Of a stretch of DNA of 64,000 bases, positions 1 to 64,000 are shown one piece after another. The notes under the pieces were generated by a model. The model saw only the letters and a list, made by a program, of their open reading frames with translations, was not told the origin of the DNA and ran no database searches. The number at the start of each line of letters is the position of its first letter. Position 1 is the first letter of the stretch. The stretch is taken from contig NC_089239.1 in NCBI RefSeq assembly GCF_963924675.1, forward strand, positions 36,293,818-36,357,817. The letters are read 5' to 3'. This DNA comes from Phocoena phocoena (Eukaryota > Chordata > Mammalia > Artiodactyla > Phocoenidae). Position numbers and translations under genes: made by a program.

Positions 1-39
1 GGCTGTCCATTCTTGTCCTGGGGAAATAAGAATCAGAGA

Positions 40-525
40 GGTTGAATGGATGTGGAGGGTGCGATATGCACGTGCAATGGCATATATTCTCCCGAGAGAA
101 CGAAGGACATGTTGCCATTTGCGACAGCGTGGATGGACCTCGAGGGAATTGCACTACGTGCGATAAGTCAGACCGAGAAAGACAAAGAGTGTACAATGTC
201 ACTTATACGTGGAATCTTAGAAACCAAACTCATAAAAACAGAGAGTAGCATGGTGGTTACCAGGGACTAGGGAGCAGGGGAACTGGGGAGACGTGGTTTA
301 GGGGCACAAACTTGCAACCAGTAGGTAAATAAGACCCGAAGATCGAATGTAGAGTGGAGAGATTACAGACAACGTGCTGTGTTATAGACCTCAAAGTTGC
401 CAAGAGCATAATTCTTAATTGTTCTCACCACAGAAAAGAAACGATAGTTACGTGACATGATGGAGGCATTTGCTAGTGCTGGGGTGCTTGGGTCGCAGTC
501 GTACTGCTATATGTAGATGTATCCA
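40..525 (+). mobile_element. LINE-1 3' fragment (end of ORF2 and 3' UTR)
   Basis: A decayed ORF2 C-terminus is readable (AWMDLEGIALRAISQTEKDK, then SLIRGI), followed by typical L1 3' UTR wording. Old and 5'-truncated by the window edge. Confidence 0.8.
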
Positions 526-615
526 GTCACGTCTGGTAGCTCTGTAGCAATTTCCAGGTCAGAGAACCGGTCCCTCCCCTTCTAAACATCCTCTCCTGGC
601 TTCCCACTGTCCTCA

Positions 616-672
616 GGGATTGTATTGGTTTCCTAGGGATGTAATAACAAAGTATCACACGGTGGGCAGCTT
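616..672 (-). mobile_element. MLT1-like MaLR LTR end, inverted fragment
   Basis: The sequence TGTATTGGTTTCCTAGGGAT, then AACAAAGTATCACA, is the reverse of the 3' end of MaLR LTRs. Confidence 0.55.
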
Positions 673-684
673 AGAAAAGCAGAG

Positions 685-872
685 GGATTGCGGTGATGCA
701 CCTACAAGCCAAGGAATGTTAGAGATCGCCAGCAACCCATCAGAAGCTAGCCAGAAGCCGCAGAGGACTCCCCTACAGGCTTCAGAGAGAGTACGGCCCT
801 GCCCACGCCTTGACTTCAGACTTCTAGACTGCAGAACTACAAGACAATCGGTTTCAGTTGTTTGAAGCCAAT
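685..872 (+). mobile_element. MLT1-like MaLR LTR fragment
   Basis: Shows 'gatgcacctacaagccaag', then the 'gacttctagactgcagaact' end and 'gtttcagttgtttgaagcc', matching MaLR LTR 3' halves. Confidence 0.6.
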
Positions 873-1594
873 AATAACAACAAAGATTATAATGATATCT
901 GATAACTCTTCCAGAGCTGACAAAAGGAGATGATCTCTCTTTCTTTCCCATTTCTAAGGACACAGCCAAGTAAAGGCGATACGGTTCATTTTTTCCATCA
1001 GGTTGTTCCATTGTTCTAAATGTTTGGCAAATCACTCTGCCTCAGAGGATGCTACGAGCGCTGGGGTCAGACCACCTGGCCTGCCCTGGGCCAAAGCCAG
1101 GCCGTCTGTTCGCAGCGTCACAGAGAGCCAGGTCCCACGTCTCCGCCACCTTTAAGCCAAAGAGAAGAAATCCGAAACGGGCTGCTGCGCACTGCGAGGG
1201 TGAGGATTTCCTGCCCTCATTTCCCCTTGGCCTCCCTTCCTTCCCTGAGAGCAGCCTGCTTTCACAGAGGACAGCCCTCCACAGGCAAAGTCACCTGGTC
1301 AGGCTCTCTGCCACACTGTCCTCACGATTAGGGCACGTTTAAAAGTAATTACAGTGTGTGTTGGACGCTAGGACCTCTGCCGGGCCACCGAGGAGAAACC
1401 ATAATTGGGTCCTTGGAAAGCTTCAGTCACTTGAGTGGCAGGCGGCAGTGACAGGGGGCAGGCGTTCGAGGGCAGGGGTGGCCCGCGGATTTCTCATCTC
1501 GACCAACTCTCCTCAGAGGAGAGCTTGGCTGATCAGAGCCCCATGCACCTTTCCAGATGGGCAGTGTTACTGGGCGGAATGGTGTTTTCCCCAC

Positions 1595-1990
1595 AGCCCC
1601 AGATGTCTGTGTTGAAGTCCCAACCCCCAGCACCGGAGAATGTGACCTTATTAGGAGAGAGGGTTTTCACAGAGGCAATCAAGTTAAAATGGGGTCATTA
1701 GGGTGAACTCTAGTCCAGCAGGACTGTGTCTTTATAAGAAGAGGAAAATTAGACACAGAGATGGGCAGAAAGGGAAGACGATGTGAAGAGACACAGGGAA
1801 AAGATGGTCAGCTGCTAGCCAAAGAGAAAAGTCTGGAACAGACCTTTTCCTCATAGCCCTCAGAAGGAATCAACACTACCAGTACCTTGATTTTTTTCAC
1901 TTCCAGCCTCCAGAACTGTGAGACAATGAATTTCTGTTGTTTGAGCCACCCAGTCTAGGGTACTTGGTTACAGCAACCTGTAGACAAAGA
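1595..1990 (+). mobile_element. MLT1-like MaLR solo LTR
   Basis: Nearly complete LTR: 'gttgaagtcccaaccccca', 'atcaagttaaaatggggtca', 'ctttataagaagaggaaaat', 'ctccagaactgtgagacaat', 'ttctgttgtttgagccaccc'. No coding capacity. Confidence 0.8.
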
Positions 1991-2094
1991 ATGTCACCTG
2001 CCTATCAGTAAACAAAGGGTGTTGCCGGCATCAAGCCAGCAACCGCTGCAGTCACACCTCTCCCGCCCACCGGGTTCACCCTGAAGGATTCAGG

Positions 2095-2452
2095 GTGGAG
2101 AAAAACAGGATACTAGCCCTCGATAGTTAAGGTGCATATCAAAGGGATAATTTCTGTAAGCCCAGACCCTTGCATCTTCCCGTACACAGAAAAGCGGTAA
2201 ACGCATGACCTTGAGGTGTCTGGTTTTCTTTATCAGCACTAATCTTTTGATGTTCCCACTACCTGGGTTTTTTGTTTTGTTTCGTTTGTTTTGTTTTGCA
2301 GAAACTCCTATGTATCCTGACCCCTCCCTGACCGCTTCCGGACAGTCCCTCAGAGCATGTGAGAGCCTGTCTCCCAGGCTTAAGTCCTCAGTTCGTCTGC
2401 CAAGCAAAACACAGTTCTCAAGTTTAAGTTGTGCGTTTTTTCCAGTCGACAA
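2095..2452 (+). mobile_element. Solo LTR, ERV1-like, older copy
   Basis: Shares 'ttgcatcttcccgtacac' upstream and a GTCGACAAG end with the element at 32.9 kb, so both appear to be the same LTR family. No viral genes are present. Its poly(A) signal region is decayed. Confidence 0.5.
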
Positions 2453-2839
2453 GCCCTGGCAGACTCGTGTAGGAAATCACCCCGATTCTCAGAAACCGTC
2501 CCCACAGCCTGCTATCCCCTAAAATTTCAGGCAAAGACCATACTTCGCTCACTGTCGTGTGAACTGTTAAATGAAAACAACAAGAGAAGAGGATGAAGAG
2601 AAGGGGGAGGGTTGATGCTTCAGAAGTGAGGAACCCCACGACAGCCAGACACCAGCCGCACTGACTTCCGCTGGGCCCCCTCAGTAAAGCAACAGGAGAG
2701 ATCCAGGGCACCCAACCTTCCTGGTCCCCAAATCAAAGCCTTCACACAGGCAGTACTGGGTGATGTGAATCTGAATAGTACGTGTGCTGAAACCAAAGGG
2801 GTAAAAAAGTTGGAAATTCCCAGGGAGTTGTCCTGTCCG

Positions 2840-3620
2840 CATGGGAGATCTAAGCATTGCTATTTTATTTATATCCCAGCATCAAATAAACACTTTTATC
2901 CCACAAATTCATGGGAAGCAGCTTCTCCCCCGAGTATGCAAATGCTAATGTACTTTCTGCCCCGCCAGCCAGTGTTTTCAAGAAAGCATTCTCAGTCTTT
3001 GACAGGTAGGAAATTTGCATTTCCATTAGCGAGGCCTTTGTCAATTGTGAGTCATAAAAGCCCCAGAAGAATAGGGTTGAGGGAAACGCATTGTACTTTA
3101 AAAAGGAGACTTTATTGCAAGGTTCCATGGAAGGTACCAAAGGAGATAAAGGCTGCCGAACGGGACTCGGGAGGTTGAGAAACCTCACAATAAGGAAAAC
3201 GTATTAATGCACGTGCCGGTCACCGGACAAACAGAGGGGAGGCAAGTCTGAATGTGACTTTACTAGTTTGCAATTTACTGTGTTTAACATTATAATAATA
3301 CGCTCTTGGGGGGTGATAAGGGGTATTTGGTGCTGCCAGCCCAGGCCATGTGTTTCTCGCTCCTGGCCCAGTAGCTGCGGCTCTAATCTTCTCATTTAAA
3401 ATCGCTCCCGTTCGGCCGCAGCGGCTCCGGCAGGGCTGGGCGTGTGATTTGTGTATGTGATTTGTTTTACTCTTTCTGTTGAGAAAGTCAAGTTGCCCAA
3501 GAAAAATAAACGCTCCAGAACCCCCAGCAGCAGAAAGAATGACGCCGCAGCGCTGCTTCACTTGTTATCTTATTTGCCCTTCAAACTCGGGCCCCGAACA
3601 CTCACACGTTAAATAATTCA
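2840..3620. promoter_or_regulatory. Candidate conserved non-coding regulatory block
   Basis: Repeat-free, moderately AT-rich DNA holding two POU octamers in opposite orientation (ATGCAAAT at 2936-2943, ATTTGCAT at 3013-3020), a SOX-type CCTTTGT (3035-3041), an AP-1-type TGAGTCA (3048-3054) and several TAAT cores. Enhancer function is inference only. Confidence 0.35.
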
Positions 3621-3929
3621 GCTGCCGCATTAAGTACTGAAAAGGAGGGGGGCCGGGAGGGGGAGATATTAGCAGCACCGGGCCGGGAAAACACACTTTT
3701 CCTAAGAAGCAAGAGACCCCTCCAAAAGGACGTCTGACCTTTACAAGAGTCTCCCAACGCAGAGGGTGAACCCTCCTTGCTTTGGAGATGAAAGAAGGGG
3801 AAAATCTTCTTGCAAGGAGCAAGCACACAGTTATTAGCGGTGAGCAGGGGCTGAAGCCCCGCTTCTCTTGGTTCCTGGTCCAGGGTGTGTCCTGTGGATC
3901 GCCCTGCTTCTCCCGGACGCTTCCCTCCT

Positions 3930-4500
3930 GCATTCGCTGCTCAGATACTGACTGGGTGACCGCTCTGTCAGGTACTGAGGATGCAAAGCAAATGGAGGGG
4001 GACCAGATCCCTGCTCTCAAGGGCAGGCTCTCCGTCTCAGGCAGTGGTGGAGACAGAGGATAAATGAAAGTCAGCAAGTGCACACGATGACGTCACTGGT
4101 GTTGGGTACCATCAAAAGGACAAAAGGATCCCGGGGAAGGGCGGGAACAGGGACTGCTGTGGACCCAGGGCTCAAAGCAGGCTCTCCGGGCAGGTCAGAA
4201 GTGGAACGCAAGAGGACGAAGAACAGTCTATACTGCCAGGTCCCTAAGGTCCGATTCAGCCTTCTCTTCCCGCAGCAGAGTCTACCGGAGCTCAAGGGGA
4301 GTGAGAGCCGGGCCGCAGAAGGCCAGATCCGGGACTCACGGACAGGAGTTGAGCTTTCTTCGAGTTGTGACGGGAAACCAGTGCAGGATTTCAGGCAAGA
4401 AACAACATATCCGATTTGTATTTTGTAAAGCTCTCAGGAGCAGTGAGAATGAATTTCAGGGGAGCGAAAGTGGAGGGATCATTGTAATATTGTTGCAGGC
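3930..4500. mobile_element. Ancient L2-class fragments
   Basis: Phrases such as 'ggtactgaggatgcaaagc', 'atccctgctctcaaggg' and 'gacgggaaaccagtgcagga' resemble L2 tails. Boundaries are vague. Confidence 0.45.
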
Positions 4501-4639
4501 AGGCTGCTGGGGTCTTGGAGGGGCCCCCCAAACAGCTGCGCCTCTTTCTGGCCTGAGTCCTGACTCATTTGACAGTAAACAGTGGAGCAGCAGATGGAGG
4601 CTAAACTATTATCCTTAACGTTGGTAAAGCTAGGTAGAA

Positions 4640-6100
4640 GAGCCTAGACGGCTTCCTGATACTGACCCCTCGCCCGGATCAGTGCCCCAGCCCCACGGAG
4701 AGGAAGAGCCTGCGGCCGCCGGAGCACCAGCATCCCTGCCGGCAGCGCGCGCCCAAGAGGAGGAAAGCAAAGCTGAAGAACGCGCCCAGTCCATGCTTCC
4801 CGGAACTGCCCATCAGCCAGTGCTGCGGTCCAGGGGGTCGAGGGCGGAGAGAGGCACGGAGACTCCTCAACGCGGAAGGACACATCGGCTGCACAGGCAA
4901 GGCTTCCCGCCAACCCAGGGGAGAGGCGATGGAGGGTGAGGGCGAGGTGTTGGTGACAGAAATGGAGAGCACCTCAGGAGGACATCCGATCACGTGTGGA
5001 CTCAAAGACTTATTGCCAGACCGCGTGCTGGCCAGGCCAGGCCCCTGCCCCTGGGGAGCCTGCGTCCCCCGGGAGATGGTTATTCATGAAAACGTTGGCA
5101 GTCCTTCCCCGCGCAGACCTCCTCACGCAGGCATGAAGCTCACCCAGACCTCTTCCAGAAGGGGCTCTGGTCTCCTTGTCATAGCTTCTCGGGCGCCTGA
5201 GAATAAGGCTCTGTACTATGTGCTTTTTATGTTTCTCTTTTACAAGTTAAACAACTTAAAACTCCTCTGTAACCTTGGCTCATTTCTGCTTCTGATTTGC
5301 TGCAGTTTTACTTCATTGCTCTTAAAATTCAGAGAGCAAAGTACGCCGTGGAGGCCTGTCACCGAGCCTGACCTCCGCTGTGTGTGCTCAGCCCCTACGG
5401 CTCCCTGGTGACCCCGTGTCGCCCCCTGTCCCTCCTGGCCGGCGCGCGCTCCCTCTGTCAATACCGGCGCGGAGACCCAGTAATCCCCGAGGTTTTGTCG
5501 GCTGTGCTGTCTCCCACCTGGATGTGCATAAAATATCTTGTATTCAGTCCTTAAAAGCATGTTATCCATGTTATTACGGAAAGACACCTTATCATTCATC
5601 AAACGTCTGTCTAACTTAACAAGGTTGCCCGGACTTCTCTTCCCGTCTTCCGAACTTGGCCAATTTGGAGACATTTGCAGGAGCCCGAGGAAGGGGCCTC
5701 GGGTCCTCACTGCCTCCTCCAGACTCATGGAGGGCCCTGGACGGCAGTTCTCTGGGTCCTCAGGGGAGCAACGGCCAGTCGGCGCCCTTCCCTCTGCTCT
5801 GCTCTGCTTTGGGCCAGTGTTTCCCAAGCTGGAGGTTCCGGGGACATTTCCAGAGCGCCACCCACTATGATGAATGAACACTTCTCAGAAGTGGGCTGTG
5901 AGATAAAGGCCAACTCCAAGGTCACCTGACCTGTCACCCAGGCTCTCAGCCCATTGGTTGCCTCACGGATCTCTAAATCCTGCATACTCACTTGAGTGCC
6001 GTGGGAATTCAAGGCCACCTGGGGCCCTTCCGCCCGCTTTCAACCTATTTCCGTACTCCTTCCAGTCCAGCTTCTTTCTTCCTCAACCACGTGTCCCAGG
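4640..6100. other. Unclassified GC-rich intergenic DNA
   Basis: Overlapping open frames occur on both strands, but none has a recognisable domain. No repeat family identified. Confidence 0.5.
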
Positions 6101-6109
6101 TGCCACCCT

Positions 6110-6295
6110 CTGGACTGGCTCTGTCCAATACAACTTTCTGTGATACTGGAAATGCTCTGTAGCTGCGATGCTCAAAATGGCAACCACAAGCCGCCCTTGC
6201 AATATAGCGACTGAGGCTGAAGAACTGAATTTTTCATTTAATTTCAACAGCCATATCAGTGGCTATTGATAGCCATTGATCAACTGATCTACCAA
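6110..6295. mobile_element. Non-autonomous DNA-transposon remnant (MER type)
   Basis: 'ctctgtccaatacaactttc' with an internal 'atatcagtggctattgat' resembles the element at 62.9 kb in decayed form. Confidence 0.45.
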
Positions 6296-6470
6296 TTAGA
6301 AGGCCGTTGAGAAGATGGACTCGTGCTCACCATCTAGTATGTGGCCCGGCAAGCAGCGGGGGCCGAGGACGGAAGGAAGAGTGCAGGAAGGAAGGCGCGC
6401 CGTTCAGCGAGCACGTGGACGCAGCCCTCGCTGACGCTGCTGCCTCTGCCCTGCTTCTCGCCCCGGGGCC

Positions 6471-6627
6471 GCCCCTCCCCCTCTCCCTCCCTTCCCCTCC
6501 CCTCCCACTCCCTTCCCCTCCCCTCCCCTCCCCTCCCCCTCCCCTCCCCTCCCCCTCCCCTCCCCCTCCCCCTCCCGTCCCCTCCCCTCCCCCTCCCTCT
6601 CCCCTCCCCCTCCCCCCATCTCCCTCC
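6471..6627. repeat. (CCCCT)n-rich polypyrimidine tract
   Basis: About 155 bp of almost pure C and T on the plus strand with a dominant 5-bp period. The minus strand has many GGGG runs separated by A. Confidence 0.95.
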
Positions 6628-6699
6628 ACGCCCTCCTCGATCCTTTCGGACAGTGGCCCTTAGACGCTTCTCTCTTCCTCTATGGAGGCTGTGGGAAAG

Positions 6700-7135
6700 C
6701 TCTGCTGTGGGTAGAACCGAGCCTCCCCGCCCATTTACATGTTGAACTCCTAACCCCCAGGACCTCAGAATGTGATCTGATTTGTAAATAGGGTCATTAC
6801 AGATAGAATTAGTTAAGCTGAGATACGGTCAGACCGGGGGGAGGGTGGGCCCCTAATCCAGTGTGGCTGCCGTCCTTATAAAAGGGGGAATTTTACACAC
6901 AGACGCGCACAGGGAGAAACCTTGTGAAGATGAAGGCGAAGCCTGGGGTGACGCCTCCCCAAGCCGCGGAACAGCCCAGATGGCCAGCAAAGCACCCGCA
7001 GCTGGGGGAATGGGCAACCCAACCCACTGACACCTGTGAGCCAATAAGCTCCTGTCGTTTAACTTCCACCCTCACCTCACCCCACCGCCATCTGCGGCAT
7101 TTGTTATGGCGCCTAGGAAACTGATAGATATTCCC
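6700..7135 (+). mobile_element. MLT1-like MaLR LTR
   Basis: 'gttgaactcctaacccccag', 'gacctcagaatgtgatctga', 'taatccagtgtggctgccg' and 'tccttataaaaggggg' in order. The 3' half is diverged. Confidence 0.7.
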
Positions 7136-7459
7136 ACTCACATTGGGGCAGAGAAAGAAAGCTCACGTGTCCTCTAGTAGCCCTTTAGATTGAGGGGTCT
7201 AGGTTGAGCTGGTGTGTTTTCCAGGATTCTCTGATTTCCTTATAAATACACATGGTTCTAAATTTGCAAGCTCTCTATTCCATTATTGTTTTAGATCAGA
7301 GAACACAGATACACTATTAATAATCATTATCAAAAGTATGAGCAAATCCCTATTCCAGGATGCCAGGGATTCACAGAGCATATTGAAACGTCGCAGCCCT
7401 TATTTTCTGGGACACTGAGTCCAAGGCCAGCGTGTTGATCATAATTTGCTAACCCACGC

Positions 7460-7550
7460 GAGGAATTATTGAGCACCTACTCTGCGTTGTGTGCCGTGAG
7501 ACGCTTAGTCATAGCCTTGAAAAACAGCAAAGAGAACGGCGTAAAAGGAA
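7460..7550 (+). mobile_element. L2 3' fragment
   Basis: 'attattgagcacctactctg' followed by a degenerate L2 tail. Confidence 0.5.
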
Positions 7551-7559
7551 GCTTGACGT

Positions 7560-9230
7560 ATGTTTTATTTCAGGACCTGCCGGTCTCCCAGGGGGCCCTG
7601 GGTGAAGGGCCCGGTGCACGCACAGTGACTAGGCATCTGGAGGCGAGAGGTGGCAGAGCTGCCCGCCATCCCTCTTCCCCACGCCTGGCGCACTCCTCCC
7701 ACAGCCCCGTGGCTGCGCCCGCCTTAGGACACTGCAGGTGGCCCAACTCTGCTGGCTAAAGCTGAGAAGTCAGGCTGCTCTCCTGCAGCTCGGAAGCCAA
7801 AAGAAGAAAAATGCATCTTTCTGGCTAAAGGGACGCCCCTCCCTAGGCCCTGTGCCAGCGACAGCGTTCTGGCAGACCGCGGCCCTGAGTGCCACACACA
7901 GGCGAGCACGGCCACCGGGAGTCGGGGACTTCACTCCCTCGTCCAAAAGGCAGCTGCTCCAGCAAACCCCGAATTAAAGCAGGTGCCTGCTGCACGCCAG
8001 CTGACAGCCCTTACAAGACAAAATGGCAAAAGCCACTGCCGCTGCCGTGCCCTGGAGACCTTCCATTCAAATACGCAGCTTTCCAGGCATCCTCCCGGCC
8101 CCTCCCACCGACCTGCAGGTGGCCCCGTGCACACCTGTGTCCTTGACCGAGGGCGCGTGCGACGGGCCACCTGGTCAACTCTCTCCCTGCGTCCTCGGCA
8201 AGGCCTCGGTTCTCCTGTCCTTTTGGTGAGGACCACCACCTGTGGGATTTTCACTTATCTCTGTGAAGTGAAAAGAAAAAAAAAAAAAGTAAAGCAAGGC
8301 GTATTTAAAACGAAAGCCAAAAAGCTTAAGCTCCTCTTGGGAAAGCAGTCTTCTCCTGGGACTGGCATTGCTGTGCAAAGAAAAGCAAAGGCAAGAACAG
8401 GAGCTCCAGGCTGCTGCCACCCCCCGACGGGCAGGTGGCCGGCTGGGCAGGGCTGGGCCCCCTCTTCACGGGCGCACCTGGTGACTCTATTAGTCAGGGC
8501 CCGAGGGGCGAGCGGGGCAGTGTGGCCATTGTCGCCACCGTGGGCCCCTGATGCCGGGCTGGAGCCAGTCTCAGGCAGACCGTAGGGTTTCGTTGGACTG
8601 ACGCTCTGCCTTTCTGAAATGGAGATAAGTCCACTTTGCACTTTTGCACCTTTAGAGGCTTAATTAATTGACAGCGATTAAATGCTTTGAAATCAAAAAC
8701 TGCTAGAATAGACAGCACGTCTCATGAAGAGAGGTCACGGCTCCGGCCTTCCTGCTGAGACGCTGGAATCATAATTCAATGCCAGTCACTAGTTTTAGTG
8801 TGTGGCCTCGATATTTCTGTCTCTGTGCGCTGCAGGCAGTGGACTGAAAGGGCCTTATTACTGCCTGCTCTTTGTCGGATGGATGGACCGTTGTATTCCT
8901 CCGTGTTCCCGCTCTAGCTGCCGAGCCCCTGCCCATGCTGGTTCCTGGGCCCGCAGAGCCCTTCCCCACTCTCACACGTCCCTCCCCTTCTCTTGTGGTC
9001 TCTCGGGCCCGCCCCTCCAGCCTCAGAGGACACATCTCCCTGGGAAGCCCGCCTGGGCCCCCTGGGCACGCCCGCCACCCCGCTGAGCTGGGCTCTCCCC
9101 TCTGGGCTCCCTGTCTCTTTCACGATCCTGCCTTTGTCCCCTTTTGCTGCTTCTGCAGACGGAGCAGGAACCGTGGCTTGGCTGTCCCTGACAGCTGGCA
9201 CGGTATTGGCGTGTGGTAGGTTCTCAGGGA
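7560..9230. other. Unclassified GC-rich intergenic DNA
   Basis: Short overlapping frames on both strands, an A run at 8275-8288, and no domain recognised. Confidence 0.5.
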
Positions 9231-9384
9231 CTCTCTGGTGACTGGAGAACTGAAAAGTGCTGGCGGCGTGACTGATATCAAGAGGTTAATCAGGGAGGGA
9301 ATAATAAGCCCCTTTCGTTATTTCATGAGTCTTCAGGGAAACCAAAGCCTACACAGATTTCGGGGAATCCACTTCCAGGTTCTC

Positions 9385-9505
9385 AACTTCCTGAAACGGA
9401 TCCATCCATTTCATGATGTATGGAAGTCAAATCATTATGCTGGGCACCTTAAACTTATACAGCGCTGTGTGTCCATTATATCTCAATAAAACTGGGGGGG
9501 GGAAA
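9385..9505 (+). mobile_element. LINE-1 3' terminus
   Basis: 'gtcaaatcattatgctgggc' to 'tatatctcaataaaactggg' is the L1 3' UTR end. Confidence 0.7.
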
Positions 9506-10116
9506 AAAAGAAAACCTTCCCGTCACTCATCCTGAATCGCTCTGGAGTGTCAACATTTCTAGGACACCAAAAAAGGGACAATGCCAGAATGCACTATTCC
9601 TGAGGACGCCCTGAGGGCGAGGCAAGGAGATCTCTAGACGCTTTGACGGGAGCAGTTCACCTGTACAAGGAACCCAGGCAGCGCCCCATCCCTCTGCCTG
9701 CATCCATCTCTGCCCACCGGCTGCCTCTCTCCAGCTGAGGCCAAGATTCAAATGCAGAGCTGAGGTGGTCGTCATGGGGACTGATACATCTTCTACCAAA
9801 TGATGTCTGATTTCGCTGATTGATGTGAGAGCAAAGACTGGCTTTGTCATTTTGGTTTCATGAATTGGATGAGCTAAAATCTGCTGCTCCAAGATTTTAA
9901 TACAATATGTGTTTAAAGCAGGTAGACGATATAAAATATGCAGGAAAATAAATCTTTTAAAATGATTTAAACATATAATTAAAATTTTGAGCTATTTACC
10001 TAAAAATGTGTGAAGAGATACACACTGTTTCAAAATTGTTTTAGGGGCTAAACAGGCAAAAAAGCAAAAAGGTAGGGGCCACTACAGGCGATTCACAGGC
10101 GAGGGGCACAAGAGGA

Positions 10117-10211
10117 CAGGAGGACCCCAGACTCCAGAGGCGGGAAAACCCTAGAATCCAGAGGAGGGTGGACCTCCAGCCTCCAGAGATGGAAGGACCT
10201 CAGACTTAGGA
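10117..10211. repeat. Degenerate 24-bp tandem repeat, about four units
   Basis: Units of the form (a/c)gg...gaCC(c/t)(c/t)AG(a/c)CTCCAGAG run in succession at 10117-10140, 10141-10164, 10165-10188 and 10189-10211. Confidence 0.7.
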
Positions 10212-10279
10212 AAGAGAAGAGAGAAGTAAAACGCAGGGCAGAATCCACATCCTTGTCTTTTTCAGCATCTAATAGTGAC

Positions 10280-10545
10280 TCATGGCCTCCCACATTCTAG
10301 AAGCTTCCTCCATCTTCAAGACAAGCTGAAGGGCATCTTCTCTCCTCTGAACTCCCACCTCCCTTTTATAAGGACTCGATTCCGTCAGGTGCTCCTGGAT
10401 GATGCAGGGTAATCTCCCCATCTCAAGATCCTTAATGTAGCCATATCTGTCAAGTTCATTTTGCCGTGTAAGCTAACATATACACAGCCTCTGAGGATGA
10501 GAGCATGGACATTTGGGGGGGCCACCATTCAGCCTAATACATGGG
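10280..10545 (-). mobile_element. MaLR/ERVL-like LTR fragment
   Basis: 'cccttttataaggactcgat', 'gatccttaatgtagccatat' and 'gggccaccattcagcctaat' read as a minus-strand LTR. Subfamily uncertain. Confidence 0.5.
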
Positions 10546-11213
10546 GCGTGTTGTATATGTTGAGTGCCGGGCGAAAAGAAGCAAAACAGGCTCAGGGTGC
10601 TGTGGCCGAATGGGCGTGAGTTTGCTCTTTATATGGGGGAGTCAGGGACACCCTCACAGATAAGGTGACTTTTGAGCACAGACTTTACCTGCCTTGGTAT
10701 TCCTGTAGCGGTCCTGGCAAAAATATTCATCTTCCAAGAACGAGTTCAAGTTCCCTTCCGGTGGAAAACCTGATGCCATCCACTACCTCCCCTGTTGAGT
10801 TGGTGTGGCCAAGCGAGTTTCCACACATCCCACTAGGATAATGCTTGGCATCCTATGCAACCTTTTCTTTTCTTTTTTGCTTATGAAGGGCTTTCCTTAT
10901 CGGTTTCTGGGCTTCTTGAGGGCAGGGACAATGTACTGTGACACCCCCAACCCTGCCGAGCACGGTGCCAGGCACCGATGTCCAGCCAATACTTGCAAAC
11001 TGGGCTTGGAATCAAACATGAAATCAAATTCTCCTCTCCTGCATAGTAGTTATACGACAATAGGTGAGCTATTAAATCTCCCCACGACTCTTTTTTCATT
11101 TGTGAACGAGATGATGATAATAATAATGTCACCTGCTTTCCAGGATTAATTCGGGAATCCAAGGAGGACAAAAGTATGTAAAACTTCTAGCAACTGGCTT
11201 ATGGGTTTCTATT

Positions 11214-11543
11214 TTTTTAATTAATTAATTAACTTTTATGTTTGGCTGTGTTGGGTCCTCGTTGCTGCGTGCAGGCTTTTCTCTAGTTGTGGCGAGCGGG
11301 GCCTACTCTTCGTGGCGGTGCACGGGCTTCTCTTGTTGCGGAGCTCTAGGTGGGCAGGCTTCAGTAGTTGTGTCACGTGGGCTCAGTAGTTGTGGCTCGA
11401 GGGCTCTAGACCGCAGGCTCAGTAGTTGTGGGGCACGGGCTTAGCTGCTCTGCGGCATGTGGGATCTTCACGGACCAGGGCTCGGCCCTGTGTCCCCTGC
11501 ATTGGCAGGCGGATTCTTAACCACTGCGCCACCAGGGAAGCCC
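11214..11543 (-). mobile_element. Long CHR-2-like tRNA-derived SINE
   Basis: Has the same tRNA-like head as the short SINEs (CCACCAGGGAAGCC at its plus-strand end) but a longer body with repeated 'agtagttgtgg' units. Duplication tgggtttctatt at 11202-11213 and 11544-11555. Confidence 0.88.
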
Positions 11544-11779
11544 TGGGTTTCTATTCAATTATATAAAGTTGTGTTCTGACATTGGGGGTGAAGGGCAGTT
11601 AATAGAAAAGTAAATGTTGAAAACTTGTCACTAGTAACAAACTTAGGCTGAGGACCTGAGCTGGATGCCTCCTAAGGTGCAGACACCACCCCCCCGGGCT
11701 GAGGTTTCTAGCCTGGGACCAGCAGGAACCTTGCTTGTTTCACTCATGTTGCATCTCCCCTGGGCCCTAGAACATATAT

Positions 11780-11860
11780 GTTTAGCTCGGCAAAGATGCG
11801 TTGAGCACCTTCTGTGTGCCAGGAACTGTGCTGGGTGCCGGGGGTACACAGTGACCCGAG
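11780..11860 (+). mobile_element. L2 3' fragment
   Basis: 'gttgagcaccttctgtgtgc' then 'caggaactgtgctgggtgcc'. Confidence 0.65.
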
Positions 11861-14800
11861 AGACCCATTTTTTAGCCTCACAGAGGCAACGTGAACTAAA
11901 TAGAGGAGAAGTGCCCAGACTCTGAGGCCGGTGAGACTCGCAGGGCTGTGCTTTGGGCGGTGTGGGGACATCCGCATTTCCGGCTGTGGTGTAATTTTGA
12001 GAGAAGACGGTTCTTTCTTAAGATACCCCTGATTTTCCACGCAGGCTTTTGTTGACAGCAACACAGCTTTACATCTGTGAAATTCGCTAACGCACAATTC
12101 CGCTCTGATGCATTGTAAGGCATTTTATGACATCCGTGTAACTCTGTTAAAGAATATGCTTACAACTGGGAGGAAAGAACAACAGCCCAGGAGCAGAGCA
12201 GTGTGGGCTCTCAGGAAATTTCCATCTTCTCGCTTAGAGCTGTTAACCATCATGCTTGGTGTTTCCCTGACTCTAAGATGCTGTTTCTGAGAAAAATGTG
12301 AGTTTCCTGGTGAAATGCCCTCTGTCGGTTCTGAGATGGATGTTGACAGGACGTCAGCTTTCTCTGCCTTCCCAGCAAGATGGGAGGCCTGAGCTTCTGT
12401 CCCCTGGAGAAGGTGACAGAGGGAAAGCCTCGTGCTTGCTTGTGTTCGCAGGTCGTCACGTCATTGGCACTCGTTTCGCGGCTGGCCAAAGGCCGCTGAG
12501 CGCTCCCTGCCCTTCACCACAGAGGTGACTGCGGTCTCCAAGTCCAGGTACCGGTCAAGTGGCCACGGCAACGAACGTGGACACCAGGGGTGCACGGACA
12601 GATCCGAGTACCGGGATGTCCCTGGTCCCACCCAGAAGGTGCTGGGGGCAACCTCCCTGCCACCTGCCTGACGCTCCTAAGCTCAGATTTGCCCCTTACT
12701 TGCCAACCTCTGGCCTCTTACGCGCAGTGTCTGCTTTTCCTGGGATCAGCATCTTTTCTCCGGGTCGCTGCTTAGATTTTTCTTCCTTCCCGTGTGTCCT
12801 GGACACTGGCACAGGTTCAAGAATGATGGGAAAGGGTGACATGGCCATGGGGTTTGTGAGGCCCGATCTGGCCTATTTCGAAATGTAAATTTGGTTTTAA
12901 GTTATAAAAGAGCTATAAAAACCTTACACTAAATAAGGAAACCTATCCCACTCCGGGGCCTCATCCCAGTCTCGCGCTACCCGGCTCGGCTCCCTCATTA
13001 CACTTGTTTAATACAGTGCGGTTTCCATTCAGCTTCTCTTCCTGTTTTTACACTTATTCTTGCTTCACTGACTTCATTATCAGCAGAATTTTGCAACGTT
13101 TTTTTTAACACAGCCATAAATACTATTCAATTCAACAAATGCATACAAATGGTTTCCATTAGAATTTTAATCTACTCTCAAAATGAAAGAAAAGCTTAAT
13201 ATAAATCTTTTTAAATTACCAGAACATAAATGCAGACAGGGACAGCTCCACCTAGACTCTGCACAAGGGGTCACAGCCCACTGTCCTCGCTCATAAACTA
13301 ATTGAGGTCTTTCGCCACCATCACCGAACAGTGCATCCTGGAAAGATCATATCTGTCAAGATTTCAGATTGGTTCCCTCAGGCTTTGTAAAAGTCACAGC
13401 GTACAATACCTTCATTATGCCCGTGAGGATGGCTGTCTCCCCAACTGGAAAGAAATAGGTGTTTTTGTTCTGTTGGACCAAGATTTACAGAAAGCAATTT
13501 TCCTCCATGCAGGAGATATGACAAACCTGCTGGAAAACAATGTCATTTCACAACATCTTTCATTTCACCACCTTCTTTACGGCTAGATGTAGATTCTGTC
13601 CCCTGTGCAAAGGGCTGCAGTGACATTTAATGGCTGAGTGAGGAAGTTACCGCTGAGGGGCGGGGCTGAGGGGCGCCTCCAGGAGGGGGTCTGCAAATGT
13701 CTCAGCAACTGCACCCGAGGGAGCGGAAACACGAGCCCCTGCAGCCCCGGGAGCGACTTGAGCTTGAGAACTCACGTGAGTCCTGACAGCCTTTGGCCAA
13801 CAGCTGAACTTGCCTCTGTTTCCCTCCCGTTGGCTGAGCCCAGGAGCACAGCACACCTGCTCCGTCCTTGAGCAATGGCCAAGTCACTCTCAGAGGACGA
13901 CTGAAGGGCGGAGGGTGGGCTTAGGTTGTTGTGTTGTTGTTTTTTTTTTTCCATTTCCTCGTGTCATAACCTAATGCTGTTCTAGCAGAGCTTCTGCATA
14001 TTAAATTGCCTTTTAGCAACTGGAGAGGGGGTGATGTGATCTGTGGAGAAAAGGCCCCTCATGTAAATGTATGATGGGCTGACACTCTCCCCGGAGGAGA
14101 AAGGGCAAGACGAGCCCGGAGACCAGAGGTCAGCAAACCCCGGGAAACGTCAGTCTTTACAGCCACTTCTCTCTCCCAGAGTCAAGAGCCACTGTGCAGG
14201 GCCCCTCGCCTGCAGCAGCCTTGTCCCAGGCCTGTCACCGCCTGTTCTCTGGGCCGCGGTGGGCGACAAGGCTGAGGGAGTCTAGGGAGGGGCATACGGA
14301 AGGGCTTTGGGCTCTGAGGGCTTCTCTGAGGTTTGGGTGCCAGACAGAGAGTGAAGACAAAATTAAATCTCTCCCCTGCCAAGGAGGTGCGCCTGGGCCT
14401 CGGGCAGCCAGCCGTGCTTCCCTGCTGGGCAGGCACTTAGCTGCTCCCGCCAGGCAGGGCCGGTCCGGGCCGCTGGACAGCCTAGCGGGGCATCGTGTTT
14501 CTGGGCTAGTGAGGAGTTTGCAAATCTTTCGACAAACGATGATCTCTAGGCACGTAAAGTGCCACGATAGCCTCTCTGCTTTACCGAGTGGTGCTGGCTG
14601 TTGAAGGGCTTATCTCTTGATTCGTAGCCCATTTGCTTTCCGTTAGCAGTAATCCCAAGCCTGCAAAACTCCAGTTACTAAGTGATAATAGAAATTCGGC
14701 TGTGCCTCGAATTCCCGGGAGCACGGGGTCCAGAGCAAGCCCTGCTCCCTGCACAGTCGTGTTACAATTGTACGTATGCCAACGAGGGCGGGGTGAGAGG

Positions 14801-15130
14801 CCCAGGGAGCTAAGGGGCACTCACGGTGGGGGGCAGTCTGTACTGCGGGGTCCTAGGGAACGGGGCAATGCAGGGCCGTCCTCCTGAGACAGCCCGAGAC
14901 CCTCGGGCAGAGAAAACAAGGCATAACCAGGAAGCTGAGCATGTGCTTCCTTGGATCCTTGAGTTGAGAGCAAGGATGGCTGGGGACCGAGGGACTGTAG
15001 AGAGGGACAGGGCTGGGGACGGGGCCAAGTCAGGAGCACAGCTCAGAAGATCCTCCAAAATGATGAGAAAATTCACGATGTGGCCCCTGGTGACCACTCC
15101 AGGGGTGGGGCAGCTGTTTTGGTTTTATTT
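11860..15130. other. Intergenic DNA without a recognised gene
   Basis: Mixed GC content. 13302-13586 (+) is a 94-codon open frame with no domain I recognise; 13938-13950 is a T run. No confident repeats. Confidence 0.5.
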
Positions 15131-15134
15131 CTCA

Positions 15135-15585
15135 TTGTGGTAAAGCACGAGTACCGTAAAATTGACCATCTTAATCAGGTCTAAGTGCACAGTTCAGTGG
15201 TGTGAAGTGTATCCTCCAGAGTTTTCTCGTCTTGCAAAACTGAGACTCTGTATCCATTAAACGACCTCCCCATCGCCACTGCCCTGGGCTCCTGGTAACC
15301 ACCCTGCGACTTTCTGTCTCTATGTATTTTTAACTACCCGGGGTAGCTTGTATAAGTGCAATCATGCAGTATTTGCCTTTTTGTTACTGGATTACTTCAC
15401 TTAGCATAATATCCTCAAGGTTCATCCGTGTTGTAGCAGGTGTCAGGATTTCCTTCCTTTTTAAGGCTGGATAATATTCCATTGCAATGAGATGCCACAG
15501 CTTGTTTATCCACCCATCCATCAACGGACCCCTGGGCTGCTTCCACCTCTTGGCTACCGTGACCAGTGCCGCCGTGCACATGGCT
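15135..15585 (-). mobile_element. LINE-1 3' fragment (ORF2 end and 3' UTR)
   Basis: The minus strand encodes decayed ORF2 tail motifs (TVAKRWKQPRGPLMDGWINK, then AMEYYPALKRKEI), followed by L1 3' UTR. Confidence 0.85.
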
Positions 15586-16324
15586 GTGGGCGGTGTTTCG
15601 TGAAGGGGTCATTTCAGACATGATAGCAGCACTGGGGCCGGTCCACCTACCCCGGAACCCCATCCGGCTCCTCCTGAAAGGACTGACCACTCTCTATTCT
15701 CCTAAGAAGCTGTACCCTCTCCTCCGTGCTGTCCTTGACTTATTTCTCCCCGGGGCTCCTATCCCTTTAAATGTCTCCACTTTTGCCTATTTCAGGCCTT
15801 CAAGAATAACTATTTTTTTCTCCATTTTTCCCTCAACCGTCACACTCCTCACCACCCTTAGTCTGTTTCACTATGGAGCCCCTCTGCTGAATTTCACCCA
15901 GCACTATCCTTTCTAGTTCCAACTTTTTTCTTCCAATTTTGCTTGACTCCAAGATCCTCTTTTAAATATACTAGAAGGGGAAACTCATCTAACTTGTCTC
16001 TATTTCACACCTAGGGAGAAAGAGATCCCAGCAGACAAAAGGACCATAGAACGTGAAGGAGATCCTGATACCTAACTTTGGTGATTTTTGTTCCTTTGTT
16101 TGGATATCTGTACACCTATCCGCCTCAGAAAACTCATAATTCATTACTATCATCGTCGTGCAAACGCAACAAGGGTTTCTCATCCGAGTACGTCCATCCT
16201 TATGGTGTAGAAAGTAGCAAAGGAAACGGGGTGCATGTGCCCTTTCTTTCTGGCCCTTTTGTACTTTTCTGAGTGGCTTCTCACTCAAATTGTTCATTGT
16301 GACCTGGCCACCTTTTTTTAGGTT

Positions 16325-16665
16325 TCTTTTCTTCCAGTTTCGAGATATAATTGGCATACGGCACTGTGTAAGTGTAAGGTGTACAGCAGAATTATGTGAC
16401 TTACACACAACATGAAATGATGCCCACAATACGTTTAGTGAACATCCATCATCTCCTAGAGAGACAACATTAAACAGAAAGAAAAAAATGTTTTTCCTTG
16501 TGATGAGAACTCAGGATTTTCTCTCTTGACAACTTACGTACGCAATGTACAGCAGCAATATCAATTCTATTTATCTTATTGTACCATATCATACACATCC
16601 CTAGTATTTATTTATCTTATAGCTGGAAGTTTAGATTTTTTTAAATGTCAGATCTTATTTTTAGG
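16325..16665 (-). mobile_element. LINE-1 3' UTR fragment
   Basis: 'cgagatataattggcatacg' and 'tattgtaccatatcatacac' to 'atagctggaagttta' match L1 3' UTR read on the minus strand. A CHR-1 SINE interrupts its far side. Confidence 0.7.
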
Positions 16666-16667
16666 AC

Positions 16668-16785
16668 GTTTTTTTTTGGCCGCACTGCACAGCATGTGGG
16701 ATCTTAGTTCCCCAACCAGGGATGGAACCTGCGTCCCCTGCAGTGGAAGCGCGGAGTCTCAACCACTGGACCGCCAGGGAAGCCA
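16668..16785 (-). mobile_element. CHR-1-like short SINE
   Basis: Minus-strand copy (plus strand TTTTTTTTGGCCGCACTGCA ... GACCGCCAGGGAAGCC) inserted into an older L1 region. Confidence 0.85.
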
Positions 16786-17499
16786 CTAAAGCAGTTTTCG
16801 ATGTGCAGAAAAATTGAGCGAGAAGTAGAGTTCCCATGTTATCCCTCAGTTCTCTCCCCCTAGAAGCCATGCACACAAATTCTCCTGTTGTTAATATCTT
16901 GCATTAGCGCGGCACATTTGTCACCACTGATAATCTAATGCTGATACGTGATTATGAACTAAGGCCTATGGTTTGTACTTGGGGTCACTCTTTGTGCTGT
17001 ACATTCTGTGGGTTTGACAGAAGTATCCAGCTTTATCATTAAGAGTAGTTCCACTGCCCTAAAAATCCACGTGTTCATCCCTCCCTCCCGCCTCACCCCT
17101 GGGCACCAGATATTTAAAATCACACTTTGCACCAATTTTCGTGAGACTTTTCTACCGAGAATCTCTGTTTGCCTCACACGTCCTTGTTTAAATCTCAAGA
17201 GAGGGAGGGGGTGTCAGTAGGACGGAGTGAACTCTGGTTTTCCTGATGAGGTTTCTGTGTGAGAGGCCGTACACCAGGCCATGGGAGCCCTGAGCCAACT
17301 CGGGAATCCTTTCTTCTGTGTCATTGGGAAAAATTGTTATTTGAAAAGAAAAAGGGGGGTGGGGTTATGTATTCTTCTGACACACCGTTCCAGGAGGATG
17401 TAATGCAAGTAAATGTTCAGGGGAAAAATGACTGTATTTAATGCATCAAACGATCAGATTTATTTTTTTCTCCATATATGGTTCTCAGTTGTAATAAGC

Positions 17500-18640
17500 T
17501 CTTCCCGGCGCCTTCCCGGGACTGTGTCGAGTCCACGTCCTCCTGGCTTCCTACCCCTGAGCAGAGCTTCTTGACATACTGGAGGAAGGACAGTCCTTAA
17601 GACAGGGACTCGGGAGCTTGAGCCCCTGGCTCGTCCCGGTGACTGAGGTCGGGTCCCAGTTCTGGCGAGGAGGTCACTGCCCGACAGCCCAGCCCCTTGA
17701 GGACAGGGGGCCTGCCTGCCGTGCTCCGGCGGTTCCCCTCTTGCGGTCCTGCCCGGGGGACTGGGGCTCTGTCACCTGCCCACAGTCTCTCCCTGCTGCT
17801 CACTTAGACCCCCGCTCCTGGCGCCCCTCCCTGGCTCCTCTGAGCCTCCCGTGGTCCCCACCGTGGGCTGGTCCCCTCGCTTGCTCACTGCCTCTTGGAA
17901 AACCTGTGGCCTTCCCTCCCTCCCATCACCACCTGCCCCAATTACGGCGCAACTGTGAGTCCGCACTGTGTCTCCAAAGCTGTGGCTGGCCTGTCCCCCA
18001 GCACCTGCCGCACCCCAGCAAAGGATCTGAGTTCAGGGTCTGGAACTGGGCAGTCTGCCTCCGCTGCAGCTGGCCTGGCCATGATCAGCCCTACCCCAAG
18101 ATAGGAAAGCTTCCAAGGACCACTCTGTGGCACGACTGTAGGGACGTCATTCACAGAGAACCCAGAGGATGGGGCTTCCAGGAGTGACACAACACGACCC
18201 CTGCCAGGCTGGGGTATAGGTAACTGGAGGCTGAGGCCACGGGGGAGCAGGTAGTCAGGGTTGGCGTCTCTGAAGAGCAAGGCTTGAGCTGCGTTCAGCG
18301 ATGGCAAGGGCTGGGGGAGGAAGCTCCCACCCAGGAAGGAAAAATAGCAAGTGCGGCAGCCTTGACCTGGGAAGGAATGTCCGAGAAACAAAACAGAGGC
18401 CACAGCAAGGTCAGAGCACCAGGAACAGGAGGTTCGGAGGGAGGCTGGAAACCCAGCGGCGCGTGGGGTCCGCAGAGTCCCGCGTGCCTGCCTTAGCTCA
18501 GTGTGACTCGGCCCAGGATCCTGGCGAGGCCTTCGGAGTCGGGAAGCCTGCATTTTCATCCCGGTTCTAGTTCTGAGGCTGCAGAAGCCTGGGTAAGTGG
18601 ACAGTTGAAGAACAGAAGAAGACTGTCAACTCTGACGTTC
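17500..18640. other. Unclassified GC-rich DNA with L2-like pieces
   Basis: Open frames on both strands lack domains. 18220-18480 has L2-like wording. No gene supported. Confidence 0.45.
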
Positions 18641-18649
18641 TTCAGCAAC

Positions 18650-19400
18650 CGCTGTGCGAGGCTGCGCACCACGGCCGCAGATTCACACGGAGCTCCAAGG
18701 CTCCAAGCGCACGGGCACCACGCGGGCATTCCAGGAGCCTCGCATCTTCCCTGCAGGGCCGCTGCCGCCCCCGCCGGAGTGGAAGCCTGCCGACCGCAGC
18801 CGGGGGACACTAACAACTCACTCGGCCGGCGAGCAACGGCACGGCCGTGTGGAAGAGAGGACAGGCAGGAGGAGGGAGCCGTCACAGGCAGGGCGCCCGT
18901 CCCCCCACAGTGAGGCTCTGAAGAGCCCTGGCTGAGCGAGTCTGAATTGAAGCATCATCCCCGCCCCGCGGAGGGACCGCACGAAAGCACGTGGGAAAAG
19001 CATCGGCCCGCGGGGACCCGGGCTGCCTGCGCCGGGCCCGGCCGACTTCCCAGCTGGGCCAAAGCGCAGCCAGCGCCCGCGCGCGCCACGTTCACGGGCG
19101 CCACCCTCGGGGGCTGAGGCAGACGATCCGCTACTCACTCAGACTGGGCTCCCCAGGCAGCAGGGCGGGGGCGGGGGCCGGGCTCTCGGGACCTGCGCGG
19201 GCTCCGGGTCCCGCGTCCAGGCTGCTGAGCCCGGAGCTCTGGGCCCCGGCCCGGGCCGCCACCTCCGCGTCCCGCCCAGCCGGCCCTCTACAGCCCGACG
19301 GTCGGTGACGGGCAAGGAGCCCCTCGCTGAATCGCATCCGAGCCGCGCACCTGTCGCCCCGGGAGAACGCGCCGCGACGCTTTGAAAGCCAGCCGGGCGC
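18650..19400. promoter_or_regulatory. Orphan CpG island
   Basis: CpG-dense DNA (for example the gcgcccgcgcgcgccacg stretch near 19075) with no associated coding exon. It is as dense as the DCTD promoter island. Could be the promoter of an unrecognised non-coding RNA or a developmental enhancer island. Confidence 0.6.
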
Positions 19401-19899
19401 TGTTGCTGTTTGGGGGCTCGGGGCAGGCACGTGTCACGGTGCTGCTCTGTACCTCCTGCCCTTTGGAGCCTTCCCTCCCGGGTGGCTGCTTGATCAAGAC
19501 GTGACATGAAGACGGACGTTCATACCCGGCAGCAAAGCGCTGGATTTACCGACAGGTGCGCTTTGGCCGGGCACGTTTCTGAAGCCAGTTTGCACCCTCC
19601 TCCCACTTGTCCTGGGTGTGACGTGGGTCACAGGCTGCGGTCAGCCTGTCTCGGTGAGCGTCACCGGGGATGCAGCAGGAAAGGGACAGGACAGGCTGCA
19701 GCGGGCTTCGCCCTCCTTAGCTTGTGGTGCTTGCGAGCTGCGTGAACACTCCGCTGTCCTCGCGCGCAGCCCGGCTTCGCTCTGGGAAGTCAGAGCTGCT
19801 GGCGGACGTACCGCAATCAGCTTATCCTCCGCTCCATTTCTGGCTCGCAAAACAAATCAAGGTCACAAAACAGGCAGAGAGCATATGCTCGCAGTATGG

Positions 19900-20460
19900 A
19901 GTCCCTCCTAAACAATACTTTCCCGATTCATTTTATTAAGAAAATTAAATCGTTGATCCATCGCAACTCTCATTAATAGATCTTAATGGTGCTTATTATA
20001 AGAATGCTAATTAATCATCGGGTTTTTAAAAAATTCACCAGCCAATGGCTAACAAATTAAATGTAAGTAATTAAGTCTGATATTCCTAGAGAGGGATCGC
20101 CGGGGGTGGCGCATTAGAGACCCTGTTCTTATTTTGTTTGGTTTTAAACGAAAGGAGCCCTTGCTGGCTGCTGGCTCGCGCCTCCCTGGCCCCCTTCCAG
20201 AAGGCAGCGGGCATCTGCGGAGGCAGCTGACGCGGCGGGGCGGCGATTTGGAGGGTGGCCGGGCTGCCTGGGCTTCGGGGCCGAGTCCGTGACCTCGGCC
20301 TCATTAGTCGTGGCTCTAACCAGCCGCGCTAATCAGTGCCGACCTGTGTTGTCCAAGTGGTGATGCCCTGTCGCTTATCACCTCTTCGAGGGCTGCCGCG
20401 GGTAATTAAAATCTCTAACTCTACCAAGAAGAGGGCCAATCAGCCTCGTGGGGCTTAGAC
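19900..20460. promoter_or_regulatory. TAAT-rich candidate enhancer beside the CpG island
   Basis: A repeat-free block with many homeodomain-type cores (cattaat, gctaattaatcatcg, gtaattaag, cattagt, gctaatca, ggtaattaaaat), a GATA-type cttatcacc (about 20374-20382) and a CCAAT-type 'agccaatgg'. Function is inferred. Confidence 0.4.
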
Positions 20461-22170
20461 AGAAACACCACTGTTCCCACTCAATGAAAAGGAAGCAAGG
20501 AACAAGCAGGCCCCAGAAAGCGGTCCCAGTCTTCATTAGAACTCAGGGCATCAAGGAAGAAGAAATGCTAAAGGTCAAGCTTTTAAGATAAAAGTAGAGT
20601 TTCGGTAAACTTGTCTGGCGCCATGAGTTTGACAGCTTCCCAATACTTAAAGGATCTTTCGAATGAGATCAGTTGTGATATTTATAAAAGTGATTTTTGG
20701 ATACTGTACCATGAGAGGAGTCAACATGTGGAAGATCTACATAACTCAGTGAACCGGGATTTTCCAAATGACCAAGGCATGTTATAACAGCACGCACAGG
20801 TAAAACATCAATTCAAAGTACAAGACAGACCAGTGGGTTTCCATGTAAGTTAACAGGAAATGTTCATTTCTGATGTGGTTTCATACTTTACATAGCAGCT
20901 ATGCTTTAAGAAACTATCACTTACCAACTTCTGGTGTGTTATCAAAGAAGAGTGTTTACAATTTTCTGAAATGGCTATTAAAATACTCCTCCCTTTTCTA
21001 CAAAAGTTCACAAACTTCCTGTGAAGGAGGTATCACTTTTCAACTCAATTAATACTTTAACACCTAGTATGTGAACAGCAGTTGAGTAGAAATTACATAA
21101 TTAGACCATTATGCAATTTCTCAAGTAAGGCCCAAATCATTCGTAGCTTCTGCTACTAACCTCCTTCTCCCTTGCAGACTCCACTACAGAACTTGGAATG
21201 CAAGCACCCTGACAGCCTCCCTTGCAGCTAAGGGGACAACTGACCCACTTGTGGCCAATGAGACATAAGGGAATATTAGCTGGGAGCTTCTGGGAAAGCT
21301 TCTGCTTTCCTGATAAAAAGGACAGGCAAGAGGGGAGAAGTCTCTTGCTTGCCCCACCTCCCATCTCCCCCTTCTTGTACTTAAGGGGACACTTGGAGCT
21401 TGACAAAACAAGCTTTAAGACATAATGCTAAAGAAAGCCAAGTTAAAATAAAAAAAAAAAAAAGCCTACATCTTTGCCGACATCATCGAGTAGCTGAACT
21501 AACTCCAGCAAATGCAGTTATTATGTAAGAAAAATATATTTTTTGTTTAAGCCGCTGAGAGTCAGGTGTCTGTTACTTATAGCTGCATATATTGCTGATG
21601 ACTGCTTCTTCAAGAAAAACAGGGGAAGGGCAGGAGAATGAACACAAAAGGCTGCATGCCATGCACTGCTGTGCCAGGGGAAGCAATCCCAAAATGCCCA
21701 TCTAAAACCTGGACCAAATGGCATTTTTAACAATACCAAAGATGTAACAATTTTCATTAACAAAAGTTAAAATAAAGCATCCCTGCAACAGTGAGCAGTC
21801 TATAGTGATTTAAGACCTGTAAAGGTCAAGCCGTCCTCTAATCAGAAGGGTCTAAATGGAAACATCATCTCTAGGGTCTTGGCAAGTGTGTATATTATTG
21901 CCAACCTTCTAATCCAAAACCATATGTAAGCATGCTTTAACTGAAACACAGAAGCCAAAAATAAGACATTTAAATAATAATCTCCCTTCTCTCTCAAAGA
22001 TAAATGTGCCCGTTAACCCTGGATGCTAACAGGAAGACTTCTTTCTCTTGCATTCTGTTTGACCATATTTCTTCAGGCTGTTCAGGAGGAAATCGGGAAA
22101 AAATGATCTAGGAAGTTGGCTCCTGATCAGCCGCTTCACTGAATTAAAGTGCAATCAGGTCCATAATTTT
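20460..22170. other. Unclassified AT-rich intergenic DNA
   Basis: An A run at 21452-21466. No gene or repeat identified with confidence. Confidence 0.5.
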
Positions 22171-22179
22171 CAAATGGAA

Positions 22180-22550
22180 ATATTAAACACATCTGTGTAA
22201 GGTACGATGCAAAGATGTGGGTGGAATGGAAGGCGGTGGGTACAAAGATACACGAGACACACATGCTCTCATGGAGTTAATCATCCTGTTAGAGCAGGAA
22301 GAGATCATTGTGAAAAGTTAAGTGAAATGTCTCAGTAACAGTTCTAGACGGTGGGAGAGTTGTCATAAAACTGTGCACGATTCACTGCCGAAAAGATGGT
22401 TGCTGACAATAACCGCTGTAGGATTTCAGAGAAGAAATAGATCAGTTCCAGCTGAGGAAGACCTGGGGAGACTTTACAGAGAAGGCAGGATCCCAGCTCA
22501 GTCTTGAAAGAGACATAGAAAGCTGTGCGCGAGCAAGGGAAGCACATTAC
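22180..22550. mobile_element. L2-like remnant
   Basis: 'catgctctcatggagttaat', 'gaggaagacctggggagact' and 'agctcagtcttgaaagagac' resemble L2. Confidence 0.45.
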
Positions 22551-22586
22551 GAGCCTCTCAGAAAGGCTGGTTTACACACACACACA

Positions 22587-22760
22587 GATGCAGGGGACAC
22601 GGGTTCGTGCCCCGGTCCGGGAAGATCCCACATGCCGCGGAGCGGCTGGGCCCGTGAGCCATGGCCGCTGAGCCTGCGCGTCCGGAGCCTGTGCTCCGCA
22701 ACGGGAGAGGCCACAACAGTGAGAGGCCCGCGTACCGCAAAAAACAAACAAACAAAAAGA
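22587..22760 (+). mobile_element. CHR-type SINE, 5'-truncated
   Basis: Begins inside the element at GATGCAGGGGACACGGGTTC, just after a short (CA)n run, and ends in an (AAAC)n tail. It directly abuts an L1 3' fragment. Confidence 0.9.
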
Positions 22761-22764
22761 AAAT

Positions 22765-23218
22765 GGCAGCCGAAAGGTGGAAACAATCCAAGAGTCCATC
22801 AACAGACACATGGAGAAACAAAATGTGGCGTACAATGGAGTATTATTCGGCTTTCAAAAGGAAGGAAGGTCTGACACGTGCTGCAACATGGACAAACACC
22901 GGACACTGTGCTAGGTGAAATCAGCCAGAGTCACAAAGAAACAATTCTGTATGATTCCACTATGGGAGGTAGCTGGATCAGTCAGAGACAGAAAGTGGAA
23001 TGCTGGTTGCCAGGGGCTGGCCGGAGAGGGGAATGGGGAGTTACTGTTTGACAGGCACAGAGTTTCAGTTTTGTAAGTGAAAAGACTTCTGGAGCTGGAT
23101 AGTGGTGATGGGGGCACAAAAAATGTCAATGTAGTTATCACTCAACGGTATATTTGAAAATGGTTAAGATGGTAAATTTTGCTATGTATATTTTACATTT
23201 AAAAAATGTATTTAAAAA
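22765..23218 (+). mobile_element. LINE-1 3' fragment
   Basis: ORF2 tail motifs (WKQSKSPSTDTWRNKMW, then MEYYSAFKRKEGL) and a 3' UTR ending 'gctatgtatattttacattt'. Confidence 0.85.
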
Positions 23219-23335
23219 CAGAGAAAGACCAGCCGCTGGCAGCTGAAGATATGGACCGGACTTGAAGAGGGAGCGCAGGGCTGGAAGGAAGAGATCTACT
23301 TGGCAGCTGGCCTCCGGAAAGAAGGGCGGCATCAT
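23204..23335 (-). repeat. Left arm of inverted repeat
   Basis: Its reverse complement aligns to 23777-23912 with about 14 mismatches in about 135 bases. Shared core: GGAGGCCAGCTGCCAAG ... CTCTTCCTTCCAGCCCTGCG ... GTCTTTCTCTGTTTTTAAAT. Confidence 0.85.
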
Positions 23336-23776
23336 TTTCAGGCTCCAGGCCTGTGAGATCCGTGGGCTTCACTGAGCAACTCTGCTACTGAGTGGTGGGC
23401 AGGTGGCGTACAGAACTCTTCCCCAGTTTTCTTTGGAAATACTGAGCTCAATTTAATTTAGTGAAAAACCTTTACAATCTTTTAAAATAAGTCACCTTGG
23501 AAATGGAGTAAGAGCCAGGCATCTGCGCACACCCACTTCTGACCCCTGCCCTCTCCCCTCTGGCCTCACTCAGTGGATATGGACACTGCAGACAACTCAA
23601 TCCCAGGGAAAATAAACTGCAGGCCGCGTCGGCAGGCCCTGGCAGGTGGAGAGTGAGACTGGCAAAGCTGGGCTTCATCTAACGATTCTGTCTTCCGACT
23701 CTAAGCGAGGGAGCATTGGAGAACCCACTTTGTACTTGGCGAGGCGCTCGGCAACCATTTGGAGACTCGTACAGCC

Positions 23777-23912
23777 CGATGCTGCCCTTCTTTTCGGAGG
23801 CCAGCTGCCAAGGAGACCTCTTCCTTCCAGCCCTGCGCTCCCTCTTCGAGTCCCGTCCGTATCTCCAGCTGCCAGCAGCTAGTCTTTCTCTGTTTTTAAA
23901 TGCAGTTTTTGA
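23777..23912 (+). repeat. Right arm of inverted repeat
   Basis: Partner of 23204-23335; spacer about 440 bp. Similar open frames can be read in each arm, but they have no domain. Confidence 0.85.
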
Positions 23913-23919
23913 ATTAATG

Positions 23920-25190
23920 GCTTTCCACCTCTCCAACAGTCCTGAAAAATCGGCCTAGCTCTACATCTTTCCAGAATCCTTGGGCACCTCTCATCTAAAT
24001 GGGATAAGCCTTTCCCTCTAAATGTGATCCCGATTCCAAAAAGTCCTGGGCCCAGGGTTATTTTGCTGGCTTCTGCCGATGCTAATCCCTCATCACCATG
24101 GTTCCCTGGCAGGAGGTTAAGTGGGGAGAGCCGAGTCCTCCCACGGAGCTCAAGGCAGCCCTCCTGACTGATGACTTGTGGAATCCACCATGTTCAGCGT
24201 AGCCTCACTTTAAAAAGCAAAACCAAGTGAACTGTGCGTGTGAGAACTTCTCACCCGTGTCACTCACAGGAAAACTACCTGCCCTGCACTCTCGCGCTCT
24301 CTTTCTGCAACAGTCGATTCGCCAACCTAATATTCGTAATCCTCAAGTGGATGTAGACGTCGGAAGATCAAAACTTAGGCCTGGAATAGAGGAAGTTTAG
24401 ATCACTGGTTGTATAGGCCTAAATTGTTATTCAAGCTCTTCTCAATTTTTCTTTTTATGCTTGTTCCCTTATTTTGCTTCATTTTTAATTTAGGAGGAAA
24501 TGGTCAATATCTTAGATCACTTCCACTGCTGTATCTTGTTGGGCTTCAGAAGTCTTTAAGGATGGATTCTTTGAAAAAGAAGAAAAAGCATAAAATGTGT
24601 CAGGGAAATGGAATTCCCATCATTTCCCTCAGAAATTTTGCCTTTTAAATGCAGTTCTCCCACCAACAGTTCAGCGAAAGATGGTTTCCTTATTGTCATT
24701 TATTACCCATGACAGGCAGCAACACTGCCTCGGATACAACCGCCATCCACCACAATTATCTAACAGAGTCTGCAAGGCAAAAGAAGGCTCAAACCGCCTT
24801 TCTTCTGGAATACTGTTCCCAAAGGCAACAGTTCAAAGCAAACCTCTATTGACTGGAACACTGATATCTACAGAGTTCTCTGGCCAGAAGATTCCACTCC
24901 TCCTATAGTGATATGGGAAACTAACACGTAATTACGCACACTCCAGTCACCAGGAAGTCAAGTTCAGCAACATGGTCTATACGTGGAAGCCTTATATACC
25001 CACACTGGGGGGACGAGCACCACGTACACAGCCCCCCGGACCGTCAAAAGACGTGCTTCCTGCTTAGCAAGGATCCCCCCTGTTCACCTCCTCCCAGTAA
25101 GGAAAAGAAAAAAAATGTTTTTCACTAAAACTCAATGTAACAAGAAGGGACAAAATATAAGACAGTATCAAAGTTAAATAAATTAGATGC
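23920..25190. other. Unclassified intergenic DNA
   Basis: No gene, and no repeat named with confidence. Confidence 0.45.
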
Positions 25191-25194
25191 ACTG

Positions 25195-25980
25195 TAGTCG
25201 ACCCTTGGTGTCCTGGAGGACTGGTTCCAGGACCCCCGTGGATACCCAAACCCGCCGACGCTCAAGTACCTTAAATAAAATGGCGTAGTATTTGCATATA
25301 ACCTACGGATATCCTCCTGTATAGTTTAAATCGTCTCTATATTACTTATACTACCTAATACAATGTAAATGCTATGTCAATAGTTGTACACAATATAAAC
25401 ACTATATACAGGCAGACCTTGGAGATACTGCTGGCTCGGTTCCAGACCACTGCAATAAAGCAAGTATCACAATAAATCAAGTCACACACATTTTTTGGTT
25501 TCCAAGTGCATACAGAAGTTACGTTTACGGTAGTGTATTAAGTGCGTAACAGCATTATGTCTAAAAAATGCACATACCTTAATCAAGAAATACTTTATTG
25601 CTAAAAAATGCGAACCATCATCAGAACCTTCAGGGAGTCGTATAATCTTTTTGCAACGGTAAAACCTCAAAGATCACTGATCACCATAATAAACGTTAGT
25701 AAAGAAAAAGTTTAAAATATCGTGAGAATTATCAAAATGTGACGCAGAGACGTGAAGTGTGCAAATGCTGCTGAAAAAATGGCGCTGGGAGACTTGCTTC
25801 AAGAAGGGCTGCAACTGACCTCCAATACGTAAAACACGCAGTATCTGCCTGTGAGGTGCACGGCAAACCCGAGTTTTGCTTTTCGGAACTTTCTGGAACT
25901 TTTTCCTGAACATTTTCCATGTGAGGTTGGTTGAATCCGCAGATGCAGAAATCCGTAAACACAGAAGGCTGACTGTACAG
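25195..25980. mobile_element. MER2-like Tigger element split by a second Tigger
   Basis: The left end 'gtcgacccttggtgtcctgg' to 'caatagttgtacac' and the right end 'tggttgaatccgcagatgca' to 'ggctgactgtacag' are the two ends of a MER2-type pogo/Tigger non-autonomous element. Confidence 0.7.
25408..25858. mobile_element. Tigger1-like internally deleted DNA transposon (nested)
   Basis: The end 'caggcagaccttggagatac' with 'ggttccagaccactgcaata', then 'aagatcactgatcaccataa' and 'atggcgctgggagacttgct', are opposite ends of a Tigger1-like element joined by deletion. Confidence 0.7.
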
Positions 25981-25999
25981 GGCAGTAGCCCCTAGACAT

Positions 26000-27450
26000 A
26001 TTTACGAATGTGACATAAACAATGACACATTCCTTGCTGAAAGGGCTCACAACTCATTCACAGCAACACAAAAATCTAACGTATTTTCTATCTTTAAATA
26101 TCTTTACTGATTTCTTGCGTCTATATACTTTTTGTTTTTGTTTTATGCATTTTAGAGCAGAGGGCAGGGGGTTTGGAGGAGATAAGAGAGAAAAAATTTG
26201 AGGCGAGAAAAGGAGATTTAGAGAAAGAATACGGTAGGAAAGCAGCAGACAAGCCAGCACTGGAGACTGGAGGATTATGGGAGGGAGGAGGCCTGGGACC
26301 TATTGGGTGGTGGAGATGACCTGTCAGATCAGATGGCCACACCCGAGACAGGAGCAGGGCACAATGGAGAGAGAGAGGGAAGAGAGCCTTCCCGAACATC
26401 TTCAATCTCCTGGGGAAGGCACATGGCATCCGTGCCTCAAACTGTTCTCTGAGCATTAAAACATGTGCAAGTGTGCTTCACAGACAACACAGAAATGACG
26501 TGCCCCAGAATACGGAATCCAAAACCTCAGAGACAATATAAAAACTCATAAAGATGTAAGAGCACTTTAAAATGGTCATGATCTTTAGGATAAAGAAACC
26601 ATTTTCTCAACGAAGGTACTGAGCACATTTAATAAAAATGAAATGAGATTAAAGACAAGGTGCACTGCCACCCATCCCCCAAATCGAAGTGATTAGGAAG
26701 GTGAGATGTGTGTCAATGAAGGCAGGGCACCAGGAGCGCAAGTGAGCTCCTGTCACCAAGAGATCTGGACGGAACTGACACCTCCTCACGTTCATTTCAC
26801 TTACAGGACGGGAGACAGCAGCCCTGGGAATGAACCGTGCTGGCACGTGCAGCAGCGGTGCGGGGCTCCGCCCCCGGGCAGGGTGTGGACCTGGGGGTGA
26901 CGCAGGGCGACGATGGGCTGCCTTCCCCGGGGAACGACTCATTACTCAAATAAACTAACGTAAGAGCTCTGTGTAACCCACAAAGCCAGAATAAGAAGCA
27001 CGAACAACAGAGGTCCCCACCGTGCAGAGGCACACCGCGGCACCGCCCTGTGGGAGGCAGGACAGCAGAGCGGGGGAAAGAACGCCCGCTCAGTTGCACT
27101 CATCATCTGCCAGGACGAAGGCGCACCCCGTCCAGGACTTTTGGGCGGGTGGCTGGGCGGCTGGGGGCTCCCTCAACTCTCGAAAGCAAACACTTAAATG
27201 CTACTGTCTTGCGGCTCCTTTCCTTTCCCCAAGGGCATTACATGTGATGCTTCATTCGGGCCCGATGTTCAGATCAGCGTGTCTGCTCATCCCGGTAGGC
27301 ACACAGCCACAGTTATTTGTTTGTCCTCCCAGCACACGTGGCGTTGAAGAACGGCTGTGAAACGCAGTGGACGACGCACGGCTGATGCCCTTCTGCGCAG
27401 CCACCAGCGTCCCAGCGAATCAGGGGACAGGAGGGGAGGTGCCCGCTCCA
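26000..27450. other. Immediate 3' flank of DCTD
   Basis: No second poly(A) site or gene identified with confidence. 26.15-26.45 kb is purine-rich. Confidence 0.5.
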
Positions 27451-27454
27451 GCCC

Positions 27455-27684
27455 CGTGCGCACCCACAGCTCCTTTATTTTACACCCTAAATCGATAGTT
27501 TCAACAGATGCAGATTCCACGTGACAGGAGAGCGAGTCAGGAAGATTTGAGCTTTTACATTCTTCAGATGTCGACTTTTGCCGTCCCGGCTATTAAAAAG
27601 TTATGTGTAACTTCAAGATGAAAGGCATTAGCAGCTTCTTAGAAGAGGATAATCCAATCTTCTGGAGATTTAATGAGATGTAAG
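27455..27684 (-). other. DCTD: DCTD 3' untranslated region
   Basis: The sequence follows the TGA stop on the minus strand and has no large repeat in it. The only AATAAA I find within about 1 kb downstream lies at 27479-27474, so the shortest likely 3' UTR is about 230 bases. The cleavage point is inferred. A longer UTR ending in the 26.6 kb region (an ATTAAA near 26.63 kb) is possible. Confidence 0.6.
27474..27479 (-). terminator. DCTD: Candidate poly(A) signal of DCTD
   Basis: A canonical AATAAA on the minus strand, about 210 bases after the stop codon. Confidence 0.55.
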
Positions 27685-27763
27685 TCACTGGAGCGTCTGA
27701 CTCGGTCTGCTGTTAATTGAATCAAAGTCAATGACAATCTGGCTGCACTTTGGTGTGAATTTC
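27685..27763 (-). CDS. DCTD: DCTD exon 6, coding part (C-terminus and stop)
   Basis: The acceptor CTTACCTTTAG|G is at 27764-27765. The exon starts with the last base of Arg, then encodes [18 protein letters not shown] and RPSQTLQ, followed by TGA (27687-27685). The [13 protein letters not shown] tail is diagnostic for vertebrate DCTD. Confidence 0.96.
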
Positions 27764-29090
27764 CTAAAGGTAAGAAACAAAACATATAAAGATATTATCT
27801 AGTGAGTAGTTAGAGCCATTTGTTTACTTTGGCTTAACCTACATTTTCTGCGGGGAGGAAGAAAATTTCCCGGTATTCGCTTGATATTTTGTCTCTATAG
27901 GAGCCAATTACAGTGCACCATACCGAGAGAAACACGGACCGGAAAAGACTAAGACAAAAAAAGATGCATGGGGCGGCTTGGTTTGTGTGTTCGTCAGCTA
28001 GCTGAGTTCATGAATTATCGGGAAGTCAGAGGATTTCTAACAAGTTAGCTGCATGACATGACATCCAATGACTAGTTTCCCCACCAGATTTATCTTATTG
28101 TCTAGGAAATTTTTGCAGCCAACTTGGAATTGCTCTAAAGCAAAAAAAAAGAGCAAATTTTCTTTTGCTCTCAATACAAAACAACCAGCTCTAGTGGAGT
28201 CATTTTTAAAACCATGTTCTATAAATGCAGAAGTAAAATAAACCCATGACATTTTTTACTCATTAATATACCTTCTCAAGCAGGTGAAAAGAACATACAT
28301 GGGGACTAAACATATTCCTTAAAAAAAGTCAGTATACAGTAAATATCTAATTAGCGTTATGTAAATAAATTGTGTCTCAGAACGCACAATAGTGCAAGAG
28401 ATTCATTACGTATAACCTATATCCCTAAAGAGTAGCCCAAAAGGTGAGGTATGTTACCAATTACAAGGACCCCAACTGCTGACACAAAGACTATATATAA
28501 AGGAACTTCTTCAAAAGTTTTCAGTCGAAAAGAAGTTTCTACCAGAAACCAAAGGTGGTTGAACTGACTTGTAAGTAACACATACCTCCCAATCTGTGCC
28601 TACCAAAGGTAAAGCATATAAATATCAATGACTTAAAATCTCAATTTAAACTACGACTGTAAAAAGAATTCCCAGTGTTCCAACCTGGCAGGTTATTTTC
28701 ACCTTAAATATTTTATGCCAGAGTTGTTACATCTGCAAAAAGATTTAATGTTAATATTATAAAACTTGTGAATTTAAAAATTTCTCACTACCAGAATAAT
28801 TAGTTCAAGCCCCGGAAATCTACTAAAAGTAAAGTGCAATCATTACACAGATTGTCTTCAGTTACTTCTGTCACTGCCCATAAAAATCTACCCTTAGAAT
28901 AATCTTTAGAGTCTTAGCCCATCCCATTTAAAAAGATGCTTCCTATATCCAGACAAAACTCTAATCCAAAAAAGATCCATGCACCCCTATATTCATAGCA
29001 GCACTATTCACAATAGTCAAGACATGGAAACAACCTGAATGTCCATTGACAGATGAATGGATAAGAAAGATGTTATGTGTATGTGTGTGT

Positions 29091-29133
<43 letters not shown>

Positions 29134-32100
29134 GGAATATTACTCAACCATGAAAAAGAACGAAATAACGCCATTTGCAGCAACATGGATGCAACGAGAG
29201 ATTATCAAACTAAGTGAAGTTAGAAAGAGAAAGACAAATACCATATGATATCACTTGTATGTGGAACCTAGAATATGATACAAATGAACCTATCTAGGAA
29301 ACAGAAACAGACTCGTGGACATAGAGAACAGATTTGTGGTTGCCAAGGGGGAGGGGTTGGGGGAAGGATGGAGTGTGAGGTTGGGGTCAGCAGATGTGAG
29401 CTTTTATATACAGGATGCATAAACAACAAGGTCCTACTGTAGAGCACAGGGAACTATATTCAGTATCCTGTGATAAACCATAATGGAAAAGAATGTATAC
29501 ATATATATAACTGAATCACTTTGCCGTACGGCAGAAATTAGCACAACATTGTAAATCAACTATACTTCAATTAAGAAATAAATTTTTAAAATAAATAAAA
29601 TAAATAAAAAGATGCTTCCAAGTGTGGAGGTCAGGCATCCCACATAGAAATTAAACATCAGACAAGGTCAAGTGTGTTTTCTTCATCAGGCCTTCCAGCG
29701 CCTTCTCCTCCACACGCCTCCCACTCACCTGAAGGAAACCCCGGCCATTTCCAACATGAGCCTCGCGGCTCTTGTCTCATTGCTGTCGTGGTATTTATCA
29801 GACATGAAAATGACTTCTTTTATCCCTTAAAAGGCAACAATGAAAGAAACCTCATTATGTGCACACAGAGATACAACAAGAGGCATGCGGACGGAAGCCC
29901 TGGGGGAGTCTGATTAATCAACTTTCCTGAGGGTGCGAGCACACAATGTCCAGCGACTGAAATATGTATCTGCTGCTCTCAAATACAGCAGCACATGGAT
30001 TCTGTTTAATCTGCCCTCCAGTCTTTATGGATTTTTTTAAAATAAATGCAAAGTGAAAACATGTCAAATAGTCAAGCCTTGATCCGATTAACAAATTTTC
30101 TTTACTGCAGGCAATCAAATATTCTTTATTCGCAAGGCAACGACTCCTAACTCAAGAGGCTAACGGGGGTGGTGGAGAACACTGGCAGAATCAGAGATGA
30201 GGACCACCGTGCTGCCAGGAATGGCTCTGCAGACCAGTTCAAGCCAGCTTGACAGAGGGCAGATCTGTTTCCTACCCCTGTCTCACCAGGCAGTTCTAAC
30301 TTGAGGGCCAAGAATCTGGAGGGCACTTGACAATCACTCGCTCCTCCACGAGCCTCAGAAGGGACCACAGGGGCTTCCCTGGTGGTGCAGTGGTTGGGAG
30401 TCCGCCTGCCGATGCAGGGGACGCGGGTTCGTGCCCCGGTCCGGGAAGATCCCACATGCCGCGGAGCGGCTGGGCCCGTGAGCCATGGCCGCTGAGCCTG
30501 CGCGTCCGGAGCCTGTGCTCCGCAACGGGAGAGGCCACAGCAGTGAGAGGCCCGCGTACCGCAAAAAAACAAAAGGGACCACAGGAGGCTGCTCTTCCCA
30601 TGCACCTGCCGCCGCCACTGTGCTAAGGATGGCGAGGAAAACTCGCGAAGGGTCGTACACCCCCAGGGAGGGAGCCCACGAGACTCTTTAACTGAGATCT
30701 TTGATCCTGATTCCACCAGACCGCTTCTGCTCAGAGATCCAGGGCTCGGGATAAACAGCCCCGTTAAAGCACACATCTGGCCAACGTGGTAAGTCTTTAA
30801 ATCTCAAGCCGAGAGCTTTATGGAGATAAAGTGTAGCTGAATCTTAGATGCGACAGTTTGAAAAAGGTGAAAGATTCCGAACACAATGGTGCAGATTTAT
30901 GGTAACCGTAATGTAAGAAAAACTTCAAGTTGTACCATTTGAGTCTTATGACATTTATATGCAAAGAGATGTTTAGGTCCTCATATATCTACCATATATT
31001 AGATACAAATTAAAATTTCATTTACAGACTCCCAGCTGACCTTGTTTCTGACAGAAGTTCATTTCTCTCCCTCCTCCCTAATCTATGCACAATACGTCAG
31101 AGAATAGTAAATTGTCAGTAGTTATATGCAATGCTGGTGGTGTTTTTTGGCAGCTTGCAGTTTAGGAAGTTGCAAACTAAATTAAAAACATGCTAAGAAT
31201 CACAGAGGATGCAATTAGTCTTAGAATACCTGGCACCATTCAAAAACAAAACCCAGGAAATACCTTGCAAAGCTGATAGCGCAGTTAATTTAGATCTAAA
31301 CAATAGCGATTTGAGATCAAACACATCTACAGCGAGCAGGCGGCAATGCAAATGTGACGAACGGGAACGGCCGGGTCCTACCTGCCTGGATGATGAGCTT
31401 CGCACATTCATTACACGGGAACAAGGCGACATACATGGTACAGCCTTTCACATCTGCTGAGTTTTTGTTCATAATGGCATTCAGCTCGGCGTGGCACACT
31501 GTGGGTTTGAAGGAGAAAGAAAGAAAAACTTTGATTGCAAGCTCATGAAGAATTCGCTAAGAGTGTTGAGGCATTCCGTTTGCCCCTATGAAATAACACA
31601 GATAACAGGCTCAATTTTTAAAAAACTGATGAGAGACGGAAAGTACCAAGAAATGCAGGCCACGTGGTCTGACAGGTTGGTGATGAGCAGCGTGGACCGC
31701 AGCAGCCCCGGGCCTGTTAGCACCTACAGCAGCCAGGAGGGGCCAAGGTCAATTGTCCCCATCCACCCCAAGCAGAGCGATGGCTCACCGCTCCCCAAGA
31801 CCCACAAGGCGGGGACGGAACCACCAGCACAAAACGGCTCACTGTGTGCCGATAACGCTCACGCGGGACATTCGCCAGGGCCACCAAGCGGGCAAAGGGC
31901 AATTCTGAGAGCAAGAGCGTCAGGAAGTGAAGCTGAGCGTTTCTGTCCCCAGGGATATGCTACACCGCGTGGCCCTCAGCCCGCACACACCAAAGAAGAG
32001 TGCCGGCGGATAACCAGCCGCTTGTCTTCCCTACGAAAACCATCCATCCACTTAATGGCCGTGCAAAGTCAAGTTCTCGCCAGACTGGTCAGTGATCCCC

Positions 32101-35100
32101 AAATGGTGATCCAAGGTCGTCCCCAGCCTTGCCTGGGTTCAAGGTTGGGGAGGCTCCCTCCTCTCCTGTCCCGCACCTGCTGACGCCCACCCATCTTCCC
32201 AGGCTGCTAGGCTAGGTGTTCCCACCACCTAATCCACAGGTGCTCCTTTGAGGGGGCTCGTAGTATTTGCCTCTCGGATCTACTCCGGAACCCCCGACCT
32301 GTTTGTGAGCTGCTACTGACTTCTAATATCATTACTTACTTTTCTGGGTGCATGCTCTAAAACCGTTCTCCTTGTGGTGGTGATTCGCAGACTTGTCTGC
32401 CTGGTGGAACCCCCCAAGGAGGAAACCGCCACGTCTGTGTCCCCCACCTAGAGACCGTGATGGTCTGGGGTGTGGCCTAGGCTTCGGAATTTTTCAGAGA
32501 TTCTCCCTCATGATTCTAAGCTGCAGACACGTTTAGAAAACACTGCCGTGTAGAACTCTAGGCACACGAGTGCTAGATAAATGTTTACTGAATGAATTAC
32601 CATCTGGCTCTGGTCCAAATCATACAAAACTTCTAATTATAAACATGGGGGCCTTCGAAGGTCTCCCCCTCTGTCTCCAACTTATCACCCTCCTACCCCG
32701 AGCACCTTCGTCCAGGAGCACTGAGGTTGTAAAACAAAGAATCTTGCCCACCACCCAGTTCTACAAGATCAAGTCACCGGCCACGGCAGCCGCTGACCTA
32801 CCGTGCGCCCTGAAAGGAATTCAGGGCAAAGAACGGGAGGACGCACTCTGTGCTTTGGGAAAACAGGCACGACAGGCCCTTAGTTAGATACACATTTCAG
32901 GACAAATTAGGGATCAATTCCAAGAAAATCTTTTTATGAACCCAGATTCTTGCATCTTCCCATACTCAGGAAAGCACTGAATTCATCAACTGAGATATCT
33001 CCTCCTCGTGACTGGTTATACTGTACGCTGACTGCACAAGCCCCTTAGCCGAGGCCGTATATACGTGGACCTCCCTCGCTACGTCTTCAGAGCCGTCTCT
33101 CAGAGGGTCTCGGAGAGGCTGTCTCCTGGCTCTGGTCCTCAGTAGGACCCTGAATAAAACTCAACTCCCGGCTCTTACGTTCTGCGTTTTTCTTTTAGTC
33201 GACAAGGCCTTAAAAGAAGAGTGGCCTCAACTCACGGCTCTTGTATACTTTAGCTCGGATGTCCTCACTCAGTCAATAAATTTTTACTGGGGGCCCACTC
33301 TGGCTCAGACAGGATACAGACCCTGGTCCACCGTCCTCCCCAGGCCTCCCGTCTTCAGGGGACGTTGTAAGTGTCCCTGTGAGTCCTGCAGCAGCTCTGC
33401 AATCCTGCAGGCAGAAGGCTGAGCTGGAGCCTTCTCAGGAGATGCTGGCGAGTGCACACCTTGGCCTACGAACACCACGACTTAGTTATGTGTAGAAATG
33501 ACAGTCTCTGGCATTGTTAAGAAAATCTAAAGGGAAAAAGAGCAGCCGTGCTTAATCACATCACAGCCCATCAGAGAACGATCCTCACCGGCTGCAGAGG
33601 GACCCGAGCCTGGCTCCTTGTACCTTGTCCCGTAAACCCCAAGGGGTGGGGGGACCCTCAGGGCTGTCAGGGCACTGGCCTCGGAGGGGCCCCCCGGCCC
33701 CATTTCCTTCCCTGGTGACCGAGATTTCCCAAGCTGGTATCAACACTGCTCCGTGTAAAACCAATTAGAGGAACTTGTTGCTTTTATTTCCCCCTTGAGG
33801 ACACAGCCCAGGCTTCTAGGTTCTGTGTGACTCCCTGAGCCTAATGCTATGCCATGAACATACGGGTGTTAAATATTTACTGAATGAATAAAGGAGGAAA
33901 TTCAGATTCCAATTCTTGATGGCAACGTTGGGAAATACAGAAAGTCCTCTTAAATTCAAATATCAAAAATATGCTTTCCCACCTAATAACTATTTTTTGA
34001 TGGTGCTGGTATTAATATTCAGGACCAGAGTTTCTGAATCTGTTAGGAAACTCTATGATATCGTCCTCTTATGAATCTCTAAAAATTGTCACACTGACTA
34101 CAACTGTCTTCCTCTAATTCATCCCAGGCAGTCTGGGGCAAAATGTATTATGTCTGGATTCATTAACGAAAACTATCAGATGAAACAGATTCTCGCGTGC
34201 AGCATCCGACACCCCTGTGTAAAGGGTGGTTTATAGAAGTAACACGCTGGACTATAAACAGACTTCCTTTCTCTTAACCACAAGATCACAGGACGGAAAA
34301 CACAAAGCTTCTTGTTAGAGAAACAAGAGGTCTCCTGGGCATTTAGAGCAGCTGAGTGCCAGGCGCACGTGAGGCTCTGTAAAGGGAACAGGTCACAACC
34401 CACAATCCCACACGTTCAAAAGCAGACAATGACGAGAGCGAAACTCAGGCGTCCCCTCCACACCTCGCTGCCCTCGTTCACCACCGCACACCCCAAACTC
34501 AGACGTGGCGAACATCCACCCCAGCCACCGGGCACCTGCTTCCCCAGCCTGCACCTGAGGGTCAAGGGGAGGAACCCCTGGCCCGCGAAGCCCCTGACAC
34601 TGAGCCGGGCCCCTCCCACCTCGTGACCCCCTGCGCTGTGGGTCCAGATCTTCAAGTCTGAAAGGCTGTGCGTTTCTGGCCTGGCTGGCCTTTCGGCACC
34701 ACGGCCTCCAGTCTCTGCGGCCCTGACCCTCCAAGACCGCCCTGTGTTTCTCTCTGGGGCTGATCCGCCCAGGCGGCACCCGGCAGACAGGCCTCGGGCC
34801 CCAGACTGTCCTCTGGGCAGACCAACGTGACTGACGACTGTCCATTCGGCTTGTTTAACGTGGGCCAGTCAGGGCGGAGGCTGGGGATTCATTCACCTGG
34901 CCTGGCATCTCCACTGGTCACTTAACAGGTAGCCGCCTGGAGGAGGCCGCTCCAGGCCCAAGGAGCACCCAGCAGCAGGGCCTGCCTGCGACGGGCTTGC
35001 TCCAGGGCCCTGGCTGGCCTGACCACAAGGCCGAGCGTCCTTCCCTGTATTCGCGTCCTCTCAGGCAAGTCTGGAGAAACAGCTTTGCGACAGGAGTCAG

Positions 35101-36453
35101 CCCGCGGTTCAAGGCCCAGGCTTGCCACTTAAAGCTGTGCTCTTTGGTTTGCAAGAGTAACAGTGGCTCCAACTAACTAAATAAAAGCAGTTTTTACAAT
35201 CCCAAGGGGATCTGGTTTTTAGCTTTTCCCCATGTGTCCAGTTTCCTTCCCTCAACCTCTAGAACAGCTGACCTTTTCCAAGACAGGCTGTCGCAACAAA
35301 ACATGAGGCTTCTCTACTGTTGTCGCCAAGGGCTGGGCCGCGCTCTCGGCAGCCCCTCACCAGGCATCTCCTATGATGCAGGCTCCCGCTGCCCCATTTT
35401 TCTTCTTCTTTACACACATACGCTTAGCCCCCATTCTGAAGAGGCTGCCTTTTCAGCACTTTGCGTCTCTTTTCTTCTTCCTTTCGAGATGAGACTGTCT
35501 TATCTACAGCTGCTACTCTATTTTTAAAATAATCACCTCTTGGCGTTACGATGCACACAGAACCTCTAGTTTTCTGTAAAACAAGACTTAGCTGTAGGTC
35601 CTGAAATCAGTTTAGTGAGTTATAAACAGCATTTTTTCCTCCTTCTTAAGGAAACAGGTGGAAAGAGAAGGAGAGAGATCCGAATGCATCCCACGTGGCA
35701 AGGTTAAGGAGGTTCCTGAAAACTGTTTCGGGTGTAAACTATGTTTGCTGCGTCGCCATGTAAAAAGCTTAAGAGATACCAGTCTGTGGAAACCTGTTGG
35801 CCTCTGTAACGTGCTACTACACGCACACAACCAACTACTATAAACACACAAACAAAAAACTAAGCCCTAATTTATAGCCTCTGCCGATCTCTGTGGTGGA
35901 AATACTCCTGCAGGGCTAATTCCAAGCCCCCAACGTGTGGTGCATAGCTGGGGAGAGACGTGATGTGTCGGATCTGCTCCGTGAGCCGACAGGAGGCTAT
36001 CCTCACACCCTGCCGGGCGGCCTCATAGTTACCTAAACGCAGTCCTTTTCTGGCTGCAGTCTCTGGGCTCCCTGCTCTGCTGGCCCTCGATGCGTGACCA
36101 CCCCACACCCCGCCGCTCTAACCCGCTCAGCATCACCAGACCACCTCTCTGTGGGTCCCTGTGCTGCTCTCACATTTCTGGGCGTTTCCCAAGGCTCAAC
36201 CCTGGTCTTTCGTTTTCCTCCCGTAGTCCTGGACTTTAAGGATTCATCCATCCGTAGATTCTCAGAGAACAGATCTACTTGTAAAACCCTGAAATCTACA
36301 TTTCTAACCCCAATTTTTCCCACCTTCTCTGCAGGCCTCTTCTCTGGGTGGGCTGAGTCTTCTTTGCAACTTTTCTCACTATGATAGAAACACTCCGTAG
36401 ATATCTGATGGCACTAAATTAAAGAATACATTTATCTTTTTTGAGTGCTAGCG

Positions 36454-36485
<32 letters not shown>

Positions 36486-39400
36486 CGCCACGCGGGCCTC
36501 TCACTGTCGCGGCCTCTCCCGTTGCGGAGGACAGGCTCCGGACGCGCAGGCCCAGCGGCCATGGCTCACGGGCCCAGCCGCTCCGCGGCATGCGGGATCC
36601 TCCCAGACCGGGGCACGAACCCGCGTCCCCTGCATCGGCAGGCGGACTCTCAACCACTGCGCCACCAGGGAAGCCCCCCGAGTGCTAGCGTTTTTATGAT
36701 GTGGCTTCGGAAGAGCTGCAGCAAGAACTACAAACAGGGCTGAGTACAAAAACCAACCAAGGAGGATGGCTGTACTACTGACCTCGAGATAAGCCTAGTT
36801 TCTACATTCAGAGCAGGAATCAGGACCAAGTATTCCAAAGATACACAGTGTCTAGAAAGTATTCAAAAGAAGCTAAATTGTTATATACACACAAGAAGAC
36901 AAATTTTCCATTTACCTAGAATTACTCATCTATGGCTGAGCAATAAGCCAAAGAAATCTCCAAACACTACATGTGTATCTGTTAAGCACAAAGAGTGACA
37001 CAAGAAGCTTCAATGATTCTCCACATTGTTTAAAAGGAAAAGGATCAAATGCTGAAAATATCAGATTAACGCGTATGAAGTTCTTGATGGCTAGAAGGAG
37101 AACCTCTGTTTCAGGTAACTATAAGACAATTCACATGCTTTGGTCTTTTTTTTTTTTTTCTTTCGTATTACTAACTGTCAGAATTCAGAACTGCATTAAC
37201 CTTGGCCCGCTGAGAAGAGACTGCATAATTAGAAAACTGTATTTTTCAAATTCCCTCTTACTAGGGCTTGATTAATCCTTACTGTCTCATGTAGGCGTTT
37301 CTCTAGAAGTTTGACAAATTAACAGGATATATTCCATCCTTGGTTAGATTTAAGAGATTCAACATTTTATAGATTTAACTTTCATCTCGTTTCATGTAAG
37401 ACTAATACAACATCTATTTCAGACAGCAGCATTGTTAAGGTTACTTAAATAGGTTAAAAAAAAGAAAAAAGAAACCTCAGAATAAGGCTAAACAATTGCT
37501 AACTGCTGCACAAATCATTTAACAGCGTGATTTTACCCCAAACTGATCGCCATGTGGCTACCAGGACGTGATGGGAGATACTGGGGCCTGATGAAATTTG
37601 GGGTCAGGAAAACTGTTTCTATTCCAGTTAGAGAAAGCCTAGAGGTTGTTTAAAATTCCTCATTTTTAGTAGTACAGGATTTTTACTTGAAGAAAATGAC
37701 TTCCTGGGGCCTGAGGGCTATTCCACCAAGGCTGACCTGGAAAGTGGGGCAGCCTGGTGACACATCTGGGTTAGGAGCAGGAAAAAGGTCCAGACACAGA
37801 GCACCTGTTGGAACTTAGCCCGACCTGCCCTGCCTTCTGCCAACACTCTCCAGGCTGGTCTGTACAAGCGTGCTCGGCGTCCCTGGGGAGTGCCTCCGTG
37901 CCCTTGAACGATGGCTGTGACGGTTCTCGGGGCCAGGCGGCCACCAGCGTTCTGAGCACGGACACTTCAGCTTGCTGCCAAGAGGGAGGGTCCAGACTCG
38001 AGAGCCAAGAAGGATGCGCTCAGGGCCGTGAAAAGGTGGGACGCTCCAGCCTGCAATTAATAACTGACACAAAACGGGGTACCCGAGTTCAAGGTTGACC
38101 TGTGCATTTAAAAAAATAACGCAACGTTAATTTTTACACGATACTCCCACTTCTGATGACACAGCTCTTGGTCATTACTTCTTGAAATCAGGGTCCAAGT
38201 GTTTTGGCTTCTGGCGTCATACAGGGATCAGAGTGGCTGAATCGGACCCGTCTCTCTCAGAGCACGGGTGCCCCCCTGCTCTGGGTGCCCCTCAGGTGCC
38301 CGATGGAGGCTTCCACTGAGGGGTGGGACGTGCACCCACTCCTCTAACAGATCCATTTAGGGAAGCGCTTCCCTGCTTCAGGAGTTGGGACGGAATTTCA
38401 ACTACTTATTTCTTAATTATTGAAAGATGTCCCGACGGCCTCATCTATCACCACCAGCCTGCAAAGGACCCATCCTTCAAGTCGAGAACTAAACAAGAGA
38501 GTAGCCTCCAGATTTAACCCTTCCCCAGCCTCCCACCCCCAGCACCCCACAAAGGTCGCAAAGGGTTCACTGTCACGGCTACCCCCAATCCAAAGCCAGA
38601 ATCTGGCCCCAAACGACGTCACCCCTCTGCCTCACCTCCGCTCCATGAAGTTTCCATATTGGTAAGGCAGCGACTGGACTCGCTATCGAGTTGTCAAAGG
38701 ATCTGAGGCTATGGTGGGTAGGGGAGAGGGAGAACCGGCTCAGGAAGGGACATTACTTCTCCGAGACAAACCCAGCGGCACAGGCCTGGTGGACCCCGCC
38801 CGCGCTTCTCAGCCTCTGCCCCGAGCCCCCGCCACGGTCTTCCTCTCTGACAGCTGCTAATGCTCCAAAGCCTACTTCCCTCCCACGGCTTCTCACATCT
38901 CACATGGGCTTCTCTGCCCATCCCCGTCCCCCCTTACCCCCACCAGAGGAGCCTCCCTTGGCACTGGGCTGCAGCAGGGAGGGAAAGTGGTTTCCAACTG
39001 TAGACGACTCCCAGATGCGTGTCGTTCTAAGTCTTGGTTGCCGGCAGAGCGCCTACAGGCCTGGGCGCTGGCACTGCAGGAGCTGGCAGGTCCCCCCTGC
39101 AGAGCCCATGCCCCGCCAGGCAGGAGACGCCCAAGCACGGACAAACCAGAGCCAGGGCTGCAGGCACCACAGAAGAAAGGCCACGGAAGGCGGGAAGTGT
39201 GGCAAAACCCCAGGAAACAAGGGCTTAAATGCACCGTTTGTAGACAGAGGGGAGCTGAATCTGCAGGCAGTATTGTTCCTGCAGAAAAATGTATCTGGAT
39301 TACAGATGGCTTTCAGAACCAAGGGGGCTAAAACCTGGCATCTGCCTGCACCAGGGCACCAGGGTTCAAAAGCCCAGCCTCACTCAACGATGAACAGGAA

Positions 39401-42400
39401 CACGAGGACCTTCCCTTCCTAACTCGCAAGGTTACAATGCCGAGCACGGCAGAAAATCGCTTTGTGAACCAGAGAGAATTCTGCCAGTGAAGCCACTGTT
39501 ACCAAGTCAGAACTGCAAGTGTTTTCTGAGAACAGCGGCGTCCAATCCAGCTGGGTCTTGCTATGATGAAGACCTGTGGGAGCCAGGAGCAGGGCCCTCC
39601 TAAGCAGAGGCGACAGGTGACAGCACTTGGGCCTCACCCGGCCACACCCCTAACAGTGGGAACCCCTCTGCTAAGAACTGGATACGACTGCCCCGCCAAC
39701 CCCACCCCCTGTACAGTTAGTGGCTTTTCTGTTCAGAAGATAAAGCAACTGTGCCCTCCTAGCTTCTGGCATTGAGGGCGCATAGTTCCAGTGGAGAGTC
39801 GTCCATTATTACAGTCTAGGGTTGTAAGTGAAAATAAAAACAAGGAGTAGTGATAATGCAGGATCCCAGCCCTGCCCCTGGAAAACATCTGGAGTCTGTT
39901 CTGTTACCACCCTGTGCCCAGAGAGGAGGTCTCTGCTGGGAGAAAATGACAGCAGAAGGGAATTCTGGCCAGATCTGGGATCTGAAGAGGATGAGCTCCC
40001 TCAAAAGGCAGTCGGCAGGGACATATATACGCTACCAAATGTAAAACAGATAGCTAGTGGGAAGCAGCCGCATGGCACAGGGAGACCAGCTCCGTGCTCT
40101 GTGACTACCTAGAGGGGTGGGATAGGGAGGGTGGGAGATGCAAGAGGGAAGAGAGATGGGGATATATGTATACGTATAGCTGATTCATTTTGTTATAAAG
40201 CAGAAACTAACACACCATTGTAAAGCAATTATACTCTAATAAGGATGTTAAAAAAATAAAATAAAAATAATGTAAAAAAAATTCAAAACGGCAGTTAAAT
40301 CCTCCAGGCTCTGCATGAAGCCTCAGGCTCAGCTGCCTGTGGCCCAGGCCACTCCTGGAACAAGGCTTTGGGCTGGTCCAGAGACGCCCCAGAGCCCCGC
40401 TTCCTCCTGCATGTACCCCAGCCATCTCCTCAGACTCTGCCCCTGCCCCCAGCTGCTAGTTGTGTGAATGACCCTTTGCATCCGGTGAAGCCTCAGCCTC
40501 CTGGCCTATGAACCCGAAAGAAAAAGACCTACTTCACTCTGTATGACAGACTCTAGGTCCATCCACCTCACTACAAATAACTCAATTTCGTTTCTTCTTA
40601 TGGCTGAGTAATATTCCATTGTATATATGTGCCACATCTTCTTTATCCATTCATCCGATGATGGACACTTAGGTTGTTTCCATCTCCGGGCTACTGTAAA
40701 TAGAGCTGCAATGAACATTTTGGTACATGACTCTGTTTGAATTATGGTTTTCTCAAGGTATATGCCCAGTAGTGGGATTGCTGGGTCGTATGGTAGTTCT
40801 ATACTCCAATAAAGATGTTCACACAAAGACCTGCCTCTGAGCCCCGCCACCAGGACTAGAATCTGTGATGCGCACAGCACCGAAGATGGACCTGGTAAAT
40901 GTCGGTGCCGCCTGACCTCTCCTCCCAGGCTGCTCGGCTGGGCAGACAGGAGGACAGGCGTTTTTCCTCCCTCCCTCCCCTGCCCCCTTCTCCTCACTGC
41001 CTCTTGCTAAGGCTGCTGGCAGCAACTCAGGGCACCCAGGGGATCCACTTAGCCCCAGTGGTAGTGCTTAGGGCTAAAGAGACTCCTGGCTGCGGTGTTT
41101 CCATTATTGACAATAAAGCCCCCAGAATTCTAATTACTTTGCTTCCCTGTGTGCTAAGGACACACAACCAGGTCAGAAGGAGGAGGGAGTGGAGACAGTG
41201 TGAGCTGAGCCCACCTCCCTTTCCACTGTCTACGCGCGATACATACATTGTTTGACGTCTAATACGTCCTGAGGAAGCACAGATAGCAGCAGAACACTCA
41301 CCACTGCTGGACAGCGTTGTGACAGAAAGACCCACTGTCAAGCTTCAAAGCTTCCCTCTCGGGTTAACAGCTTTTAAAGGTGAACCAGGACCGACCGATG
41401 GGCACTGGAACAGCAGTCAGGACCTGTGTTGTAATCGATCCCAGCTCTGCAAGGCACACCTCGGGTGACGCGCAGATCCCGGTCTGGGGTGGAGAAGACG
41501 GGGCTTACCGGATCTAACTCAGGACTCCCAGGAGAGACCACACTTGCGACCCTGCCCTACGTTTCCAGGGTGGCCCGGCTCCCTGCCCCACACAGCCACC
41601 TCTCGTCTGCCTCCGTCCCCTTACAGCTCGTGACCGTCCTCATCCTCCACTGGAATGCTGCAGTGGATCATGTCTCCACCTGTGATTCCATGAACCGAAG
41701 GCGGCAGGTTGGCTGTCACCCGCCCCTCTGCCCTCACCTGGCGTCCTCCCCTCGTTGCTGATCCATGAGCTTGGGGGCCATCCCCCTCACATCCTCATCC
41801 ATCTCCCTCTCTGGACCATCCTCAGCTGCAAGCAAATGCGTGCTGTAACGACAAACACACCCGGACCCTCCCCTCGGACAGACGGTGCTCACCTCTGCCT
41901 TGGCCCCTCCCTTCTGGCTGCTTCTGCCGTTCTGCTCTCTTCCCAGACATCTCAAAACCAGATCTGCGTCCGCCCTGCCCATTTCCTCGCCTTCCGCTCT
42001 TCCTTCAGCTGCTCCAGTTTGCCTTCCAGCGGGCCCGCCCCACGGAGCTGCCCTCTGCACTGCCAGCACTTGCGCGGTGCTCAACCCCACAGGCGTATTC
42101 CCACCTTCCCGGACCTCTCGGCAGCCTCTGGCGTGGCCTCCCGCCTTCTGGAAGCCCTGCCCTGTGTGCTTCCTGATACCACAGCTCTTCTCTGCGGGCC
42201 CTTCCACTCCCCCAGCTGCCACTCAGGGATCTGGCCAGGGCCCGGCCTCTGCACCCTCTCCCTGCATCACCTCGCCTACACCCGTGATGCCACCCAGTGC
42301 TGGCACGCCACGCTGACTCGGATGTCTGCTCGCACACCCAACCCGCTGACCTCACACCCTCCCTGGGAGCTCTTACACACACCTTCAACCCCAGAGGCCC

Positions 42401-45400
42401 GGATCTCCTCCCCTCCCCTCCCCCAAACGTAGGCGGCTCGACCAGAACCTTTGCAAGGAGCGGTTCTCCCTCCCCAACCCCGCACCACCAGCCCTCATCA
42501 TGCTGCCTCCAAAGCACCCCTCTCCCCACTGCCCTCTCGCCCCGCCTCCTGCAACTGCCCCTGGCTGTGTCCCTGTTTCCACCGGCCCCCGAACAACCCA
42601 CTTCTCACACCCTCCAAACTCCTGACCCTGCGGGCCCCCAGCCCTGCCGTGTTACTCCGGCCTCTTCACCCGCTAGGCCTGGGCCAGACGGTCTCCTTGC
42701 TGCACAGTGATCTAGAGCCTTCCTCCTCCAGCGCCTTCACCCAAGCATCGCTCTCTGTGGAACGCGGTTCTCATCCCCAAACACCCATTACGCCATCTTT
42801 ACCTGACGGGGGCCCATCAAATCCTTCAGATCTCTGTGTAACAGTCACTTCCTCAGAAAGAAACATTCAATACCATCTGTTTATCCCATTCATGTCTACC
42901 TGCTCCACCATCAGTCTGCAAGCTCCTTGAACACAGAGAACATGGACATTATTTACTGCTGTAGAGCGCCTGGCACAGAATACATAAAATAGATGAACCT
43001 GTAAGTATCTGCTGAGTAAATGAACAACTACAGGTGAACATACTCGGGAAATGTCACGTATTATAAAATATAGTTACAATTTTTAAAAAGCAAGACGCTT
43101 TAAGAACTCACCAACAGACAACTCAAACTGATATGAGTAGATGACTCATTTGTATTTATTTCAATTTCTAACTCAAGTTAGAAGTTATAACTCACTCGCG
43201 GAAGGAAAAAGGACACGAGGAATTCTGCTTCCCTTTTCCACCTAAGCTCAAAATTAATGGCGTTTTGAACAAAGTCTTTTAATTGTAGAATTTAAAAATT
43301 CATGCTCACTTATCATATTCAATATTTTAAATTTACTATGGCATCTATCACTTGAAGGCACAGGGATGAAATTTACACCGCCATGCACTGGCTAGGACCT
43401 GCGCGTCAGAGCAGAGAGAAGACGGGCACATTCCAACCACCTTGCTTTCACCAATATTCTCCATTTATCAAGGGATTTCCTGAAGCCAGGCCAGTACCCA
43501 TGTTTCAATAAACATCACCACACGGACTGATTCACAAAAGGATTTCTCAAGTCCTTTCTTTCTATTTGGTCTTAGAATAACCTCCTGTCTCCAAAGAGTT
43601 CTAAGTGTCTCTCCTCTCTTCATATATATTTTCTTGTATTTATGCACGGGGTCTTTTTCTTCATTGCTGTCCTCCAACCTTTTTTCATCCATGGTTGCGG
43701 GGTAACCTACACTCTGTGTACCATCTCCATCGGTTTATATTCATCTCAGAACTGGCGCAGACCTGAATCACTAGACGGAGTTGCAGGGGAACAGAGCCTG
43801 ACCATCTCCATCGGTTTATATTCATCTCAGAACTGGCGCAGATCTGAATCACTAGACGGAGTTGCAGGGGAACAGAGCCTGTTTCTCTCTGTTAATTTGT
43901 CCACACGTACAGATGCACAGTCCCTCTGTGTCGCTGCCATCAACAGCTGTTTACTGCAGCTTTCACCCCAGGATGCTCCCCGAACCCCCTTAAAACCCCT
44001 TAAGCAGAGAAACAGCGCCCTAATCAAATAAAATCAAAGCTATATTGTTTAATTTTTCCCGAAAACTCTAGAACTGGAGGAGTCCTCAGTGATCATTTAT
44101 TTCAAAAAGATATTGAGAAGTATGGTCGTGTATCTGACAACCCCACAATCCCTGGGTTTATGTACATACACCACCCCTGGAGCCCCGGCTCTGGACAGTC
44201 AGTCTAGGACTCTCTCACTTGAACCTGGTAACTGTCATTTTAAGCACTGTGGAGCTTTTCTTAGCCAACATGCATATTAAAGGTTTGTATGGTACCACGC
44301 AAATATAAAACAAAGGTCCTAAGAAGTAAAAGTAATAAACAATATAAATAGTTGCAAAAATCTCTGGGAACCAGATTTTATTGCCTATTTCTGGGAGCAA
44401 ACTATATACATATATATATATTCTACTTTAATACCAGTATTAACAAAGCTTATGAAAGATGGAGTCTTGATGAAAAAAACTCAAAACAAAACCTTAATAA
44501 TTCAGGCCAATTTCAGAACAGATCAATCAAAACCCACATAACTGACAGAATAGACCAACAGAATAAAGACTCCAAGGTTCAAGGAGTGTCAGGTGCTCCC
44601 TGGAACCACGATGATGGCAACCCTGAGTTTCTAAGCAAAGGCTTATCAACATAGAGAATTAAAGAACTTATATTTATCATTCAGATAATTAATGAGCTCA
44701 CATACTTAATACAACCTAAAATAGGTTGAATGCGGCCCTGAAATTTTGTTGACGCTATTAATCTCTCAACAAACCTTTTATTTAGAGAGATTGTACAAAG
44801 ACAAACTTCAGCCCCCTTCCTGGTCATCAATTTGGAAATCACTAACCTTGAATGATTTTTAAGTTTTATTATAAACGTCCATGAAGTAAACTGGCTTTTT
44901 ATAGACAAAGACCGATACGTGTACTTTCATGGGTAGGTTTGATCCTATAGATAAGCATTTGAGCTTTTCCTACATCTGCTCTTCAGGACAGGTAGTTACA
45001 ATACATTGTTACTATACATCCCTTGTAGACATTCATGGTGAAACAGTAATCTCTAGCTCTTAGAAAATAACTAGCCCTGAATTTACAGATTAAAACGTAT
45101 AGATAAAAATCAAATAAATGAACAAAATCATGATTTATTCTTTTCTGAAGGCTGTTTATAAACACTTACACCTGAATGTGAAATACACTTATGTTAAGCT
45201 GGGGGGAGCCTCATTCATAAGCCGTTGTGTTTCCCTGTTTGTCTAAAACACCGCACGGTGAAACCCGAGTTTGCCCCTCTTTTCATAAAAACAATATACT
45301 TTATTTTTTTACTGTAAACTTGCTCCAAGGTTTTCCATTGATTACACTGGTTATTTTGTACAAAAGTCCCTAATTAGGCCCACTGTCAGGCCACAGGTAC

Positions 45401-48400
45401 CGGATGGCTAGGCAGGGGAGGGATGTTGGGTCGCCACCAGTGAAATTAGAATTCTGCAGGAAAAGAAACAGCAAGTCATCAAATCCATGGATCTGCCTAA
45501 CAAAACCAGAGGGCATTCAGTTTCAACCGGCTGAGGGAATAACTTTGATCTTAATTACTAAGAAGCTCTTACGTTGTGAGGATGTTGCAGCTTAAGAAGG
45601 AGCAGCCTCCTAACTTCCTGATAAATTAGTTTCTCAAGACTAACCTTTCGGACGCCAGAGAAATACATCACATGCATGGCAGTCGGGAAAATGTCAGTGT
45701 TCAAAGGGGTAAAAGGTAAACGGCTAAGTAATCCCTAAGACGACATCTATGCACGCTTAACAACACGCTACATCTGAAAAATAAAGACTACATTTAAACA
45801 GAAAATGTAAAGAAGCCACACGCCGGCAAAACTGTTTCAAGCTGCCACGCTGAACTCATGCCTTAATTAATTTCCAGCATTTTCCTTCCCAGCATTATAC
45901 TTTTTTTTTTTGACCACGCTGCACGGCATGTGGGATTTCTTAGTCCCCCGACCAGGGATCGAACCCGCGGCCCCTGCAGTGGAAGCACAGATTCTTAACC
46001 AGTGAGAGTTTTCCTGCATAAATATGAACTGACTCTGGAAAAAGTCTCATGCCTCCATGTCTGCCTGATGCATCAGAGTGCGGGGCTACCCCCACCTTGG
46101 GACATCAAGACTATGGTCCCCTCCACGAGTGCGATGCAACAGCCAAAGCCATCCTGGCTTCTTGATTGACTGGGATGGAAGAGGAGGCCAAGCGAAGAGG
46201 CCTGCTTCCCCACAAATCCCTTCCCCAATGGGAACCAGCATGGCAGGAAAATGCATTCAAGTTTGATGGGCGTGGGAGCTCTGTTAAAAACATGAAGTTT
46301 AACAACGGCTCTCAAGGAAGAAAGAAGTTGATTCTATGCCAGCACTCTGGTCTGTAAACCACGTCATCAAAATTGGTTATGAAAACCTGAGGAAAGAGTG
46401 ATCTCTGAATTACCACAAGTATTTCGCCTCCATTTTATAAAATTGGTATTTTGATTAAATGTGCTTCACTCTGATGAATCCCGCAAAGAGAAAGGAGCGG
46501 AAAGTGTCAGCTGAGTGCTTCATTCTGGGGTTAGCAACCACCCCTCATAAAAATTAAAGTCTTCCGAAGTTCTTTACAAGGTAAATTAGGTATATCTGCT
46601 CCTTTCCCGTTTTTTTTTCATTGTCATTCATGTGAAAAGGCGTCACTATAATAGCGCTGGCTTCCTCCTGCCACTTACTCTTACTGACATCATACTATCT
46701 TTTGGATTTCTCAGGAAAAAGATGAGATAAAAGGCAGTTTCCTTGGCAGGGGGAATTTTCATTTTCCATATTAATACCACATTATAATCAAATCGTTTCA
46801 GTGAAGTTTTGATCCTAAGCCTGGAAGAACAAAAACACCCTTTAAAAATGCCTCTCTAGAGACACAGCCCAGAAAAAACACCATCTTCCTACTCTGTTAC
46901 ACGTATTCTGTGTTTACCTCCCCTTCCACAGAGTGTCAATCAAGACTAATGACTTCCAAACTTACAGAATTAATAAGGAGAATTAAGCTATATATGTTAA
47001 CCAGTAAACTTAAACTTACACAGTTCCCAAGCTCCCCTTGGGAGAAATGTGAAGGGAAGCCAGGTGCAAAGGGCTTCCTGCTTCATCCTAGGCGCAGGCC
47101 ACCACCACCTGAGCTCTCGACCTCTGGGGGGTCATTTCATTGAAACCTCTGTTTGCTCAAGTGCACGGCGAGAAGAAAATGGGTGGCCCACCGTGCCGCC
47201 ATGTACCCACTTCAGAAAAGCCGAATTCCCGTGCCCCACTGCCCCCGCAAGGAAGCACAGAGTGCTGGCCTCGGCATTAGAAGATGTCACCCTGCCTGTG
47301 TGGCATTGTGTTAGTTACTTAACGTTTCTGGGCCTTCCGGTTCCCATCCATGAATGAAGTGGGTAGCTGAGACCCCGTGGGCACAAACCCCAAGGTACCA
47401 CTGAGGTTCTGCCAGGGCTACAGGGACGGTCCACAGACTGGCAAACATATGTCTAGCACTTACATACACTTTTTTCCAAACATCAGGAAAGTTCAGATTA
47501 ATGCAAAGTGTTACTGATATCAAATAGCTTTTTGTCATCACGGATCTTCTTACTCAAAAGATACTCATAAAAGGTATGATCTCACTTTTGTGTGGAATCT
47601 AAAAAACAAAAACAAGCTCACAGATACACAGACCAGATGGGTGGTTGCCAGAGGGGGGAGGTGGGTGGGAGGTACAAACTTCCAGTTATGAAATGAAGTC
47701 CTGTGATGTTCAGCATGGTGACTGTAGTTAATAATAAAACAGTACTGACACTTGAAGGTTGCTAAGAGAGTAGGTCTTGCAAATCTTCATGGTAAGAAAA
47801 AAAACTTTGTAAACATATCAAATACTGATACATACGAACCATCATGTCCTCTACCTGTAACTAGTGTAACTTTGTATGTCAATCATACCTCAGTTCTTTT
47901 AAAAAGATACTACTAGTTTAACTAGCATTATATAGGGGTCTTGGAAGGTTTTTTTGACATTTAAAAGAGGGTCCCCATATACTCGGAAGAATTAGGAAGC
48001 CAGTGGTCTGGAATCTAGATAACCTCTAAAGCTCCTCTACAGGGATGGACACAGAGTCATCCCTGAGACAGCAGCCCAGCCACCGTTAACGCCCACCCAA
48101 GTCCAGACATTATCACTTATTTTTTTTGACTTCTTTTTTTTTTTTTTTTTTTTGCGGTACGCGGGCCTCTCACTGCTGCGGCCTCTCCCGCTGCGGAGCA
48201 CAGGCTCCGGACGCACAGGCTCAGCGGCCATGGCTCACGGGCCCAGCCGCTCCGCGGCATGTGGGATCTTCCCGGACCGGGGCACGAACCCGCGTCCCCT
48301 GCATCGGCAGGCGGACTCTCCACCACTGCGCCACCAGGGAAGCCCCATCACTTATTTTTTTAAATTAATTTTCTTTAAGTCTTAAAACAGAAAAAAAGAA

Positions 48401-51400
48401 TTTGCATTTAGTCAATTAGCACCAAACATTTCTATTACATCCAAGGCTACCTAAACATTTACTTCTCTGTGACCCAAAATCCCTTCAAAAGACAAGACCG
48501 AGTGGATACTTTACAGCCAGTCATAGTTATTCAGACTTAAAGCCCATCTTTACATGTATTATGATGGTAGTGATACTAAATGCCTTTTAAAAACCACTTA
48601 ATACGTTCTCCGACTTTTACGGTACATCAAATTATAGGCTTACTCTCGTGAAAGAAAACTGTCTACATTCTAACACAGCTACATGTAAAATGAATAATTG
48701 ATAAGTAAGGGGCAAAGAGCTTTGAAAACCTAGAGGTATCACATGGATAGTAAAAAATAATGCACACAGACAACCAGTGCCCTGAAACTCAGCAACCATT
48801 CAATAGAAAACAATCAGTGGAGCTGGACAAATGCCTGTGTGGGTTTTTTTTTTTTTAATTCCTTCTGGAAAGGAGCTCTGAAAGGTACTCTCCAACTTGG
48901 ACAAAAGGCAAGTGTCTCAGAACAAACACAATTAGCTACTGGAGAGGTTCTGGAAGTGGGAAGTCGGGGGATGGTAAATATGCTGCAAAGCCTTGGGCTT
49001 CTAGGTCACTGCCAGAAATGTGCCTGGGGCTCATGGTGATTGAAGGAGGCACAGGTCCTACGGGAGAGCCGCCCGGTAACCAGTGAGGACCCCTCTACGC
49101 CGTGCAGACCACTGGCATCGTTTTGCCACCAGCCTCAGCGTCACAGCCTCCTCTACAGGGAAGCTCAGCGCCGGGACCCACAGCCCACTATCCTGACTCA
49201 GTGAATACGGGCTGCGGTCCTTACACACATCACCGTGGACCTTGAATTCATCAACCCTTTCATCTTTATGTGGGACCCTGAACTGTCCTGTGAAAAAGCA
49301 CCTTTGCGTGTGCCTACAATGAACGAATCATTTCCCTTCTTTCTCATCACTGAAAGCATACAGAACCAAAAGCAGGGTGACCACGAGTTTCTCAAATACA
49401 CTGGCACATCTTTCCCGCGCTCCACTCGGCTATAAAGCTGAGGCTGAGAAGGCAGTTTTACCCTCTTTTCCCCGGGATCCGACTCTTCCTTCTCTGACAA
49501 GGGGGCGAGTTAAATGGACTAACCCGACGATGAAATCCCCTTAATCACGGAACTGTTCTATTCCCTGAGAACCCTGAGTGCTTTGTAGCTCTCCCCAGTC
49601 TCATTCTTCAATTCCTTCTCCACCTCCAGGCACTTTTTTTCTTTTTCTTTCAAAAACAAAGCAGTTGCCCTGAAGCAGCTTAGAAAGAAATTTATGGGGC
49701 TTATTTAACCTGATTAAGGCCCAGGAACATTAGTAAAAATATATAACGTAGGCTACATGTAGACTTGGAGCTCTTCGTGAGAAAAACTCCAGAGGAAAAC
49801 CTAGCAGGGAAGAGCCAATGAAACAGAAAGGGCTCACACGACACCTGACCCTTATTTCCTGAGGGCACAGATTTCCCATTCGGATGGCCTGCATCTACGT
49901 TACTTCCAGCAGAGGCAGTCTGTTCATTTCCAGACATAAATTCAGGCCCAAACGTTAAGAAAATTCAGCAACCAGCATTTGCGGCCCGATGCGCCTCTTT
50001 ACAGCATGAGTTGCATATTCTCCAGGGAGTTAAAGGAAAAGGGAGGCTTGGCTGGTCACTCCCAGATAATCTCTGAAGTGAGTCCCCCTGGGGCTCAGAT
50101 AGCCAACAGATTACTCTCCTAATTTAAAGATGAAAACCAGAGTCGGCCAGGCCAAAGGTCTCGCGTGCGCATCTGGCTCGCGGTCTGGCCAGCGGCCACT
50201 CTGGGAATGCAGCGCCCGGGGAAACAGGAGCAAGCGACAGCATCATCCCTCTCTGGGCGTCCAGCTCACAGCTTGTGTCCTGCTTCCCAGAGACGAGCTT
50301 GAGCCAGATTTCCTCAGTAGATGGAAATGCACGCTGCTTCTCACCAGAGCAAAGCCCTGGCCAGTACTTGGTTAGCTGGCCCCGCTCCCAAGCAGCCAGG
50401 AAACAAATGGCAGGGCCACCGTGCCCACTTCACAGCCACCTCCCCCGGGGGCTGTAGCACTCTGCAGAGAAGCCCACCACCAGTGAAACACGCGAGGCCC
50501 ATGACAGAGCCCTGGCCCCAGGGCCAGGCTGTGTGACCACTACCACGCCTCCACTTCTTGGCTCCCTTTGGCACTTAGGGGAAATTGGGGTACTTCAATA
50601 GGATCTTTTTTTCTTTCCAGCTGTCGGTAACAACTGAAAAGGAAGATGATGCTTTCTGACCATCTACCGTATTTAAGCACTCACCGAGGCTATGACACAA
50701 GCAGAACGGAACACACAACATGCCCTACCGTAAGGGTATTTGGTATCCAGTATACTCTCCGCTGTCCTCCTCCAAGGCAAGAGGTCATCGCTGCATCCAT
50801 TTGGCATTCCATTGTACCCAATGCCCACAATCTTGTTTTCTGCATTCACGATGCAGGCTCCGACCTACAGGAAGACATGCCCAAAGGCTTGGTGACTTTG
50901 GGTGGCTGGTCTGCCAGTGGAGAGGCAGTAAGGGAGACCAGAGGCCTGCAGAGCTCCAAGATGGGCATGCTACTTCTGGAGGGGCTAAGAGCTCTGTCTC
51001 CTTGGGGTACGAGAGGCAGTGAACGATGGCATGTGACAATTTACTCTCTCACAGGAAGAGGTAAGCAGGCAGGAATGCAGCACAAAAGACAGCAGATTTC
51101 CTCTGCTTTTTGTAAGTTGGCAGGTGTCCACTGAGCCTCTTCCTCTTGTAATTTGCTCACTTGTAGGTACCTCCGTGTCTGTGAGTGTCCAAACATTCTC
51201 CTGTAAAACTCACTTACCGGGCCTCCCCGGTGGCGCAGTGGTTGAGAGTCCGCCTGCCGATGCAAAGGACACGGGTTCGTGCCCCGGTCCGGGAAGATCC
51301 CACGTGCCGCGGAGCGGCTGGGCCCGTGAGCCATGGCCGCTGACCCTGCACGTCCGGAGCCTGCATGGACGTGCTCCGCAACGGAGAGGCCACAACAGTG

Positions 51401-51568
51401 AGAGGCTCGCGTACCGCAAAAAAAAAAACAAAAAAAACAAAACAAAAACAACTCACTTACCTGGGAGTTTGGATCTTTGCTCCTCTGTGCCGATAAGAAG
51501 GCCACTGCCATGAAATACTCAGGCCATTCCAAATAGTCATCACGTTTTTTACAGGGAAATTCACTCAT
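27685..51568 (-). CDS. DCTD: DCTD, deoxycytidylate (dCMP) deaminase, complete spliced coding sequence
   Basis: The coding sequence joins 51568-51461, 50864-50729, 31498-31382, 29825-29729 and 27763-27685 on the minus strand. All introns are GT-AG and all phases agree (0, 1, 0-type split of Gly, 2-base split of Arg), giving 178 codons and a TGA stop, the length of the usual human isoform. The enzyme is cytosolic and zinc-dependent. It converts dCMP to dUMP, the substrate of thymidylate synthase; family members are activated by dCTP and inhibited by dTTP. The cytidine-deaminase signature is intact: CHAE at residues 83-86 (zinc ligand His84, proton shuttle Glu86) and PCNEC at 109-113 (ligands Cys110 and Cys113). 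The [12 protein letters not shown] stretch sits at about residues 52-63. The start was chosen because MSE followed by [14 protein letters not shown] matches the family N-terminus and ATG has A at -3. I see no frameshift or premature stop. Confidence 0.97.
28940..29600 (+). mobile_element. LINE-1 3' fragment with CA microsatellite
   Basis: ORF2 tail motifs ([20 protein letters not shown]) and a complete artiodactyl-type L1 3' UTR ending in an (AAAT)n tail. Confidence 0.9.
29077..29131. repeat. (TG)n(CA)n microsatellite
   Basis: A TG run turns directly into 19 CA units, giving local self-complementarity. It lies within L1. Confidence 0.9.
29729..29825 (-). CDS. DCTD: DCTD exon 5
   Basis: The exon is 97 bp, with acceptor GCCTTTTAAG|GG and donor TTCAG|GTGAGTGG. 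It encodes [13 protein letters not shown], then [18 protein letters not shown], and ends two bases into an Arg codon. The first half matches the family closely. The second half differs at several positions from the human protein as I remember it (for example NETR against DEAT, and LMLEMAG against LLFNMAG), but the reading frame and both splice sites are intact. Confidence 0.95.
29826..31381 (-). other. DCTD: DCTD intron 4
   Basis: A 1.56-kb intron with one antisense CHR SINE (30372-30572). The rest shows no recognisable element. Confidence 0.85.
30372..30572 (+). mobile_element. CHR-type SINE, full length, in DCTD intron 4
   Basis: Starts GGCTTCCCTGGTGGTGCAG and ends GCGTACCGCAAAAAAACAA. Perfect target-site duplication aagggaccacagg at 30359-30371 and 30573-30585. 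Confidence 0.95.
31382..31498 (-). CDS. DCTD: DCTD exon 4 (catalytic zinc exon, codons 82-121)
   Basis: The exon is 117 bp, with acceptor AAACCCACAG|TG and donor GGCAG|GTAGGACC. It carries the whole active-site core: [12 protein letters not shown] with His84 and Glu86, and [16 protein letters not shown] with Cys110 and Cys113. Both ends are split codons (Val82 at the start, Gly at the end) that rejoin correctly with exons 3 and 5. Confidence 0.97.
32545..32605 (+). mobile_element. L2 3' tail
   Basis: 'gtgctagataaatgtttact' then 'gaatgaat'. Confidence 0.55.
32885..33208 (+). mobile_element. Solo LTR, ERV1-like
   Basis: LTR-like order: 'gattcttgcatcttcccata', a TATA-like 'gtatatacgtgg' (about 33057), AATAAAA at 33153-33159, and a GTCGACAAG end shared with the 2.1-kb element. 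No viral coding sequence is present. It is antisense to DCTD. Confidence 0.6.
36165..36345 (+). mobile_element. L2 internal fragment
   Basis: 'tttcccaaggctcaaccctg' and the following CT-rich run resemble the L2 ORF2 3' region. Confidence 0.45.
36459..36679 (-). mobile_element. CHR-type SINE in DCTD intron 3
   Basis: Minus-strand copy whose tail reads as a T run of about 25 on the plus strand. Duplication gagtgctagcgttttt at 36443-36458 and 36680-36695. Confidence 0.95.
40020..40285 (+). mobile_element. LINE-1 3' UTR, artiodactyl type
   Basis: 'gatagctagtgggaagcagc' to 'gcaattatactctaataagg' with an A-rich tail. A possible imperfect duplication is tcaaaaggcagt / tcaaaacggcagt. Confidence 0.9.
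40531..40820 (-). mobile_element. LINE-1 with inverted 5' part (twin priming)
   Basis: 40531-40799 encodes on the minus strand the ORF2 tail ([18 protein letters not shown], then [15 protein letters not shown]). It joins at about 40800 to the L1 3' terminus in plus orientation (atactccaataaagatgttc). Flanks share aaagacct (about 40523-40530 and 40825-40832). Confidence 0.85.
41540..43025 (+). mobile_element. Long L2 element remnant
   Basis: A CT-rich body with 'ctggaatgctgcagtggatc' and a typical L2 end ('caagctccttgaacacagag', 'gagcgcctggcacagaatac'). The long open frame at 41755-42432 falls in it. Confidence 0.6.
43720..43881. repeat. Tandem duplication, two 81-bp units
   Basis: 43720-43800 and 43801-43881 are identical except for one C/T difference (acctgaatc against atctgaatc). 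Intronic in DCTD. Confidence 0.97.
45899..46003 (-). mobile_element. CHR-1-like SINE, head missing
   Basis: Plus strand shows a T run, then GACCACGCTGCACGGCATG ... GATTCTTAACCA, and stops before the usual GCCAGGGAAGCC head. Confidence 0.8.
47565..47912 (+). mobile_element. LINE-1 3' fragment
   Basis: 'tggaatctaaaaaacaaaaa', 'gggtggttgccagagggggg' and an end 'gtcaatcatacctcagttct'. Confidence 0.8.
48127..48346 (-). mobile_element. CHR-type SINE in DCTD intron 3
   Basis: Minus-strand, full-length copy with a long T run at 48134-48153. Duplication atcacttattttttt at 48112-48126 and 48347-48361. Confidence 0.93.
50729..50864 (-). CDS. DCTD: DCTD exon 3 (codons 37-81 plus one base)
   Basis: The exon is 136 bp. 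The acceptor is CTTCCTGTAG and the donor ACG|GTAGGGC. It encodes [19 protein letters not shown], then [18 protein letters not shown], then ILDTKYPY, and ends with the first base of Val82. The GIGYNGMP segment forms part of the nucleotide-binding region of dCMP deaminases. The donor is weak beyond +3 (GTAGGG) but lies exactly where the family exon boundary is expected. Confidence 0.95.
50865..51206 (-). other. Remainder of DCTD intron 2
   Basis: Unique intron sequence between the SINE and the exon 3 acceptor. No further feature seen. Confidence 0.6.
51207..51218 (-). promoter_or_regulatory. Duplicated (decoy) splice donor of DCTD exon 2
   Basis: On the minus strand this reads G|GTAAGTGAGTT, identical to the true donor at 51461-51450. 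The preceding bases are CCG rather than CAG, so it lacks the consensus A at -2 and should be somewhat weaker. It lies 243 bp downstream of the true donor. Confidence 0.8.
51219..51449 (+). mobile_element. CHR-type tRNA-derived SINE inserted at the DCTD exon 2 splice donor
   Basis: A full-length SINE starting GGGCCTCCCCGGTGGCGCAG and ending in an A-rich tail. It is flanked by the perfect 12-bp duplication aactcacttacc (51207-51218 and 51450-51461). It lies antisense to DCTD. Relative to other copies in this window it carries a small insertion near 51363 and a one-base loss near 51385. The duplicated target is the splice donor itself, so the SINE sits between two copies of the 5' splice site. 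Confidence 0.95.
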
Positions 51569-51575
51569 GCTGGGT
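51461..51575 (-). CDS. DCTD: DCTD exon 2 (first coding exon, codons 1-36)
   Basis: The acceptor is a good pyrimidine tract ending TTCTAG at 51576-51577. Seven untranslated bases precede ATG at 51568-51566. The exon encodes MSEF...SKDPNSQ and ends in phase 0 at CAG|GTAAGTGAG. No stop lies between the acceptor and the ATG, so an upstream exon could add an N-terminal extension, as in a longer isoform known in human. The donor junction is itself part of a SINE target-site duplication (see the SINE at 51219). Confidence 0.95.
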
Positions 51576-52775
51576 CTAGAAGAAAAACACAACAAAATAG
51601 CAGTGGACAAACACATTTTGGTCAATCTGCTTTCTGGTTCAACCCAAAGCACATTTCAACTTTGGATCTCCAAACTCAGACAATTTCAATTTACATTTAT
51701 CAATCAGAAATCACAGCACATGAACCCCAGACGGTCTCTGGTCTTCAGAAAAAAAAAAATAAGAAATTAAGTTACTATTTCGGAAGTTTGGATTCGGCTT
51801 GTATGGCTGTGCATTCCCAGATACTACATCTATTTACTGCTTTATCATAGGATTTTTTTGCCAGTGACTACACATGCCTGCCCTACAAATCACTGTCATC
51901 CTTTACCTCTCTCCCTTATCAAATGGAGCCAGCAAAAGAGGGCAAGGGAAGGTAGAACACTTATTGATCATCTAATATATTTCAGACACTGTTGAAGGTT
52001 ATACACATTATCTCACTGAAGCCTCGTTCTGAGCTAAAGGTAACTAACATCCTTCTTAGAGAGAGGCTCAGAGAATATAAGTAACTCTCCCTAAACCACA
52101 CTGGATTATTCTCCATGCCAGTTGGATTCCATTTGGAGCTGTCCCAACTGTGATATTCATGTGTGCCTTCCCTTTCGCTTAGTTTCCCCAGGTGGGACAG
52201 ACGTTATCCACTGTGAGTACTGAACCAAAAGAGGAGAAACGATGAAGACTGCCAAGTGTCGTGTGAGTAAGGCAAGATTTCGGTAACACTGCGCTCTACT
52301 CCCGGGCAGGCACAAGCAGTCTCTCCAACAGGGAGAGAGCCCTGAAGGGACCTAACGCTTCCAGTAAGCGGGTGGGGGGATCCTTTCGAGGGAGATGAAT
52401 CAAGGGCAAGGAAGGAGGGCAACAACGCAGAAACCCGGTGGCTCTCAGGGAAAAGTCTGATTTTTAATGTCAAGGGCTGAAGGATGGGGAGGCTTTCCCA
52501 ACAGCTGGGCTTCGGGACCTAGCTGTGAAGCTGACGCGACCGTGCAGCACGTCGGTGCCTGCTGGGAACCTGGTTACCCACTAGGTACGCTTCTCCGATC
52601 CTAAGGGTCCTGTAAACCCTCTTAACGCGAAGCGACGCTGGACGGAACTGGTTTACCACGCGGTTTAAGGGGCAGCATCCAAAACCGCTGCTGGGGGCCC
52701 GGAGGGGTGCTGGCTAGGCAGGAGGCCAGGCGAGGAAGGAGAGCGAGGAAGGAGAGCCGAGGGAAGGGAACTTAC
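51576..52775 (-). other. DCTD: DCTD intron 1 (inferred)
   Basis: This lies between the candidate exon 1 donor and the exon 2 acceptor. It is mostly unique sequence. 51950-52110 looks like an ancient MIR/L2-class remnant (a run resembling 'cattatctcactgaagcctc'). No coding exon was recognised. Confidence 0.5.
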
Positions 52776-53480
52776 TACCGGCTTAGGATTAACGCTCGCT
52801 GGTGCCCTGCAGCCCCGCTGCAGAACGGACCCAGGGAGACACGGCTGGTCACCGGCCCGGCCGCAAGCCACGCTCCTCCCGCCCCTCGAGGCCAACCCCG
52901 GGACGCAGCCACCGGCCCCGCCGCCCACGTGGCAGCTCCTCTCGGACGCCCCGGAGGCCGCCGCGCGCCCCGCGAGGTTGACCAAGCGCCGCCGGCCCCG
53001 CGCCGCTTCCCCGGCAGCACGTTGGACCGGGAAGGGGCGTCCCCGCGGCCGCCCGCTGCCCCGGCCGCCCCTCCGCTCCCCGCCCGCGACCTGCAGGCCG
53101 GCGCCCGTCCCCGCCGCCACCGCTGTCCCGCCGTCCCGCCCGGGAAGGAAGTCGGCAGAGGAGGCGGGGCCGCCGCGTGGCCGGAAGGTGGCGGGACTCC
53201 ACGCCCAGGTCGCCGGCGCTTCCTTGTCCCGGCCGGCCGGCGACCTTCCGGGCCGGCGCACGAGCGGCCGCGCCCGGGCCGCCCGCCCTGTGTGCCGTAG
53301 CGGCGCTTGGGTTTCGCCCTTGGCTTCCATTTGGCTCCCGCGAACGCGCGCCGAGGCCGCTGGGCACCTGCACGGTCGCCCCGCCGCCCCGGGTCCTCGG
53401 ACGGCACGGCTCGTGGCCGCGCCCAGGCCTCCGACTTCTTCGAAACCGCTGCAGTTTCAGATCTCGGGATCTGAGGGTCG
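52690..53480 (-). promoter_or_regulatory. DCTD: CpG-island promoter of DCTD, with candidate exon 1
   Basis: Dense CpG, very GC-rich DNA lies directly 5' of the first coding exon, as expected for a housekeeping nucleotide-metabolism gene; I see no TATA box. E2F-like strings occur at about 53311-53320 (TTTCGCCC) and 53333-53345 (TTCGCGGG on the minus strand); this is suggestive only. A minus-strand GTAAGT at 52775-52770 is a candidate donor for a non-coding exon 1 joining the acceptor at 51576. The exact transcription start cannot be read from sequence. The open frames that fill this island on both strands are GC artefacts. Confidence 0.75.
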
Positions 53481-53599
53481 TTTCAGCGGTTGCTGGCGAG
53501 GGTTTGGGGTTTTTCCTTCTCACTTTTTTCGGGGCAGGACTAAGGGGAAGCGGCTTGGGTCCCTGGAACGGGCCTGCGACGTCGCCGGAGCAGCTTCAC

Positions 53600-56500
53600 T
53601 GTTCCTCGCGGGAGGGGTTTGTTGGCAGGCAGCGAACTGGGTCGGGCGGGGAGCCGCTGCCCTCGAGGCACAAATGCCTCGAAGCTGCATTTGCATAAGC
53701 GCTGGGCTTGGCCGGCTTCGTTTCCTACGCCAGGCGTGGGGAAGAGCCTGAGACGCGTGCTGAACGGAAGCCTGCTCCCCCTTCCCAGCCCCACCACTGC
53801 ACACGCCTTCCTGGTGCTCCCCGTAACGCTTCCCGGCTATACAATTGTGCATGTTTTGTTAACGATTGTTAGAAAGATCCGAGAAACTGGGTGCAGGTCA
53901 ATAGGGAAGACCTGGGGTGACATTTCTGAAGGCAGCTGCTCCAAGGAACGAAATCTGATTTTCTTGAACTTTCTTATTCTCTTCAGACGTCTAGCCCCGC
54001 AGTCGCTGGAACATTGGTTACACGGCAGAGAATGAGGAATGGACCCCTTTCTGTTTCACACGTGGGGCTTGAGGATACTGTCAGGACTCCATAAATAATA
54101 GCTACTGTAGCAATCCTGAGTTCCGATCAGCACATCCCAGATCTGAGCCTCGAATCCAAACAAAAGCTTGTTAACTGTATTCCTTTAGCCTAACAGAGGA
54201 AGAATGATCAGGATCAACAGTTGGTTCTATCTAATTTCTCACTACAGCACGTACATCATTCTTCATCTCCATGGTCCATACTGTAGATTCAATAATTAAA
54301 TTATGCACTGCCTTCAGTGGATGCCGGGAAAGCAAAGCGGAAAAATTCTTCATCATTAACTATAGATTTTTTCTTTTCTTTTCTTTTCTTTTTTTTGCCT
54401 TGATAAGACTCAGGCTGGAAAGAGCTACATAGATTAAGATGGTGATTTTTAATGTCGAGTTAACTTGGCTGTCTCGTTGCCACTAAAGTTTATTATATGC
54501 TGAGCCCCTGGTTCCTCTCCCCCTCCCAAATCCACTGCTTGGTCCGGGTCACACTCATGTATGGTCTTTGAGCCTTCATAGATCCGTTTCTCTTCTTACC
54601 AGCCTCCAACCTATACGTTACCAGTTGCTGCTGGTGCTTCAAGCACAACATCGTTAAGCTTTCTTCCTTCCTCTGCTCTGTAAAGACTGCCATACATAAT
54701 TTAGTTACTTCTCATCATTCTCCACTTTGGTCAACTCATACACTCCCGTCTGCCATAAAGTCAGGGTCCTGCTTGCTGCAAACACATTACCCTGAATGTT
54801 CCTGCGTTTCACTGAAAGTCTCTCATCTTATTAGATGACATCATTCATAATACAGGAAACCCCCCTGATTCATGGTCTCACAACTTGAGGTTTCAATTGT
54901 TCTGCACCCACAGCGAACCCAGGCAGCCCAGGAGGGGAAAAAACGCCTTCCTCGGAACTCCAAGTGTAACTGTGGGTGTTAAAGCCCTCCTGTTAACACC
55001 TCATATTCTGGTTTATAATGAAAGATCTTTCTCCACCCACCACAGATACAGAAGCTTGCTATGTTTTCAGCCACATCAGTTGTGAGCAGAGGGGACTTCA
55101 CAGGGGGTGAAGACGATCAGCTGTGTGAAGGATTTACGCCACAGGCTTGGGCTCGGCTCCTCTACTTACCAGCCCGCAGGTTATCTGCGTCTGGTCTGTA
55201 GCACAACCTGGAATATATTCAGTGCCTTGAAGGTGGCAGATCCAGGTTAAAAAGACAGAAGTCAAAGTAAGAGTCTTCTAGGGTGACCTCACATGGGGCT
55301 TTGATGGTATTCATAGATGTCTGCTCTATCAAGATACCACTCACCACCTCTCCCATCACCTCTGTTACCCAGGAAAGGATGTGATTTGCAACCCAGAAAC
55401 AGAGGCAGGAAGTCTGGAAAGTCACCAATCTGTGGGTATCTAATTTGTCATGTGAAAAAGGGCACAGGCCTCGGGGTCTAACCAGATCTTGATCTCCAGG
55501 TCCACTTCTTACTACCCAAATGACCTTCAGAGTCTTTTGTTTCCTCATTTGTAAAATCAACAACATTCACGCATTCGATCGTTTTTTATCAATTCTCTAT
55601 GCGCCACGTGCTGTGAATCCCAGCGACGAACAAGATAAACCCGTGTTCTTGCCCTCCTAGAGCTTAGCACCACCGCTGCCCCGCCCCAAATAAATGCTGA
55701 ATCAAAGAGCCTCATTGCTGGCTTAGTTGACGCAATAAATGCTGTCATAAGATAACTCGCCTGTTGGAATATCTTTGTTCTTAATCCCGTGATTGTCAAG
55801 ACCAAAACCTTCTTTCCATAGCTCAACAGCTGCCCTTAGAGGCAAAGGACCGCTTTCACTTTTTAATTTTTATTTTATTTTATTTTATTTTCACTTTCAC
55901 TTTTTTAAAAAGAAATCTTTGTTTATGTTTCCATGCAGCAGTCCCAACTAGACTGTTTAAACCTTAAGTAAGGGGATGAGTGGACCAGAAAAGAAGTCAA
56001 TGTAAATTCTAGAAAAAAAAAGATGGTCTTGTCAATAGATACATTTTTATACGTGTATTAGAGCAAGGAGTCAGTTATTCATGTTTAATGAAAGTCAGAC
56101 AGACTGCGGACTGACAGAACATTCCTATCCCGGAAACGTCAGGATTCCTAAACAGGATTTTGGTTATGAGTTGAGGCCCCCAATTATCTTTATTGTGACA
56201 CAGCTTCAAAATGATAACGAAGATCAGTGAGGAAGTGTTAACTCGGCGTGTGCGCAGAGCTGGCTGCTTTGCAGTGGTATATCAATAAATGTTGCTGACT
56301 AAATAAAAGAATTAATAGGCAATAATTGCTTTACGCCCAATTTTTTGGAGCATCCCACGTGTAAACTCTATCATACCTCTCTATCTGCTTCCTTTTTCTC
56401 CTTGCACTTGATGGACCTGGAAAGACATTTGAGTAAGACACTGGAGCTGGTTGGGTCGGGAGCCGAGGGTGAACTAAGCCGTTTTCAAGACATGCGGTAT

Positions 56501-58240
56501 CTCAGTCCTTGGATTTGAGTCTTGGCCTAAAGTAACCGACCGTCTCCAGGACCGGAACGGAAGGCAGCTGGGAGGCGTCTGCGGTATGTCAGTTCTCCCC
56601 ATGGTTTGCTTTTCCGCTACAGGGCTGAACTCGCAGCCTCTTTCATACATAACTGGTTGAAGCTGATGGAAATTACATGTCTTATCACTTCTTAAAAGAA
56701 AAAAAAATTATAAAATGTAAATCTAAAAGAAACGGGCAATTTTCTTGTACCACTTTATATTTCTGTGTAAGTTACCGCGCGCCAATCATTCTTACTTTTT
56801 AAAATTCAGATTTGTCAAGCAGCACGTAGGCTTCAGTGTTGTACAAGAAAAGATAATGCTTCGTGCGGAACAGTCACTTACGTTAGTTCTGCAAACGTGC
56901 CTACCAAAAGAGAATTTAGCAGATTGCTGGTTTTATAGAAATATTAACGATCTCATTAAGTTACCCCCTCTACTCTGGGGTCACCATGGAAAGGTAATGA
57001 ACAAGGTATTACGGTTCTGGATAGAGAATTCTTTATTGACATCAAAGTCCCCACTCATTTTGTAGTGTGTATTTTCACTGATGTAACAAGGTGAGCGCCC
57101 AAGAACCACTGTAAATGAAAGCCCCTGTGTAAGCTGTACCGGGAAGTTAATGGCTATCATAATCTGCTTGACATGTTGTACCTTCCGTCAGCTCACTGGA
57201 GCGCTCACTGCGGGTAAACGTCTAAAATGAGAAAGCAAGAATCAAATGAATATTTTAGTACGGCTGCTCACTACGTATGTGTGTACTGAGGGTAACATCT
57301 GTGGTCTCGCTATGACAACAACAGTCAATGCCGTGAGGTGAAAAGTCAGCTTCTACAGGCACAAACAAACCAAATACGGAAGGAAGCCTATCCTATTTGA
57401 GTAACTACTGTCACTGTTCACAGTAAGGAATTCTAAGCTTTGATGCAGGAGGTGATGGAGAACAACATGGCAGTGACAAGGTCAAAGTCTTCAAAAGGCC
57501 CCTTTTGGACCAACCTCTGTCTGCTGCAGTGTTTGACTGACAACCCGGAGATGGTGCCAGGTGTCAACCGCAGAGCTAGTAATGCTGTCTTCGAATTAGC
57601 CCTGGATTGAGTTAAATATCAACGAAAAGGAGTGGAAGGATACCTGTGAAAGCATCCTTATGAGAACGGGAGAGATTTAGTAGTTTGGTGGTTCCCGTAG
57701 CCACTATCCTGCAAGAAAAATCAGTATCTCTACAGTGTTAGAATCACACCAAGGGGTCCTGGAGCTGAGCCATGTCACTGAAGAACAAACTCGGATTCAT
57801 TAGAGCAGCAAGTCAGGATGTAGTGGCAGGTGAAGCACAAATACAACCTGGGCTCTTTTGTCCGAAACCCAAGAAGATGCTCTTCTTTCAGGATCCAAGT
57901 ATATTTTAAAAGCACAGAATTTACAAAGCTGGAAGTGACCTTAGCAATCACTGAGTCCAGCCCCTTCTTTTTACAGATGAGGAAATAGAGGCCCAGAAAG
58001 ATGAGTTGGCTTTGCTCCCATTCACACAGCTGATCTGGTGAGATCTCCTCCAGGCACCACACTGCCCATCCCGAGTCTTAGAGTCAATCACAACTGTTTA
58101 TTCGGAGCCTCTATGGAAGGCACTTTGCGGAGCCTTCCAGGAGCGTAAAGAAAGCTGAATCAGCTTCCTCCAGTTCTGTGCCAGAGAGAAAACTACCTAA
58201 GAGTTTGACTCAAGAGTTAAGTCGCGGTGTAAGATGACAA
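53600..58240. other. Upstream flank of DCTD
   Basis: No gene recognised. Contains (TTTTC)n at 54370-54397, (TTTTA)n at 55866-55892, an L2 piece near 55600-55675, an L2-like tail near 56280, and an ancient repeat-like 'gatgaggaaatagaggccca' near 57978. Confidence 0.5.
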
Positions 58241-58255
58241 TAAAAGAGCTGTCCA

Positions 58256-58410
58256 GGGGAATTCCCTGGTGCTCCAGTGGTTAAGACTCTGCGCTCCCAA
58301 TGCAGGGGGGCATGGCTTCGATCCCTGGTCAGGGAAACTAGGATCCTGCATGCCACACGGCGTGGCCAAAAAAACCCCAAAAAACCAAAAAACAAAAAAA
58401 ACAATCAGCT
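58256..58410 (+). mobile_element. CHR-1-like short SINE
   Basis: Starts GGGAATTCCCTGGTGCTCCAG and ends GGCGTGGCCAAAAAAACCCC plus an A-rich tail. Duplication taaaagagctgtcca at 58241-58255 and 58411-58425. Confidence 0.9.
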
Positions 58411-58993
58411 TAAAAGAGCTGTCCAACGTAGAACATGATTTGTTGTGTGTGTCTTCTACCGAAAACTAGTCCTCTCTGCCCACCGAGGAGGTAGCTTACA
58501 GACACAGGGGTCCCCTGCTCCCTTTGTCACTGCTGCCATTAAGTGCAATATTCTGTTTGTAACCCAGTTTCTGTTTTGGAAGAAGTGCAAGATATACAAG
58601 ATGCAAAGAACAAAAGCCTGCACAGACATACAGGATCATACGCATTTCAACCTTGAGCATTAGAAGCTGCTCTAACCGTAGCCCTTCATAACCTGGGGAA
58701 AAGATCCCATCTGAAGAAATCGGATTGTGTCTCTAGAGCTGTGCTTAAGCTCGCACGAGGAGGAGTGCGTGCCCTCTTTTTGTGTTCGCTGAATATTAAA
58801 TGTTACTATGTCCTTGACATAATCAGAGCCCCCTGAGAACCATGGAGTTTCGGGCAAATAAATATATAACGCACACTTATGGGGTCTTTCTGCTTTGTAC
58901 TTTTAACTCAATGCGTGTTGAAATCCCAGGGATAACATTACCTTTCAGATAGAGATCTACTATCTTTGCACTCACACAAAAAGCATCACATGA

Positions 58994-59022
58994 AATCAAT
59001 CAATCAATCAATCAATCAATCA
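58994..59022. repeat. (ATCA)n microsatellite
   Basis: Seven uninterrupted 4-bp units. Confidence 0.95.
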
Positions 59023-60100
59023 AGAGTGTGCAGGGAGTCCACCCTCTCGGACTGGAGAAGATGCCTGGATCTGGCTTAGAGACCGATAGCTAAAAACTAA
59101 GTCTGGCTGCTGGGAACCGATAATATCTCCACAGTAATGCATAGACCCCCATGTAAACTCCTTGTCTTTGCCTTCCATTCCTTTATGTTTTCGTATTCAT
59201 GGCTCCCTGTGAAACCCAGAGGAGTCCCTTTCTTGAAAGTCTTTGTTAATAGCCTATTCACTCCCTCGCTGTACTCGTGTCACATATCGCAAATGCTACG
59301 TGTTGGCAGGAGGTGAGATAGCAAGTTTACATTTTAGAGTGTAATTTCCTTATGGAGCAATCCGTTTGTTTGTAACGGCCTCTGCCCTTGTTCCAGCCAG
59401 ATTCTGTACGCCAGGCTCTGGGACAGAGGAACGAACTTCATTTTCTAAAAATGGTGGCAGATTCTGTTAGTGATTTTAGTGGCACATTAAGCCGGTTATT
59501 ATTAGACAGAACTGACATTTCACATGCAGGCACACTCTTTACTTGAAAGTCAAGTGTCATTCAAAAGAGGGAGAAATTATTTAGGATTTCTGAAAACATC
59601 AAAGAAATCCCCTGCAAACCATCCTCATAAATGCCTCAATCCGTTCAGAAATCAGGGCCAGAACTGATGCCTTTGATTTCTCTTTGATGCAAACAATAAT
59701 ACAGAATGGAATAGCTTTGGGAAATGCTCGTAAGCAGTGGTTGGGAAAGTGGATTCTTCTATACTCACAGCCAGACCCCAGTGCCGATGGGCTGAAGCCC
59801 AGCTGATGGTGGGTATTATTCATTTACAGTGCATACCACAAAGAACTCCCCCCCTTGCTTCATCCAAAGAGAATCGCATCCTCCCGCTGTATATACAGAG
59901 ATTGCAGCGGTAACTGAGATGCTTGAAGACTTTTTCACTGCATATTCCTTTAGAGGTACACATTTGGCTCAGCAGAAGCTAAACATTTTTAAGAGCACAG
60001 TAAGAAATAGGCCAGAAAACATCAAAGCTTTATAGCTTTTTAGAAAACTTGATGGTCTTGCTGGTACAACTCCCTATGATGTGGTTCAGTTGTAATAACA

Positions 60101-60352
60101 ATGGAAAGTGTATCAGTGCAAACTGCTGATGAAACATCAGAAAATGTAGCCAAGGGTCTTTTAAACACACTTAAGAACTGTTCTTTTGAACTGTGCCTCT
60201 TAGCCTCGGAAAACCTCTTCAAGATTTTAAACAGGGCTTTGGCTGAACTGCAGAGTGAGAAGCTGGAATTATCTCGTGCACTGGAATCAATATCAAGCGA
60301 TATTTTCTCTTTGAGAGAAATTCAATCTGACAGAAAAGAGAAGGAGCCATAA
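60101..60352 (+). pseudogene. Possible hAT-transposase-like remnant ORF
   Basis: An 83-codon frame ending in TAA. It contains FELCLLASENLFKILNRALA followed by ELQSEKLELSRALESI, a leucine-spaced pattern like the '...LxxILxxTNxLSxxLQsksLDLxxAxxLV' segment of hAT-derived proteins. Upstream frames (59829-60035) may belong to the same decayed element. The link is by pattern only; an unrelated chance frame is possible. Confidence 0.35.
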
Positions 60353-61144
60353 GGAAACAGACCCTGGCTAAAATGCTTGCCTTAGAAATACGCTGTAAAG
60401 CAGTCCAAATGAGGTGATGTCACCACAGGCAGCAAACCAGAGTGACGGAATAAAACGTGATCTGGGCTTCAGAATACTTCATTATCACTACCACAGGTCA
60501 CTAAGCTTCACAAAATGCATCCATCAGCCTTGCTAGCCATTTGCAAGCCGCTGCTGGTAGCTAGATGGCGCAGTGACTAACTGCACAGTCCCATGATCCT
60601 GGGGAGAGCAGGGTTCAAACGGAGGCCTGGGTGCCCAGACCCACGTTTGCTAGTCTCAAAGTGCTCTCTAGTGGCCAGAGGAACATAAAATTATCTGATG
60701 CTTGGAAGCACGTCGGGGATGATTCAAAACTAGATGTCTCGGAAAGGCAAGGTAGAGATGCTGTCTAGCGCAATTGGCATCTCCTGGATCCGTGGGAATG
60801 TTTTATGAGCAAATTTGCCTTTGCCAACGAAAGCGTTCAGGTTTAAATGAATCCTTGTGCATCTGTAGGAGGTTCATTAGTGAAAGTTATATCTAAATAG
60901 AATACAGAGTACCTTTAGCTTTACCGTCTATCTGTCCGTGCGAATGCTCTGTACTGTGCTTCAAAGCAGCGTGAGCGTAAGTCACTGTTTAGGGAATGTG
61001 ATAAGGTTAGGGTTAGGCTTGGCTGAGGGGAATCATTCCTCAACTACCTGTGTATTCCAAGCACAGCCCCATATTTTATCTCAAGTATTCATTTAATCCT
61101 CACGAAAAAGCCTCTGATGGAGGAATCATTATCTGGATTTTTTT

Positions 61145-61515
61145 TTCCAAATGAGGCAGAGGTTGGCAAACTTTTCCCATAAAGGCCAGAGAGTAAATAT
61201 TTTAGGCTTTGAGGGCCATCCAGCCTCTGTCACATCTCTGTATTCACTCAACTCTGCGGTTACACTGTGAACGTAGTCAAGGACAATAGGTAAACAAATG
61301 GGAGTGGCTGTATCCCAATAAGACTTTACTCACAGACACTGAAAAGTGGAATTCATGTAATTTTCACATGTCTCAAGATACTTTTCTTTTGGTTTTGTTT
61401 CAGCCATTTCAAAATGTAAAAATCATTCTTATCTCACGGGCCATACAAAAATAGGTAACCAAGCCGCACAGAAGCAGTGGCTGTACTGGCCACCAGCCAG
61501 GGTTTGCTGAGTCCT
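61145..61515. mobile_element. Charlie-type (hAT) non-autonomous element
   Basis: Ends 'gaggttggcaaacttttccc' and 'ccagggtttgctgagtcc', with inside 'gtaaatattttaggctttga', 'caaatgggagtggctgtat' and 'acgggccatac'. Confidence 0.75.
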
Positions 61516-61806
61516 GTGATAAGAAAACTGACTCTCAGTCCACAGGTCTGAGAGCGGTGGCATCAGCAGTCAAGCCAGCCTGACTGTGGTCCAGGCTGAG
61601 TTAGGTGTCGTGGGTCACGCCTCCATTTCTAGAACATCAGTCCTCCTCTCCCTCCTGCCATCAGCACCAGAGTAAATTTGGTGTTTGCTTCTTAAGAAAG
61701 AGAAAATTCAAAAGAGAACTTCTCCAGGAAGAGCCAAGACAAAGACAGAGAAAAGAAGAAAAAAAGCATTGAAGGCAGCCACTTAAGCATTAAGAAATAT
61801 GCACAG

Positions 61807-62163
61807 GGACTTCCTTGGTGGCAGTGGTTAAGAATCCACCTGCCAATTCAGGGGCACGGGTTTGATTCCTGGTCCGGGAAGATCCCACATGCCACAGAGC
61901 AATTAAGCCTGTGCACCTCAACTACTGAGCCTGCGCTCTAGAGTCCGTGAGCCACAACTACTGAGCCAGCAAGCCACAACTACTGAAGTCGCATGCCTAG
62001 AGCCCATGCTCCACAACAAGAGAAGCCAACACAATGAGAAGCCTGTACACCACAACGAAGAGTAGCCCCCGCTCGCCGCAACTAGAGAAAGTTGGCGTGC
62101 AGCAACAAAGACCCAACACAGCCAAAATAATAAATAAATAAAGTAAATAAATTAAAAAAAAAA
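61807..62163 (+). mobile_element. Long CHR-2-like tRNA-derived SINE
   Basis: Full-length plus-strand relative of the 11.2-kb element, with 'cacaactactgag' units and an (AAAT)n tail. Duplication aagaaatatgcacag at 61792-61806 and 62164-62178. Confidence 0.9.
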
Positions 62164-62639
62164 AAGAAATATGCACAGTGCCCTTCCTGGAAGACCACCA
62201 TATAAGACGTTATTTGGAAGTTTCCAAATCAGATGGAAGGCACAGTTCCTGAATTCAAAACACTTGGTATCATAAAAGGAACACATTAGAAAATCATGGC
62301 AACACACATTTTAAAACTTGCGTGTGTCTATCCAATCACCTTTAGTGGGAGGGAAATACACATAACAATAGGTGCTTCTAGGAGACAGACCTCCAGGGAG
62401 CCCAAGTTTCCTGCTTCCAAAAGTGTCAGGCATTAAGTAGTCTGAACAATTTCAAGCAACAAAACCCAGGTACGAAAAAGAAAAAAGTAAATTTTCTTAC
62501 CTTTCTAGAATTTAGATTAACTTTTACTTTGTGCTCTAATGCTGTCTAGCAAAAGAAATGTAGACTTGGTCTTTTCAGGTTTAAAATCATACTGAAAATA
62601 ACTAAGTAAAAGCCAGTCATACGTGTGAGTACAAAGGTA

Positions 62640-63180
62640 GAGAAACGGATTAATGGAACAGAAAGAGAATCTACAAACAAGCTTACTTGTGAATGGAAAC
62701 TTTATAAATTACCAAGTTAGCAACTGCAGAGCAGTGGGGAAAAAAATAAATAGTGCTGGATTAGTTGAAGGTCTGTATGGACAAAATTAAACTTGACCAC
62801 TACCAAACATGTACATGGAAGTTAATTCCAGGTGGACTGCTGATCCAATTGTGAGAAGTAAACAATAAACCCTGTAGATCAGTGCTGTCCAATAGAAATC
62901 TCTATGATGGTAGAATGTTCTATAATTCTGCACGGTCCAATACATTAGCCACTAGTTTCATGTGGTTATTGAGCACTTGAAATGTGGCTACTGCAACTGA
63001 AAAACTGTATCTTAAATTAAATTTAATTTTAGTTAATTTAAACTTAAATAGTCATATATGGCCAGTGGCTACTATTGTATTGGCACAGATCTAGAAGATA
63101 ATTCAAGATAATACTTTCATGGCCATGTGGTAGGAAAAAATTTCTTAAATCAGACGTCCAAGAGTACTTAATGAAAATTC
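62640..63180 (+). mobile_element. LINE-1 ORF2 fragment, interrupted
   Basis: L1 sequence from 'ggattaatggaacagaaaga' to 'aataaaccctgtagatc' resumes after the insertion at 'gaagataattcaagataata' through 'gtaggaaaaaatttcttaaa'. Confidence 0.7.
62882..63097. mobile_element. Non-autonomous DNA transposon (MER type) nested in L1
   Basis: 'agtgctgtccaatagaaatc' with 'gagcacttgaaatgtggcta' and 'ggccagtggctactattgta', a typical short hAT-like element. Confidence 0.7.
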
Positions 63181-63189
63181 AGAACTTCT

Positions 63190-63490
63190 GGGACATTATG
63201 CTAAGTGAAATAAGTCACAGTCCCAAAAGGACAAATACTTTACAATTCCACTCATATGAAGTATCTAAAGTGGTCAAAACCATAAAAACAGACAGTAGAC
63301 ACGTGGTTGCCAAAGGCTGGGGACATAGGGCAGGGGAAATGATTGTTTAATAGGTACAGAGTTTCAGTTTTACAGCACGAAAAGATTCTAGAAATCTGTG
63401 GCACAACAGATTACAACTGTACCGCACACTTAAAATAGTTAAGATAGTAAATCTTATGTTATGTGTTTTTTACTATAATTAAAAAATTGG
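63190..63490 (+). mobile_element. LINE-1 3' fragment
   Basis: 'gacattatgctaagtgaaat' to 'ttttttactataattaaaaa' corresponds to the L1 ORF2 end and 3' UTR. Confidence 0.8.
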
Positions 63491-63554
63491 TAACTTCTGT
63501 TCTTCATTAAAAGAGTGGAAAAGGTAAGTTACAGCTAAGAAAAAAGCACATTAT

Positions 63555-64000
63555 ATAACTGATAGAAGATTTACATTTGGTATATACAAAGAATTCCTAC
63601 AGGGCTTCCCTGGTGGCGCAGTGGTTGAGAGTCCGCCTGCCGATGCAGGGGACACAGGTTCGTGCCCCGGTCCGGGAATATCCCACGTGCCGCGGAACGG
63701 CTGGGCCCGTGAGCCATGGCCGCTGAGCCTGCGCGTCCGGAGCCTGTGCTCCGCAACGGGAGAGGCCACAACAGTGAGAGGCCCACGTACCGCAAAAAAC
63801 AAACAAACAAACAGACAAACAAAAAAAAGAATTCCTACAGATCAATAAGAAAAAAATAGTCCAATAGAAAAATGTACAAGGGACTTTTTGAACAGACATT
63901 TCACAGAAGAGAATATAGAAATAGCTGATAGATATACGTAAGACGAGCTCAATGCCGTTGGTCTTCAGGGAAATGAAAATTAAAACTGTAATGACATGCC
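63555..64000 (+). mobile_element. LINE-1 ORF2 fragment split by a CHR SINE, runs off window
   Basis: 'tatacaaagaattcctacag' continues after the SINE as 'ccaatagaaaaatgtacaag' ... 'cttcagggaaatgaaaatta', contiguous L1 ORF2 wording. Confidence 0.8.
63603..63825 (+). mobile_element. CHR-type SINE nested in L1
   Basis: Full-length copy with tail (AAAC)n. Duplication aaagaattcctacag at 63588-63602 and 63826-63840. The duplicated target belongs to an L1 ORF2 region that resumes on the far side. Confidence 0.95.

Follow-up and report, generated by a model that had tools for sequence, protein, structure and literature searches.

A CHR-type SINE has inserted, antisense to the gene, at the 5′ splice site of exon 2 of the deoxycytidylate deaminase gene (DCTD) of Phocoena phocoena, and its 12-bp target-site duplication has left the gene with two copies of that splice site. 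The duplication covers the last base of exon 2 and intron positions +1 to +11, and neither donor copy is damaged, which the sequence supports just as the preliminary description of this locus had proposed. We consider it likely that the insertion is shared by toothed whales and that the two donors compete, the original being dominant and the copy minor, with a product that depends on the length of the SINE tail. All positions given below refer to the stretch of 64,000 nucleotides (64 kb) that was analysed, here called the window.

The DCTD locus

DCTD lies on the minus strand of the window, where its five coding exons join into an intact frame of 178 codons with GT and AG at the intron borders. 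Exon 2 (51461..51575, minus strand) begins its coding part with the ATG at 51568 and contributes 36 codons (51568–51461), ending in phase 0; its start at 51575 is inferred from the acceptor TTCTAG/ACCCAGC. Exon 3 (50729..50864, minus strand) follows, and its acceptor, which had been placed correctly at 50864 in the preliminary description, is common to both donors. The later coding exons, also on the minus strand, were located at 31498–31382, 29825–29729 and 27763–27685 and complete the 178-residue protein. Since the joint translation of exons 2 and 3 is matched by human dCMP deaminase (PDB 2w4l, E = 2.8e-48), and since the coding exons give the intact 178-codon frame, the exon at the insertion is exon 2 of DCTD. 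The protein of the window differs from narwhal DCTD (P0029) at 1 of 178 positions, from the Tursiops isoform described below (P0017) at 1 of 142 shared positions, and from grey whale DCTD (P0084) at 4 of 159; by this measure the window belongs to a toothed whale.

A duplicated donor at both ends of a SINE

Read on the minus strand, exon 2 ends in ...CCCAG at 51461, the GT of the original donor occupies 51460–51459, and intron 2 starts with GTAAGTGAGTT. The 12 bp that span this border, GGTAAGTGAGTT (51450..51461, minus strand), are repeated exactly 243 nt downstream on the gene strand, at 51207..51218 (minus strand). The original donor therefore reads CAG/GTAAGTGA and the copied one CCG/GTAAGTGA, with its GT at 51217–51216 after the CCG that ends at 51218; the positions 51461 and 51218 and the 243-bp distance reported earlier for the two donors were right by this reading. 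From −1 to +11 the donors do not differ; at −2 the original has A and the copy has C. Their contexts differ as well, both in the upstream sequence and downstream, where the original is followed by a U-rich tract and the copy by native intron.

The CHR-type SINE itself occupies 51219..51449 on the plus strand (231 nt with its tail), antisense to DCTD. BLAST found five further long copies elsewhere in the window, with 86.6–89.6% identity to this one, as well as shorter pieces. When one mismatch was allowed, the plus-strand 12-mer AACTCACTTACC had two occurrences in the 64-kb window, at 51207–51218 and 51450–51461, and both were exact. In the shuffle control the mean was 0.33 matches and two were reached in 4 of 100 shuffles, therefore the rarity of the bare 12-mer is not our main argument. 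What is decisive for a target-site duplication is that the copies stand exactly at both ends of an A-tailed SINE, as they do in other intact copies. Exact duplications, of 12–16 nt counting adjoining A's, were present at 5 of the 9 CHR-like copies examined in the window (a count from which two short tail-only BLAST hits were left out), and at 5 of the 6 examined copies that bear a tail; the four copies that lack a duplication have been truncated or rearranged, and one of these four bears a tail. Thus, the duplication at DCTD is an ordinary mark of insertion and, as identical duplications are usual for CHR copies in the window, the conservation of the donor copy is no sign of selection.

The idea that the repeat reflects an assembly artefact or mere chance retains almost no probability. 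It is true that, if one mismatch is tolerated, finding such a 12-mer twice in 64 kb is by itself no great improbability, but the repeat lies exactly at both SINE ends, and a second species, Tursiops, has the same junction between the SINE and exon 3. As Tursiops shows the same insertion, an assembly error in particular is very unlikely.

The CHR family name used from the start was assigned from the cetacean context and from PMC6340175, which describes CHR2 as the predominant SINE of cetaceans, mobilised by LINE1. With regard to a tRNA-derived head with an internal pol III promoter, a candidate A box showed 0 mismatches and a candidate B box 2 in comparison with the consensus, as raw counts, and Rfam returned no match up to E = 1 in 51150–51500. 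The SINE differs from the consensus of four other copies at 11 of 192 compared positions, 3 of which are at CpG, and by 9 gap columns that comprise an 8-nt insertion and a 1-nt deletion; the four copies show 3, 8, 3 and 9 differences from their own consensus, to which all of them contributed. The 8-nt insertion, GCATGGAC, is absent from the four aligned long copies and is possibly a subfamily mark useful for dating. As a separate observation, the CHR copy at 22587–22763 has its first 40 bases replaced, its start adjoins a CACACA run, and it carries a tail but no target-site duplication; it is a 5′-truncated or rearranged insertion.

Strength of the two donors

All 3625 GTs of the gene strand were scored with a donor matrix and, as a second measure, with the energy of pairing with the 5′ end of U1. 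The original donor (matrix 12.61; U1 −12.9) ranked 1st by matrix and 2nd by U1 energy, and the copied donor (matrix 10.4; U1 −10.1 kcal/mol) was tied for 5th–6th and ranked 15th, respectively. The copy is stronger on both measures than the donor of exon 3 (6.47; −8.4), exceeds that of exon 4 by matrix (8.43) but is slightly weaker by U1 energy (−10.7), and is weaker than both the original and the donor of exon 5 (12.48; −13.3). Judged by matrix and U1 energy, exon 2 is thus predicted to have two competent, consensus-strong donors.

In the pre-mRNA, the A-tail of the antisense SINE forms a U-rich tract (51418..51449, minus strand) with 28 T out of 32 at intron +12 to +43, including a run of 11 T at +33 to +43, behind the original donor. 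In an ADAR2 minigene, a polypyrimidine tract between two 5′ splice sites was reported to favour the upstream site, TIA1/TIAR binding was observed, and overexpression of TIA1 or TIAR increased the upstream choice; the full effect needed at least 9 U and became weaker with distance, a sufficiently strong downstream donor won despite the tract, and siRNA depletion of TIA proteins produced no shift (PMC2766253). In DCTD, as in this minigene, which concerns an Alu exonization, a U-rich tract derived from a SINE separates two donors that compete, and the upstream one is, or in DCTD would be, favoured. On the other hand, the downstream donor of the minigene was engineered and its exon is Alu-derived, whereas the donors of DCTD come from one native site and serve an ordinary coding exon.

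Local RNA folding gave a mean unpaired probability of 0.62 for the original donor, 0.30 for the copy and 0.44 for the empty site, and of 0.40 (sd 0.14) for 150 random GTs. The openness of the original is high, since 4.7% of the random GTs reach 0.62; the low openness of the copy is ordinary, with 22% of the 150 being as low or lower. As the original matches U1 perfectly, ends its native exon, lies in RNA that is more open and is followed by U-rich sequence such as TIA1/TIAR are recruited to, we infer that it dominates and wins most of the time.

The potential extended exon and its reading frames

Use of the copied donor together with exon 2 would add the segment 51218..51460 (minus strand) to this exon. 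The segment measures 243 nt, or 81 codons, and is stop-free in the DCTD frame, while the other two frames stop within the duplication itself. The 81 residues would be placed between Gln36 and Val37, which predicts a form of 259 residues, and the extended form would be no target of nonsense decay in the window because its frame is open. The extension also contains an ATG (GGCCATGGC) that opens a SINE-derived segment of 39 codons. When the tail was changed virtually by 0 or ±3 nt, the long form remained open; when it was altered by ±1 or ±2 nt, the frame of exon 2 ran into a stop in exon 3 after 122–143 residues, and the longest ORF was one of 181 residues starting from the SINE ATG.

A protein holding exon 2 together with the SINE insert should have ranked high in our protein searches; none was found in a named DCTD among the best 120 of 7991 or the best 120 of 697 matches. 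Beyond those inspected, the listed matches include P0101, a frog protein that covers 97% of the query. The narwhal (Monodon) protein P0029 has 259 residues like the predicted form, which is a coincidence, as it shows the ordinary join of exons 2 and 3 and a different N terminus. At the top of the 697-match search, P0124, P0121 and P0122 are unnamed proteins with two CHR-derived stretches and are not DCTD. Another Monodon protein, P0098, is DCTD-like with several substitutions and is without an 11-residue segment at the end of exon 3; it is possibly a retrocopy or a mis-spliced model.

A predicted Tursiops isoform joined at the copied donor

The best 120 of the 7991 matches to the 259-residue query included 'deoxycytidylate deaminase isoform X3' of Tursiops truncatus (P0017). 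This protein begins inside the antisense SINE and is devoid of residues from exon 2. Its SINE part ends in ...RHQGGP and is followed at once by VGACIVN..., the start of exon 3, which puts the junction exactly at the copied donor. Of the 39 residues that come from the SINE, 2 differ from the reading of the window, and the SINE end reads GGP in both. We checked 36 named cetacean proteins with antisense CHR sequence, 28 of which had the motif that precedes this ending; the ending read GSP in 24 of the 28 and GGP in none. Since GGP is common to the two and foreign to these others, Tursiops and the window share one insertion. Precise parallel insertions amount to 0.18–0.29% between the lineages tested in PMC10531181, and we rejected a parallel insertion in Tursiops in view of this rate and of the shared GGP ending, which favours one event. 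From this one protein model, the copied donor probably works, as a minor alternative that joins the SINE to exon 3.

A silent or noise-level copy, with the Tursiops isoform being a weakly supported prediction, is an explanation to which we would give roughly one chance in four. The original donor is stronger, more open and backed by the U-rich tract, and the matches inspected above (best 120 of 7991; best 120 of 697) hold no protein with exon 2 and the SINE, all of which would agree with a silent copy; yet a read-through or a random model would not place the junction of P0017 exactly at the copied donor, which moreover ranks near the top of all donor-like sites in the 64 kb.

With respect to how the SINE entered the Tursiops transcript, the length and layout of P0017 are those expected of an exon 2 extension with a tail of another length modulo 3, because the ORF of the shifted tail has 181 residues. 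A transcript that starts in the SINE or skips exon 2 would yield a 181-residue protein too. It may be, with a probability that we put equally low, that the copied donor is used while the SINE is an alternative first exon or part of one, or was entered through an acceptor after the poly-T; the Tursiops protein would then start at the SINE ATG because its mRNA has no exon 2. The start of P0017 inside the SINE and its lack of exon 2 residues fit this reading, as does the context of the SINE ATG (GGCCATGGC), which is near the Kozak optimum; however, the 181-residue ORF is equally expected from a plain extension of exon 2 once the tail length has shifted. As for an acceptor, the poly-T is followed by an AG at 51406 that could serve and would delimit an exon of 188 nt, but this nearest AG is only 55 nt from the original donor, which would make a short mammalian intron unless exon 2 is skipped, and the AGs that come after it, at distances of 87 and 100 nt from the donor, are further from the poly-T.

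Concerning the product, the Pfam match of P0017 (PF00383) starts at profile position 20 instead of 2, so the first part of the deaminase domain is missing. The predicted structure has a mean pLDDT of 69.1, with residues 1–37 below 50, and its best PDB match is human dCMP deaminase (2w4l_E; rmsd 6.7, and TM 0.57 when normalised to the query). At this confidence, the model allows no further conclusion than that disorder is probable for the SINE part. P0017 would be a poor enzyme, given the missing start of the deaminase domain together with the predicted disorder. The 51 members of the P0017 cluster were not taken as 51 SINE isoforms, as ordinary DCTDs may share a 90% cluster.

Antisense CHR peptides are carried by many annotated cetacean isoforms, as seen among the 36 named ones checked, usually near the C terminus; the gene models of cetaceans thus contain many putative exonizations of this SINE. 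Some of them, such as COQ10B of Phocoena (P0168) and AP3S1 of Tursiops (P0203), share the SINE family and the frame with P0017 in annotated isoforms. Most of the 28 readable antisense CHR proteins, however, continue past the SINE end into the flank, whereas P0017 is spliced exactly at the SINE border, by way of the duplicated donor. In P0203 (AP3S1 isoform X3), the CHR peptide ends in LRHQ and is followed by VHNILAEM; the donor used for this join apparently lies within the end of the SINE and not in the flanking DNA.

Proposed course of events

In the course of events that we propose, a CHR2-type SINE would have entered the exon 2/intron 2 boundary of DCTD in a toothed-whale ancestor, antisense to the gene, by LINE1-type target-primed insertion. 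As the resulting 12-bp duplication spans the 5′ splice site from −1 to +11, a working donor was left on each side, as read from the sequence. The U-rich tract behind the original donor may recruit TIA1/TIAR and favour the original, and the copied donor would act as a competent minor donor from the SINE to exon 3. With the tail found in the window, the extended transcript would read through in frame with 81 additional residues; a change of the tail that is not divisible by 3 would break the frame, and the longest frame would then be the 181-residue ORF from the SINE ATG. As enzymes, the proteins that contain SINE sequence are probably poor or inactive, so the insertion most likely owes its persistence to the normal DCTD that the original donor continues to provide.

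A further proposal, which we offer as speculative and hold to be improbable, is that the duplication provided toothed-whale DCTD with an equal second donor and that the SINE tail serves as a variable U-rich dial that sets both the choice of donor (through TIA1/TIAR) and the frame, yielding the normal, the 81-residue-longer and the 181-residue forms according to lineage or allele. Similarly doubtful is a tuned switch, by which tail length and TIA levels would set the share of a non-productive SINE form and so lower the output of DCTD by tissue or species, by analogy with merle. In the virtual frame test, tail length did decide the frame of the extended transcript, and in merle, a published case, splicing is tuned by the length of the poly(T) of an antisense SINE that lies at the splice boundary (PMC7349775); nevertheless, the extended frame is open in the window. 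Our preferred reading remains that of two competing donors, with the original dominant.

Comparison with known systems

In merle, a tRNA-derived SINEC_Cf lies antisense at the boundary of intron 10 and exon 11 of canine PMEL (PMC7349775). It shares with the DCTD insertion its antisense orientation and its place at the border of an exon and an intron, and likewise has a target-site duplication by the splice site, an original site that was kept, and poly(T) near the competing sites. Merle concerns the acceptor side, however, and its competing acceptor is within the SINE, whereas in DCTD it is the donor that is doubled and the SINE gives only the spacing, the tail and an ATG. Merle also has a phenotype and splicing data, while DCTD has one protein model.

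The Introners described in PMC9860276 are another case in which the target-site duplication of a transposon supplies a working splice site. They create a new intron within an exon, whereas the DCTD insertion doubles an existing donor at an existing border, and the number of DCTD introns is unchanged. A study of mulberry MITEs (PMC6593561) was considered as a precedent and set aside, as it is not concerned with target-site duplications that give donors.

Expected frequency and significance

The preliminary description had also called an insertion of this kind rare. The donor-copying insertion is real, but its rarity has to be stated with caution. For a genome of 2.4 Gb with about 180,000 donors, where −1 to +6 is covered by six placements of a 12-bp duplication, we estimate that roughly one in 2,000 insertions duplicates a donor. 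The CHR copies of toothed whales number in the hundreds of thousands (PMC10531181), so that donor duplications should have arisen tens to hundreds of times before selection; most may have been lost to it.

Transposon exonization, U-rich tracts that steer donor choice, and target-site duplications that supply splice sites are already known. What appears new is a mammalian donor doubled by a target-site duplication together with an annotated use of the copy: among the literature matches listed, from a search outside of which most subscription journals fall, no such doubled mammalian donor was found, and DCTD did not occur in the 20 papers listed of 246 matches to a further search. The insertion constitutes a natural experiment on the choice of 5′ splice sites, in which one pre-mRNA carries two donors that match from −1 to +11, stand at a distance of 243 nt and enclose a U-rich tract, and the empty-site state is readable in species without the insertion; as the donor pair is such a clean natural comparison, the locus is worth following. 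It also exemplifies a simple route by which a retroposon doubles a functional splice site while the gene stays unbroken, and it gives a class of testable loci, namely SINEs whose target-site duplication spans a donor.

Finally, the SINE at 51219–51449 (plus strand) and another CHR copy at 48123–48345 (minus strand), which are 88% alike and about 2.9 kb apart, form an inverted pair that flanks exon 3 of DCTD. Inverted SINE pairs can pair in RNA, and this one could favour circular RNA, exon skipping or editing.
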